Assembly (NCBI GenBank): GCA_028292625.1
Contig: JAQGLY010000069.1
Coordinates: forward strand, 1 to 64,000
Origin: Herbaspirillum sp.
Lineage (GTDB): Bacteria > Pseudomonadota > Gammaproteobacteria > Burkholderiales > Burkholderiaceae_D
DNA length: 64,000 nt
Direction of reading: 5' to 3'
This document shows positions 1 to 64,000 of the stretch, piece after piece; positions within the stretch are counted from its first letter, which is position 1, and each line of letters begins with the position of its first letter. The position numbers and the translations under genes are program-made. The notes under the pieces were generated by a model. The model made no database searches. It was not told the origin of the DNA and saw only the letters and a program-made list of their open reading frames with translations.

Positions 1-16
1 TTCGATGAGGTTTCAC

Positions 17-328
17 ATGTACGCGGTCATAAAAACCGGTGGCAAACAATATAAAGTTGTCGCTGGCGAAAAACTTAAAATAGAACAGATACCTGCAGAC
101 ATTGGCTCCGAAATCACTTTAGATCAAGTACTCGCTTTGGGTGCAGGTGAAACCGTTACTTTCGGTGAGCCGCTGGTCGCAGGTGCTACGGTGCTGGCTA
201 CGGTATTGGCGCAAGGTCGCCACGATAAGGTCAAGATCTTCAAGATGCGTCGTCGTAAGCATTATCAGAAGCATCAGGGCCATCGTCAGAATTACACCGA
301 AGTGCAGATCGTTTCGATCAACGCTTAA
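17..328 (+). CDS. rplU: 50S ribosomal protein L21
   Basis: L21 binds 23S rRNA in the large ribosomal subunit. The protein is 103 aa, the usual length, opens with the typical [14 protein letters not shown] block and ends in a basic [14 protein letters not shown] stretch expected to contact rRNA. I chose the ATG at 17 over an in-frame upstream start at 5 because L21 proteins begin at MYAVIKTGG. It leads the conserved rplU-rpmA-obgE cluster; rpmA follows after 94 bases. The identification is near certain; the promoter lies outside the window. Confidence 0.97.
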
Positions 329-422
329 TTTATTCACAGTTAAAATTATTTGCGTTGGCGGACTTGAATCGCACTTGAGCCGAAGGGCACGCAGATACTG
401 AGCAAACAGCAAGGAGTTTCAA

Positions 423-680
423 ATGGCACACAAAAAAGGCGGCGGCACTACGCGCAACGGCCGGGATTCAGAGTCGAAACGACTCGGCGTCAAGGTCTAC
501 GGCGGCCAGGCAATCAATGCCGGCGGCATCATCATTCGTCAACGCGGCACCAAGGTGCATCCGGGCGAAAACGTCGGCATGGGCAAGGATCACACCCTGT
601 TCGCGCTGATCGCCGGCAAAGTTGCATTCGTTATCAAGGGCGCCGAAAAGCGTCAATTCGTTACAGTCGTCGCGGCTTAA
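423..680 (+). CDS. rpmA: 50S ribosomal protein L27
   Basis: L27 sits near the peptidyl transferase centre, where its N-terminal tail reaches tRNA. The 85 aa protein starts [20 protein letters not shown] and has the family's [35 protein letters not shown] core. An AAGGAG ribosome binding site lies just upstream. The mature MAHKKGGG start shows no N-terminal cleavage extension of the Firmicutes kind. It follows rplU and is followed by a terminator, so obgE may be only partly co-transcribed. Confidence 0.97.
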
Positions 681-705
681 TCGCCGAGCAAACCGAACGC
701 GTAAC

Positions 706-751
706 AAGACCTTCGGAATTTCTGGTTAAATACTGGAATTCCCGAGGTCTT
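706..751 (+). repeat. Long imperfect inverted repeat after rpmA
   Basis: The arms AAGACCTTCGGAATTTC and GGAATTCCCGAGGTCTT pair over about 16 of 17 positions around a short loop. It lies five bases before a canonical terminator, so the rpmA message would end in two stacked hairpins. It may protect the 3' end or act as a processing site; that is inference. Confidence 0.55.
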
Positions 752-756
752 CCATC

Positions 757-1915
<1,159 letters not shown>

Positions 1916-1917
1916 AA

Positions 1918-1941
1918 CCGCGCCGGTGTAAACCGGCGCGG
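1918..1941 (+). terminator. Hairpin after obgE, without a T tract
   Basis: A perfect 10 bp GC-rich stem (CCGCGCCGGT / ACCGGCGCGG) closes a GTAA tetraloop three bases after the obgE stop. No T run follows, so it may stabilise the 3' end or cause pausing rather than terminate efficiently. Confidence 0.45.
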
Positions 1942-2014
1942 CATCCGACCGGCTCGACTTCGAGGATTCCCGGCCACTTCGCGGACACAATATTGCACGG
2001 ACCTGCTGGCAAAT

Positions 2015-3133
2015 ATGCACTCTGTCATCAAAAAAGCTAAACGTCTCATCATCAAGGTCGGCTCTTCGCTGGTCACCAACGACGGCAAGGGGCTGGACCA
2101 TGCGGCGATCGCCCGCTGGGCGGCGCAAATCGCCGATTTGCGCACGCTGGGCAAGGAAGTGGTATTGGTCAGTTCCGGCGCCGTTGCCGAGGGCATGCAA
2201 CGCCTTGGTTTCGATAAACGTCCCAGCGCCATTCACGAATTGCAGGCGTGCGCCGCCGTCGGTCAGATGGGATTGGCACAAATTTACGAAACCAGTTTTT
2301 CCAAACACGATCTGCGCACTGCACAGGTATTGCTCACGCATGCCGATCTGGCCGACCGCGAGCGCTATCTGAACGCGCGCTCCACGCTGTTCACCTTGCT
2401 GCGGCTGGGTGTGGTTCCCATCATCAATGAAAACGATACGGTAGTGACCGACGAAATCAAATTCGGCGACAACGATACGCTGGGCGCCCTGGTCGCCAAT
2501 CTGATCGAAGCCGATGCATTGATCATCCTGACCGATCAAAAAGGTTTGTTTAGCGCAGATCCGCGCAAGGATCCGTCAGCCACGTTCGTCCATCATGCGC
2601 AGGCCGGCGATCCGGCGCTGGAAGCGATGGCCGGCGGCGCCGGCACCGGGATCGGACGCGGCGGCATGCTGACCAAAATACTGGCCGCCAAACGCGCCGC
2701 CGTATCCGGCGCGCACACGGTAATCGCTTGGGGGCGAGAAGAGAATGTATTGACGCGGTTGGCTGACGGCGAAGCGCTGGGCACTGAGCTCAGCGCCCCT
2801 ACCGCGCAACTGACGGCGCGCAAGCAATGGATGGCCGACCATCTGCAGACGGCCGGCAAGGTGACGCTGGATGCCGGCGCGGTGCAGATGCTGAAGAGCT
2901 CCGGCAAATCGCTGCTGCCGATCGGCGTGACCGAGGTATCCGGCGAGTTCGGGCGCGGCGATGTGATCACCTGCGTCGATACCGCGGGTCAGCCGTTCGC
3001 GCGCGGCATCAGCAATTACGCCAGCCCCGATGCGCGCCGCATCATCGGGCATCCATCGTCGCAAATCCTGTCTATATTGGGTTTCTTCGAGGAGCCCGAA
3101 TTGATACATCGGGACAATCTCGTATTGCTTTAA
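2015..3133 (+). CDS. proB: Glutamate 5-kinase
   Basis: ProB phosphorylates L-glutamate in the first step of proline synthesis. The 372 aa protein has an amino-acid kinase domain ([14 protein letters not shown] near the N-terminus, [40 protein letters not shown]) and a C-terminal PUA domain from about residue 275, the full two-domain form. It lies 99 bases after obgE and converges on the CNP1-like gene with a 3-base gap. No clear Shine-Dalgarno is visible; the ATG fits the family start ([18 protein letters not shown]). proA is not in the window. Confidence 0.96.
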
Positions 3134-3136
3134 GGA

Positions 3137-3733
3137 TCATTGATTGGTGATGCGATCGCCGGGCCGTATCGAACGCTGATCCTTGATGTGCTTGACGATA
3201 TACTTGGCCGAACCGGCCACCGTGCCGGCGTCGCACAGATAATTTTTCGCCAGCTCCGCATCCTGGCGGTTGACCACCAGTTCGGTAATCGGCACCCATT
3301 TATCCTCCTTCACCACGGCCCAACTGCCGTCCGAGCGCCCGAACGCATATTGCCGCTTCTGATAAGTGGCGCAGCGAATGCCTTCATAGCTGACATTGAC
3401 GGCGCCGGATTCGCTTTTGCTGACCAGCGTATAGCGCACCACGCCGTCGCTGTCGGTGGTCAGGGATTTGCCGTCGACGAAAAACCGCATCCGGGCGGTT
3501 GGGCCGATATCCAGCGGCATCAGGTCGCTGTCCTTGGGCGCGGCCGGCAATTTCAGCGCCACTTCCGTCCATGCTTTTGAGCTGTCGTCCGGCTCGGCGA
3601 AACTGTCCGGCGGAGCGAAATCCGCCGCGGCCCCGAGGCTCCATGCGGCCAGCGCGATCAATGCGCATTTCTGCGCCATGCGAAGTTGAGAAGGGGAGAA
3701 CGGCGGAAAACGCTTCTTGGGGGAGGTTGGCAT
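3137..3733 (-). CDS. CNP1-like family protein, predicted exported
   Basis: 198 aa protein of a type I recall as the CNP1-like family, common in Betaproteobacteria and of unknown function. A hydrophobic stretch, CALIALAAWSLGAAA, at residues 22-36 looks like a signal peptide; a start at the internal ATG (base 3679) would place it at the normal N-terminal position, so the first 18 residues may not be translated. The mature part is soluble-looking with two cysteines (RCATYQ, YLCDAG). It starts 3 bases after the rppH stop, so the two are probably co-transcribed. Confidence 0.75.
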   Translation of the reverse strand: MPTSPKKRFPPFSPSQLRMAQKCALIALAAWSLGAAADFAPPDSFAEPDDSSKAWTEVALKLPAAPKDSDLMPLDIGPTARMRFFVDGKSLTTDSDGVVRYTLVSKSESGAVNVSYEGIRCATYQKRQYAFGRSDGSWAVVKEDKWVPITELVVNRQDAELAKNYLCDAGTVAGSAKYIVKHIKDQRSIRPGDRITNQ

Positions 3734-3736
3734 GCT

Positions 3737-4351
3737 TTACTTTTCTTGGTCGGATTTCGGCATTTCGCCGGAGATGAGAATGTGCGTCGATTCCGACACC
3801 GATGCGATCAGCGTAACGGAAGAAATGGATGAAGCGGAGGACTCCGGCGGACGCGACGCAGCGCGCGGCGGCACCTGGGCGCGATGCAGAAACCGCGACA
3901 ACTCCTGCAAAGCCTGCTGATACACCGCCCGTTTGAATTCGATGACCACGTCCAGCGGCACCCAGTAATCGTGCCAGCGCCATGCATCGAATTCGGGATG
4001 CGAAGTCAGGCGCAGATTGATGTCGCAATCGCGGCCTACCATGCGCAGTAGAAACCAGATCTGTTTTTGGCCGCGGTAATGGCCACGGATTTCACGTTTG
4101 ATGAAATGGTCGGGCACTTCATAGCGCAGCCAGTCGCGCGTGCGACCGATGATTTTGACATGCTCCGCTTTCAGGCCGATCTCTTCTTCCAGTTCGCGAA
4201 ACATGGCCTGTTCCGGTGTCTCGCCATGCTTGATGCCGCCTTGCGGAAACTGCCACGAATGCTCCTTGACGCGTTTGCCCCACCACACTTCATTCTGACC
4301 ATTGATCAGAATGATGCCGACGTTGGGCCGAAAGCCTTCTCGATCCAGCAT
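3737..4351 (-). CDS. rppH: RNA pyrophosphohydrolase (Nudix)
   Basis: RppH removes pyrophosphate from 5'-triphosphate RNA and triggers decay. The Nudix box [20 protein letters not shown] fits GX5EX7REUXEEXGU and follows the typical start [18 protein letters not shown] chose the ATG at 4351, with GAGG six bases upstream, over an in-frame TTG four codons earlier. The 204 aa protein is longer than the E. coli enzyme because of a Ser/Pro-rich C-terminal tail (residues ~165-204) that looks disordered. It is divergent from proS. Confidence 0.95.
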
Positions 4352-4562
4352 GTTGTACCTCAAAACTTTCTGCGGCTAGACGGTCCCCGAGCAAAATCCG
4401 GCATACGCTGCGGGAGCATATGCCTCATGCGGCGCATCCCGCCCCAAGCAGCGAAAATAGCGCCTAACATGCATCAATTGTGCAATCAGTGAGTCCATCG
4501 GCCAGCTAATCCTTTAAAATTAGACCGATTATAACTCTCCTCCCTAAAAAGAAACCATTGTC

Positions 4563-6305
4563 ATGCGCGCCTCCCGTTTTTTTATCTCTACCCTTAAAGA
4601 AGCGCCTTCCGACGCCGAAATCGTCAGCCATAAACTGATGATGCGCGCCGGAATGATCAAGCGCCTCGGCTCGGGAATTTACACCTACATGCCGATGGGA
4701 TTGCGGATTATCCGCAAGGTCGAGGCGATCGTGCGCGAGGAAATGAATCGCGCCGGCGCCATCGAATTGCTGATGCCCGTGGTGCAGCCGGCTGAACTTT
4801 GGCAGGAAACCGGCCGCTGGGACAAGATGGGCGCCGAGCTGATGCGGGTGAAAGACCGGCACGGCCGCGACTTCATCATCCAGCCGACGTCGGAAGAGGT
4901 GATTACCGATATCGCGCGCAGCGAATTGCGCAGTTATAAGCAATTGCCGATCAGCTTTTATCACATTCAAACCAAGTTCCGCGATGAGCGCCGTCCGCGT
5001 TTCGGGCTGATGCGCGGCCGCGAATTCACGATGAAAGATGCGTATTCGTTCGACCGCGATCTGGACGGCTTGAAGCAATCGTACCAGCGCATGTTTGACG
5101 CGTATGGGCGTATTTTCACGCGTTTCGGTCTGGATTTCCGGGCCGTGGCGGCCGACAACGGCGCCATCGGCGGTTCCGGATCGCATGAATTTCATGTGAT
5201 CGCGGATACCGGCGAAGACGCCATCGTGTATTGTCCGGATTCGGATTACGCGGCCAATATCGAGGCCGCCGAAGGCGTGCCGCTGCTGACTTCGCGCGCC
5301 GCGCCGACTCAGGCGCTGACGCTGACGGCAACGCCGGATCAGTCGAAATGCGAGGACGTGGCGCAGTTTCTGAAGCTGCCGCTGCAAAGCACGGTGAAAT
5401 CGATTGTACTGACGGTCGAAGCGGAAAAGGAAGCGCAAGACGGCGCCAGAAAAATCTGTCTGCTGCTGTTGCGCGGCGATCATGAACTGAATGAACTGAA
5501 GGCCGGCAAAGTCCCCGGCCTGTCCGGTTATCGTTTTGCGTCCGAAGCCGAAATCGTCGATGCGTTCGGTACGCCGCCGGGTTATCTGGGACCGATAGGC
5601 GCCAAGCTGCCGATCAGGATTATTGCCGATCGCAGCGTCGCCAACATGAGCGATTTCGTTTGCGGCGGCAATCAGGCCGGCTTTCACTACACCGGGGTTA
5701 ATTGGGGTCGCGACGTGCCGGAGCCGGAAGTATGCGATATCCGCAACGTCGTCGCCGGCGATCCGTCGCCGGACGGCAAGGGCGTGCTGGCGATTCAGCG
5801 CGGCATCGAAGTGGGCCATGTGTTCCAGCTTGGCAGCGTCTATTCGCAGGCGATGAAAGCCACTTATCTGGACGAAAACGGTAAACCGCAGCCTTTGCAA
5901 ATGGGATGCTACGGCATCGGCGTCACGCGCATCCTGGGCGCGGCGATCGAACAGAAATTCGATGAGCGCGGCATGATCTGGCCAAGCTCGATCGCGCCGT
6001 TCGAAGTGGTGTTATGCCCGATGGGCTATGACCGCAGCGAAGCGGTGAAAACCGAGATCGATCGTTTGTATGAAGCCCTGACCGCGGCGGGCGTCGACGT
6101 GGTGCTCGACGATCGCGGCGAACGGCCGGGTGCGATGTTCGCGGATTGGGAGTTGATCGGCGTGCCGCATCGTATCGTGGTCGGCGATCGCGGACTGAAA
6201 GACGGACAGGTCGAATATCAGGGCCGTCGCGATACCGCGGCGACCGCGCTGCCGTTGGCCGAAGCGCTGGCGTTTATTCAAACCCGGCTTGCCGCAGAAC
6301 GCTGA
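4563..6305 (+). CDS. proS: Proline-tRNA ligase
   Basis: Class II synthetase charging tRNA-Pro. The 580 aa length is the bacterial type with the editing insertion between motifs 2 and 3 (about residues 225-400, including [14 protein letters not shown] and [10 protein letters not shown]-like segments). Motif 1 region [19 protein letters not shown], motif 2 [21 protein letters not shown] (read as FRDE...GREFTMKD) and motif 3 [14 protein letters not shown] are present. A structured RNA and a strong terminator follow its stop codon directly. Confidence 0.97.
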
Positions 6306-6322
6306 GTTTTTTAACTAAAGAG

Positions 6323-6457
6323 GGAAATGCCGAGTAAGTGGCGTATGCGGTTCAAGCGCTGGAGGAGAAGCGCAGGCGTACGCAAGTGCCTCAGTTACGT
6401 AACGCCTGCATCGCAGTCCTGCAATTGGGCCGCATACGCCGCTTAATCAGCGTTTAC
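6323..6457 (+). ncRNA. Structured RNA, copy 1, with a GGAGGAGA loop
   Basis: Begins 17 bases after the proS stop and closely resembles the RNA at 8590-8712. The outer arms pair: bases 6335-6350 (TAAGTGGCGTATGCGG) are complementary to 6430-6445 with one G-U, and pairing extends outward to 6323 and 6457 with two mismatches. Inside are a 5 bp hairpin (GCGCT/AGCGC) exposing GGAGGAGA at 6361-6368, a hairpin at 6374-6407 and a GCAGTCCTGC element. A terminator follows at 6458-6493. It could be a free small RNA or released from the proS mRNA. I recall an Rfam family called Betaproteobacteria toxic small RNA that may match; unverified. Confidence 0.75.
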
Positions 6458-6493
6458 AAACAAAAACGCCCGCAATTGCGGGCGTTTTTGTTT
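6458..6493 (+). terminator. Perfect palindromic bidirectional terminator
   Basis: A 36-base perfect palindrome with core stem AACGCCCGC / GCGGGCGTT, AATT loop and flanking A and T runs. It can end proS plus the structured RNA on the plus strand and the SWIB-protein gene on the minus strand. Confidence 0.92.
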
Positions 6494-6546
6494 GGCATTC
6501 GGGATGTCGTTGATTTATACGATTGACGACGCGACGTCCCAAACAA

Positions 6547-6876
6547 TTATTTCAAGTGTGCCGAAATGAGCTTGGTCATTTCAAACATGGTCACTTCTTT
6601 TTTGCCGCCAAAGACAGCTTTCAATTTTTCATCCGCGACGATGTTGCGCTTGTTCGCCGGATTTTGCAGATTCTTGGCCTTGATGTATTCCCAGACTTTC
6701 TTGGTGACTTCAGTGCGCGGCAGCGGTGTCGCGCCGACCACTTCAGCCAGCGTTGCCGACGGTGTCATCGGCTTCATGAATGCGGCGTTCGGTTTGCGAG
6801 CGGCGGCCTTGGGGGCTGCTTTTGGTGCTGCTTTAGCGGCGGGCTTGGCCGCTGCAGGTTTTTTGGCTGTTACCAT
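6547..6876 (-). CDS. SWIB/MDM2 domain protein with Lys/Ala-rich N-terminus
   Basis: 109 aa protein. Residues 1-30 are a basic low-complexity tail (KKPAAAKPAAKAAPKAAPKAAA) like those of bacterial histone H1-like proteins; residues ~37-109 form a SWIB domain (MKPMTPSATLAEVVG, EVTKKVWEYIKAKNLQNPANKRNIVADEKLKAVFG). In chlamydiae SWIB is fused to topoisomerase, so a DNA-associated role is plausible but unproven here. An AAGGAGG site sits seven bases upstream. It stands alone between terminators; 199 bases separate it from the end of ffh. Confidence 0.88.
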   Translation of the reverse strand: MVTAKKPAAAKPAAKAAPKAAPKAAARKPNAAFMKPMTPSATLAEVVGATPLPRTEVTKKVWEYIKAKNLQNPANKRNIVADEKLKAVFGGKKEVTMFEMTKLISAHLK

Positions 6877-7075
6877 CTTTGAGCCTCCTTAACAAGGGAC
6901 GTTGGTTAAATTGCTTGATTGCATTGCGTCTCGGTAAGAATCATACGCAGCGCTTATAGTGGTGCGGTTTTCATAGCGACGCAAGTGTTTTTTGCTGGAT
7001 AAACGCTAATACAGCCGCGAATCGGTGGGCGATAACAGGCGCGCCGTCGAAAAACGTCCGGCGGCACCGTTTTCT

Positions 7076-8440
7076 TTACATGCCAGGCAACATATTCTTC
7101 ATTCCGCGCATCATTTTCATCATGCCGCCGCCTTGCATTTTTTTCATCATCGTTTGCATTTGATCGAATTGCGCCAGCATCCGATTGACTTCCTGCACCT
7201 GTACGCCGGCGCCGGTGGCGATGCGCCGTTTGCGCGAGGCCTTGATCAAATCGGGTTTGGCGCGCTCGCGCGGCGTCATCGAATTGATGATGCCTTCCAT
7301 CCGGCGCACCTGCTTCTCGGCTTGATCCATATTGGTTTTGCCGGCGGCCTGCTGCATTTGCGCGGGCAGTTTATCCATCAGGCTGCTCAAGCCGCCCATT
7401 TTTTTCATCTGGCCGAGTTGCGCCTTGAAATCGTTTAGATCGAATTTTCCGCCGCCCTTCAGCTTTTGCGCCAGCCCTTGTGCGGCCGCCACGTCCACGC
7501 CTTTTTGCGCTTCCGCGACCAGCGCCAGAATATCGCCCATGCCCAGGATGCGATTGGCCATGCGGGTCGGATCGAAGGCTTCGAGCCCGTCGAGTTTTTC
7601 GGCGACGCCGGCGAATTTGATCGGCTTGCCGGTGATGTGGCGTACCGACAGCGCCGCGCCGCCGCGCGAATCGCCGTCCAGTTTGGTCAGCACGATGCCG
7701 GTCAGCGGCAGCGCATCGCTGAACGCCTTGGCGGTATTGATCGCATCCTGCCCCAGCATCGCATCGACCACGAACAGCGTTTCGATCGGCGTGACCGCGG
7801 CATGGATCGCACTGATTTCCTGCATCATCGCTTCGTCGATGCCAAGCCGGCCGGCGGTGTCGATGATCAGGACATCGTGATAATGTTTTCTCGCGTAATC
7901 CAGCGCCGCCAAAGCGATATCGACCGGCTTGTCGGTGATCGCGCTCGGGAAAAAGTCGGCGCCGGCCTGCGCGGTCACGGTCTGCAACTGCCCGATCGCC
8001 GCCGGACGATAGACGTCGGCCGAGACGGTCAATACTTTTTTCTTGGTGGTTTCGCGCAGGAGTTTGGCGAGTTTGCCGACGGTGGTCGTTTTACCGGCGC
8101 CTTGCAGGCCCGCCATCAGAATGATCGCCGGCGGCTGCGTGGCGAAATTGAGTTGCGACGCCTGCGGACCCAGGTCGGCGCCCATCAGGCGCGCCAGTTC
8201 GCGTTGCACCACGCCGACCAGCGCCTGTCCCGGCGTCAGCGAAGCGATCACTTCTTCGCCCAGCGCTTTCTCTTTGACATTGGCGATGAATTCGCGCACG
8301 GCCGGCAGCGCGACATCGGCCTCGAGCAATGCCAGACGCACTTCACGCAGCATCTCCGCGGTATTGGTTTCAGTCAGGCGCGCTTCGCCGCGCATGGTCT
8401 TGACGACTTTGGCGAGGCGCTGGGTGAGATTATCGAGCAT
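7076..8440 (-). CDS. ffh: Signal recognition particle protein Ffh
   Basis: Ffh binds 4.5S RNA and signal sequences for co-translational targeting to the membrane. The 454 aa protein has an N domain, an SRP GTPase domain (GLQGAGKTTTVGKLAKLL, DTAGRLGIDEAMM, TKLDGDSRGGAALS) and a methionine-rich M domain ending in MMKKMQGGGMMKMMRGMKNM. I start it at MLDNLTQRL (base 8440); upstream in-frame codons give a non-homologous 42-residue extension. It is divergent from the ccsA-like gene, with a structured RNA in between. Confidence 0.97.
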   Translation of the reverse strand: MLDNLTQRLAKVVKTMRGEARLTETNTAEMLREVRLALLEADVALPAVREFIANVKEKALGEEVIASLTPGQALVGVVQRELARLMGADLGPQASQLNFATQPPAIILMAGLQGAGKTTTVGKLAKLLRETTKKKVLTVSADVYRPAAIGQLQTVTAQAGADFFPSAITDKPVDIALAALDYARKHYHDVLIIDTAGRLGIDEAMMQEISAIHAAVTPIETLFVVDAMLGQDAINTAKAFSDALPLTGIVLTKLDGDSRGGAALSVRHITGKPIKFAGVAEKLDGLEAFDPTRMANRILGMGDILALVAEAQKGVDVAAAQGLAQKLKGGGKFDLNDFKAQLGQMKKMGGLSSLMDKLPAQMQQAAGKTNMDQAEKQVRRMEGIINSMTPRERAKPDLIKASRKRRIATGAGVQVQEVNRMLAQFDQMQTMMKKMQGGGMMKMMRGMKNMLPGM

Positions 8441-8589
8441 GATGAATGGTCTTGTAAAAATGGATCGCGGACCGTACGCGCAGGGTGGCCGCAGGGCGAT
8501 AAGCCGCCATTTTACCCGATAGGGCCGGGCATGCGCCGACAGCTGGCTGGAATCGCTCATGCGCAAATCGAAATGTAAAATTAAGCGAA

Positions 8590-8712
8590 GGAAGTGCTGA
8601 GCAAGTGGCCTGAGCGGCTCCAGCGCTGGAGGAGAAGCGCGGCGGTACTTGACGTACGGTGGGCACCGCAGTTCTGCGAGGGAGCCGCCTACACCGCTTA
8701 ATCAGCGCTTCC
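8590..8712 (+). ncRNA. Structured RNA, copy 2, with a GGAGGAGA loop
   Basis: Homologous to 6323-6457. The outer arms GGAAGTGCTGAGCAAGTGG and CCGCTTAATCAGCGCTTCC pair at 17 of 19 positions, counting G-U. An inner GCGGCTCC/GGAGCCGC stem replaces the different but also complementary arms of copy 1, which is covariation. The identical hairpin GCGCT-GGAGGAGA-AGCGC (8623-8640) and a GCAGTTCTGC element are kept. It ends 26 bases before the ccsA-like start codon, so it could be that gene's leader or an independent RNA. No T-rich terminator follows; a weak TACAC/GTGTA hairpin lies at 8712-8728. Confidence 0.73.
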
Positions 8713-8738
8713 TACACTGACTGGTGTAAACTCGCGGG

Positions 8739-9551
8739 ATGCAAAATTATTTATTTGTCCTCGCCGCGCTGACCTATCTGATCTGCGCGTTTTTGCCTTC
8801 CGCCTGGCGCAATACCTTGTCGCTGGCGACGATGGGCGCATGGCTGCTGCACGGCGCGGCGCTGGTGCTGGATATGACCGCGCCCGGCTCGTTGCGGGTC
8901 GGTTTCGCCGCGATGCTGTCGGCGACGCTGTGGATCACGGTGGCCGCATACTGGCTGGAGAACCGCAATTTCGCGCTGGACAGTCTGCGTGTGCTGGTGC
9001 TGCCGGTGTCGGCGGTGGCGGTGCTGTTGCCGGCGGTTTTCCCGGGCAACATGATGGAGCTGGACGGAAAATCGCCGATTTTCCTATGGCATATCGTGAT
9101 TTCGATCCTGGCCTACAGCACGCTGACGATCGCTGCTTTTCATGCGGTATTGATGATGCTGCAGGAAGCGCGGCTGCATGCCCGGCCCGCAGCGATCCAT
9201 CGCATCGGCTGGTTTGCCGCCGCACTGGATCGCCTGCCGGCGTTGATGACCATGGAAAAACTGCTGTTTCGCCTGATCGGCATCGGGTTTTTTCTGCTGA
9301 CGCTGACGGTTTTGTCGGGCGTGGTTTTCTCCGAGAAATTATTCGGCAGAGCGTTCAAATGGGATCATAAAATTATCTTTTCGCTGCTGTCATGGGCGCT
9401 GTTCGGCTTGTTGCTGGCAGGCCGCCGCTGGCAGGGCTGGCGCGGCAAAACGGCGCTCAATTTTACGCTCACCGGGTTTGCCGTTTTGCTGCTGGCGTAT
9501 GTCGGCAGCCGTTTCGTTCTGGAGGTTGTATTGCATCGGGTGCTGGTATGA
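8739..9551 (+). CDS. CcsA/YpjD-family inner-membrane protein
   Basis: 270 aa polytopic membrane protein with about eight hydrophobic segments, matching the cytochrome c assembly (CcsA/CcmC-like) family in its small YpjD form. The conserved region is PIFLWHIVISILAYSTLTIAAFHAVLMMLQE, with His residues that in the family handle haem, and FKWDHKIIFSLLSWALFGLLLAGR. Its position between ffh and ampD is common in Betaproteobacteria. True cytochrome c maturation is not shown, since no ccs/resB partner is adjacent. Its stop overlaps the next start by four bases. Confidence 0.85.
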   Translation: MQNYLFVLAALTYLICAFLPSAWRNTLSLATMGAWLLHGAALVLDMTAPGSLRVGFAAMLSATLWITVAAYWLENRNFALDSLRVLVLPVSAVAVLLPAVFPGNMMELDGKSPIFLWHIVISILAYSTLTIAAFHAVLMMLQEARLHARPAAIHRIGWFAAALDRLPALMTMEKLLFRLIGIGFFLLTLTVLSGVVFSEKLFGRAFKWDHKIIFSLLSWALFGLLLAGRRWQGWRGKTALNFTLTGFAVLLLAYVGSRFVLEVVLHRVLV

Positions 9552-9853
9552 AATTTCTGATTTGGCTGGTGATCGGACTGGCGATCGTTGTGTGGCTGCA
9601 GCGCGCGAAAAGGAATCTGCTGCGACGGGCGCGCGACGCGGCTGCAGCCGGGCAGGCCGGCGGCGCAGCGGAAGCTACTCGCGGCCGCCGGGCACCGCCT
9701 GCCGGCGCGACGCCGGCCATCGAAAATATGGTGCAATGCGCGCATTGCGGCATTCATTTTCCGATGTCGGAAGCCGTGCACGGCAGTTCCGCCACCCTGT
9801 TTTGTTGCAGCGAGCATCGCGAACTGCATGCCCTTGAGTCGGGCGCCAGTTAG
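9548..9853 (+). CDS. PP0621-like small membrane-anchored protein with Cys motif
   Basis: 101 aa. An N-terminal membrane segment (residues 2-17, KFLIWLVIGLAIVVWL) is followed by a basic Ala/Gly-rich linker and a C-terminal metal-binding-like motif: CAHCGIHFPMSEAV then FCCSEHRELH. This resembles the PP0621-family proteins found next to ccsA-like genes; function unknown. The start ATG overlaps the previous stop, implying translational coupling. Confidence 0.75.
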   Translation: MKFLIWLVIGLAIVVWLQRAKRNLLRRARDAAAAGQAGGAAEATRGRRAPPAGATPAIENMVQCAHCGIHFPMSEAVHGSSATLFCCSEHRELHALESGAS

Positions 9854-9869
9854 CGCCGGCGCGGACGAT

Positions 9870-10472
9870 ATGCGCGAGACCTCCTTCGAAATCGACCCCG
9901 ACGGCTGGTGCCGTGGAGCCGCCCGGCAGCCCTCGCCGAACTGCGATGCGCGCCCCGGCGGCAGCGCTATCGAATTGTTGCTCATTCACAACATCAGTCT
10001 GCCGCCCGATCAATTCGGCGGTCCATACATAGAGGATCTGTTCGCCAATCGCCTCGACTACGCCGCCCACCCTTACTTCGAGCAACTGCGACCGTTACGG
10101 GTAGCCGCTCATTTTCTGATCCGGCGCGACGGCAGTGTGATTCAGTTCGTTTCGACCGACGCTCGCGCCTGGCATGCCGGGGTGTCCGTTTTCGCCGGCC
10201 GCGAACGTTGCAACGATTTTTCGATCGGTATCGAATTGGAAGGCAGCGATTTCCAGCCGTTCGAAAATGCGCAATACACAGCCTTGACGCAACTGACCGA
10301 TGCGCTGCTCAAGCGTTATCGGCTGACCGATGTCGCCGGGCATGAGCACGTCGCGCCGGGCCGAAAAACCGATCCCGGCCCTTATTTCGACTGGGGCCGC
10401 TATCGCGAAGCGCTGACTGCAAGCGGCCTGCAAGGGGCAAATCCCGCGCTGCCTCGCATGCCCGTTACCTAA
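9870..10472 (+). CDS. ampD: 1,6-anhydro-N-acetylmuramyl-L-alanine amidase AmpD
   Basis: Cytoplasmic zinc amidase that cleaves the peptide from anhydro-muropeptides during cell-wall recycling; in many bacteria its loss derepresses AmpC. The 200 aa protein has the amidase_2 fold with likely zinc ligands His in LLIHNISLPP, His and Asp in GHEHVAPGRKTDPGP, plus AHFLIRRDG and GIELEG. The ATG at 9870 gives the family N-terminus (WCRGAARQPSPN). It follows the PP0621-like gene by 16 bases. A hairpin lies 15 bases after the stop. Confidence 0.94.
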   Translation: MRETSFEIDPDGWCRGAARQPSPNCDARPGGSAIELLLIHNISLPPDQFGGPYIEDLFANRLDYAAHPYFEQLRPLRVAAHFLIRRDGSVIQFVSTDARAWHAGVSVFAGRERCNDFSIGIELEGSDFQPFENAQYTALTQLTDALLKRYRLTDVAGHEHVAPGRKTDPGPYFDWGRYREALTASGLQGANPALPRMPVT

Positions 10473-10487
10473 CGGAAATGTCAACCG

Positions 10488-10512
10488 TTTTTGAGCGGAA
10501 ATTGCTCAAAAA
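10488..10512 (+). terminator. Terminator-like hairpin after ampD
   Basis: Perfect 9 bp stem TTTTTGAGC / GCTCAAAAA with a 7-base loop. The stem's own T and A runs give weak bidirectional terminator character, but no long T tract follows on the plus strand. Confidence 0.5.
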
Positions 10513-10565
10513 TAAGTTGCACGGCGGGATTCAACCCACTAGAATTAGTTGGCAATTCGATTGGA

Positions 10566-10581
10566 AGCCCATATATAGTGT
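10566..10581 (+). promoter_or_regulatory. Possible NrdR box upstream of nrdA
   Basis: AGCCCATATATAGTGT resembles the NrdR palindrome ACACWATATMTWGTGT: the right half and centre match well, the left half poorly. It lies about 260 bases before nrdA, and no second box at the usual spacing is obvious. It is supported mainly by the near-perfect box before nrdB. Confidence 0.35.
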
Positions 10582-10840
10582 TCTCAAGTATTTTCTCTGG
10601 GTTTGCGCCGAATACCTTGCAGCAACTTCGCCGCGTTCGGAATTTTATCCCCGGCGCGGCGCGTCTGTTAAAAAAATAATATCTGAAGCTTGTGTCCGAT
10701 CGAGGGGTTTTGTTTTTGTACTAATCAGTGAGCCCTGTTAATGCGCTACTAATATATAGAGATATATTGGTACACAGACACAACAGGGTTCAAATCGCAA
10801 CGACGGTTTTCCGCCCGTCATCATGGTCTCAGGAGGCTCC

Positions 10841-13759
<2,919 letters not shown>

Positions 13760-13802
13760 AAGCCTGTCTGTCGAGGCGAGGTAATTGACGCCGGATGTAA
13801 TT

Positions 13803-13834
13803 AAAAGCCGCGTAACTTCTACGCGGTTTTTTTT
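13803..13834 (+). terminator. Rho-independent terminator after nrdA
   Basis: Stem CCGCGTA / TACGCGG with a five-base loop, preceded by AAAA and followed by eight Ts. It lies 44 bases after the nrdA stop and separates nrdA from nrdB transcription. Confidence 0.9.
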
Positions 13835-14164
13835 CACTTACTCCTCCTCGAGAGCCATCGCCGGCCTGGTATTGCTCGCTTGTAAAATATAATTAAATCA
13901 AATACTTACTTCGATTATTCGGCTTGTCGTGGTGAAGAAGTTCGGATCGACATCGCATGCGAAATGGTATTCGCGGGCGTAAAGAAATGAAAGAAAACGG
14001 CATCGATACTTGATGCAATGAGCAAGCGTTCATATCTATATATAAACAGTGAATGCGCTTGCGCCGATGAGCCGTCCGGTATCAGATCGGCGGCAACCCA
14101 ATAGTGCGAAGTCGTTTTATTGCTTTTTCATAACCACCAGATATAGGAAATTTATAAGTAAAGA

Positions 14165-14180
14165 ACACAATATCTTGTGT
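14165..14180 (+). promoter_or_regulatory. NrdR box upstream of nrdB
   Basis: ACACAATATCTTGTGT fits the NrdR operator consensus ACACWATATMTTGTGT at every position. It sits 20 bases before a TACAAT -10-like hexamer, so it would cover the -35 region, as expected for repression by NrdR. The usual paired second box is not obvious; a degenerate ATAT-centred site 29 bases upstream is the best candidate. Confidence 0.8.
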
Positions 14181-14497
14181 TTTTTACTGAAACGAGGTGC
14201 TACAATTTCGACAATCGAAAGTCGCCTTTCACCACCGGACTTCGCGTTGTCGAAACTGTTTCCAGAAATTGTTTTTGTTGAAGCGACAGTAGATCTGTGT
14301 AAATTGAGAAGTGCGGCGCGGCGGAACTCCGCTGTTTTTCGAGCTGTATATTAGGAGCGTTCGTATCTGGTATCTGTCAGGTCGACGCCGCGTCGAAACA
14401 AGCGCCGCAATTTGCATCGCCCCGATCACAGGGCGGACGGAATTGGAGACGACCGGATCGTCGTCCGGTCAACAACGGATTGAGTAAAGGAATAAGC

Positions 14498-15688
14498 ATG
14501 CTTTCTTGGGATGATGAAGTCGCCGCACCGGCGCCACGTGCACCGGCCCCTTCGCAACTGCAGCCGCAGCAGCAACGGGCGGTTGAAACGCGCGCCCATT
14601 TTTCCGATGTCGCACTGAATCCGGCATTGGTTTCCCGCAGCGATGCCCAGCCGCAACCGGCCGACGTGGCCAGCCGGGTCAATGCAGCGGACAAACGCAT
14701 CATCAATGGGCATACCGACGTCAATCAATTGGTGCCATTCAAATACAAATGGGCCTGGGACAAATATCTGGCCGGCTGCGCCAACCACTGGATGCCGCAG
14801 GAAATCAACATGCAGCGCGATATCGAGCTGTGGAAGAATCCGAACGGCCTGACCGAGGACGAGCGCCGTCTGGTCAAGCGCAATCTGGGCTTTTTCGTCA
14901 CCGCCGATTCGTTGGCCGCCAACAATATCGTGCTGGGCACCTACCGTCACATCACCGCGCCCGAATGCCGCCAGTACCTGCTGCGCCAGGCTTTCGAGGA
15001 AGCGATCCATACCCATGCGTATCAATACATCGTCGAATCGCTGGGCCTGGACGAGGCGGAAATCTTCAACGCGTACCACGAAATCAAATCGATCCGCGAC
15101 AAGGATGAGTTCCTGATCCCGTTCATCAATACACTGACGGATCCGCAGTTCAAGACCGGCACCACCGACTCCGACCAGAAATTACTGAAGTCGCTGATCG
15201 TATTCGCCTGCATTATGGAAGGCCTTTTCTTCTACGTCGGCTTCACGCAGATCCTTGCGCTGGGCCGTCAAAACAAGATGATGGGCGCCGCCGAACAGTA
15301 TCAATACATCTTGCGCGACGAGTCGATGCACTGCAATTTCGGCATCGATCTGATCAACACCATCAAGATGGAAAACCCGCATTTGTGGACGCCCGAATTT
15401 CGCGAAGAAATTAAATCGTTGTTTTTAAGCGCGGTAGAGTTGGAATATCGTTACGCAGAGGATACAATGCCGCGAGGTGTACTAGGTTTGAATGCGCCGA
15501 TGTTCAAAGGTTACTTGCGATTCATTGCAAACCGCCGCGCACAGCAAATCGGAATTGACCCGTTGTTCGCTCAAGAAGAAAATCCGTTTCCATGGATGAG
15601 CGAGATGATCGATCTGAAGAAGGAGCGCAACTTCTTCGAGACCCGAGTCATCGAATATCAAACGGGCGGTGCACTGAACTGGGAGTAA
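14498..15688 (+). CDS. nrdB: Ribonucleoside-diphosphate reductase, class Ia, beta subunit
   Basis: Provides the di-iron tyrosyl radical for NrdA. 396 aa with a Pro/Gln-rich N-terminal tail (~residues 8-35) and ferritin-like core: iron ligands in [39 protein letters not shown] and ECFF-equivalent [19 protein letters not shown]. The C-terminus ends in [17 protein letters not shown], where the conserved Tyr and last residues dock on NrdA. I chose the ATG at 14498 (AAAGGA upstream) over a TTG six codons earlier. A probable NrdR-controlled promoter lies about 300 bases upstream. Confidence 0.96.
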
Positions 15689-15914
15689 TGGGCGGGCGGT
15701 CAACCTCTTCAGACCAGCGTCGCAATCGGAGCGCCGATCACGCTCCGACATATTGAAACCAGTACTGATTGAATCGATAGAAATCGAAAGGCGATCACCC
15801 AATTTAATGAACAGACCGACACGCTCTGCTCTGTTACTGCCGCTTATCCCGACTATGTCTGGCGAGGCGGCTTTTTCTTTGTCAAACCGTATGGTGGGCA
15901 GGAAAGATATTCCG

Positions 15915-15942
15915 ACGCTGGCATAGAGCCGGCGTTTTTTTT
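15915..15942 (+). terminator. Rho-independent terminator downstream of nrdB
   Basis: Stem CGCTGGC / GCCGGCG (one G-U) with a five-base loop and eight Ts. It lies 227 bases after nrdB, so it ends either a long nrdB 3' UTR or a short upstream transcript leading into the structured region. Confidence 0.85.
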
Positions 15943-16180
15943 GGTTGCCGCCGACGCGGATCTGCCGGAAGGGGATCCGCATCAACGCCCAGCAGGCGTT
16001 TGGGAGGACTCCCGCGGCCAGCCAATATGGCTGAAGCGCTGCATATCTGAGGGGATGCAGCAGTTCAGCTGGTGCCGAATTCATTAGCATAAGCGCAGTT
16101 TGCTTGTGCCGATGAATAATCCGCCGGAGCTCATCGCGATGAGTCCGGAGGGTTTCAATCAAGCTTGATTTTTTCCATCA
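15943..16180 (+). ncRNA. Candidate structured leader or RNA: tandem hairpins
   Basis: At least six consecutive stems: GCGGATC/GATCCGC (15956-15980); AACGCC/GGCGTT (~15984-16000); GCTGAA-GCTGCAT/ATGCAGC-TTCAGC (16030-16070, 13 bp with a 2x2 internal loop and an ATCTGAGGGG loop); ATTCAT-GCATAAGC/GCTTGTGC-ATGAAT (16079-16118, 14 bp); CTCAT/ATGAG (~16130-16143); and the palindrome AATCAAGCTTGATT (16157-16170) followed by Ts. CAGCC at ~16018 can alternatively pair with GGCTG of the long hairpin, suggesting switchable folds. It ends about 17 bases before the H1-like start codon. I do not recognise the family; strand is inferred from the downstream gene. Confidence 0.5.
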
Positions 16181-16196
16181 CGTGAAGGAGAAACAA

Positions 16197-16850
16197 ATGG
16201 CAACAGCAACGAAGAAACCAGCAGCGAAGAAGGCCGTCGCTGCGAAAAAACCTGCAGCCAAAGCGGCAGCTCCTAAGAAGGCAGTCGTAGCGAAGAAGGC
16301 AGTGGCAGCGAAGAAGCCAGTCGCAGCGAAGAAGCCAGTCGCTAAAGCAGCAGCTAAACCAGCAGTGAAAAAAGCGGCAGCCAAGAAACCGGTTGCCAAA
16401 AAGGCCGTAGCGAAGAAACCAGTAGCCAAGGCAGCAGCTAAGCCAGCGGTGAAAAAAGCAGCAGCCAAGCCGGCAGCGAAGAAAGTAGTTGCCAAGAAAG
16501 CCGTCGCGAAGAAGCCAGTAGCGAAGAAACCGGCAGCCAAGGCAGCAGCCAAGCCAGCGGTGAAAAAAGCAGCAGCCAAACCGGCAGCGAAGAAAGCAGT
16601 TGCCAAAAAGGCCGTAGCCAAGAAACCGGCAGCCAAGGCAGCAGTCAAGAAACCGGTAGCTAAAGCAGCAGCCAAACCAGCAGCGAAGAAGCCTGCAGTA
16701 AAGGCCGCGGCTAAGCCAGCAGCAAAAAAGCCCGTGGCTAAGGTTGCAGCGAAGAAGCCTGTCGTTGCCAAACCTGCCGCACCTGCTGTGAAAACTGTGT
16801 TGAACCCGGCCGCAGCATGGCCGTTCCCGACAGGCGCCAACCGTCCATAA
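16197..16850 (+). CDS. Histone H1-like Lys/Ala/Pro-rich DNA-binding protein
   Basis: 217 aa, built almost wholly of KKPAAKAA, KKPVAKKAVA and PAVKKAAAKPAAKK repeats, ending in a non-repetitive tail (PAVKTVLNPAAAWPFPTGANRP). This is the AlgP/H1-like type that binds DNA non-specifically through lysines; it is expected to be disordered. The ATG at 16197 follows GAAGGAG; an upstream in-frame GTG is rejected because it overlaps that site. It is preceded by a hairpin-rich leader and followed by a strong terminator, so it is monocistronic. Internal DNA repeats of 111 bases could allow length variation. Confidence 0.9.
   Translation: MATATKKPAAKKAVAAKKPAAKAAAPKKAVVAKKAVAAKKPVAAKKPVAKAAAKPAVKKAAAKKPVAKKAVAKKPVAKAAAKPAVKKAAAKPAAKKVVAKKAVAKKPVAKKPAAKAAAKPAVKKAAAKPAAKKAVAKKAVAKKPAAKAAVKKPVAKAAAKPAAKKPAVKAAAKPAAKKPVAKVAAKKPVVAKPAAPAVKTVLNPAAAWPFPTGANRP
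16428..16626 (+). repeat. 111-base-period direct repeat inside the H1-like gene
   Basis: The stretch starting at 16428 recurs from 16539 with only a few, mostly synonymous, changes over about 88 bases, a shift of exactly 37 codons. Shorter copies of the same Lys/Ala units occur on both sides. Gain or loss of units would keep the frame. Confidence 0.8.
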
Positions 16851-16893
16851 TATCGGACGCAATGGTGTCATGCCCGACTAGTGCGGGCATAAG

Positions 16894-16926
16894 CGCTACG
16901 CGGTATTCCCGCGTAGCGTTTTTTTT
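16894..16926 (+). terminator. Rho-independent terminator after the H1-like gene
   Basis: Perfect 10 bp stem CGCTACGCGG / CCGCGTAGCG with a five-base loop, followed by eight Ts. Confidence 0.93.
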
Positions 16927-17116
16927 GCCTGCAACACTTGCCGGCGGCAACCGCCCCCGGCGCATCCTCCGATCCACCGCCTTGACGCTTCGAAGTCGCT
17001 ATTCGCCGCTGCGGCTGTTAGACTGCTGCATCGCGCCATGCGGACTTCCAGTCTGCGGCGCGCGCAACGAGGGGGCGCAGCCGCCGCCCATAACGGACCT
17101 GATCGGGGAGTGTGTC

Positions 17117-17659
17117 GTGCTGTACAGTATTTTTATCTTGATTGTCGATGTGATCGCTAGCATGCTGACCGGCGTGCTGCTGCTGCGTTTCTGGATGCAG
17201 GTGGTGCGCGTCAGGCCGCCCGCGAATCTCGGCCAGTTCGTCTTCCAATTGTCGGACTGGCTGGTCAAGCCGATACGAAAATTGCTGCCGGGCCTGGGCG
17301 GTTACGACTGGGCCAGCCTGTTTGCCGCGTTTCTGGTGGTGTTGCTGTCCATCCTCGCCAGCGTCGGCGTGACCACCGGCTTTGTTCCGGAACTGGTGTT
17401 CTGGATGTCGCTGCTGCGTTTCGTTTCCTGGATTTTGTATGGCTTCATGGCGCTGCTGATTGTCGAAGCGATCTTCAGCTGGGTCAATCCTCACGCGCCG
17501 CTGGCGCCGTTCGTGCAGGCGCTCACGCAGCCGCTGCTGCGGCCTTTGCGCAGGATAGTGCCATTGATCGGGAGTGTGGATTTGTCGCCGCTGGTGGCGT
17601 TGATTCTGCTGCAGATCGCCCAGAAATTAATCTCGGCGCTGATATTCTCGATGATATGA
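17117..17659 (+). CDS. YggT family membrane protein
   Basis: 180 aa with two tandem YggT units: each has hydrophobic helices (FILIVDVIASMLTGVLLLRFWMQ; LRFVSWILYGFMALLIVEAIFSWV) followed by a motif of the type NxPxNP..LV.PI.....PG (ANLGQFVFQLSDWLVKPIRKLLPG and HAPLAPFVQALTQPLLRPLRRIVP). YggT proteins are inner-membrane proteins of unclear role in proteobacteria and relatives of YlmG. I chose the GTG at 17117 because GGGGAG lies six bases upstream and a membrane segment begins at once. The gene converges on the peroxiredoxin gene. Confidence 0.87.
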   Translation: MLYSIFILIVDVIASMLTGVLLLRFWMQVVRVRPPANLGQFVFQLSDWLVKPIRKLLPGLGGYDWASLFAAFLVVLLSILASVGVTTGFVPELVFWMSLLRFVSWILYGFMALLIVEAIFSWVNPHAPLAPFVQALTQPLLRPLRRIVPLIGSVDLSPLVALILLQIAQKLISALIFSMI

Positions 17660-17743
17660 CGCGTGGGCAAGGCGGCGACTGGTGCAGCGTTTGCGAGAAC
17701 GGCAGCAGTATCCGCCTGGCCATCCGCGGGTTTTAACGCCGCT

Positions 17744-18292
17744 CTACTTTGCCTGAGCGGTTTTCCACTGTTCCAGCGCCTTCAGCGTGTTGTTGACATG
17801 CTCATCCGGATTCAGACTGGTGTATTCGTAAATGATCGTGTGATCAGGCGCAATCACGTATGAGGTGCGGTTGGCGTGGCCCAGTCCCAGTACCGCGTCG
17901 TAGGCTTTCATGATGCTCTTGTCGGTATCGGCCGCGACCGCGAACTTGCTGCGGCATTCGCTGACCGAAAACTTGTTCAGCGTGTCGATGTTGTCGCCGG
18001 ACACACCGATGACCGTGGCGCCCAGCGCTTTATAGCGGTCGGTGGCGTCGGCGAACAAATGCGCCTCGATAGTGCAGCCCTTGGTGAACGCCGCCGGATA
18101 GAAATACAGCACCACCGGTCCCTTTTTCAAAGCCTCGTTCAGAGCGAAAGTGGACACATTGCCGCCCAGCGACGACTGGGTAGTGAAGTCCGGCGCCTTG
18201 CTGCCGGGTTTGAGGGCGGCGAACGCCGGACTCGCCGCCGATATGGATACAGCTAGCCAGACGACGGTACGGACAATACGGGAACGGATCAT
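17744..18292 (-). CDS. Exported peroxiredoxin (AhpC/TSA, Bcp-like)
   Basis: 182 aa thiol peroxidase. A signal peptide (VVWLAVSISAASPAFA, cleavage near residue 26) predicts a periplasmic location. The Bcp-type catalytic motif PAAFTKGCT carries the peroxidatic Cys at 73; a second Cys at 113 (VSECRSKF) could be the resolving residue. It starts 12 bases after the kinase gene, so the two are probably in one transcript. Its reductant is unknown; the TlpA-like proteins in this window are possible partners (inference). Confidence 0.88.
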   Translation of the reverse strand: MIRSRIVRTVVWLAVSISAASPAFAALKPGSKAPDFTTQSSLGGNVSTFALNEALKKGPVVLYFYPAAFTKGCTIEAHLFADATDRYKALGATVIGVSGDNIDTLNKFSVSECRSKFAVAADTDKSIMKAYDAVLGLGHANRTSYVIAPDHTIIYEYTSLNPDEHVNNTLKALEQWKTAQAK

Positions 18293-18304
18293 GGCATTCC
18301 TTGT

Positions 18305-19240
18305 TCAGAGATAGCGGTAACCGAACGCCTGCTCGAAGCGCCGGCCGATTTCCTCCAGTGTCGGCGCATGGTTCTGCGGCCCCTGGTGAGCGATTTTAAT
18401 CGATCCCATCAAACTCGACAGGCGGCCTATCGTGGGCCAATCCAGGCCTTTGGTCAATCCGAACAGCATGCCGGCGCGGAAAGCGTCGCCGCAGCCGGTG
18501 GGATCGGCGATTGCATCGGCCTGTACGCACGGGATGACGATTTTTTCGCCGGCGGTATAGATATCGGCGCCCAGTTCGCCGCGCGTCACGACCAGCGCTT
18601 CGACCTGCGCCGCGATCTGTTCCAGGCTCAGTCCTGAGCGGGAGGTCAGCAGTTCGGCCTCGTAGTCGTTGACCGCGACATAGCTTGCCTGCTCGATGAA
18701 ATGCCTGAGGTCGTTGCCGTCGAACATCGGCAGCCCCTGGCCCGGATCGAAAATGAACGGTACGCCCAGCGCCAGCGCCTGTTCCGCATGCTGCAGCATG
18801 CCGTCGCGTCCATCCGGCGCAATGATCGCCAGCTTGATGGGGCCGGCGTCGGCGATGCGATTGGCGTGCGACGCCATCATCGCGCCGGGGTGAAAGGCGG
18901 TGATCTGGTTGTTGTCGGCATCGGTGGTGATGAAACATTGCGCGGTAAATGTGTCGTCGATGACCCGCACGCAGCGGCGCGAGATGTCCAGCTGCTCCAT
19001 GCGCTCCAGATACGGCGCCCCATCCTGGCCCAGCGTCGCCATGATCAGGGGATCGCCGCCCAGCAATTTCAGGTTATAGGCGATGTTCCCGGCGCAACCG
19101 CCGAATTCGCGGCGCATGGTGGGAACGTAAAACGAGACATTCACCTTATGCAGTTGGTCGGGCAGCAGGGACTCGGAAAAACGCCCCTCGAACTGCATGA
19201 TGTTGTCGAACGCCAGCGAACCGCAGATAAGAGATGTCAT
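18305..19240 (-). CDS. PfkB-family carbohydrate/adenosine kinase
   Basis: 311 aa ribokinase-fold enzyme. Visible motifs: N-terminal substrate loop EFGGCAGNIAYNLKLLGG and the C-terminal PfkB signature DPTGCGDAFRAGMLFGL with the catalytic Asp in GCGDAF. The closest type I recognise is the adenosine-kinase-like group of the ribokinase family seen in Betaproteobacteria, but the true substrate cannot be read from the sequence. It lies between a DUF3426 gene (100-base gap) and the peroxiredoxin gene. Confidence 0.85.
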   Translation of the reverse strand: MTSLICGSLAFDNIMQFEGRFSESLLPDQLHKVNVSFYVPTMRREFGGCAGNIAYNLKLLGGDPLIMATLGQDGAPYLERMEQLDISRRCVRVIDDTFTAQCFITTDADNNQITAFHPGAMMASHANRIADAGPIKLAIIAPDGRDGMLQHAEQALALGVPFIFDPGQGLPMFDGNDLRHFIEQASYVAVNDYEAELLTSRSGLSLEQIAAQVEALVVTRGELGADIYTAGEKIVIPCVQADAIADPTGCGDAFRAGMLFGLTKGLDWPTIGRLSSLMGSIKIAHQGPQNHAPTLEEIGRRFEQAFGYRYL

Positions 19241-19340
19241 AGAGAGGTAAATAAAGGTGATTTGAATAAATTACGCGGCAAACGAACAAAGATGAATGAT
19301 TGCATTGTAAAAGAAACGTTGCCGTTTGGCGCAGATGGCC

Positions 19341-20411
19341 CTAGGGATAAAACAGATAGACGCGGTAACCCGATGCGCTTGCCTGCGTCAGGATGAAGGT
19401 GAGTTTGACCGGCTGTTCGGAATTGGCCGGGATGCCGGCGTCGATCAGCCGGGACGACGGTAAATAATCGGCGGGGGCGAATACCCGCCGGAGCAGCGCA
19501 TTTCCATCGTCGTCGTTGAGCGTGAGTTCGATATGCGGCCAGGCTTGCGCGTCGGCGCTGCGGCTGCCCAACAGCAGACTCAGCGTCAGCGCGGACTCGC
19601 CCGGCGCCGCGGCTTGCAATTGATTGGATTCTATCGATAGCTGCCCGATCTGATGTTGCAGACCGACGGTGCAGCCCAGCGGCAGGCAGGCAGCGGCCAG
19701 CGCCGGCCGAAGTTGCGGCAGCGCGGCGGCGATGCGATCGCGTTCAAGATAAATCCCTTGCGCCAGAGCGGCGAAGATCAGCAGGACGCAGGCGATGATC
19801 GCCAATATGCGCCTGACGCGAGCCCGCCGTTCCCGTTGTTGCGCGCTGAGCACGAAGCCGGGCGCCGCGGCGATGTCCCCGTCGTCATTGTCATCGCCGT
19901 CCTCGATGTCGTGGCCCACTTCTTCACTATGATCGATACCGGACTCGCCGTCGTCGATGCGGTCTTCCATCCCCCATGCGCTTTCCGGCGGCACGATATC
20001 GCCCTGCTCATAGTCGATATACGGCTCGCCGGCGGGGGTTTTGCCCGGCGCGGCCTCTGTATCGACATCGCCGGCATCGAGCGAGAAGGCGGGGTCCGCA
20101 GGCGGCAATTCCCACGCCGCCTCGATTTCCGCGATGGTTTCCGCATCCGGCAGAGCCGGCGCGGCCGGGACACCGTAATCGGGCGCCGCGGCATTGGCCC
20201 GGGCGATGGCGGGAGTGATGGCCGGTGGCGGCGGTGCGGCAGGCAGCATCGGCCAGTTGCCGGTATTTTGCTGCTCGGCCAGAAGATGGGCATTGCCGTC
20301 GAACACTTCCTGGCATTGTCCGCAGCGCACCAGGCCGCCGCGCAGCTTCAACTGGTCATTGGCGACGCGAAATGTGGTTTGGCAAAACGGACATTTGGTT
20401 GCCAGCGCCAT
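19341..20411 (-). CDS. Zinc-ribbon and DUF3426 domain membrane protein
   Basis: 356 aa. Residues 7-33 form an MJ0042-type zinc ribbon (CPFC...CGQC: Cys 7, 10, 30, 33). A long acidic, Pro/Ala-rich linker is followed by one membrane helix (ILAIIACVLLIFAALAQGIYL, ~residues 200-220) and a DUF3426 domain (QIGQLSIESNQLQA, LTLSLLLGSRSADAQAWPHIELTLND). The predicted layout is a cytoplasmic zinc ribbon with a periplasmic C-terminal domain. The prmA-DUF3426 order recurs in Burkholderiales; function unknown. Confidence 0.88.
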   Translation of the reverse strand: MALATKCPFCQTTFRVANDQLKLRGGLVRCGQCQEVFDGNAHLLAEQQNTGNWPMLPAAPPPPAITPAIARANAAAPDYGVPAAPALPDAETIAEIEAAWELPPADPAFSLDAGDVDTEAAPGKTPAGEPYIDYEQGDIVPPESAWGMEDRIDDGESGIDHSEEVGHDIEDGDDNDDGDIAAAPGFVLSAQQRERRARVRRILAIIACVLLIFAALAQGIYLERDRIAAALPQLRPALAAACLPLGCTVGLQHQIGQLSIESNQLQAAAPGESALTLSLLLGSRSADAQAWPHIELTLNDDDGNALLRRVFAPADYLPSSRLIDAGIPANSEQPVKLTFILTQASASGYRVYLFYP

Positions 20412-20467
20412 GGCTTACTCGTCAAAGAATATTGAGGTCTGATCTGCGCGCGGGTCGAGCATGATCG

Positions 20468-21379
20468 TCAATTCGCCGCTGTTCCGGTCAATACCACCCA
20501 ACCGTCGAGTTCGCCGCTCACGCGCAACGCGATATGCGGCGCATAGGCGGCGATAACATCGTCGGCCTGCTCGGCCAGTACGCCGGATAATACCAGCGCG
20601 CCGCCTGCCGCCACGCGCGACGCCAGCATCGGCGCCATCAGCGTCAGCGGGCCCGACAGAATATTGGCCACCACCACGTCGAAATAGTCCCCGGCCGGAT
20701 GGGCGCGGGCAAACGCATCCGGCAACAAATACTCGATCTGGCAATGGTTGCGCGCCGAATTGAACTCGGCGGCGTGCAGCGCCTGCGGATCGATATCGAC
20801 GCCGATGACATTGCCGGCGCCGACTTTCTTGGCGACCAGCGCCAGGATCCCGGAGCCGCAGCCGTAATCGAGTACGGACTGCCGCGCTCGGATTTCGGTT
20901 TCCAGCCACTCCATGCACAAGCGCGTGGTCGGATGGCTGCCGGTGCCGAACGCCAGACCCGGATCGAGTTCGAGAATCAGCGCATCGGGATCGGGCGCAT
21001 CGTGCCAGCTTGGCACGACCCAGATATTTTTACCGATGTGAATCGGTTCGAACTGCGATTGCGTCAAACGCACCCAGTCCTGGTCGGCGACGGAACGCAG
21101 ATCATAGGCCGGCACGATATCCAATCCGCATGCGCGGGCCGCCGCGGCCACTATCGCGGCATGGTCGGGGCCCTCATCGACCAGCGCGACCACGCGGCTG
21201 CGTTCCCAGGCGGCCTGTTCCGGCTCCATGCCGGGTTCGCCGAAGATCGGCTGTTCGGCGCTGGTGCCCAGATCGGCGTCTTCCACCGATACCGACAGCG
21301 CGCCGGCCGCCATGAAAGCGTCGGACAGACTTTCCGCCTGATGGCGCGCGACCTCGACAACTATTTCGGTCCAACTCAT
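20468..21379 (-). CDS. prmA: Ribosomal protein L11 methyltransferase
   Basis: PrmA trimethylates L11 using SAM. 303 aa, with N-terminal substrate-recognition domain ([36 protein letters not shown]) and Rossmann methyltransferase domain: [19 protein letters not shown] (motif I), [11 protein letters not shown], and [10 protein letters not shown] (the N-I/P-x-L motif). [19 protein letters not shown] is the conserved PrmA signature. It follows accC in the aroQ-accB-accC-prmA order. Confidence 0.96.
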
Positions 21380-21456
21380 GATGACCTAACCAATCTTGGC
21401 AAGCTGTATCTCGTTCGATAGCGGAAACGCCCCAGCCCGGGGCTTGTTCCGCCGGC

Positions 21457-22839
21457 TTAATTTTTTTCCGGTTTCTTCGGTTCTTTCGGCGTTTCCGGCC
21501 GTTCCGCCAGTTTTTGCTCCAGGTAATGAATATTGGTTCCGCCTTCGATGAAGCGGGCGTCCACCATCAGTTCGCGATGCAGCGGGATGTTGGTCTGGAT
21601 GCCTTCGACCACCATCTCGGACAGGGCGATCTGCATGCGGCGGATGGCTGTTTCGCGGGTAGGGCCGTAGGCGATGACCTTGCCGACCATCGAATCGTAG
21701 GTCGGCGGCACGTAATAACCGGCATAGGCGTGCGAATCGACGCGGATGCCGGGGCCGCCCGGCGCGTGCCACGACAGGATGCGGCCTGGCGACGGCGTGA
21801 ATTTGAACGCATCTTCCGCATTGATGCGGCATTCGATGGCGTGGCCCTTCAATTCGATGTCGCGCTGGCGGTAGCGCAGTTTTTCGCCGAAAGCGATGCG
21901 AATCTGTTCCTGCACAATGTCGACGCCGGTGATCATTTCGGTCACCGGATGTTCGACCTGCACGCGGGTGTTCATTTCGATGAAATAGAATTCATTGTTT
22001 TCATACAGGAATTCGAAGGTGCCGGCGCCGCGATAATTCATTTTGCGGCAGGCTTCGGCGCAGCGTTCGCCGATTTTCTCGATGATTTTGCGCGGGATGC
22101 CGACGGCCGGCGCTTCTTCGATCACTTTTTGATGGCGCCGCTGCATCGAGCAGTCGCGTTCGCCCAGCCAGATCGCGTTGCGGTGCTGATCGGCCAGAAT
22201 CTGGATTTCCACGTGACGCGGATTTTCCAGATATTTCTCCATATAGACTTCGGGATTGCCGAACGCCGCGCCGGCTTCGGTCTTGGTCATGGCGACCGCG
22301 TTGACCAGCGCCGCCTCGGTATGCACCACGCGCATGCCGCGTCCGCCGCCGCCGCCGGCAGCCTTGATGATGACCGGATAACCGATTTTGCGCGCGATCT
22401 GCACGATGGCTTTCGGATCGGCGGGCAATGCGCCCTCAGAACCCGGTACGCAAGGCACGCCGGTGGCGATCATGGCCTGTTTGGCCGAGACTTTGTCGCC
22501 CATCAGGCGGATGGTTTCCGGGCGCGGCCCGATGAAGACAAAACCGGATTGCTCGACGCGCTCGGCGAAATCGGCGTTTTCAGACAGGAAACCGTAGCCC
22601 GGATGGATCGCCTGCGCATCGGTGACTTCGGCGGCGCTGATGATGGCCGGCATGTTCAGATAGCTCAGCGAGGACTGCGCGGGTCCGATGCAGACCGATT
22701 CGTCGGCCAGCTTGACGTATTTGGCTTCACGGTCGGCTTCGGAATGCACGACTACGGTCTTGATCCCCATTTCGCGACAGGCGCGCTGGATCCGGAGAGC
22801 AATTTCGCCGCGGTTGGCAATAAGTATTTTTTCAAACAT
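21457..22839 (-). CDS. accC: Acetyl-CoA carboxylase, biotin carboxylase subunit
   Basis: ATP-dependent carboxylation of biotin on AccB, the first half-reaction of fatty acid synthesis. 460 aa: [25 protein letters not shown] start, ATP-grasp glycine-rich loop [36 protein letters not shown] catalytic segment, and the C-terminal lid. I start at [11 protein letters not shown] (22839); upstream codons give an unrelated extension. The basic KEPKKPEKN tail is a little longer than usual. It lies 146 bases after accB. Confidence 0.97.
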
Positions 22840-22985
22840 AAAAGGAATCGCTAGAAGTCGGGCTGTAGGTCGGGCTGTAGATCGGACATTCAATCAGCAG
22901 CGGCAATGACAAGCGGTATCCGGCGACATCGCCGCCGGGCGGCAGCCGCCGATGGCTGCTGCCGCGCCGCACATTCCGGGGCCAA

Positions 22986-23438
22986 TCAGCCGAGCACAAA
23001 CAGCGGTTGGCCGAATTCCACCGGCTGGCCGTTTTCGACCAGAATCTGTTTGACGATGCCACCCTTGTCGGTGTCGATTTCGTTAAGCAGTTTCATGGCT
23101 TCGATAATGCATAGGGTCTCGCCGTCCTTGACTTCGCTGCCGATTTCGACAAACGGCGGGGATCCCGGTGCCGACGAACGGTAGAACGTGCCGACCATCG
23201 GCGATTTGACCACGTAGCCTTCCGGCTCGGCCGGTATGGCGGCCACCGGCGCGGCGGCTGCCTGCGGCGCCACCGCATATTGCGGAGCGGCCTGCGGCTG
23301 CATCATGACTACCTGATTTTGTGCCTGTGCTGACGATTTGACGATGCGAACCTTGCTCTCGCCTTCGGTCACTTCCAGCTCCTCGATATCGGACTCGGCG
23401 ACCAGATCGATCAGCGTTTTCAGTTTTCGTAAATCCAT
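22986..23438 (-). CDS. accB: Biotin carboxyl carrier protein
   Basis: 150 aa. The N-terminus MDLRKLKTLIDLVAESDIEELEVTEGE, a Pro/Ala/Gln linker (residues ~40-75) and the biotinyl domain from ~78 are all present. Biotin attaches to Lys in CIIEAMKLLNEIDTDKGG; the motif is AMKL where E. coli has AMKM, which is common. It precedes accC in the same direction, as usual for the acetyl-CoA carboxylase operon. Confidence 0.97.
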   Translation of the reverse strand: MDLRKLKTLIDLVAESDIEELEVTEGESKVRIVKSSAQAQNQVVMMQPQAAPQYAVAPQAAAAPVAAIPAEPEGYVVKSPMVGTFYRSSAPGSPPFVEIGSEVKDGETLCIIEAMKLLNEIDTDKGGIVKQILVENGQPVEFGQPLFVLG

Positions 23439-23559
23439 TTCAATTCCCTAGAAGTAATATTTGTAAAGACTTTCGGTGGGCGCCATGCCGACGGCAGGCT
23501 CAGGACTTGAGCAGGCACATCGAGCATGGGACGGGTGGGTGCGCCGGACGGTAGAGCCG

Positions 23560-23997
23560 CTACATTTGCGTGAGCGCGTAATCGATGGCCAGGCGATAAC
23601 CTTCCACGCCCAGACCGGCGATGACGCCTTTTGCGATGTCCGACAGATAGGAAAAATGCCGGAACGGTTCGCGTTGATGGATATTGGAAATATGCACTTC
23701 GATAAAACCGATGGCGACGCCGGCGAGCGCATCGCGTAACGCCACGCTGGTATGCGTCAGTGCGCCCGGATTGATGACGATGGCGTCGATGCCTTCGCTG
23801 CGCGCCAGATGGATGCGGTCGATCAGCGCGCCTTCATGATTGCTTTGAAACGAGCTCAGCTTTGCGCCGGCATTCGCAGCCTGCTGCGCCGCGCGTCTTT
23901 CGATATCGGCCAGTGTTGTGGTTCCGTACACCTCAGGCTGCCGCGTTCCCAGTAAATTCAGGTTTGGGCCGTTCAGCAGAAGGAGATTCTTTGCCAT
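23560..23997 (-). CDS. aroQ: 3-dehydroquinate dehydratase, type II
   Basis: Third step of the shikimate pathway. 145 aa type II enzyme: [25 protein letters not shown] (catalytic Tyr in EVYG, Arg in GTRQ), [16 protein letters not shown] (catalytic Glu), [17 protein letters not shown] and [20 protein letters not shown] (catalytic His). I chose the start at [10 protein letters not shown]; an upstream in-frame ATG adds 11 unrelated residues. It is probably first in the aroQ-accB-accC run. Confidence 0.96.
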
Positions 23998-24069
23998 GAA
24001 GTTGGGTACGTTTGACGATGATGGGCGCATTTTGCCGTTAAATGGCGTGGATTGGCAAGAAAAACTTTG

Positions 24070-24606
24070 TTAATGCGTATTCGTCGATGGGATCCCTGCT
24101 GCAATGTCTTTACGCAGTTTGTCGAAATTCAGCGCCCCGATATAAGACTGTTTGATGCTGCCGTCGGCGCCGACCAATAACGAAAACGGCAGGCCGCCCA
24201 CCGCATTGCCCAGTTCGCGCATGGTGCCGATGGCGCCGCTGTCTGCGACGTAAAGGGGGTAATCGATTTTCAGTTTGGCGGCGAACGCGGCGATATTGGG
24301 CGCGGAGTCGACGCCGATGCCGATGACCTGGAGCCCCGGCATCTGCTTGTGCAACGCGACCAGTTCCGGCATTTCCTCGACGCAAGGCCCGCACCAGGTG
24401 GCCCAGAAATTGATCAGCAGCGGCTTTCCCCGCCACTTCGACAGTGCCTGCTGCTGACCCTGGGGATCCGGCATCGATTGCGACAGCAGCCTGGTCAGCG
24501 CCTGATCCTGGGGCGCCTGCGGTTTGACGCGCTGGATGCCGGCATAGGCGCCGATCGCCCCGGCCAGCACGGCGATCAATATATATAGCGTAACCTTGCG
24601 ATTCAT
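24070..24606 (-). CDS. TlpA-like periplasmic thiol-disulfide oxidoreductase
   Basis: 178 aa, anchored by an N-terminal membrane segment (VTLYILIAVLAGAIGAYAGI, residues 4-23) with a periplasmic thioredoxin fold. The active site is WATWCGPCVEEMPEL; the cis-Pro region is GGLPFSLLVGADGSI. Such proteins reduce disulfides, for instance in apocytochromes. Its start overlaps the stop of the upstream gene (ATGA), so the two are translationally coupled. A second TlpA/ResA-like gene lies at 53.7 kb. Confidence 0.9.
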   Translation of the reverse strand: MNRKVTLYILIAVLAGAIGAYAGIQRVKPQAPQDQALTRLLSQSMPDPQGQQQALSKWRGKPLLINFWATWCGPCVEEMPELVALHKQMPGLQVIGIGVDSAPNIAAFAAKLKIDYPLYVADSGAIGTMRELGNAVGGLPFSLLVGADGSIKQSYIGALNFDKLRKDIAAGIPSTNTH

Positions 24607-25229
24607 TCGGTTTCCTCTTCTTCCATCAGGCGGCGCAGCGTGTCGGCATTGGCGCGTTCCGGGCGCTTGCCGGCCGCGGCCTTGACGTTGCCGCGCAAGT
24701 CGTCGATATGATACAGGCATAGGTGGACGCCCTCCGATTGCGGAGGAGGGGTCAGGAAACTGAGGGTTTCCACCGGCGCCTGGCCGGATCGGAAATGCGG
24801 ACTCTCGGACACGGCGAAGGAGATGTTCTTGTTGAGCAGAAAGATTTCGACGTCTTTGGCGCTCTCCGAAAACAGTTGCAGATAAATGTCCGAATGCTCG
24901 CCGGCGGTGCCGTTGAGCACGGCGCCAGTCAGATACGGCGAGAACTGCGACAGCTCGGCCATCAATTCCAGCGCCAGCCGGCGCAGCAACAGCAGCCGCG
25001 CCGGTTGCGTCTCCGCAAAAAACAGCGCGTTGTGCTGGCGTACTTCTTCTTCTATCTGGGCGTTATCCGGCAGCAAATCGCCGCGAATTTTATGGGGGCC
25101 CAGTATTTGCCGGGCTGCTTTACGTTTGGCGCTGCCGTAGTCGGCGCCGTCTTCGGCGATCATGCGGGCGGCCGCCACGGCGATTTCGGCGCGTAATTGT
25201 TCGGTATCGGAAAAAGGATTGCTGGGCAT
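24603..25229 (-). CDS. Unrecognised protein with a nucleotidyltransferase-like motif
   Basis: 208 aa if started at MPSNPFSDTEQLRAE (25229); an upstream in-frame start would add 14 residues. The N-terminal half is helical and charged (RAEIAVAAARMIAEDGADYGSAKRKAARQIL). The centre reads SQFSPYLTGAVLNGTAGEHSDIYLQLFSESAKDVEIFLLN, which resembles the minimal nucleotidyltransferase motif (GSxxxG...SDxDLxV) although the second acidic position is altered (DIYLQL). I cannot assign a function. It is divergent from mpl and coupled to the TlpA-like gene. Confidence 0.72.
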   Translation of the reverse strand: MPSNPFSDTEQLRAEIAVAAARMIAEDGADYGSAKRKAARQILGPHKIRGDLLPDNAQIEEEVRQHNALFFAETQPARLLLLRRLALELMAELSQFSPYLTGAVLNGTAGEHSDIYLQLFSESAKDVEIFLLNKNISFAVSESPHFRSGQAPVETLSFLTPPPQSEGVHLCLYHIDDLRGNVKAAAGKRPERANADTLRRLMEEEETE

Positions 25230-25453
25230 GCTGATGGATTTCGGTTTGCTTGCTAACGCGGCCGCTGGCAAAGCCTGGCCGCAGGCCTGCCATCTTAATC
25301 CGATAATTGCGCTCGCGCAGCGATTGCGCTCATCTTTATTCCTCGCACCGGGCGGAGAGCCGCGTTTTTATTTATCCATTATCCGAAGCGGTTCGCGGCG
25401 GCATATGGCGTCCGGTCGGGTAAAATCACGCTATTCAATTTTCGAACGCGACA

Positions 25454-26842
25454 ATGCATATTCATATTCTCGGTATCTGCGGCACCTTTATGGGCGGCCT
25501 CGCAGTGCTGGCCAAACAGGCCGGGCATACCGTTACCGGTTGCGACAGCAACGTCTATCCTCCGATGAGCACGCAGCTCGAAGCGCAGGGCATCGCCCTG
25601 ATTCAGGGTTTCGATCCGGCGCAGATCGCGCTGGCGCCGGATATGTACGTGGTTGGCAACGTGGTGTCGCGCGGCAATCCGCTGATGGAGGAAATCCTCA
25701 ATCGCGGCCTGCCGTATATTTCCGGTCCGCAATGGATGGGCGAGCATATCCTGCACGGCAAATGGGTGCTGGCCGTCGCCGGCACGCATGGCAAAACCAC
25801 CACCTCTTCGATGCTGGCCTGGATTCTGGAAGACGCCGGCTATGCGCCGGGCTTCCTGATCGGCGGCGTGCCGCTCAATTTCGGCATTTCCGCGCGCCTG
25901 TCGGTGGACTCGTCGTTTTTCGTGATCGAAGCCGACGAATACGATACGGCGTTTTTCGATAAGCGCAGCAAATTCGTTCATTACCATGCAAAAACGGCGA
26001 TTCTGAACAATCTCGAATACGACCACGCGGATATTTTCCCCGACCTGGGCGCCATCGAAACCCAGTTTCATCACCTCGTGCGCACGGTGCCGGGCATCGG
26101 CCGGCTGATCGTCAACCGGCGCGAACCGGCGCTGCAGGCGGTGCTGGCGCGCGGTTGCTGGAGCGAAACCGAGTGGTTCGGCGTGGCCGGTGCCGACGCT
26201 AAAGGCTGGGCGCTGCATACGCATGACGATGATCGTTTCGATGTGTCGTTTAACGGCGCGGCGCAGGGAACGGTCGAATGGGCCCTTGGCGGGGAACACA
26301 ACCGGATGAACGGCGTGGCGGCGATCGCCGCGGCGCGTCACGTGGGCGTGCCGCCGGCACAGGCCATCGCCGCATTGAGCCGCTTCGAAAACGTCAAGCG
26401 CCGCATGGAGTTGCGCGGCAGCGCGGGCGGGGTCGCGGTATACGACGATTTCGCCCATCATCCGACCGCGATTGAAACCACGGTCGCAGGCCTGCGCAAA
26501 AAAGTCGGCGCGGCCCGCATTCTGGCGGTGCTGGAACCCCGTTCGAACACGATGAAGCTGGGTGTGATGAAACAGGCCTTGCCGGGCAGTCTGCGCGGCG
26601 CCGATCTGGTGTTCGGTTTCGGGGGCAAGGAGGCGCTGGGCTGGGATCTGGCGGAAACGCTGGCGCCGCTGGGCGATGCCGCACAAAGTTTCGACGATTT
26701 GCCACGGATGGTGCGAGCCATTGCCGACGCCGCGCGACCCGGCGACCACATCCTGGTGATGAGCAACGGCGGTTTCGGCGGCGTGCATCAAAAAATTCTC
26801 GACGCCCTGGGGGCGTCGGCTCCTGTTTCGTTGTCCGCCTGA
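25454..26842 (+). CDS. mpl: UDP-MurNAc : tripeptide ligase (murein recycling)
   Basis: Mpl joins recycled L-Ala-gamma-D-Glu-mDAP to UDP-MurNAc. 462 aa Mur-ligase family: N-terminal HIHILGICGTFMGGLAVLAKQAGH, ATP loop GTHGKTTTSSMLAWILEDAG, DEYDTAFFDKRSKFVHY and YDDFAHHPTAIETTVAGLR. The DEYDTAFFDKRSKF segment distinguishes Mpl from MurC. With ampD at 9.9 kb it gives two steps of muropeptide recycling. The stop is 11 bases before the YqiA-like gene. Confidence 0.96.
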   Translation: MHIHILGICGTFMGGLAVLAKQAGHTVTGCDSNVYPPMSTQLEAQGIALIQGFDPAQIALAPDMYVVGNVVSRGNPLMEEILNRGLPYISGPQWMGEHILHGKWVLAVAGTHGKTTTSSMLAWILEDAGYAPGFLIGGVPLNFGISARLSVDSSFFVIEADEYDTAFFDKRSKFVHYHAKTAILNNLEYDHADIFPDLGAIETQFHHLVRTVPGIGRLIVNRREPALQAVLARGCWSETEWFGVAGADAKGWALHTHDDDRFDVSFNGAAQGTVEWALGGEHNRMNGVAAIAAARHVGVPPAQAIAALSRFENVKRRMELRGSAGGVAVYDDFAHHPTAIETTVAGLRKKVGAARILAVLEPRSNTMKLGVMKQALPGSLRGADLVFGFGGKEALGWDLAETLAPLGDAAQSFDDLPRMVRAIADAARPGDHILVMSNGGFGGVHQKILDALGASAPVSLSA

Positions 26843-26853
26843 TTATCCACCGC

Positions 26854-27456
26854 ATGATTCTCTATCTGCACGGTTTTCGTTCCTCGCCGCATTCCGCCAA
26901 GGCGCAGGCCATGGCCGGCCGCATGCGGCAACTGGGGCTGGCCGACCGCTATTACTGTCCGCAATTGCCGGCGTCGCCGGAAGCGGCGATCGGCCTTGCG
27001 CTGGAGTGGGCCGAGCGGCAGTGCAATGCGCAGCCGCCGCAAGCAGCGTTGAGCATTGTCGGGTCTTCGCTGGGCGGCTTTTACGCCACCTGGCTCGCCG
27101 AGCGCCTGGGGTGCCGCGCCGTGCTGCTCAATCCGGCCGTGCAGCCGCCGCGCGATCTGCGGCAGTATGTCGGCGTATCGACGCAGTTTCATTCGAACCA
27201 GCCGTTCGAATTCAAGGCAGAATATGTGGCGCAGCTGCGGGCATTGACGGTACCCGCGATCACCCGGCCGGAGCGTTACTTCCTGATTGCCGCCACCGGC
27301 GACGAAGTGCTCGACTGGCGTGAAATGGCCGCGCATTATCCCGGCGCGCGGCAGCGCATTATCCAGGGCAGCGATCACGGCATCAGCGAATTCGACTTGT
27401 ATATCGATGAGGTGCTGGCTTTTTGCGGTGTCGACGTGCAACGCGCCACCGATTGA
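26854..27456 (+). CDS. YqiA/YcfP-family alpha/beta-hydrolase (esterase)
   Basis: 200 aa small hydrolase. MILYLHGFRSSPHSAKAQAM is the family start; the nucleophile elbow is GSSLGGFYATWLAERLG, and the likely Asp and His lie in ATGDEVLDWREM and GSDHGISEFD. YqiA in E. coli is an esterase with preference for short acyl chains; the physiological substrate is unknown. It follows mpl closely, so co-transcription is likely. Confidence 0.88.
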   Translation: MILYLHGFRSSPHSAKAQAMAGRMRQLGLADRYYCPQLPASPEAAIGLALEWAERQCNAQPPQAALSIVGSSLGGFYATWLAERLGCRAVLLNPAVQPPRDLRQYVGVSTQFHSNQPFEFKAEYVAQLRALTVPAITRPERYFLIAATGDEVLDWREMAAHYPGARQRIIQGSDHGISEFDLYIDEVLAFCGVDVQRATD

Positions 27457-27558
27457 CCGGCATGCCGACCTCGTGGCCGACGCGCTGGCAGCGTCCGACT
27501 TTCCTATTTTCCGGTTGCGGCGTAAGCCGACGACCGCTCATCACCCACTAAATATTCG

Positions 27559-29694
27559 ATGAATTTACTTTTTGAAGAATCCGGCGATTTCAAGGCCGGC
27601 GTCATGTTTTCCCAACAGGGTGAGTCCTATCAGGTCGAGATGGCCTCCGGCAAGCGCGCCAAGATCAAGGCGCGCGACGTGCTGCTGCAATTTGCCGCGC
27701 CCGCGCCTGCCGCGCTGATCGAGCAGGCGCAGCAGATCGCCGCCGACATCGATCTCGATTTTTTATGGGAAGTGGCCGGCCAGGACGAGTTTGCGTTTGC
27801 CGACCTGGGCGCCGAATATTTCGGCCACGCGCCGCTGCCGCCCGAAGCGGCGGGCTTGCTGTTCAAACTGCACAACGCGCCCATTTATTTTTACAAAAAG
27901 GGCAAAGGCCGTTATAAAGCTGCGCCCGAGGAGTCGCTGCGCGCCGCCCAGGCCGGACTGGAAAAGAAACGGCAGCAAGCGCTGTTGCAGGCGCAATACG
28001 TGGAGGAGCTGAAAGCGCAGCAGTTGCCGCCGTCGATGCGCCCGCTGGTCTTGCAATTGCTGTTCAAGCCCGACAAGAACAGCATCGAATACAAGGCGCT
28101 GGACGCAGCGTGCAAGGAGTTGCAGACTTCGCCGCAACGGCTGATGCTGGCCGCCGGCGGCATCGCGTCGGCCCGGCAATTGCATTACACCAAATTCCTG
28201 TTCGAATTTTTCCCTAAAGGCACGGACTTTCCCGAGCTGACCGTGTCGGCCGCGCCGCAATTGCCGGTGGCGGATGTGCGGGCGTTCTCGATCGACGACA
28301 TGACTACCACCGAAATCGACGATGCCCTGTCGGTGACGACGCTGGCCGACGGCAAGATCCGCATCGGCGTGCATATCGCCGCGCCGGCTCTGGGCATCAG
28401 GCGCGACGATGCGGTCGATGCGATTGCGCGTCAGCGCATGTCCACCGTGTACATGCCCGGCGAGAAAATCACGATGTTGCCGGACAACGTGGTACAGGCG
28501 TTCACGCTGGATGAGGGTAAGACCTGCCCGGCGCTGTCGCTGTATGCGACGCTGGACCCGGCCGACTGGTCGCTGATCTCGACCGAAACGCGCGCCGAGG
28601 CGGTGCCGATCGCGGCCAATTTGCGGCACAACGATCTGGATGCGTTGGTGACCGAGGAGAACCTGGCCGCGGACAGCGGCGAATATCCGCACAAGGCCGA
28701 TATCGCGGTGCTGTGGCAATGGGCGCAGGCGCTGGAAAAGGGGCGGATGGCCAAGCGCGAGGCTTTCGGTCTGCGGCCGGAACAAAACAACCGCGTCGAT
28801 TTCAATTTTTACGTGGAAGACGATGTCGTCACGATTGCGCGCCGCAAGCGCGGCGCCCCGCTCGACAAGATCGTGGCGGAGCTGATGATTTTCGCCAACA
28901 GCACCTGGGGCAAATTGATGGCCGACCACGGCGTGCCGGGCATTTACCGGGCGCAGGGGGGCGGCCCTAGCGGACCTGGCGGATGGGCCGCCAAAATGCA
29001 GGTGCGCATGGTCACGCATGCGGCGCCGCATCAGGGACTCGGCGTGGATCAGTACGCATGGAGCACATCGCCGCTGCGGCGTTATACCGATCTGGTGAAT
29101 CAATGGCAGATACTGGCCTGCGTCGAGCATGGCGTCACCGCGCCGCTGGCCGCGCCGTTCAAGCCGCGCGACGCCGATTTGTTCGCCATCGTCTCGGCGT
29201 TCGACGCCGCCTATGCCGGGTATGCGGATTTCCAGAGCACGATGGAGCGCTACTGGTGCCTGCGCTGGCTGGCGCAGGAGCAGGCCAAGCTGGTCGATGC
29301 GGTGGTGCTGAAAGATGAAATCGTGCGGCTCACCGAATTGCCGCTGGTCATTCGCTTGCCCGGCATGCAGCAAGTCGCGCGCGGGCTGCAGGTCAGGCTG
29401 GATCTGGTGCGCTGGGACGAAGTGGATTTGACGATCGAGGCGCGTCTGCTGGACATCCCCCCGGCGCAGTCGACCGATGCCGCCATCGAGAACGGCGATG
29501 CGGACGAAATGGATGACGAACAGGACGGCGCCGACGCCATCGCGGCGGAAGCCGCGCATCAGGTCGATGAAGCGATCGACGACGTTGCCGGCGCGGTGGT
29601 CGACGATATCGGCGCAGACGATGCGGCGCACACCTCGCCGCAACAGCAGGCAGCCGATCGGCCGTCCGCGCCGGATGCCGCGGCGTCGGAATGA
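27559..29694 (+). CDS. RNB-domain ribonuclease (RNase II/R family)
   Basis: 711 aa exoribonuclease-like protein. The RNB domain begins near residue 240: FSIDDMTTTEIDDALSV (243-259) is the metal site, followed by GVHIAAPALGI, RMSTVYMPGEKITMLP, and the RNA-clamp region YRAQGGGPSGPGGWAAKMQVRM and YAWSTSPLRRYTDLVNQWQI. At the position of RNase II Asp207 there is Glu252; the other three Asp are kept. A C-terminal acidic Asp/Ala-rich tail (~645-711) looks disordered and replaces the usual S1 end. It belongs to the run ending in mtgA. Confidence 0.9.
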   Translation: MNLLFEESGDFKAGVMFSQQGESYQVEMASGKRAKIKARDVLLQFAAPAPAALIEQAQQIAADIDLDFLWEVAGQDEFAFADLGAEYFGHAPLPPEAAGLLFKLHNAPIYFYKKGKGRYKAAPEESLRAAQAGLEKKRQQALLQAQYVEELKAQQLPPSMRPLVLQLLFKPDKNSIEYKALDAACKELQTSPQRLMLAAGGIASARQLHYTKFLFEFFPKGTDFPELTVSAAPQLPVADVRAFSIDDMTTTEIDDALSVTTLADGKIRIGVHIAAPALGIRRDDAVDAIARQRMSTVYMPGEKITMLPDNVVQAFTLDEGKTCPALSLYATLDPADWSLISTETRAEAVPIAANLRHNDLDALVTEENLAADSGEYPHKADIAVLWQWAQALEKGRMAKREAFGLRPEQNNRVDFNFYVEDDVVTIARRKRGAPLDKIVAELMIFANSTWGKLMADHGVPGIYRAQGGGPSGPGGWAAKMQVRMVTHAAPHQGLGVDQYAWSTSPLRRYTDLVNQWQILACVEHGVTAPLAAPFKPRDADLFAIVSAFDAAYAGYADFQSTMERYWCLRWLAQEQAKLVDAVVLKDEIVRLTELPLVIRLPGMQQVARGLQVRLDLVRWDEVDLTIEARLLDIPPAQSTDAAIENGDADEMDDEQDGADAIAAEAAHQVDEAIDDVAGAVVDDIGADDAAHTSPQQQAADRPSAPDAAASE

Positions 29695-29703
29695 CGAGGC
29701 GCC

Positions 29704-30639
29704 GTGGCTAGTATCGTAAAATCGCACTATTTGATCGTTAGCAGCGTGAAATTCATCGCCGAAAATCGTATTTTGAGCATTGCCATCGGCGTTTCCGTGC
29801 TGTTGCACGGACTGTTGCTGGGGGTACATTTTGTGACGCCCGGTTCGTTTCGGCTGAAAAGCGCCGATCCCGGGCTGGAAGTGATACTGGTCAACGCCAA
29901 GCACAAGCAAAAACCGGTCAAGGCGGAAGCGCTGGCGCAAGCCGATCTGGATGGCGGCGGCAATGCCGACGCCGGCCGCGCCAAATCGCCGTTGCCGGAT
30001 GCGCGCAAGGTGCGCAACGGCGAGGCCGAGCGGGTTGCCGCTCGCCAAATTGCGGAGCTGGAGCAACAGCAGCAAAAGATCATCGCGCAAATGCGGCATA
30101 TGACGCCGATTGCCGCGCCGCTGCGGGCCGACCCGGACAAGCCGAAGGAGCCGCCGCCGACCGCCGGCAAGGACCGGGTCGACAGCGCTACCGCCGTGGC
30201 GCGGATGGAAGCCGAAATCGCCAAGAATATCGAAGACTATAACAAGCGCCCCCGGAAAACCCAGATTACGCCGAGTACGCGCCAGGTTGGGTATGCTCAG
30301 TATTACAAGGCGCTGCAGGAAAAAGTGGAGCGGCGGGGCACGCTGGACTTCCCGCAGCAAAATGGTCATAAACTGTACGGCGAACTGGTTATTTCGATTC
30401 CGATTTTCCAGGACGGTTCGATTTACGAAAAAGAAGGCGGCGTGCGCGTCGAGCGCACTTCCGGCCAGGCGGCGCTGGACCGCGCCGCGCTGGAAATCGT
30501 GCGGCGTTCGGCGCCCTTCGGCGCGTTCCCCGCGGATATGCGCAGCAGCGGGCGGGACGATGTATGGGAAGTCATTACCCGCTTTAAATTTACGCGCGAT
30601 GCCGGTTTGCAAGCCGAGCTTCGCGGAGGGAGCAATTGA
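29704..30639 (+). CDS. TonB-like energy transducer
   Basis: 311 aa. One N-terminal membrane helix ([22 protein letters not shown], residues ~20-41) with the His typical of TonB, a charged Lys/Ala/Gln periplasmic linker with coiled-coil character ([22 protein letters not shown]), and a TonB C-terminal domain ([27 protein letters not shown] ... [18 protein letters not shown]). The GTG start at 29704 follows GAGG. No exbB/exbD is adjacent. The stop overlaps the aroE start by one base. Confidence 0.85.
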
Positions 30640-31451
30640 TGGGCAGAAAGGATCGTTATGTAGTGATGGGCAATCCGATCGCGCACAGCAAATCGCCGCA
30701 GATTCATGCGCAGTTCGCCGAGCAGACCGGGGAGGCGCTGACCTATGAGCGCATGCTGGTGCCGCTGGACGGCTTTGCCGCGGCGATGCGGGCCCTGATC
30801 GACGGAGGCGCGAAAGGCGCCAATGTGACGGTGCCGTTCAAGCAGCAGGCGCATGCGCTGGCGACGGCGCTGACCGAACGCGCCGGCGCTGCGGGAGCGG
30901 TCAATACGCTGTCTTTTCACGGTAAGGTGATTCTGGGCGACAACACCGACGGCGCGGGCCTGACCACCGATATCGTGCGCAATTGCGGCATTGCATTGCG
31001 CGGCAAGCGCATCTTGCTGTTGGGCGCCGGCGGCGCTGCTCGCGGTGTATTGTCGCCGTTGCTGCATCATGAGCCGAGCGAACTGGTGCTGGCCAACCGC
31101 AGCGTCGATAAAGCGGAGTTGCTGGCGCAGCGTTTTGCCGCCGACGGCAAAGTGGCGGTCAGCGAATATGAGGGATTGGACGGCAGGTTCGATGTCATCG
31201 TCAATGCCACCGCCGCCAGTCTGGCCGGCGAAATGCCGCCGCTGGCGCCGGCTCTGTTCGATGCCAACACGCTGGCGTACGACATGATGTACGGCGCCGA
31301 GCCGACCGTGTTCATGCAGTTTGCGCAGCAGCATGGCGCGATGGTGCGCGACGGTTTGGGCATGTTGATCGAGCAGGCGGCGGAGTCGTTTTACCTGTGG
31401 CGCGGCGTGCGTCCGGATACCGCGCCGGTATTCGCCGCGATGCGCGGCTGA
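30639..31451 (+). CDS. aroE: Shikimate dehydrogenase
   Basis: NADP-dependent reduction of 3-dehydroshikimate. 270 aa: [20 protein letters not shown] substrate loop, [15 protein letters not shown] with the catalytic Lys, [11 protein letters not shown], the nucleotide loop [12 protein letters not shown] and [13 protein letters not shown] chose ATG 30639, with GGAGG upstream and a TGATG overlap with the tonB-like stop, over the adjacent TTG. It is coupled to the gene before and to mtgA after. Confidence 0.96.
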
Positions 31452-31468
31452 GCGGCGGAGACCCAGCG

Positions 31469-32164
31469 ATGAAATCGTGGCGCAAACTCCTGCTGTGGCT
31501 GATCGTTGCGCCCATTGTCGCCGTGCTGGCGGTGCAGCTGTATTTTTTCGCGCACATCTGGTGGTGGGTAGGACACAATCCGTCCCAAACCAGTTTCATG
31601 CGCCAGCGCCTGTCGCTGATGAGGCTGCAGAATCCGGCGGCGCAACTGCAATTCAAGTGGGTGCCTTACAGCCGTATTTCCAATAATCTGAAACGCGCCA
31701 TCATTGCATCGGAAGACGCCAATTTCAGCGTGCATGACGGCGTCGATTGGGAGGCGCTGGAAAAGGCTTATCAGAAAAACGAGAAGCGCGGCAAGGTGGT
31801 GGCCGGCGGATCGACCATTACGCAGCAATTGGCGAAAAATCTTTTTTTATCCGGCCAACGCAGTTATCTGCGCAAGGGGCAGGAATTCGTGATTGCATTC
31901 ATGCTGGAGCAATTAATGGATAAAGAACGCATTTTCGAGATCTATCTGAACGTGGTCGAATGGGGCAACGGCGTATTCGGGGCCGAAGCGGCCTCCGAGC
32001 ACTACTACGGCACCTCCGCCGCCAATCTCGGCGCCAACCAGGCGGCGCGGCTGGCGGTGATGCTGCCGCGTCCGCGGTTTTACGATAATAATCGCGGCTC
32101 CCTTTACCTGCAGCGGCGCACCAGCCTGATCCTGCGGCGCATGGGCTCGGCCGAGCTGCCGTAA
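31469..32164 (+). CDS. mtgA: Monofunctional peptidoglycan glycosyltransferase
   Basis: GT51 enzyme polymerising lipid II into glycan strands. 231 aa with an N-terminal membrane helix ([21 protein letters not shown]) and the GT51 motifs: [15 protein letters not shown] (catalytic Glu), [42 protein letters not shown] and [13 protein letters not shown] (second Glu). The start at 31469 gives the normal N-terminus. The stop is followed by a 256-base gap before smg. Confidence 0.95.
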
Positions 32165-32420
32165 CAATTGCGGCGCATGATTTTTACAAAGAAGACACAC
32201 ACAGTCCGGATTTTCTGTATGCTAGTAAGAGTAAGAGCAGTTGATTCACGGTAATTCATGTTATGGCAAAGCTTGGATTTGCCCGATGAGAACTTGGTAA
32301 TCTCTGATTAAGTATTGGAAGTACCGACGGAGCGTAGCGAACGGTTAACGGTGTTTGGAAGTCAATCAGGTCTGCGCTTTGCTCGGTATTATCGTTTTAA
32401 CAAACCTATACAGTGCAACC

Positions 32421-32897
32421 ATGTTTGAAGTTCTCGTTTATCTGTATGAGACGTATTACCGTCCCGATGCCTGCCCCGATCCGGCCGCGCTGGTGAAAAA
32501 ACTGTCGGCCATCGGCTTTGAGGAAGAGGAAATTTCCAAGGCGCTGGGCTGGCTGACGGATCTGGCCGAAACCAATCAGGAATTCGCCACTCAATACCCG
32601 CAGCAGGCAGCCTTCTCGTTCGGCATCCGGATCTACGCCCGGCAGGAAACCGAAGTGCTCGGCGTGGCGGCCGTCGGTTTCATCCAATTCCTCGAAGCGG
32701 CGAAAATGCTGAACCCCGTGCAGCGCGAAATCGTCATCGGACGCGCGCTGGCGGCGGGGGAATCGCCGATTTCCCTGGAAAAGCTCAAGGTCATCGTACT
32801 GATGGTGTTATGGAGCCAGGGCAAGGAGCCGGACGGGCTGATGTTCGACGAACTGTTTCTGGACGACGAAGACGACGAGCCGCGTTCTCTGCATTAG
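32421..32897 (+). CDS. smg: Smg protein (DUF494)
   Basis: 158 aa, almost all helical: [21 protein letters not shown] start, then [16 protein letters not shown] and a [14 protein letters not shown] region. Smg/DUF494 is typically encoded between dprA and a topoisomerase gene; its function is unknown. Here topB follows after 242 bases, but no dprA precedes it. I start at the ATG at 32421, which gives the family N-terminus. Confidence 0.92.
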
Positions 32898-33139
32898 TCG
32901 CTCCATTGCCGCGTTCCATTTTCTCTGTCCGACCCCGGACGCCTTCTTTCGATTTGTTGGAAAAGCGTCTGCGCTTGCCGATTTCCGCGCAACGCGCTTA
33001 TCATTGCCCGGTTTTACCGATTTATTTGGCTGTTATATTGCAAAAATTAACTTTTGGAAATATTTTGCCGGGCCTCTTTATCCGCTGACTTTCGTCGGAC
33101 CCTGCGCCGCCGTCAGCTTCCTCTTTCGAGACCATATTT

Positions 33140-35806
33140 ATGAGCAAGACCCTCATCATCGCCGAAAAACCTTCTGTCGCAAATGACATTGCGAAGACGC
33201 TCGGCGGCTTTACCAAGCACGATGAGTATTTCGAATCCGATCAATACGTGCTGTCGTCCGCAGTCGGTCATTTGCTGGAAATCGCGGTGCCGGAAGAGTA
33301 CGACGTCAAGCGCGGCAAATGGAGTTTCGCCCATCTGCCGATGATCCCGCCGCACTTCGCGCTCAATCCGATCGCGAAAACCGAAGCGCGGCTGAAGGTG
33401 CTCAACCGGCTGATCAAGCGCAAGGACGTCACCGCCCTGATCAATGCCTGCGACGCGGGGCGTGAGGGCGAATTGATTTTCCGCCTGATCGCGCAGTACG
33501 CGAAAGCCAAGCAGCCGATCAAACGGCTGTGGCTGCAATCGATGACGCCGGGGGCGATCCGCGACGGCTTCGCCAATCTGCGCGAAGACAGCGACATGCT
33601 GCCGCTGGCCGATGCGGCGCGCTGCCGCAGCGAAGCCGACTGGCTGATCGGCATCAACGGCACGCGGGCGATGACCGCCTTCAATTCGAAAGAGGGCGGT
33701 TTTTATCTGACCACCGTCGGCCGGGTGCAGACGCCGACGCTGTCGATCGTGGTCGATCGCGAAGAGAAGATCAAGAAATTCGTGCCGCGTGATTTCTGGG
33801 AAGTGCGCGCCGATTTCGTTTGCGCCGCAGGTATTTATGAAGGCCGCTGGCTCGACCGCGGCCAGAAGAAGGACGAAAACGATCCCGAGAAACGTCCCGA
33901 ACGCCTGTGGAGCAAAGCGGCCGCCGAATCGATCGTCGCCGCCTGCCGCGGCAAGCAGGGCAATGTCACCGAAGAGTCGAAACCGACTACCTCGATGGCG
34001 CCCGGCCTGTTCGATCTGACCAGTCTGCAGCGCGAAGCCAATTCGCGTTTCGGCTTCTCGGCCAAGAACACGCTGGGCCTGGCGCAGGCGCTGTACGAAA
34101 AACACAAGGTGCTGACCTATCCGCGTACCGATTCGCGCCATCTGCCGGAAGATTACATCGACACCGTCAAGGAAACCCTGCGTACGGTATCGGAAAACAA
34201 TAACTACCAGCGCTTCGCGTCCGAAATCCTGAACAAGAACTGGGTGCGTCCGAACAAGCGGATCTTCGACAACACCAAGATCAGCGATCACTTTGCGATC
34301 ATTCCGACCACGCTGGCGCCGAAGAATCTGTCCGAGCCGGAACAGAAGCTGTACGACCTGGTCACGCGCCGTTTCCTGGCGATTTTTTTCCCGGCGGCGG
34401 AATTCCAGGTCACCACTCGCTACACCGAAGTCTCCGGTCATCAGTTCAAGACCGAAGGCAAGGTCATGACCAATCCCGGCTGGCTGGCCATTTACGGCAA
34501 GGAAGTCATCGACGAAAAAGACGGCGAGACCAACGGCACGCTGGTGGCAGTCGCCAAAGGCGAAAAAGTCCAGACCGACAAAATCGTCGCCAATGCGCTG
34601 GTGACCAAACCGCCCGCACGCTATACGGAAGCCACGTTGCTGTCGGCGATGGAAGGGGCCGGCAAACTGCTGGACTCGGAAGAAATGCGCGAAGCGATGG
34701 CAGGCAAGGGCTTGGGCACGCCGGCCACGCGCGCGGCGATCATCGAAGGCCTGATCAACGAGAAATATTTGCTGCGCGAAGGCCGCGAAATGATGCCGAC
34801 GGCCAAGGCGTTTCAATTGATGACGCTGCTGCACGGCCTGGGCGTCAACGAACTGACCGAACCCGAGCTGACCGGCGCATGGGAACAGAAGCTGGCGCAG
34901 ATGGAACGCGGTAACATCAGCCGCGAAGCCTTCATGCGCGAGATTGCGCAGTTGACGCAGATCATCGTCAAGCGCGCCAAGGAATACGATAACGACACCA
35001 TTCCCGGCGATTACGCGACGCTGCGCACGCCGTGTCCGAACTGCGGCGCCGTGGTCAAGGAAAACTACCGCCGTTTCGCCTGCACCAAGTGCGAATTCTC
35101 AATGAGCAAGACGCCGGCCGGCCGTCAGTTCGAGATCCCGGAAGTCGAGGAATTACTGACCAAACGCACCATCGGCCCGCTGCAGGGATTCCGTTCGAAA
35201 ATGGGACGTCCGTTCGCCGCGATCCTGAAAATATCGCGCGACGAAGAGATCAAGAATTTCAAACTGGAATTCGATTTCGGCCAGAACGACGGCGGAGGCG
35301 AGGATGGCGAAGGCGTCGATTTCACCGGCCAGACGGCGCTCGGTCCTTGTCCGAAATGCGGCGGCGGAGTGTATGAAATGGGGCTGGCGTACGTGTGCGA
35401 ACATACCGTCGCCAAACCGAAGACCTGCGATTTCCGCAGCGGCCGCATCATCCTGCAACAGGAAATCCTGCCGGAACAAATGGTCAAGCTGCTCAACGAC
35501 GGCAAAACCGATCTGCTGCCGGGCTTTGTTTCGCAGCGCACACGGCGGCCGTTCAAGGCCTTCCTGGTCAAGGGCAAGGACGGCAAGGTGAGCTTCGAGT
35601 TCGAAGAGCGCAAAGCCAAGGCGCCGGCCAAGGGCAAGAACGGCGCGGCGGCGGCGATCGAAACCGGCGCAGCCGAAGCATCCGATGCGCCTCCGGCGAA
35701 AAAGGCCGCCGCGGTCAAAACCCCGGCCAAGAAAACGGCCGTCAAGAAAGCCGCGGCCAAACCGCCGTTGAAAAAGGCCACGCCCAAGAAAACAGCGACG
35801 GTCTGA
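33140..35806 (+). CDS. topB: DNA topoisomerase III
   Basis: Type IA topoisomerase. 888 aa: Toprim domain (TLIIAEKPSVANDIAKTLGG, NACDAGREGELIFRL), active-site Tyr327 in VLTYPRTDSRHLPEDY, then zinc-ribbon-like Cys clusters CPNCGAVVKENYRRFACTKC and CPKCGGGVYEMGLAYVC. Residues ~820-888 are a Lys/Ala/Pro-rich tail (KKAAAVKTPAKKTAVKK) like the H1-like protein of this window. The Cys-rich domains make it longer than E. coli TopB. It converges on the beta-lactamase gene with a 19-base gap. Confidence 0.93.
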   Translation: MSKTLIIAEKPSVANDIAKTLGGFTKHDEYFESDQYVLSSAVGHLLEIAVPEEYDVKRGKWSFAHLPMIPPHFALNPIAKTEARLKVLNRLIKRKDVTALINACDAGREGELIFRLIAQYAKAKQPIKRLWLQSMTPGAIRDGFANLREDSDMLPLADAARCRSEADWLIGINGTRAMTAFNSKEGGFYLTTVGRVQTPTLSIVVDREEKIKKFVPRDFWEVRADFVCAAGIYEGRWLDRGQKKDENDPEKRPERLWSKAAAESIVAACRGKQGNVTEESKPTTSMAPGLFDLTSLQREANSRFGFSAKNTLGLAQALYEKHKVLTYPRTDSRHLPEDYIDTVKETLRTVSENNNYQRFASEILNKNWVRPNKRIFDNTKISDHFAIIPTTLAPKNLSEPEQKLYDLVTRRFLAIFFPAAEFQVTTRYTEVSGHQFKTEGKVMTNPGWLAIYGKEVIDEKDGETNGTLVAVAKGEKVQTDKIVANALVTKPPARYTEATLLSAMEGAGKLLDSEEMREAMAGKGLGTPATRAAIIEGLINEKYLLREGREMMPTAKAFQLMTLLHGLGVNELTEPELTGAWEQKLAQMERGNISREAFMREIAQLTQIIVKRAKEYDNDTIPGDYATLRTPCPNCGAVVKENYRRFACTKCEFSMSKTPAGRQFEIPEVEELLTKRTIGPLQGFRSKMGRPFAAILKISRDEEIKNFKLEFDFGQNDGGGEDGEGVDFTGQTALGPCPKCGGGVYEMGLAYVCEHTVAKPKTCDFRSGRIILQQEILPEQMVKLLNDGKTDLLPGFVSQRTRRPFKAFLVKGKDGKVSFEFEERKAKAPAKGKNGAAAAIETGAAEASDAPPAKKAAAVKTPAKKTAVKKAAAKPPLKKATPKKTATV

Positions 35807-35825
35807 CGGCGCTCTTTGTCCGGTT

Positions 35826-36722
35826 CTAGTGGAATGCCTCGACGACGATCCGTGTCGCTGCCGCCAGCACGTCGTCGCGTGGCTTCGCCGCTTGCTCGCG
35901 CTGCGTAAAGTACAGCGCCACGACGATCGGCGGTTTGGCCGGCCGCCACAGCACAGCGATATCGTTGCTGCTGCCGTAGTCGCCGGTTCCCGTTTTATCG
36001 CCGACCTGCCAATCCGCGGGCGCGCCCGCACGAATCCTGGCCGCCCCCGTGGTATTGCCGAGCAACCAGCGTTGCAACTGCTGCCGCTGCAATGGCCCCA
36101 GCGTATCGCCGAGGGCCAGCCGTTGCAGGCTGCGCGCCATGGCCGCCGGTGTCGTCGTATCGCGCGGATCGCCTGGAATCGCGCTGTTGAGCGCCGGCTC
36201 CCAGCGGTCCAGGCGGAATTCGCCGTCTCCAGCGGCGCGCGCAAACGCCGTGACGGCGGCTGGGCCGCCGAGCAGCTCGATCAACAGATTCGCGGCTGTG
36301 TTGTCACTGTACCGGAGCGTTGCGGCGCATAGCTCGGCAACCGTCATGCCTTCCGCGACGTGCTGCTCCGTGACCGGCGAGTAAGCGACCATCCCACCCG
36401 CCGTGTATTTGATGCGCCGTTGCAGCAGTGCGCCTTCGTGCGTGCTGCGGTCGAGAATAGCGGATGCGACGAGCACTTTGGCTGTGCTGCACATCGGGAA
36501 GCGCTCATCGGCGCGGTGCATCAACCACGTACCGTCGGCCGTGTCCAGCGCGGCGACGCCAAGCCGGCCACCCGACGCGGTCTCGAGCGCCGCGAGGCGT
36601 TCCTGCGGCGACGAGACATCGCGGCGGTCGGCCGTCCATGGCGCACAGGCGCTCATCAGCGGAGTAGAGGCGATGGCGAGCAGCAGGGTACGGCGGACGG
36701 GAGAGTGAGTTTTTAAATCCAT
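35826..36722 (-). CDS. Class A beta-lactamase
   Basis: 298 aa serine beta-lactamase. All class A motifs are present: S79-T-A-K82, S139-D-N141, E175-P-A-L-N179 and K243-T-G245. The N-terminus SPVRRTLLLAIASTPLMSA has twin arginines and a hydrophobic core, so Tat export is possible; C26 right after makes lipoprotein processing an alternative, though the lipobox is poor. C78 precedes the active Ser, but no partner Cys follows KTG as in GES/KPC-type enzymes. No LysR-type regulator is adjacent. Substrate spectrum cannot be read from sequence. Confidence 0.93.
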   Translation of the reverse strand: MDLKTHSPVRRTLLLAIASTPLMSACAPWTADRRDVSSPQERLAALETASGGRLGVAALDTADGTWLMHRADERFPMCSTAKVLVASAILDRSTHEGALLQRRIKYTAGGMVAYSPVTEQHVAEGMTVAELCAATLRYSDNTAANLLIELLGGPAAVTAFARAAGDGEFRLDRWEPALNSAIPGDPRDTTTPAAMARSLQRLALGDTLGPLQRQQLQRWLLGNTTGAARIRAGAPADWQVGDKTGTGDYGSSNDIAVLWRPAKPPIVVALYFTQREQAAKPRDDVLAAATRIVVEAFH

Positions 36723-36752
36723 TTATGGAGCCTCCTGATCATCAATTACAGG

Positions 36753-37526
36753 TCACCGATAGTCGATTCTCAGCGGGGAGTGGTCGCTAAAGCGCGTCTC
36801 CTTGTAGATCGAAGCCTGTTGCGCCGTCGCCGCAATGCCCGCCGTGGCGATGTGATAATCGATGCGCCACCCGACATTATTGGCCCATGCCTGCCCGCGG
36901 TTGCTCCACCAGGTATATGCGTCGCCGGTGGTATCCGGATGCAGGCGGCGATACACGTCGACCAGCCCCAGCTCATCGAAAATCCGCGTCAGCCACGCGC
37001 GCTCTTCCGGCAAAAAGCCGGAATTTTTCTTATTGCCCTTCCAGTTTTTCAAATCGATTTCCTGATGCGCGATGTTCCAGTCGCCGCAGATCACCACCTC
37101 GCGTCCGCTATCCCTGAGTTCCTGCAAATGCGGCAAAAAAACTTCCATGAAACGGAATTTCGCCAATTGCCGATCTTCGCTGGAAGAGCCGGACGGGCAA
37201 TACAGCGAGATCACCGTCAGGTCGCCGAAATCGCATTCGACATAGCGGCCTTCCGCGTCGAATTCGGGATTGCCGAAACCGATGCGAACCGAATTCGGCG
37301 TGCGTTTGCTGTAAACGCCGACGCCTGAATATCCCTTTTTCTCGGCATAGTGGAAATGGCCGACGTAACCGGCGGGCGCGAGAAATTCCGGCGTCATGTC
37401 GGTGGCTTGCGCCTTCAATTCCTGAACACAAATAAAGTCGGCGGATTGTGCGGCGATCCATTCGAAAAAACCTTTGCGGGCGGCGGAGCGGATACCGTTG
37501 AGATTGGCGGAGATAATGGCAGGCAT
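36753..37526 (-). CDS. xthA: Exodeoxyribonuclease III
   Basis: AP endonuclease and 3'-5' exonuclease of base-excision repair. 257 aa EEP-fold enzyme: MPAIISANLNGIRSAARKGFFEWI, metal-binding Glu in ICVQELKAQ, VYSKRTPNSVRIGFG, GDWNIAHQEIDLKNWKGNKKNSGF, and the catalytic His in RFSDHSPLRIDY. The 37526 start gives the normal N-terminus. It is divergent from pyrE, as in many betaproteobacteria. Confidence 0.94.
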   Translation of the reverse strand: MPAIISANLNGIRSAARKGFFEWIAAQSADFICVQELKAQATDMTPEFLAPAGYVGHFHYAEKKGYSGVGVYSKRTPNSVRIGFGNPEFDAEGRYVECDFGDLTVISLYCPSGSSSEDRQLAKFRFMEVFLPHLQELRDSGREVVICGDWNIAHQEIDLKNWKGNKKNSGFLPEERAWLTRIFDELGLVDVYRRLHPDTTGDAYTWWSNRGQAWANNVGWRIDYHIATAGIAATAQQASIYKETRFSDHSPLRIDYR

Positions 37527-37710
37527 GGAAGGGCGCGCGGGGCGGTTAACAGTCAGGCGCGTAGGATAACCGATTTGTATGACGGGCTCACGAGGGGCAG
37601 GCAGGCGCCGCCTCAAGGCGGAGGAAGCATGAATTCACCCTTAGTGCGCATGAAGCATTAGAATTGCGGCTAATCGTTTTATGGATATTTTTTGAGCCCG
37701 GGATTTCACT

Positions 37711-38373
37711 TTGAGCAATTTACGACAGGATTTCATCGAATTCGCGGTTTCCGCCGATGTGCTGCGGTTCGGCGAATTCGTTACCAAGGCCGGGCGCACC
37801 TCGCCGTATTTTTTTAACGCGGGGATTTTTTGCGACGGCGCGACGCTGGGCCGCGTAGCGCAGTTTTACGCGCGTACGCTGATCGATTCCGGGATTGAGT
37901 TCGATATGCTGTACGGCCCGGCATACAAGGGCATCACGCTGGCATCGGCTACCGCGGTGGCGCTGGCCGGCATGGGACGTAACGTGCCGTTTGCGTATAA
38001 CCGCAAGGAAGCCAAGGACCACGGCGAAGGCGGCACCATTGTCGGCGCCAAGCTGCATGGGCGGGTGGTGATTGTGGACGATGTCATATCGGCCGGCACC
38101 TCGGTGCGCGAATCGGTGGAGATGATCCGCGCGGCCGGCGCGACGCCGGCGGCGGTGGTGATTGCGCTGGATCGGATGGAACGCTCCGGCAAGGACGGCG
38201 CCTTGTCGCCTCACTCCGCTGTGCAGGAAGTGACGCTGCAATATGCGATGCCGGTGGTGTCTATCGGCAATCTGAACGACTTGTTCGACTATATTTCCGG
38301 CGCCGCGGCCGATCCGCGTCTGCTGCAGCATAAAGACGCGGTAGCCGCATACCGGACGCGCTACGGCGTTTAA
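37711..38373 (+). CDS. pyrE: Orotate phosphoribosyltransferase
   Basis: Makes OMP from orotate and PRPP. 220 aa: [50 protein letters not shown] (flexible loop) and the PRPP motif [17 protein letters not shown]. The start is TTG (37711), supported by the family N-terminus [12 protein letters not shown]; no nearby ATG fits. Its stop codon overlaps the stop of the convergent LapA-like gene by four bases. Confidence 0.96.
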
Positions 38374-38885
38374 AGCGGAGATTGCAGCGCAGGCGCCAAG
38401 GGATTGACGCCGCTCCGCTGCAAACGGTCGTCCAGTTCGCCCAGCTGCGCGGCGACCGCATTTTCGGTATTCGCTATCCGTTCGCCAAGCGCTTGCTGCA
38501 ATGCATTCAGACGGGTATTCAGGGCCTCAAGCCCTTGGCTTTGTTGCAAGGCGATTTGGTGCAGTTCGGTTTGCAGATAGCCGCGCAATTCGGTCAGCCG
38601 CGATAATTCGGCCTGATCGGCCAGGCCGCGCTGACTGTCCAATTCCTTTGAAATCCGGCGATGCTCCAGCAGCACCGAAGTTTGCATGGTGAGCAGGTAC
38701 ACCAGAAAAATGGCCACCAGTGCGATCGTCACGCCCAGCATGACCAGGCCGATCGGCGCCTGCACTTCGGCAAACAGCAGCGATAAAGTGGTCGGTGCGA
38801 TGAATGCGGTCCAGTTGACGGCGACGAAAATGGCCAATATCGCGAGCACGGCAATCAAAAACGTGGTGCGGAATTTCATATTCAT
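38370..38885 (-). CDS. LapA-domain membrane protein
   Basis: 171 aa. Two membrane helices ([22 protein letters not shown] and [23 protein letters not shown]) typical of the LapA/DUF1049 family, then a long predicted coiled coil ([37 protein letters not shown]). Function unknown; LapA proteins in enterics work in LPS assembly, but that cannot be assumed. It overlaps pyrE tail to tail. Confidence 0.8.
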
Positions 38886-38903
38886 GGCGCAGTCTCCTTG
38901 AAA

Positions 38904-38941
38904 TCTATCGGACGCCGATCTCTGTCAGCGCTTCCGATAGA
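38904..38941. repeat. Inverted repeat upstream of the LapA-like gene
   Basis: TCTATCGGA and TCCGATAGA form perfect 9 bp arms about 20 bases apart, 19 bases upstream of the LapA-like start on the minus strand. It could be an operator or a leader hairpin. Confidence 0.45.
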
Positions 38942-39002
38942 CTGCATATACGCCTATGCGTTCCTGTTTGATGCCGCTTTGGGCAATGCGGAGCGGCGAT
39001 TC

Positions 39003-39024
39003 GGCCTGGCATGTTTGCCAGGCC
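39003..39024 (-). terminator. Hairpin downstream of gatB
   Basis: Perfect 9 bp stem GGCCTGGCA / TGCCAGGCC with a TGTT loop, 17 bases after the gatB stop in its direction. No T tract follows, so factor-independent termination is uncertain. Confidence 0.5.
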
Positions 39025-39040
39025 TCTTGCTCTATAGTTA

Positions 39041-40501
39041 TCAGCCTTTTAACTTCTTCTTTAACAACTCGGTCAGCTGCGCGGGATTGGCCTTGCCGCG
39101 GCTGGCTTTCATCGCCTGTCCGATCAGCGCATTGATGGCCTGCTCCTTGCCGGCGCGGAATTCCTCTACCGATTTGGCATTGGCGGCCAGCACCTCGTCG
39201 ACGATTTTTTCCAGGGCGCCGGAGTCCGAGATCTGCTTGAGTCCCTTGGCTTCGATGATACGGTCGGCCGCCCCGGCATCGCCGGCCTTTTCTTCCCACA
39301 TGGTGGCGAAGATATCCTTGGCGATCTTGTTCGAAATGGTGCCGTCGGCGATACGCTGCAACAGCAATGCAAGTTGCTCGGCGCCGACCGGCACATCGGC
39401 GATGTCGATGCCTTCGCGGTTGACTGCCGATGCGACATCTCCCATCAGCCAGTTGGCCGCCGCCTTGGCTTGCGTCACGCCGGCGCTGGCCACCACCGCT
39501 TCGAAATAAGCGGCCATGGCCTTGGACTGGGTCAGGATCACCGCATCGTATTCCGACAGGCCGTAATCCGCGATCAGTCTTTGCCGCATCGCATCCGGCA
39601 GTTCCGGCATCGCCGCGCGCACCCGCTCAATCCATTCGGCCGAAATCATCAGCGGCGGCAAATCCGGGTCGGGGAAGTAGCGATAATCCTGCGAATCTTC
39701 CTTGCTGCGCATGGAGCGCGTTTCTTTTCGGTCCGGATCGTAGAGGCGGGTTTCCTGCACCACCGTGCCGCCATCCTCGATCAGTTCGATCTGGCGGCGC
39801 ACTTCGTAGTTGATCGCATCTTCCATGAAACGGAAGGAATTCAGGTTTTTGATTTCGCAGCGGGTGCCGTAAGCCGACTGTCCGGCCGGGCGCACCGACA
39901 CGTTGGCGTCGCAGCGGAACGAGCCTTCCTGCATATTGCCGTCGCAAATACCGAGCCACATCACGAGCGAATGCAGCGCCTTGGCGTAAGCCACCGCTTC
40001 GGCCGCGCTGCGCATATCGGGTTCGGTGACGATTTCCAGCAGCGGCGTGCCGGCGCGGTTCAGATCGATGCCGCTCATGCCGGCGTAATCTTCGTGCAAC
40101 GACTTGCCGGCGTCTTCTTCCAGATGCGCGCGGGTCAGCTGCAGCGTGCGCAGCTCCGGCTTGCCGTCCTTTTCCAGCATGAACGGGACCCGGCCGCCCT
40201 GCACCACAGGCAATTCGAACTGACTGATCTGATAACCCTTCGGCAGATCCGGATAAAAATAATTCTTGCGCGCGAAAACCGAGCGCGGCGCGATGGTGGC
40301 GCCGATCGCCAGCCCGAACTGGATCGCGCGTTCGACGGCGCCTTTGTTCAGCACCGGCAGCACCCCGGGCAGCGCCAGATCGACCGGGCTGGCCTGGGTG
40401 TTGGGCGCGGCGCCGAAACGGATCGGCGATCCGCTGAAAATCTTGGATTGGGTCGAAAGCTGCGCGTGCGTTTCAAGACCGATGACGACTTCCCACTGCA
40501 T
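39041..40501 (-). CDS. gatB: Asp/Glu-tRNA amidotransferase subunit B
   Basis: GatB binds misacylated Glu-tRNA-Gln or Asp-tRNA-Asn and activates the acyl group. 486 aa: [75 protein letters not shown] and C-terminal YqeY-like tail domain ([27 protein letters not shown]). It is last in gatC-gatA-gatB; the gap to gatA is 25 bases. Confidence 0.97.
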
Positions 40502-40526
40502 AGTGTTCCTTTAATGTGTTCCGGAA

Positions 40527-41999
40527 TCAGAGGCTCTCCGGCATTTTCAGATGCCAGTCGGTCGCTTGCTGATACTGATGCGCCGCATTCAACAGCCGCG
40601 CTTCGTCGAAATAATTGCCGATGATCTGCAGGCCGACCGGCCGCCGCGCATTTTTGGCGCCCTGACCGAAACCGCAGGGAACCGACATGCCGGGCAGGCC
40701 GGCCAGGCTGGTGGACAAGGTGAAGATGTCGGCCAGGTAATTGGCGACCGGATCGTCGGCCTTGTCGCCCAGATCCCATGCGACGGTCGGCGATACCGGC
40801 CCCATGATGACATCGCACAAACGGTCGGGACCGGTCAGCGCGCGCTGGAAATCCTGCGCGATCAGGCGGCGAATGCGCTGCGCCTGCAGATAATAGGCGT
40901 CGTAATAACCGTGCGACAACACGTAGGAGCCGACCAGGATGCGGCGTTTGACCTCGTCGCCGAAGCCTTCCGCGCGCGATTTCTGGTACATGTCGGCCAG
41001 ATCCCGGTAGTTGGCGGCGCGGTGCCCGTAACGGACGCCGTCGAAGCGGCTCAGGTTGGACGAAGCCTCCGCCGGCGCGATCACGTAATACACAGGGATC
41101 GACAATTCGGTCTTGGGCAACGAGATATCGACCAGCGTCGCGCCCAGTTTTTCGAATTCGGCCAGCGCCGCGCGTACGGCCTGTTCGACATCGGGCGCCA
41201 GTCCGGCGCCGAAAAATTCGCGCGGCACGCCGATGCGCAAGCCCTTGATGCTATCGTTGAGCGAACGCGTAAAGTCTTCGCTGTCGCGTTCCAGACTGGT
41301 GGAGTCGCGCGCGTCGAAGCCGGTCATGGTATTGAGCAGCAGCGCGCAATCCTCGGCGGTGGCGGCGATCGGGCCGCCCTGGTCCAGCGACGACGCGAAC
41401 GCAATCATGCCGTAGCGCGAAACGCTGCCGTAGGTCGGCTTGATGCCGGTCACGCCGCACAGCGATGCCGGCTGGCGAATCGAGCCGCCGGTGTCGGTGG
41501 CCGTGGCCGCCGGCGCCAGCCGCGCCGCCACGGCGGCGGCCGAGCCGCCGGACGAACCGCCTGGCACGGCGTTTTTATCCCATGGATTCCTGACCGGCCC
41601 GAAATATGAATTTTCGTTGCTGGAACCCATCGCAAATTCGTCGCAATTGAGTTTGCCCAGCGTGACCGTGCCGGCCAGATTGAAGCGCTCGACCACGGCG
41701 GCGTCGAACGGGCTGGTGTAATCGGCCAGCATTTTCGATCCGGCGGTGGTGCGCCAGTCGCGCGTGACGAAGATGTCCTTGTGCGCAATCGGGATGCCGG
41801 TCAGCGCACCGGCGTCGCCGGCGGCGAGGCGGCGGTCGGCCGCAGCCGCCTGTTGCAGCGTCAACGCGGGATCGACGTGCAGAAAGGCGTTCAGATCGCT
41901 GCCGGCGATGCGGTCGAGGAAAATGCCGGCCAGTTCGGTCGCCGAGATTTTCTTGCCGCGCAACAGCGTCGAGAGTTCTTTGATTGTTTTGGTATGCAT
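40527..41999 (-). CDS. gatA: Asp/Glu-tRNA amidotransferase subunit A
   Basis: Amidase-signature subunit releasing ammonia from glutamine. 490 aa: catalytic Lys in [12 protein letters not shown], the cis-Ser in [23 protein letters not shown] and the Gly/Ser-rich [16 protein letters not shown]. Lies between gatC and gatB. With GatBC it permits indirect charging of tRNA-Gln and/or tRNA-Asn; which one depends on whether glnS and asnS exist elsewhere. Confidence 0.97.
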
Positions 42000-42104
42000 G
42001 GAGTAGGAATCGGCGTTAACAGGCCCTAAGGTTTACTGAAATTGTGACTTCATGTAACGGCGCGCGGAATCTCCGCGGCCTTGCTTTCTAATGTCCACCT
42101 TGCG

Positions 42105-42404
42105 CTATTCGAGCACCTTCGGCACCAGATACAGGCCGTCCTGGGTGGCCGGCGCGCATTGCTGATAGTCGTCGCGCCGATCGGTTTCGGTGGCCACGTC
42201 TTCGCGCAGCCGCAACGCCAGATCGCGGATCGCCGCGATCGGATGGCTGAGCGGTTCGATACCGGTAGTGTCGACGCTTTTCATCTGTTCGACCAGCGCG
42301 AAGATGCCGTTGAGCTGATCCAGCGTTTTGCCGGCCTCGTCGCCGGTCAGTTCAAGGCGGGATAAATTGGCGATGCGCTCGACATCGGATAAAACCAGGG
42401 ACAT
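42105..42404 (-). CDS. gatC: Asp/Glu-tRNA amidotransferase subunit C
   Basis: 99 aa small subunit stabilising GatA with Gat[56 protein letters not shown] is the family pattern, and the C-terminal [36 protein letters not shown] is typical. First gene of the gat operon, divergent from mreB across a 237-base gap; the gap to gatA is 105 bases. Confidence 0.95.
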
Positions 42405-42572
42405 GGCAGATGGGGCCGACAGGCCGTCAGAAAGATTGGAAAAATGGCTTATACCAGCAAAAACGCTATGAAAATCTCGTATCCGGTCAGCATTTTTGCG
42501 TTTTTAGCTTACCGGTTTGAGGCAAATTATAAGGTAGAATGTGCGGCTATTGATTAGCTGGCGCCGAATTGA

Positions 42573-43685
<1,113 letters not shown>

Positions 43686-43903
43686 TCGTTTTTTGACGGT
43701 AAAAAAGGCAGTAATCCGGCAGTACCCGTGTCCGACCGATTGACGAAGCGAAACATGCGCGAGAAAACACAGCAGGGATCGATGGCAGGGGCCGATCGGA
43801 TGACGATTGGCCCGGACATCGACGCGGCGCGCTTTTCGCCATCGTTTCCGCCGCCGTTTCCAATGTGCGCAGGCCGCCGCGGCGCAGCATCGGAGCGCCC
43901 GGC

Positions 43904-44989
43904 ATGAGCGGGGCGCCTCCGCTCTTCAAGCAGGGGGCATCGGCCCGCGCCAGAGTTCTGTTCTTCGCATTTCTCTCCATAGTCCTGCTGATCGTCGATT
44001 CCCAATTGCATACGCTCGACGCCGTGCGCAAAGGCGTCGGAACCGCGCTTTACCCGTTGCAGATGCTGGCCCTGATGCCGCGCGACGGCATCGAACGCGG
44101 CGCCGATTATTTCACTTCCCTGAATTCCGTCGAACAGGAAAACAGGGCGCTGAAACAGCGGCAGGCGCAGAACGCGCAGGTGTTGCAGCAGGGGGGCCAA
44201 CTGGCCGCTGAAAACAATCAATTGCGCAAATTGCTGGGTATGCGGGAAACCTTGCCGGTCAAATCGATCGTCGGCGAAATTCTGTACGATGCGCGCGATC
44301 CGTTTACCCGCAAGGTCATACTCAACCGCGGTTCGCGGCACGACGTCGCACTCGGCCAGCCGGTGATCGACGATCTCGGCATCGTCGGGCAGATTACGCG
44401 GGTGTTTCCGTTTACCTCCGAAGTGACCTTGCTGACCGACAAGGATCAGGCGATCCCGGTGCAGGTCTTGCGCAACGGGCTGCGCAGCATCGCCTATGGA
44501 CGCGGCCAGGCCGGCGTGCTCGATTTGCGTTTCATGGCGGCCAATGCCGATGTGCAAAAGGGCGACATGCTGGTCACGTCCGGCATTGACGGCATTTATC
44601 CCGCAGGGCTGGCGGTGGCGTCCGTGGCGGGAGTGGAAACCAAGTCGTCCGATGCATTCGCGCATATCGTGTGCACGCCGGTGGCCGGCGTCGATCGCCA
44701 TAAGCAGCTGTTGATTTTGCTGGTGGATACGAATTTGCCGCCGCGTCCGCCGCCGGAAGAAGTGCCGGGAAAAAACCAGAGAGGCAGGCCGCTGCGCGAC
44801 AAGGCGGGTCAAAAAGCCGGCGCCGCGGATAAACCCGTGGATAAAGCGGCCGATGCCGCCGCCGACGCCGCGACCGGTTCGACAGCCGGCGCCGCCGTCG
44901 CTCCCACGCCGGAAGCCAAGCCGCCCCTGGCCGCCACGCCCCCTGCGCCGCCCGCAACGTCATCTTCGCAAGCAAAGGCCGTACGATGA
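43904..44989 (+). CDS. mreC: Rod-shape determining protein MreC
   Basis: 361 aa bitopic inner-membrane protein. Membrane helix ARVLFFAFLSIVLLIVDSQ, a coiled coil (NSVEQENRALKQRQAQNAQVLQQGGQLAAENNQLRKLLGM) and two beta-barrel domains (VGEILYDARDPFTRKVILNRGSRHDVALGQPVIDDLGIVGQI). The final ~90 residues are a Pro/Ala/Lys-rich tail that looks disordered. ATG 43904 gives PPLFKQG as expected for the order; an in-frame GTG 13 codons earlier is possible. The stop overlaps the mreD start. Confidence 0.93.
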   Translation: MSGAPPLFKQGASARARVLFFAFLSIVLLIVDSQLHTLDAVRKGVGTALYPLQMLALMPRDGIERGADYFTSLNSVEQENRALKQRQAQNAQVLQQGGQLAAENNQLRKLLGMRETLPVKSIVGEILYDARDPFTRKVILNRGSRHDVALGQPVIDDLGIVGQITRVFPFTSEVTLLTDKDQAIPVQVLRNGLRSIAYGRGQAGVLDLRFMAANADVQKGDMLVTSGIDGIYPAGLAVASVAGVETKSSDAFAHIVCTPVAGVDRHKQLLILLVDTNLPPRPPPEEVPGKNQRGRPLRDKAGQKAGAADKPVDKAADAAADAATGSTAGAAVAPTPEAKPPLAATPPAPPATSSSQAKAVR

Positions 44990-45498
44990 ACGATCCGCAT
45001 TACATTCTGCTGCCGGCCAATCCCTTGTTCATTGTCGTCAGCCTGGTTGCCGCGTTTCTGCTTAATCTGCTGCCGACCGGCCAGATCCTGGGCGTGCCCG
45101 ACTTCGTCGCGCTGGTGCTGGTATTCTGGAGCATTCACGAGCCGCGCAAGATCGGCATCAGCATCGCCTTCGTGATGGGTTTGCTGATGGATATCCATCA
45201 GGCAACGCTGCTGGGGGAAAACGCCCTGGCATACACGCTGCTGTCCTATTTCGCGATCATGATCCACCGCCGCGTGCTGTGGTTTCCCGCGCCGCGGCAG
45301 GCGCTGCATATTTTGCCGCTGCTGCTGGTGGCGCAAGTGGTGCAGTCCGTCGTGCGACTGCTGGTCAGCGGGAAGTTTCCGCATTGGTATTATTTTGTCG
45401 AGAGTTTTGTCGCCGCGCTGCTGTGGCCAGGGGTCACCTGGCTGTTGCTGGCGCCGCAACGGCGGGCAGTCGATCGAGATGAAAACCGTCCGATCTGA
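44986..45498 (+). CDS. mreD: Rod-shape determining protein MreD
   Basis: 170 aa polytopic membrane protein with about five hydrophobic segments (FIVVSLVAAFLLNLLP, DFVALVLVFWSIHEPRKIGISIAFVMGLLMDIHQATLLGENALAYTLLSYFAIMIHRR). The MGLLMDIH..LGE.AL motif is typical of MreD. Start overlaps the mreC stop by four bases. Partner of MreC in the elongasome. Confidence 0.94.
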   Translation: MNDPHYILLPANPLFIVVSLVAAFLLNLLPTGQILGVPDFVALVLVFWSIHEPRKIGISIAFVMGLLMDIHQATLLGENALAYTLLSYFAIMIHRRVLWFPAPRQALHILPLLLVAQVVQSVVRLLVSGKFPHWYYFVESFVAALLWPGVTWLLLAPQRRAVDRDENRPI

Positions 45499-45511
45499 CG
45501 CGTGACCCCAG

Positions 45512-47416
45512 ATGACGGAATTTAAAGATATCGAACGCGAACTGCGGCTATTCCGGCGGCGGCTGTTCGTCGCGGTCGGGCTGGTGATGGTATGTTTCGG
45601 ACTGTTGCTGACGCGCTTTATCTGGCTGCAGGTGGTGCGTTACGATGCGTATGCGGCCAAAGCCGAGGACAACCGTATTTCCGTCGTGCCGATCGCGCCC
45701 AATCGCGGCCTGATTTTCGATCGCAACGGCGTGGTGCTGGCGCGTAACTACTCGGCCTATACGCTGGAAATCACGCCCTCCAAGATTCAGTTGCCGCTGG
45801 ACGAGCTGATCGACCAGCTGAGCGAGCTGGTCGATATTCAGCTCAAGGACAGGCGCCGTTTCAAGAAACTGATGGAAGAGTCCAAGCAATTCGAGAGTTT
45901 GCCGGTGCGCACCCGTCTGACCGACGAAGAGGTGGCGCGCTTTACCGCGCAGCGCTATCGCTTCCCCGGCGTCGACATCCAGGCGCGGCTGTTCCGCCAA
46001 TACCCGTTCGGCAAGACCGCGGCGCATGTGATCGGTTACATCGGCCGCATCAGCCAGACCGATGCCGACAAGATCGCCGATACCGACGATGCCGCCAACT
46101 ATCGCGGCACGGATTACATCGGCAAGGGCGGCCTGGAAAAAAGTTACGAGTCTCAGTTGCACGGCACTACCGGTTATGAAGAGGTGGAGATTTCGGCCGG
46201 CGGACGCGCGGTGCGTACCTTGTCCCACACGTCGTCGGTGCCCGGGAAGAACCTGATTCTGTCCATCGACATCGAATTGCAGAAAGTGATCGAGGAAGCG
46301 TTCGGCGACCGCAAGGGCGCACTGGTCGCGATCAATCCGGCCACGGGCGACATTCTGGCCTACGTGTCGATGCCTTCGTTCGATCCGAATCTGTTCGTCG
46401 ACGGCATCGATCAGCAAAGCTGGGACGACCTGAATAATTCGCCGGACCGGCCGCTGGTCAACCGTCCGATCAGCGGCACCTATCCGCCCGGGTCGACCTA
46501 CAAGCCGTTCATGGCGCTGGCCGCGCTGGAACTGGGCAAGCGCCGACCCGAGGACTCGATCAACGACCAGGGATTTTTCTGGCTCGGCAATCATAAATTC
46601 CGCGACGACAAAGCCGGCGGCCACGGCATCGTCAATATGTATAAATCGATCGTGGTGTCGTGCGACACCTATTACTATATGCTGGCCAACGATATGGGCG
46701 TCGACCCCATCCACGATTTCATGAAACCGTTCGGATTCGGCCAACTGACCGGCATCGATTTGGAAAACGAACGCACCGGCCTGTTGCCGTCCACCGCCTG
46801 GAAGCGCAGCGCCTATCGCAAACCGGAGCAGCAAAAATGGTATGCCGGCGAAACGATTTCGCTGGGTATCGGACAGGGTTACAACTCGTTCACGCCGCTG
46901 CAAATGGCGCATGCGCTGGCGACGCTGGTCAACGACGGCGTGGTGATGAAGCCGCATCTGGTCAAAATCCTGGAAGACGGCCTCACTCATCAACGTACGA
47001 TGACGGTGCCAAAGGAAAGCTACCGGATTCCGCTGAAACAGGCGAACATCGACTTCGTGAAAAACGCGATGGTCGGCGTCATTAAAGAAGGCACCGGCGC
47101 GGGGGCGTTCGCCCACGCCGGCTATGAGGCCGGCGGCAAGACGGGCACCGCGCAGGTGGTGGGCCTCAAGCAGAACGAGAAATACGACTCCAAGCGCGTC
47201 GCCATCCATTTGCGCGATCACTCGCTGTTTACCGCGTTTGCGCCGGCGGACCACCCGACCATTGCGCTGGCCGTGGTGGTCGAGAACGGCGGTTTCGGCG
47301 CCGCCGCCGCCGCGCCGATCGTGCGCAAGGCGCTGGATTATTATCTGCTGAAGAAGCGGCCTGCCGAGAACGCCCCCAAAATCGAGACGGTATTGACTGG
47401 GGACGAGAGGGATTAA
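45512..47416 (+). CDS. mrdA: Penicillin-binding protein 2
   Basis: Transpeptidase of the elongasome. 634 aa: N-terminal membrane helix (LFVAVGLVMVCFGLLLTRFIWLQ), PBP dimerisation domain, then transpeptidase with S328-T-Y-K331 (in YPPGSTYKPF), S383-C-D and K543-T-G545 (AGGKTGTAQ). It begins 13 bases after mreD and is followed by rodA, its cognate glycosyltransferase. Confidence 0.96.
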   Translation: MTEFKDIERELRLFRRRLFVAVGLVMVCFGLLLTRFIWLQVVRYDAYAAKAEDNRISVVPIAPNRGLIFDRNGVVLARNYSAYTLEITPSKIQLPLDELIDQLSELVDIQLKDRRRFKKLMEESKQFESLPVRTRLTDEEVARFTAQRYRFPGVDIQARLFRQYPFGKTAAHVIGYIGRISQTDADKIADTDDAANYRGTDYIGKGGLEKSYESQLHGTTGYEEVEISAGGRAVRTLSHTSSVPGKNLILSIDIELQKVIEEAFGDRKGALVAINPATGDILAYVSMPSFDPNLFVDGIDQQSWDDLNNSPDRPLVNRPISGTYPPGSTYKPFMALAALELGKRRPEDSINDQGFFWLGNHKFRDDKAGGHGIVNMYKSIVVSCDTYYYMLANDMGVDPIHDFMKPFGFGQLTGIDLENERTGLLPSTAWKRSAYRKPEQQKWYAGETISLGIGQGYNSFTPLQMAHALATLVNDGVVMKPHLVKILEDGLTHQRTMTVPKESYRIPLKQANIDFVKNAMVGVIKEGTGAGAFAHAGYEAGGKTGTAQVVGLKQNEKYDSKRVAIHLRDHSLFTAFAPADHPTIALAVVVENGGFGAAAAAPIVRKALDYYLLKKRPAENAPKIETVLTGDERD

Positions 47417-47464
47417 GATGCCTATTATTTTTTATATTGGTCCGGTCTGGCATGGGACTGCGCA

Positions 47465-48574
47465 ATGAATCTCGATAAACCACCTCTATGGCAAGTCATC
47501 CGGCCGCATCTGACGGTGTTCGATCCTGCGCTGTCGCTGATCATTTTCCTGATTTTGTGCGTCGGCATCGTCACTCTGTATTCGGCCGGCATCGATTTCC
47601 CGGGGCGGGTCGAGGATCAGCTGCGTAATATCCTGGTTGCCTTTGTCGTGATGTGGATCGCCGCCAACGTGTCGCCGCAAACCCTGCTGCGTTTCGCGGT
47701 GCCGGTCTATGCGATCGGCATGGGGCTGCTGATCGCGGTGGCCTTGTTCGGCATCGTCAAGAAGGGCTCGCGGCGCTGGATTGATTTCGGCGTGGTCATC
47801 CAGCCGTCTGAAATGATGAAAATCGCGATGCCGCTGATGCTGGCCTGGTATTTCCAGAAATGCGAAGGCATGCTGCGCTGGCATGTGTATCTGGCCGCTG
47901 CGATTCTGCTGGCGTTGCCGGTGGCGTTGATCGTGCGCCAGCCCGATCTGGGAACCGCGCTGCTGGTGATTGCGGCAGGCATTTACGTGATTTTCCTGGC
48001 TGGTCTGTCGTGGAAGGCGATTGCCGCGGCAGTGATCGCCGTCGGCGCCAGTTTGCCGGTGTTGTGGACCTTCATGCACGATTATCAACGGCAGCGCGTG
48101 ATGATGCTGATCGATCCGACCTCGGACCCATTGGGAAAAGGCTTCCACATCATTCAGTCGACCATCGCCGTCGGATCGGGCGGCCTGACCGGCAAGGGCT
48201 GGCTGAAAGGAACCCAGACGCATCTGGAATTCATCCCGGAACGCACCACCGACTTTATCTTCGCCGTATTTTCCGAAGAATTCGGTTTGATGGGCAATAT
48301 GCTGTTGATCACCTTGTATTTCATGTTGGTCATCCGCGGGCTGATGATTGCCGCCAATGCGCCGACGCTGTTTACGCGCCTGCTGGCGGGCTCGATCACG
48401 ATGATTTTCTTCACTTATGCGTTCGTTAACATGGGGATGGTCAGTGGTATTGTGCCGGTGGTCGGCGTGCCGTTGCCGTTTATGAGTTACGGAGGCACCG
48501 CGTTGGTGACGCTGGGTCTGGGCGCCGGTATTTTGATGAGCATTCAGCGCCACCGCAAATTGATTCAGAGTTAA
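47465..48574 (+). CDS. rodA: Peptidoglycan glycosyltransferase RodA
   Basis: SEDS-family glycosyltransferase working with PBP2. 369 aa with about ten membrane helices. Motifs: GSRRWIDFGVVIQPSEMMKIAMPL, RQPDLGTALLVIAAG (the conserved catalytic Asp of SEDS proteins), and GIVPVVGVPLPFMSYGGTALVTLGLGAGILMSI. It starts 48 bases after mrdA. rlpA follows 14 bases later. Confidence 0.96.
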   Translation: MNLDKPPLWQVIRPHLTVFDPALSLIIFLILCVGIVTLYSAGIDFPGRVEDQLRNILVAFVVMWIAANVSPQTLLRFAVPVYAIGMGLLIAVALFGIVKKGSRRWIDFGVVIQPSEMMKIAMPLMLAWYFQKCEGMLRWHVYLAAAILLALPVALIVRQPDLGTALLVIAAGIYVIFLAGLSWKAIAAAVIAVGASLPVLWTFMHDYQRQRVMMLIDPTSDPLGKGFHIIQSTIAVGSGGLTGKGWLKGTQTHLEFIPERTTDFIFAVFSEEFGLMGNMLLITLYFMLVIRGLMIAANAPTLFTRLLAGSITMIFFTYAFVNMGMVSGIVPVVGVPLPFMSYGGTALVTLGLGAGILMSIQRHRKLIQS

Positions 48575-48588
48575 GGAAACCGATACCG

Positions 48589-49755
48589 ATGCGATCTCCT
48601 GTTCCCTCTTTCGTGCGTGCGCTGATGCATGGGATATCGCGTCATGCCGCACGCTGCGCCGTGTGGCTGCTGGCGCCGGTGGCGCTGATCGCCTGCACCA
48701 GCGCACCGCTGCAGCCGGCCGGCGGCGATCGGCCGGCGTCTGTCCGGGCATCTTCGGCGCTGTCGGGAAACAAGGCGGCGCCGCTACTGCCGCCTGCCGG
48801 TTCCGGGCGCGGCGGCTATTACCAGGACGACGGACCCGGCGACAATATTCCTGCCGATCTGAGCGATATTCCCGATGCCGACCCGCGCGTGGAGCCTTTC
48901 GCCAAAGGCCCGAGCAAGCCGTATACGGTATTAGGCAAATCCTACAAGCCGATCACCGACAATACGACGCCGTACAAGGAACGCGGCGTCGGCAGCTGGT
49001 ACGGCAAGAAATTTCATGGACAAAAGACCGCATCGGGCGAGATCTACGACATGTACAAAATGACCGCGGCGCATCCGACGCTGCCGATCCCGTCGTATGC
49101 CCGCGTGACCAATCTGAAGAACGGCGTGCAGGTCATCGTGCGCATCAACGATCGCGGCCCCTTCCATTCGAATCGGATTATCGATTTGTCCTACACCGCG
49201 GCGCTCAAGCTGGGTTATCTCGGCTCGGGCAGCAGCCAACTGGAAGTCGAACGTATTTTGCCCGACGAGATTGAGCGCATCGCCGCGGCCAAGAAGGCCG
49301 GTTTGCCGACTTCGGTGGCATCGGCGGTGGAGGCGCCTGTCACGACCGGTTCTGTCGCCGCCGCCGCGATGCCGGAGATGGCAGCCTTATCCGCGCCCTC
49401 CATGCAGCCGACGGCGTCGGCGCTGGGCGACAATAATCCGACCATCATGCCGGCGCCGGCGTCCGCCGCACAGGCTTCGCCGAATCCGGCGGCAACGGCC
49501 GCGCCGCCGGCCGGCGCCTACTATCTGCAGTTCGGCGCGTATGCGCAGGAAGGCAATGCACAGTCGGCGCGGACGACGCTGACGCACTCGCTGGCCGCCG
49601 TGTCCGATATCGCGGCATCGTTGAATGCGGTGCCGGTCAACGGCATGTATCGAGTCTATGCCGGCCCTTACGCCAGCCGCACGGCCGCGCAGGAGGCGGC
49701 GCAACAAGTTCGCGCCCACAGCAATGCGGCGCCGTTCGTGGTGGAAAGCAAATAA
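48589..49755 (+). CDS. rlpA: Septal ring lytic transglycosylase-like RlpA
   Basis: 388 aa lipoprotein: lipobox LIAC (VALIACTSAPL), a disordered region, then a double-psi beta barrel (GVGSWYGKKFHGQKTASGEIYDMYKMTAAHPTLPIPSYARVTN, catalytic Asp in INDRGPF), a Pro/Ala-rich linker, and a C-terminal SPOR domain (YYLQFGAYAQEGNAQSARTTL) that binds denuded glycans at the septum. Last gene of the mre cluster; converges on rsmI with a 7-base gap. Lytic activity is shown for some, not all, RlpA proteins. Confidence 0.93.
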   Translation: MRSPVPSFVRALMHGISRHAARCAVWLLAPVALIACTSAPLQPAGGDRPASVRASSALSGNKAAPLLPPAGSGRGGYYQDDGPGDNIPADLSDIPDADPRVEPFAKGPSKPYTVLGKSYKPITDNTTPYKERGVGSWYGKKFHGQKTASGEIYDMYKMTAAHPTLPIPSYARVTNLKNGVQVIVRINDRGPFHSNRIIDLSYTAALKLGYLGSGSSQLEVERILPDEIERIAAAKKAGLPTSVASAVEAPVTTGSVAAAAMPEMAALSAPSMQPTASALGDNNPTIMPAPASAAQASPNPAATAAPPAGAYYLQFGAYAQEGNAQSARTTLTHSLAAVSDIAASLNAVPVNGMYRVYAGPYASRTAAQEAAQQVRAHSNAAPFVVESK

Positions 49756-49762
49756 CGCCGCC

Positions 49763-50692
49763 CTAATCGCCCGGCGCTTCGCGCAAGACCAGCGCCCGTT
49801 CGTACAGCGCGTTCTTCTTTTGTCCGGTCAGTTGCGCGGCCAGCGCGGCCGCCTGCTTCAGTGGCAATTCCGCCAGCAGGATCCGCAGCACGCGATCGGT
49901 TTCGCCGGCGTCTTCATCGGGCGCCGGCGCGGCTTCGATGAGCAGCACGAATTCGCCGCGCTGACGATTGCCGTCCTGCGCCAGCCATGCGGGCGCATCG
50001 GCCAGCGCGCAGCGGTGAATCTCCTCGAATTGCTTGGTCAGCTCACGCGCAAATACGATCCGGCGCACCGGGCCGAAAGCCTGCAACAGCGCATCCACGG
50101 TTTCCGTAATGCGATGCGGCGCTTCGTATAACACCAGCGTCGTCGCCAGACCGTTCAGCGCCGCCAGCGCATGTTCGCGCTGCTTCGCCTTGGCCGGTAA
50201 AAAGCCGGTGAAATGGAAACCGTCGCCGACCAGCCCGCTGGCGCTCAGAGCGGTGACTGCCGCCGACGCGCCGGGCAGCGGCATGACCCGCAAACCGGCA
50301 TTGCGCACCGCATCGACGATACGCGCCCCGGGATCGGACACCGCGGGCGTGCCCGCGTCGGATACCAGCGCAATGCGTTCGCCGGCCTGCAGCCGCGCCA
50401 CGATTTTGGCGGCCGCTTCGCGCTCATTGTGTTCGTGCGCCGCAATCAGCGGTTTCGACAGGCCGTAGCGCGTCATCAAATGCGCGGTATTGCGGGTATC
50501 TTCGCAGGCGACCGCATCGACGATGCCGAGGACGTATAAAGCGCGCAACGTGATGTCGCAAACATTCCCGATAGGCGTAGCCAGCACATATAATGCGGAC
50601 TGCGGATAACTTTGCAACGCCGCGTCGCGGAAAATCGCCGGCGTGGCGGGCGCTTCGGAAGTAACGGGCATGCCGGACGGCGTGTGGTTCAT
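49763..50692 (-). CDS. rsmI: 16S rRNA 2'-O-methyltransferase RsmI
   Basis: Methylates C1402 of 16S rRNA. 309 aa TP-methylase: ALYVLATPIGNVCDITLRALYVLG, CEDTRNTAHLMTRYG, ALVSDAGTPAVSDPGARIVD, LPGASAAVTALSASGL and FTGFLPAKAKQR. The first ~34 residues are not conserved and no ribosome binding site precedes 50692, so the real start may be at 50671 or further in. Its start lies 14 bases from that of the divergent lpoA-like gene. Confidence 0.94.
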   Translation of the reverse strand: MNHTPSGMPVTSEAPATPAIFRDAALQSYPQSALYVLATPIGNVCDITLRALYVLGIVDAVACEDTRNTAHLMTRYGLSKPLIAAHEHNEREAAAKIVARLQAGERIALVSDAGTPAVSDPGARIVDAVRNAGLRVMPLPGASAAVTALSASGLVGDGFHFTGFLPAKAKQREHALAALNGLATTLVLYEAPHRITETVDALLQAFGPVRRIVFARELTKQFEEIHRCALADAPAWLAQDGNRQRGEFVLLIEAAPAPDEDAGETDRVLRILLAELPLKQAAALAAQLTGQKKNALYERALVLREAPGD

Positions 50693-50706
50693 AAAGGAGC
50701 GGTGAA

Positions 50707-51873
50707 ATGTTGTTCAAATGGGCAAAAATGCTTTTGTTAAGCGGCGTCGTGACCGGATTGTGCGCTTCCGTGCAGGCAAACACAACGGATACGGCGGATC
50801 GCCCGCTGGCCGTGAATGAAGCGGCCGCGCCGCTTGCCGCGCCGGCCGCGCCCGCCATCAGAATCGGATTGCTGTTGCCGCTGCGCTCGGGCGTGTTCGG
50901 CGGCGCCGCCGATGCCGTGCGCATCGGATTCCTGACCGCCTACGAACACGACAAGCAGGACGCCACCGTCAATCTGATCGAAAGCGGCGAGACGCCGGCG
51001 GATATGCTGAAAGCCTATGTCTCCGCGCTGGGCAGCAATGACGTCATCGTCGGTCCGTTGTCGCGCAGCGCCGCCGCCGCGGTGGCGCAAAGCGGGCGCG
51101 TCGACAAGCCGACGGTGGCGCTGACCCAGCCGGAAGGCGACCCCGATGCGGTCATGCCGCCGAAAATGCTGGTCATGGCTTTATCGGTGGAAGAAGAGGC
51201 GCGCCAGGCGGCCAACTGGACCGAACAGGAAAAAATCGGCGGCGGCATCTTCGCGGTGTCCACCGCCACCGCATGGCAGCGCCGCGCCGTCAAGGCATTT
51301 GCCGCGCAAGGCAAGACCTTGGGTCTGAAGGTCGCCCCGCTGGAACTCAGCGTCACCGCCGGCGCGCTCAGCGCGAACGGTCTGGTGCAATTGAAACAAC
51401 GCATCGATGCGGAGCATCCGGCGCTGCTGTTTGTCGCGCTCGATGCGGCACAGGCCAAGCAACTGCGCAGCGCCATCGGCACGGACATACCGCTGTACGG
51501 CATTTCCCAAATGAATCCACGCAGTGTGTCGGCCGATCCCGCATTTATGCTCGAGCCGGAACTGGATGGCGTCAAACTGGTCGATATCCCATGGCAGGTG
51601 CTGCCTGACGATCCGGCGGTCAAATTGTATCCGCGTCCGGTGATTGAGGATTCTGAAAAACACAATGCTGATTTGGATCGCCTATATGCACTGGGCATCG
51701 ACGCGTACCGGGTCGCGCATGAGATCGGACGCGGACGCCACAGCTTCGACATCGACGGCGTCACGGGCAAGCTCAATGTCAACATCGACTATGCCGGCAG
51801 TCGTTTCCAGCGCACCGAAATTCCGGCGGTGTATCAGAATGGCGTGGTGGTGCCGACGGCGGATCAGCGCTGA
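50707..51873 (+). CDS. LpoA-like penicillin-binding protein activator (short form)
   Basis: 388 aa exported protein, N-terminal signal KMLLLSGVVTGLCASVQA. The rest is a type I periplasmic-binding-protein fold like the LppC/LpoA C-terminal domain (IRIGLLLPLRSGVFGGAADAVRIGFLTAYEHD, DVIVGPLSRSAAAAVAQ, LDRLYALGIDAYRVA). It lacks the N-terminal TPR domain of E. coli LpoA, and the signal shows no good lipobox. AAGGAG lies seven bases before ATG. Position next to rsmI and yraN matches yraM/lpoA in E. coli. Confidence 0.82.
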   Translation: MLFKWAKMLLLSGVVTGLCASVQANTTDTADRPLAVNEAAAPLAAPAAPAIRIGLLLPLRSGVFGGAADAVRIGFLTAYEHDKQDATVNLIESGETPADMLKAYVSALGSNDVIVGPLSRSAAAAVAQSGRVDKPTVALTQPEGDPDAVMPPKMLVMALSVEEEARQAANWTEQEKIGGGIFAVSTATAWQRRAVKAFAAQGKTLGLKVAPLELSVTAGALSANGLVQLKQRIDAEHPALLFVALDAAQAKQLRSAIGTDIPLYGISQMNPRSVSADPAFMLEPELDGVKLVDIPWQVLPDDPAVKLYPRPVIEDSEKHNADLDRLYALGIDAYRVAHEIGRGRHSFDIDGVTGKLNVNIDYAGSRFQRTEIPAVYQNGVVVPTADQR

Positions 51874-51886
51874 TTGGCGAGGTGGA

Positions 51887-53587
<1,701 letters not shown>

Positions 53588-53698
53588 GCGCCGGTTTCGT
53601 GCCCCCGGCGACCGGAACCATACTCCGTTCGCCGGGCGGCAGCAGGCCTGTGGATAGATCGTTATAATTGCGCATCCCTGTTATTTATCGGAATGATC

Positions 53699-54232
53699 AT
53701 GTCAGAGCCAGTCAAGGTCAAAAAGTCTGCGATGGGCAAGCGTCTGCTGATGGCGTTTGCTGCGGTGGTTTTGCTGGGCGGTGCGCTGTATGCGTATTCG
53801 TCGACGGCAGCGCGCAGCGCGCCGGACGTCACGTTTACCAAGCTTAACGGCGAAAAGGTGTCGTTGAAGGATTTGCGCGGCAAGGTGGTGATGGTCAATT
53901 TCTGGGCGACCAGCTGCACTACGTGCATGGGCGAAATGCCCCAGATGGTCGAAACCTATAACAAATATCATTCACAGGGACTGGAATTCGTCGCCGTCGC
54001 GATGAGTTACGATCCGCCGAATTACGTCGTGAACTACGCGCAAACGCGCCAGCTGCCGTTCAAAGTGGCGATGGATACGGACGACTCGCTGGTGGCGGCC
54101 TTCGGCAATGTGAAGCTGACGCCGACCACGTTTGTGATTGACAAAGAAGGCAAGATCATCCGCCGTTACATCGGAGCACCGGAATTTGCGCAGTTGCATC
54201 AATTGCTCGAAAAAGAACTGGCGGCGGCCTGA
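53699..54232 (+). CDS. ResA/TlpA-like periplasmic thioredoxin
   Basis: 177 aa. N-terminal membrane anchor (LLMAFAAVVLLGGALYAYSS) and a thioredoxin domain with active site FWATSCTTCMGEMPQMVETY; CTTC is unusual compared with CGPC and resembles apocytochrome c reductases. The cis-Pro is in LTPTTFVIDKEGKI. I favour the second ATG (53699), with GGA six bases upstream, over 53693. A TATAAT-like element lies at ~53663. Followed by a terminator and a tRNA gene on the other strand. Confidence 0.87.
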   Translation: MSEPVKVKKSAMGKRLLMAFAAVVLLGGALYAYSSTAARSAPDVTFTKLNGEKVSLKDLRGKVVMVNFWATSCTTCMGEMPQMVETYNKYHSQGLEFVAVAMSYDPPNYVVNYAQTRQLPFKVAMDTDDSLVAAFGNVKLTPTTFVIDKEGKIIRRYIGAPEFAQLHQLLEKELAAA

Positions 54233-54258
54233 GTTCCAGGGTCCGCGACGATAGCTCT

Positions 54259-54281
54259 AGCGCCTGCGGGCGCTTTTTTTT
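54259..54281 (+). terminator. Rho-independent terminator after the ResA-like gene
   Basis: Stem AGCGCC / GGCGCT with a TGCG loop and eight Ts, 27 bases after the stop codon. Confidence 0.88.
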
Positions 54282-54336
54282 ATTGAAGATCGGGATGAAG
54301 CCGGTTTCGGCGAACGGAAACCGGATTGAATACGGG

Positions 54337-54411
54337 TGGTGCGACCGAAGGGAATCGAACCCCTATCGACAGAATCGGAATCTGCAATCTTATCCATTAG
54401 ACTACGGTCGC
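54337..54411 (-). tRNA. tRNA-Arg, anticodon CCG
   Basis: A complete cloverleaf on the minus strand: acceptor stem GCGACCG/CGGTCGC, D arm GTCT...AGAT, anticodon stem GCAGA/TCTGT around loop TTCCGAT (anticodon CCG, reads CGG), and a T arm with GGTTCGATT. CCA is encoded. The variable region is short, as for Arg. Confidence 0.93.
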
Positions 54412-54704
54412 GTGCGGCTGGCGTTTGCTGATTGTGCATTGCTGTGCAAATTGCTGCGTGCCACTTGCGCATCACTGCGGTCGATGCGATCCGGACGGAT
54501 GAGCACCAAGCAGCGATGAGGCACAGAGGATACCGTTTTTCTGCTTTCCCGTCCATGGAAAGCAATGATTTTTCGTTCCAAGCGGCCAACATTACGACTA
54601 TAATCAAGGGTTTGGTGAGGTATTGCGCAGAATCGGTACGGCGTATTGGCCCGGCTGCAGCGCGCCCGCTACCAGCTTCTAAGAAAAAATGCACTGAGGG
54701 AAAC
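54412..54704. other. Region between tRNA-Arg and the cytochrome c gene
   Basis: 293 bases with no credible gene. It must hold the tRNA-Arg promoter (minus strand) and the cytochrome c promoter (plus strand), but neither can be placed with confidence. A TGAGGG ribosome binding site lies at the end. Confidence 0.5.
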
Positions 54705-55277
54705 ATGAGCGACGCACATAACGAACACCAATCGGCGATTAAAACCCCAAAGCAATTGATCGCCGCAATAGCGGCGGGTTTCCTGGTCCCTATCGTTTGT
54801 ATTGTTCTGCTGGTCGAATTCGTCACCAACGAACCGAAAGAAGGCGCCGGCTCCAGCGGCCAGACGCCGGAAGCGATCGTCGCCCGGATCAAGCCGGTGG
54901 CGGACGACGGTTTTACGTTCCGCGACGCGAATGCGCCGAAGCAATTGCTGGGTGGCGAAGAAGTCTATAAAGCCACTTGCGCAGCCTGCCACGGCAGCGG
55001 CGCTCTCGGCGCGCCGAAAGTGGGCGACGCCGGCGCATGGGGCCCTCGTATCGCGCAAGGTTTCGAAACGCTGGTGTCGCATGCGGTTCACGGTCTGCGC
55101 GCCATGCCAGCCAAAGGCGGCAACGGCGATCTGGACGATATCGAAGTGGCGCGGGCGGTTGCCTTTATGGCCGATCAGGCCGGCGCCAAGTTCAAGGAGC
55201 CTGCCGCTCCGGCTCCGGCTGCTCCGGCTGCACCGGTCGCCGCCGATTCTGCTCCCGCCGCCGCTACTGCAAAATAA
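54705..55277 (+). CDS. Membrane-anchored c-type cytochrome (c5 family)
   Basis: 190 aa. An uncleaved N-terminal helix (LIAAIAAGFLVPIVCIVLLVEFV) anchors a single-haem domain. Haem is attached by C92-A-A-C95-H96, and Met134 in LRAMPAKGG is the likely axial ligand. The C-terminal Pro/Ala repeat tail (APAPAAPAAPVAADSAPAAA) is low complexity. TGAGGG precedes the ATG at 54705. Likely carries electrons to a terminal oxidase. A strong terminator follows. Confidence 0.92.
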   Translation: MSDAHNEHQSAIKTPKQLIAAIAAGFLVPIVCIVLLVEFVTNEPKEGAGSSGQTPEAIVARIKPVADDGFTFRDANAPKQLLGGEEVYKATCAACHGSGALGAPKVGDAGAWGPRIAQGFETLVSHAVHGLRAMPAKGGNGDLDDIEVARAVAFMADQAGAKFKEPAAPAPAAPAAPVAADSAPAAATAK

Positions 55278-55313
55278 TCGCTTGCTGCTACGGCGGCATT
55301 TGATCCGAATGTG

Positions 55314-55353
55314 AAAACGCCCCGGTTCATTTTTGAACCGGGGCGTTTTTTTT
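55314..55353 (+). terminator. Strong bidirectional terminator
   Basis: Perfect 14 bp stem AACGCCCCGGTTCA / TGAACCGGGGCGTT with flanking A and T runs, serving the convergent cytochrome c and OmpA-like genes. Confidence 0.93.
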
Positions 55354-55426
55354 GCCGATTTATTCCATTTGATCCGGCTCGACGCCATCTCGCCGGCATT
55401 GCGCGGCGGGATGGCGTATTGCCTTA

Positions 55427-56116
55427 TCAATATCGCTGCTGCGGCGGTTGTGGCTGCGGCGCTTGTGCTTGCGGTTCGGCGACAAATATTTCGACGCGAC
55501 GGTTGCGAGCGCGGTTGGCCGCTGTATCGTTGGCGGCCAGCGGCTCATGCGAGCCGCGTCCGCTGACGGAAAAGCGGCTGGGCGATACGCCGCGCGCCGA
55601 CAGATAGTCGCGTGTGTGAATCGCGCGCTGCAGCGACAGCGGGTCGTTGATGGCGTCGCTGCCGGTATTGTCCGTGTGACCGATGATGGTAATCACAGTC
55701 GCGGTGTTTTCCGCCAGCGTTGCGGAGAAGCGATCCAGGATAGGGCGCAGATTCGGCTTGATGTCCGCGCGTCCGGTGTCGAACGAGATATCGCTGGGGA
55801 TTTCCAGCTTCAGGCGGTTATCCGCAGTCTGGCTGACTTCCACCCCGGTACCCTGAGTGGCTTGCTGCATTGCGCGTTTCTGATTTTCCATGCGCGTCGA
55901 CCATACATTGCCGATGACCGCGCCCAGCGCACCGCCGATGGCGGCGCCGCCGGCGGCTCTGCCGCCACCGCCGCCGCCTGTTGTCGCTCCAAGAATGGCG
56001 CCGACTCCTGCCCCGACGCCCGCGCCAGTGGCGGTGCCGCGCTGCGTTGCCGACATATCGGAACAGCCGGCCGCGCTCAGGGCTATGGCAAGTGTAGCCA
56101 CGGTAAGTTTATTCAT
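55427..56116 (-). CDS. OmpA-family outer-membrane lipoprotein
   Basis: 229 aa. Lipobox SAAGC with Cys18, a glycine-zipper region (TGAGVGAGVGAILGATTGGGGGGRAAGGAAIGGALGAVIGN cut here in two: residues ~31-70), then an OmpA C-terminal peptidoglycan-binding domain (ISFDTGRADIKPNLRPILDRF, GHTDNTGSDAINDPLSLQRA, GRGSHEPLAANDTAANRARNRRVEIF). The tail is Gln/Pro-rich. Similar to YiaD-type proteins. It is convergent with the cytochrome gene. Confidence 0.9.
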   Translation of the reverse strand: MNKLTVATLAIALSAAGCSDMSATQRGTATGAGVGAGVGAILGATTGGGGGGRAAGGAAIGGALGAVIGNVWSTRMENQKRAMQQATQGTGVEVSQTADNRLKLEIPSDISFDTGRADIKPNLRPILDRFSATLAENTATVITIIGHTDNTGSDAINDPLSLQRAIHTRDYLSARGVSPSRFSVSGRGSHEPLAANDTAANRARNRRVEIFVAEPQAQAPQPQPPQQRY

Positions 56117-56170
56117 ACGATTCTTGATTCCTTTTAGTGATGGTGTTGCAACTGAGGTTTGACGATATCG

Positions 56171-56563
56171 CTAAGGTTCTGCGCTATCGTCGACGCTCGC
56201 GCTATTGTCCCCCAATTTGTTTTTCAGATAAATCGCCGCCGCAATCGCGCCGCCCGCCACGCCGACATAGAGCAGCGGCTTGCGCATCCCCGCTTTGGAC
56301 AGAAAAGACAAACCGGTCATCAACAATGGCGACAGGATGCGTGGATTCACCACGCCGCCGCGAAACGTGTCGAGCAGCGCGATCTTGGCGGTTTCCGACA
56401 ACTGGGCGAGCGCACTCTTGGCCAGCGCGCCCGGTCGGACGCCCTCGGCGATATCCGTGCGCGCCGCAATAATCTTGGCGCGATACAACGCGCCCGCGGC
56501 CAGCAATTCTTTTTTGCGGGCGGCGATGGACTGTTCAGGGAAATGATGGTCTTGTTGCGGCAT
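56171..56563 (-). CDS. Small protein downstream of YqjE-like gene
   Basis: 130 aa, unrecognised in detail. Helical N-terminal region (SIAARKKELLAAGALYRAKIIAARTDIAEGV) and one short hydrophobic segment near the C-terminus (KPLLYVGVAGGAIAAAIYLKNKL). Its place after the DUF883 and YqjE-like genes matches the yqjD-yqjE-yqjK order of E. coli, so it may be a YqjK counterpart. Function unknown. Confidence 0.7.
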   Translation of the reverse strand: MPQQDHHFPEQSIAARKKELLAAGALYRAKIIAARTDIAEGVRPGALAKSALAQLSETAKIALLDTFRGGVVNPRILSPLLMTGLSFLSKAGMRKPLLYVGVAGGAIAAAIYLKNKLGDNSASVDDSAEP

Positions 56564-56664
56564 AAAGCATCCTGCGGAAAAGCGTTGCGCTCAAGGGCGG
56601 CGGATGGCCCGAGATGAAACGCGGAATGCGCAAACGCGGTTTGCGCGGCGATTAGACAAATCCG

Positions 56665-57051
56665 TCACAGTAATGCGTCGCGGTCCTTGCGCAGCTCGGC
56701 CATGGTTTCCGGCAATGCGATCCTGCCTTCGCGCAGGATCGCCCTGGCATACAGCGCCAGGCCGACCGCCAGTACGGTAAATACCGCCGCCATCAGCAGC
56801 AATATCTTCCAGCCCCAGGCATCCCACGCGAGCAGCACGATCAATACCGTCCAGTACGCCACGGCAAACCAGATGGCCATCAGCGCCAGCCCGAACAGCA
56901 CGATGATTTTCAACAGGTTGCCGCCGATTTCGGAAAATTCGAGGGCGGCCAGTTCCAACCGGCTGATGATCAGCCCCAGCAGATTTTTGCCGAGGCCCAG
57001 GATGCCGCCGACGAGGCCGACGGGAGGGGGAGTCGATCGTGGCTGTTCCAT
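56665..57051 (-). CDS. YqjE-like phage-holin-superfamily membrane protein
   Basis: 128 aa with two membrane hairpins (LLKIIVLFGLALMAIWFAVAYWTVLIVLLAW and ILLLMAAVFTVLAVGLALYARAIL) and an N-terminal amphipathic region (GLGKNLLGLIISRLELAALEFSEIG), typical of the YqjE/holin III superfamily. It lies 19 bases after the DUF883 gene. Function unknown; not evidence for a prophage. Confidence 0.82.
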   Translation of the reverse strand: MEQPRSTPPPVGLVGGILGLGKNLLGLIISRLELAALEFSEIGGNLLKIIVLFGLALMAIWFAVAYWTVLIVLLAWDAWGWKILLLMAAVFTVLAVGLALYARAILREGRIALPETMAELRKDRDALL

Positions 57052-57070
57052 GGGGAATCCTGTTGGTCGC

Positions 57071-57379
57071 TTATTTGCTGCGGCCGAGGATAAAGCCGAC
57101 CAGCAGGCCGATCCCGGCGGAAATCGCTACCGCGCGCCATGGATTTTCCTGCACATACTCATCGGTGGTGGCGGCGACTTCCTTGCCTTTTTCGATGGCG
57201 ATGGCTTGCGCGTTTTGTGCCTTGACCAGGGCCGCGTCCAGCAGATTCATGCCTTTACTACGCAGTTCGTCGGCCCTTTCGCCGGTTGCTGCAGCGGCTT
57301 CATGAAACAATTCTTGAGCGTCTTTGACCAGAGTTTTCATATCGTTCCTTACGGTTTTGAGGGAAGGTGTTGTGGCCAC
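57071..57379 (-). CDS. DUF883 (YqjD/ElaB-like) protein
   Basis: 102 aa: amphipathic N-terminal helices (LKTVRNDMKTLVKDAQELFHEAAAATGERADEL) and a C-terminal membrane helix ending AVAISAGIGLLVGFILGRSK. YqjD and ElaB are inner-membrane, ribosome-associating stress proteins in E. coli. The GTG at 57379 has AGGAG six bases upstream; the ATG 13 codons inside is less likely. First of the yqjD-yqjE-like trio. Confidence 0.88.
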   Translation of the reverse strand: MATTPSLKTVRNDMKTLVKDAQELFHEAAAATGERADELRSKGMNLLDAALVKAQNAQAIAIEKGKEVAATTDEYVQENPWRAVAISAGIGLLVGFILGRSK

Positions 57380-57600
57380 GGCTAGCTCCTAAAGATCTTC
57401 GCCGGTGCGATAACCGGCGAATCGAATGATTGTAATACCTCGTCAGCCTGACGGAAGCGTCGTGCTGGTGGTTCGATTGATGCTTTGAATTTTGGTTGCA
57501 TTCTGGACCAATATACTCACGGCAATGCTATAAGCTCTGACGGAACAGGAGAGATAGTCAAATAAGAAATTTCTTACGCAGCACTTTTTCGAGCGATGCG

Positions 57601-58713
57601 CTAAAAACGCGTTTCCCGCGCGGCGCGCAGAAAGCTGTCGAGAATCGGCGTGCAATCCAGCAGCTGCGCGCCGCTGGCGCGGTGGAATTCGGGATGCCAT
57701 TGCAATCCCATCACGAACGGCGCTCTCTTGTAGCGAACGGCTTCCACGATCTGATCGGTGCACGATACCGCTTCGATCTGCAGATCGCGTCCCAGATCCC
57801 TGATTGCCTGATGATGAATCGAATTGACCAGCGGCACGTTTTTGGTGTTGAGCATTGCGGTCAGACTGGAGCCGGCCGGAAACTGCAATTCGTGGTAGTT
57901 GCTGTCGTAGAGTTCGTTGACGTGCGCGATGGCGGCCGGCACATCGGACGCAATGTCCTGATACAGGCTGCCGCCGAAAGCCACATTGATCAGCTGGCAG
58001 CCGCGGCAGATGCCGAGCACCGGTTTGCCGGCTTCGATGAATTCATGCAGCAGTTCGAGCTCGTACATATCGCGCACGCGATCGCCGTTCCATTCGGGCC
58101 GGGTGGCCGCTTCCGCATAGCTCTGCGGAGAGACATCCGCGCCGCCTTGCAGCACCAGTCCATCCAGATGTTTGGCGTAATCGCGCAGCCGCACTTTGCT
58201 GGGATGCACCAGGCCGTTGGTATTGACGGTCGGGATCATGAAGACGAGCACGTCCCGCGACATCACCCACTGCGCAATCGATTCTTCAAGATACTGCAAA
58301 GTTTTGCTGCGCAAGCCGAGCGAGCCGGTCTCGGGATGGAAGATGCGCGCCGAAATGCCGATTTTCAGCGTGCGTTGCATCATCCGGCGTCCCACTTTGT
58401 CGGACAGCGCGCGCAGACGCGCCTTAAACAGACGCATGGTTTGATTCCAAGGGGCATTTTCGCCCGATGACGTGAATGCGTAATGGCTTTGCGGATGTTG
58501 CGGTGCTTGCCCGCCGGCCGGCGGCGGTGTCGCGGATTCAGCGGCGCCCGCATTGACAGCGGGGGCGACCGGAGCGGCAGGCGCCGCGGGAGGCATTGCC
58601 GATGGAGCGGTCGCCGAGACTGGAGCCGCGGCAGGGGCGCCCGGCGGCGTATGCGGCGCAGCGGGGTTTAGCGAGTGATTACTATTGCTTTCAGTATCGG
58701 ATATATCAGACAT
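57601..58713 (-). CDS. Class I GATase-like gamma-glutamyl hydrolase (C26)
   Basis: 370 aa. Catalytic domain from ~residue 117: nucleophile C236 in PVLGICRGCQLINVAFGG and the His-Glu pair in LQWHPEF. This is the gamma-Glu-GABA hydrolase (PuuD)/peptidase C26 group; substrate not certain. Residues 1-~80 are a Pro/Ala-rich disordered extension and ~90-116 a basic amphipathic stretch, both unusual for PuuD (about 250 aa). No other putrescine genes are nearby. Start at MSDISDTES; upstream codons are not homologous. Confidence 0.85.
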   Translation of the reverse strand: MSDISDTESNSNHSLNPAAPHTPPGAPAAAPVSATAPSAMPPAAPAAPVAPAVNAGAAESATPPPAGGQAPQHPQSHYAFTSSGENAPWNQTMRLFKARLRALSDKVGRRMMQRTLKIGISARIFHPETGSLGLRSKTLQYLEESIAQWVMSRDVLVFMIPTVNTNGLVHPSKVRLRDYAKHLDGLVLQGGADVSPQSYAEAATRPEWNGDRVRDMYELELLHEFIEAGKPVLGICRGCQLINVAFGGSLYQDIASDVPAAIAHVNELYDSNYHELQFPAGSSLTAMLNTKNVPLVNSIHHQAIRDLGRDLQIEAVSCTDQIVEAVRYKRAPFVMGLQWHPEFHRASGAQLLDCTPILDSFLRAARETRF

Positions 58714-59195
58714 AAGCGATCTCGTAGGAAAACGGTGACTGAAAGAGGCTTCGGGCGGCGCACTTTTGCCGCCGCATGTCAATTAAACCACACTGTGGCA
58801 ACGATAACCGAAGGTTGAAGGCTTAAATACGACCTCCGTCATTGCATTCTTTGCAGTAAATGCTAAACAATTGTTTATTTATTCCAGTACACATTTGAAG
58901 CGGCAAATTCGACTCCAAAACCTCATAGTACCAATCGCCAATCATCACAGCGTATAACAGATGTATGAGTTGTAAAGATAGTTATAAGAATTCTCCATTC
59001 TCTTGCGAGTGAATGGGAAATATTTTCGTTTGAGAAACATTTCTAAATCAAATAACAGGATGGAAATCAGCACCAGAAAATGGCTCAAATGCACTGTAAA
59101 GGTTTGACTATTGCCGGAGTAGACCTTTATAATCGCACGGCTTCTGAACTGCCCCGCGCGTATGAGCGCGCCGCATCCCACAATATTAGGAAAGT
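58714..59195 (+). other. AT-rich region upstream of the ATP synthase operon
   Basis: 482 bases without a gene. A GGCGGC/GCCGCC hairpin (58754-58773) lies upstream of the amidotransferase-like gene. Bases ~58840-59100 are markedly AT-rich for this chromosome. The atp promoter is at 59104-59133, and AGGAAAGT precedes the atpI start codon. Confidence 0.6.
59104..59133 (+). promoter_or_regulatory. Sigma70-type promoter of the atp operon
   Basis: TTGACT and a perfect TATAAT are separated by 18 bases, 62 bases before the atpI start codon. This is the strongest-looking promoter in the window. Confidence 0.85.
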
Positions 59196-59540
59196 ATGTT
59201 GCGTATCATCCTGATACAACTGATAACAACGGTTGTGGTTGCGTGTGTGGCGGGTGGTCTAGGTGGAATGTCAGCGCTGTGGTCCGCATTGTTTGGTGGA
59301 CTTTGCTGCGCGCTTCCCAACAGTCTGTTTGCTTTGCGACTCCATATGAGTACCCGCAAACCCGGCGGAGCCAACCCGATGACTTTTTTCTTCGGGGAGT
59401 TTATAAAAATCGCTACAACTATTGCGCTTATGGGCGTTGTTGTTTGGTTGTACCGTGATGTAAATTGGCTCGCGTTTTTGCTGAGCTTCATCGCGGTGCT
59501 TAAAAGTTACATTATCTTACTGTTTAAACCTAGACCATGA
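59196..59540 (+). CDS. atpI: ATP synthase subunit I
   Basis: 114 aa with four membrane segments; assists assembly of the c-ring in other bacteria. Features: [30 protein letters not shown] and [19 protein letters not shown]. The stop overlaps the atpB start by four bases. Confidence 0.92.
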
Positions 59541-60361
59541 CCGTAGCTGAACACGACGCACCAACCGCCTCCGAGTACATCGTCCACCATTTGGGACATT
59601 TTTCCACGCATCACCAGGTCAAGATCGTCGATTTTACGATCTTCAACATGGACACCATTTTCTGGTCCGTGTTTGCCGGTGTGCTCGGGTGTTTTCTGAT
59701 GTATCTCGCGGCCCGCAAGGCGACCTCCGGCGTGCCCGGCCGTTTCCAGTCCTTCGTCGAAATGCTGGTCGAAATGGTCGAAGATCAATCCAAATCCATC
59801 GTTCACGGCAATCGCGATTTCATCGCTCCGCTGGCCCTGACCATCTTTGTCTGGGTGGCGCTGATGAACTCGCTGGACTTCCTGCCGGTGGACTTGTTCT
59901 CCGCGCTGTTCAAGCTGTTCGGCGTGGAACATTTTTTCCCTCATCATCGCGTCGTCCCGACCGCCGACCTGAACGGCACGCTCGGCATTGCGCTCGGCGT
60001 ATTGGCGCTGATGCTGTTTTACAGCATCAAGATCAAAGGCCTGGGCGGCTTCGTGCATGAACTGCTCAGCGCCCCGTTCGGCATCTGGCTGGCCCCCTTC
60101 AATCTGCTGCTCAATATCATCGAATTCGCGGCGAAAACGGTTTCTCTCGGCATGCGGTTGTTCGGCAACATGTATGCGGGTGAATTATTGTTCCTGTTGA
60201 TCGCATTGCTCGGTTCCGCGGCTACGGCCTTCGGCTTCATCGGCCATGTGATCGCGGGTTCGATTTGGGCGATCTTCCACATCCTGATTGTGCTGCTGCA
60301 AGCATTCATTTTCATGATGTTGACGCTGGTTTATATCGGTCAGGCACACGAATCACACTAA
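59537..60361 (+). CDS. atpB: ATP synthase Fo subunit a
   Basis: 274 aa proton-channel subunit. [51 protein letters not shown] (the Arg in GMRLFGNM is the essential channel arginine) and the C-terminal [16 protein letters not shown]. The start overlaps atpI. Confidence 0.97.
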
Positions 60362-60425
60362 TCTTTAACTAAGTGCCTGCCGTTATTCATTTTGATTTGA
60401 TTTTTGATTTAACTTTAACCTTTAA

Positions 60426-60680
<255 letters not shown>

Positions 60681-60705
60681 TTCGTCCGTACGGCATAGCC
60701 GATTG

Positions 60706-60722
60706 GCCGGAGTCGTTCCGGC
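60706..60722 (+). other. Hairpin between atpE and atpF
   Basis: GCCGGA / TCCGGC stem, five-base loop, without a T tract. It may protect the upstream atpE message or limit transcription into atpF, consistent with the high c-subunit stoichiometry. Confidence 0.5.
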
Positions 60723-60749
60723 ACACGTTATTCTGAGAAGGAAATTACC

Positions 60750-61220
60750 GTGAACTTAAATGCAACATTGTTTGCGCAGTTCGTGGTCTTCTTTATCCTC
60801 GCGGGCTTTACGATGAAATTCGTATGGCCTCCGCTGATTAAGGCGCTCGATGAGCGCGCAAAGAAGATTGCGGACGGTCTGGCTGCCGCCGATCGCGGCA
60901 GGGCCGATCTGGCTGCCGCTGAAAAGCGTGCGCAGGCAGAACTGGCGACGGCGCGCGACGAAGGTCAGAAGCGCATAGGCGAAGCCGAAAAACGCGGCCA
61001 GCAGATCATCGAAGAAGCGAAAAAGACGGCTTCCGACGAAGCCGCCCGCATTCTCGCCGCCGCCAAGGCTGACGCAGAGCAACAGGTCAGCAAGGCGCGC
61101 GCGGATCTGCGCCATGAAGTGGCGAACCTCGCCGTGAAGGGCGCGGAGCAGATTCTGAAGCGTGAAGTCAACGCCGCAGCGCATGCCGACCTGCTGAACC
61201 AACTGAAAACAGAGCTGTAA
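60750..61220 (+). CDS. atpF: ATP synthase Fo subunit b
   Basis: 156 aa peripheral-stalk subunit: N-terminal membrane helix ([23 protein letters not shown]) and a long charged coiled coil ([30 protein letters not shown]). GTG start at 60750 after AGAAGGAAA. The stop lies one base before atpH. Confidence 0.97.
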
Positions 61221-61221
61221 T

Positions 61222-61755
61222 ATGGCCGAACTTGCAACCATTGCCCGTCCATACGCAGAAGCCCTGTTCCGTGTTGCGCAATCCGGCAAGTTGGCCGCCT
61301 GGGCCGATCTGGTTGCTGAAATGGCCCATGTGGCCGAGCATCCGGGGATCAAGGCGATCGCGCAGAGTCCTGCCGTATCGCCGCAGCAGCTGACCGACGT
61401 TTTTTTGGCTGCGGTGAAAGCGCCTGCCGGAGACGATGCGAAGAATTTCGTCTTCGCTCTGGCCGAGAACGGCCGTCTGCCGCTGCTGCCCGAGATCGCC
61501 GCCCAGTTTCATGTGCTGAAGAACGCGCATGACGGCGCCGCCGATGTGGAAATCGTCAGCGCCTTTGCGCTGACCGATGCCCAACTCGGCGAACTGGTCG
61601 CCGCACTGGAAAAGAAATTTGGTCGCAAGTTGCTGCCGTCGGTGACCGTGGATAGCGATCTGATTGGCGGCGTGCGCGTGGTTGTCGGCGATGAAGTGCT
61701 CGACACGTCCGTGCGCGCCAAGCTGCAACAGTTACATGCTGCTTTGGCTGCCTGA
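61222..61755 (+). CDS. atpH: ATP synthase F1 subunit delta
   Basis: 177 aa: [19 protein letters not shown], a helical N-terminal domain and the conserved C-terminal [31 protein letters not shown]. Links the peripheral stalk to F1. Confidence 0.96.
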
Positions 61756-61813
61756 TTTTATTCAGCAGTCACGGCCCTTAGCGTAAGCGAAGAGAATATT
61801 TTTAGGAGTTTGT

Positions 61814-63355
<1,542 letters not shown>

Positions 63356-63408
63356 GCATGGACGCGCATCTTCAAGCTGCCGGCAGTTGCATAAGGAGTA
63401 AATAGCGC

Positions 63409-64000
63409 ATGGCTACAGGCAAAGAGATACGCGGCAAAATCAAGAGCGTCGAAAACACGAAGAAGATCACCAAGGCGATGGAAATGGTCGCTGCGTCCAA
63501 AATGCGCAAGGCGCAGGACCGGATGCATGCGGCGCGCCCTTACAGTGACAAGATTCGTGACGTCGCCTCCAATTTGTCGCGCGCCAATCCGGAGTACACG
63601 CATCCTTTCATGATCAAGCAGGAAACGGCGAAAAAGGTCGGTTTCATCGTGGTCACCACGGACAAAGGTCTGTGCGGCGGCATGAACACCAACTCGCTGC
63701 GTTTGCTGACGGTGAAGATGCGCGAACTCGAATCGCAAGGCAATGCCATCGAAGCGGTGGCGATCGGCAACAAGGGCCTGGGTTTCCTGCACCGCATTTC
63801 GGCCCGGGTGGTGGCGCATGTGACGCAATTGGGCGACACGCCGCACCTGGACAAGCTGATCGGGCCGGTCAAGGTCTTGCTGGACGCTTATCAGGAAGGC
63901 CAACTGGACGCGGTGTACATGGTTTACACCAAGTTCATCAACACGATGAAGCAAGAGCCAACCTTGCTTCAATTGCTGCCGTTGACCAGCGATCGCCTGG
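63409..64000 (+). CDS. atpG: ATP synthase F1 subunit gamma (start only)
   Basis: Open to the window edge, 197 codons. [36 protein letters not shown] is the N-terminal helix of the rotor shaft, followed by [18 protein letters not shown], the gamma-subunit signature. TAAGGAG precedes the start. Truncated by the end of the window, not a pseudogene. Confidence 0.95.

Follow-up and report, generated by a model that had tools for sequence, protein, structure and literature searches.

A covarying hairpin element ahead of an HC2/histone H1-like gene of Herbaspirillum: a probable mRNA leader

In Herbaspirillum sp., a dense array of hairpins sits between nrdB, a ribonucleotide reductase gene, and a histone H1-like gene, and this locus raises the question of whether the hairpins form an RNA element and, if so, what such an element would do for the gene behind it. 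The window analysed here is a 64,000-nucleotide stretch of DNA, in which nrdB occupies positions 14480-15688 and the histone gene positions 16197-16850 (+ strand). A first-pass annotation had placed the array at 15943-16180 and proposed that it is either a leader with a regulatory role or an RNA not recognised before. It had also named the downstream gene as histone H1-like, which was confirmed: the lysine/alanine-rich product of 217 residues matched PF07382 (HC2) with 57.6 bits, above the gathering cut-off of 40. Our best reading is that the sequence from about 16023 to 16196, in which the hairpins H1, H2 and H3 are followed by the Shine-Dalgarno sequence of the histone gene, is a previously undescribed cis-regulatory mRNA leader that probably acts on translation or mRNA decay. 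Production of the histone-like protein is probably under the control of this folded, hitherto undescribed element.

The whole interval 15943-16180 was predicted to fold at -107.6 kcal/mol versus -85.3 kcal/mol in shuffled sequences (z -4.69; 0 of 200 shuffles as good). The signal was uneven and strongest in 16029-16155: this H1-H3 segment gave z -4.92 against shuffles, the H2-H3 segment by itself (16074-16158) gave z -5.14, and 15943-16017 by itself gave z -1.55, with 19 of 200 shuffles as good. These folds confirmed that the hairpins in 16029-16155 are real and stronger than chance, and the stems were located where the annotation had drawn them. The first third of its interval (15943-16017, + strand) is an unconserved spacer and is not part of the element. 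The interval begins directly 3' of the T tail (ending at 15942) of a terminator-like hairpin (15914-15942, stem 15914-15936, + strand), which was listed by a terminator scan, is aligned in relatives and separates nrdB from the leader.

The two long stems with internal loops noticed earlier correspond to H1 and H2, which, like H3, are read on the + strand. H1 (16029-16070) has 14 pairs, is interrupted by a 2x2 internal loop and ends in an apical loop GAGG. H2 (16079-16117), the first half of the core, has a foot of AUUCAU/AUGAAU, a loop of variable length and, in the predicted fold, 16 pairs with one A.C mismatch. H3 (16118-16154; AAUCCG/..GGGUU in the predicted fold), the second half of the core, begins at the base adjoining H2. 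The heptamer GTGCCGA occurs twice in this region, at 16072-16078 just before H2 and at 16106-16112 in the H2 3' arm, and both copies are retained in many loci of the window's family.

The annotation had stated that stems without conservation in related genomes would speak against it; they were compared among relatives and found to be conserved. The core comparison started from 75 loci found with covariance models, from which five were excluded (L066, L078, L079, L104, L107) and three more were dropped, L068 and L090 because the search expression for the 5' arm failed and L084 because that for H3 failed, leaving 67, or 64 without duplicates. Alignment A4 holds 47 of these 64 rows, from several families. 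Standard pairs filled 96.3% of its 1032 cells (22 pairs) versus 91.7% after shuffling. Eight pairs had two-sided changes, and 0 of 500 shuffles reached any of five measures, in controls that leave shared ancestry in and on loci found with models built on the same structure. Pairing fell to 31-41% when the partners were slid. In the 40 hand-chosen loci of the window's family (alignment A3), H1 had five pairs changed on both sides and 97.7% of cells paired versus 94.5% in shuffles; one measure, further pair types, was reached by 3 of 500 shuffles. H2 and H3 together were supported in these 40 loci on three measures; the count of pairs with two-sided changes was reached by 30 of 500 shuffles and the pair-type count by 2 of 500. 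The alignments support compensatory changes in H1, H2 and H3, and for H2-H3 these appear to extend across genera and families.

G-U pairs made up 136 of the 1032 A4 cells, which favours the sense strand. The arms of H2 were kept while its loop length ranged from 4 to 59 nt, which argues for an RNA and not an operator. The H2 foot was invariant in a comparison whose search expression for the core itself requires that foot, and the three dropped loci L068, L084 and L090, inspected separately, carried AUUCAU and AUGAAU in 3/3. The A.C mismatch was kept in 62 of 64 loci; in family f17 it is replaced by other purine mismatches, with the fold retained. A foot this invariant argues that something specific recognises it and that stability is not the whole reason for its conservation.

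A DNA search of 61 genomes, including the window's own, yielded a match in 40. The match overlapped the leader in 36 of the 61, and the remaining four touched only the leader end or the coding start. Within the genus, the conserved block runs from near 16021 into the histone gene, and the preceding stretch aligns poorly. The covariance search proposed by the annotation was performed with two models and was positive in other genomes. Model R1 was built from 23 sequences, of which 22 belong to the window's genus and the last to a different genus of the same family. At E up to 0.1 it found the element in 266 of 294 genomes and 38 of 44 genera of the window's family, and in 21 of 200 genomes in an order sample. 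Model R2, built on the H2-H3 core of 47 loci from several families, gave a match (E up to 0.01) in 50 of 399 order genomes and, in the class, in 1 of 274, namely the window's own. One R2 match (G058, E 0.008) had no adjoining histone gene and is probably due to chance. A model match and the histone gene were found together in seven families (f1, f3, f4, f9, f17, f31 and f19); H1 was confined to the window's family, and other sequence stands in its place in the other families. The window's own genome has one copy of the element. The exact core pattern gave no match in viral contigs and none in plasmids, and phage carriage was rejected on its absence from the viral contigs.

The element often sits between nrdB and the histone gene. 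As far as gene neighbourhoods tell, it tracks the histone gene rather than nrdB. Directly upstream of an HC2/H1-like histone gene were 71 of the 75 model loci, a few of them judged by eye where the script had chosen another frame, and the four non-linked loci were weak matches (E 0.003 to 0.09). Among the at least 118 exact core matches listed from a named genome collection, found with a strict pattern that detects mainly the window's family, 116 precede the histone gene and two are cut off; 112 of the 116 were assigned by rule (a K/A/P/V-rich frame) and four by eye, one of which (L205) was judged from the gene's first bases only. Several loci keep the histone linkage although no nrdB tail lies within about 1.5 kb upstream. 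In family f17 only 29-66 nt separate the nrdB stop from the core that follows it, and a separate promoter would hardly fit there.

Among the 28 family genomes that R1 did not match, 20 were screened for the histone tail. No tail match was found in 16 of the 20, a set in which eight genomes count as incomplete or contaminated under the limits set by the tool. In three of the 20 the histone frame starts at the contig start, so that the leader would be cut off there, and in one (G070) the histone gene is present and the element absent. Of the 50 R2-matching genomes of the order sample, 35 also matched the histone tail, and 31 of the 66 genomes with a histone tail had no R2 match. Among 18 of these 31 that were inspected, 13, from the more divergent families f10, f20 and f49, had two successive hairpins at the same place when folded from a chosen start; such hairpins were not plainly visible in L294, L305, L306, L308 and L311. 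The mean z of -4.1 over 18 folded segments is biased because the segment starts were chosen, by eye in 13 and at an H2 pattern in five. In family f49 (L302, L303, L304 and L307), GTGCTCTTTG sits directly 3' of H3, and we take it to resemble a boxA antitermination signal. The exact E. coli-type boxA pattern, an antitermination motif, was found in 0 of 6 genomes, so it offers no anchor for this boxA-like sequence.

How such a leader would work can be proposed from the conserved parts. We consider it rather probable that it is a cis leader at which a trans-acting factor docks, at the H2 foot and H3 junction, and alters translation initiation and/or mRNA decay. The interval would be the 5' leader of the HC2/H1-like histone mRNA, with H2 and H3 abutting and H1 before them in the window's family, and the element would act in cis, at a step that follows the onset of transcription. 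The invariant H2 foot with its A.C mismatch, together with the H3 junction, would be the most likely docking site, and binding would change initiation at the Shine-Dalgarno sequence about 30 nt downstream, and/or the decay of the message. In folds predicted for the window's family, this Shine-Dalgarno sequence (16185-16190) is partly occluded by a weak hairpin, H5 (16170-16193, + strand), which pairs it with U/C-rich sequence. It was predicted to be mostly paired in the 40 family loci (mean unpaired 0.26), and only one of the 13 gene starts that were scored in the window was less accessible. H5 was predicted in many family loci, no pair was changed on both sides and shuffles scored equally; as this hairpin lacks covariation, the output step is one that we infer.

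Co-transcription of leader and gene is likewise something we infer, because no convincing promoter was found: a consensus scan gave none, and the best weight-matrix positions were scattered across 67 loci. Control by CsrA was considered for the leader and rejected; no CsrA gene was found in the window's own draft genome (0/1; 99.53% complete) with a search that matched in 3 of 14 control genomes, and CsrA is therefore unlikely as the binding factor.

Other explanations of the same fold were weighed against a leader bound by a factor. The stems could be a passive stabiliser that shields an abundant protein's mRNA from RNases or keeps a standby site and senses nothing. The stems are very stable, and the product is abundant in Herbaspirillum: according to PMC3783465, the HC2 protein Hsero_0382, presumably the orthologue of the window's histone, is the second most abundant PHB-granule protein in H. 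seropedicae. Stability alone, however, needs neither an invariant foot nor an A.C mismatch that is nearly so (62/64), and we regard this explanation as unlikely. A transcription attenuator, in which either H3 or the palindrome and the T run behind it would stop transcription early until a signal relieves the stop, is suggested by the long U run after H3 in some other families (L065, L067 and L298), but the tail after H3 is U-poor in the window's family and the terminator scan listed neither H3 nor the palindrome. The annotation had pointed to this 14-base palindrome (16157-16170) and T run (16169-16174; the feature spans 16157-16174, + strand) and had proposed looking for premature transcript ends near 16175. 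Both are present in the window, but they are genus-specific; the palindrome core CAAGCTTG occurs in 29 of 30 close loci but in 2 of 40 family-wide loci, which argues against a conserved terminator before the gene, and the suggested early end, which rests on them, loses its footing outside the genus. We consider attenuation quite unlikely. Proximity to the start codon, a mostly paired Shine-Dalgarno sequence and a palindrome and T run that are not conserved together point to control after initiation. The mutually exclusive CAGCC/GGCTG pairing that had been noticed is also present here (16019-16023 with 16029-16033), but all five pairs can form in only 2 of 30 loci, the window's included, and a switch of this kind was rejected as not conserved beyond the genus.

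Direct binding of a small molecule by the H2-H3 core, as in a riboswitch, would agree with a compact fold that has invariant residues and a cis position near the start codon. Most of the invariant residues, however, belong to a plain helix, the loops are free to vary and the gene that follows has no metabolic role, which makes a riboswitch very unlikely. We find it highly improbable that the stems, self-contained as they are and followed within the genus by a T run, mark a separate, trans-acting small RNA with its end at H3 or the palindrome: nearly all of the exact core matches listed stand just before the same gene, the own genome has a single copy and the T run is not conserved. Translation of a leader peptide that controls the histone gene is scarcely credible. 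Its 10-codon frame (16055-16087, MQQFSWCRIH), in the H1 3' arm, stays intact in 33 of the 40 family loci, but the changes in intact frames, judged by eye, mostly replace residues (Q2->E/K, W->R, C->Y, R->Q/P), with one synonymous change (TTC->TTT in L083); an SD-like GAGG almost abuts its start, and the other families are without H1.

The Rfam scan recommended by the annotation gave no family at its cut-off for the leader. With Rfam 15, the only above-cut-off match in the window was a tRNA elsewhere; 18 diverse loci of the element had no match at cut-off, and each of the 10 matches from a permissive scan of 15600-16400 fell far short of its own cut-off. With the covarying stems and the 71/75 linkage, this result supports the proposal of a regulatory leader or unrecognised RNA. 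A description of the leader was not found in the literature searched, in the accessible parts of the papers; most subscription papers were outside its scope, so this is not proof that the leader is unpublished. The word histone is absent from the main texts of PMC4603805 and PMC2864571, and PMC10175445 gave no hit for histone or nrdB.

As far as searched, the leader is a new RNA family within a known kind, structured mRNA leaders. It resembles the Burkholderiales sucA motif and SAH riboswitch, which are named in PMC4603805, in that conserved and covarying stems stand just before one gene in a single bacterial order; the present leader differs in having another gene and other stems, and reached no Rfam cut-off. 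The gene behind it belongs to the same class (PF07382) as bpH1 of Bordetella and the HC2/H1-like genes. The accessible text of PMC2848022 describes the BpH1 protein and its growth-phase regulation (made in exponential growth, repressed in stationary phase, dispensable), a sign that this protein class is regulated, with no mention there of a leader RNA, and reports such proteins in Bordetella, Burkholderia, Herminiimonas, Minibacterium and Ralstonia.

An abundant, little-studied class of bacterial histone-like proteins thereby gains a specific, testable candidate control element. Its conservation looks sufficient for a new RNA family entry, the invariant residues can be mutated, and natural variants in about ten families can be compared. 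Replication-dependent histone mRNAs of animals carry a conserved 3'-end stem-loop, which is like the leader in that a conserved hairpin goes with a histone mRNA; its 3' location sets it apart, the organisms and proteins are unrelated, and the likeness is analogy only. It is a tentative and somewhat unlikely extension that the leader represents an order-wide, undescribed RNA family with its own RNA-binding factor, tying chromatin-protein synthesis to growth or DNA replication. If true, such a family would in principle be a bacterial counterpart of the animal histone mRNA stem-loop, and a dedicated factor, should one bind the leader, would invite the question of how DNA-packing protein is adjusted to growth in these bacteria.

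Three minor observations concern the flanks of the element. The nrdB 3' region (15790-15942) is apparently conserved in relatives too and has two hairpins with a T run after each, which could be tandem terminators or an element of the 3' UTR. The histone ATG is preceded by an in-frame GTG (16182-16196) that would add five residues (VKEKQ) and overlaps the Shine-Dalgarno sequence. The C-terminal tail of the histone (16776-16850; KTVLNPAAAWPFPTG) is far better conserved than the repetitive body.
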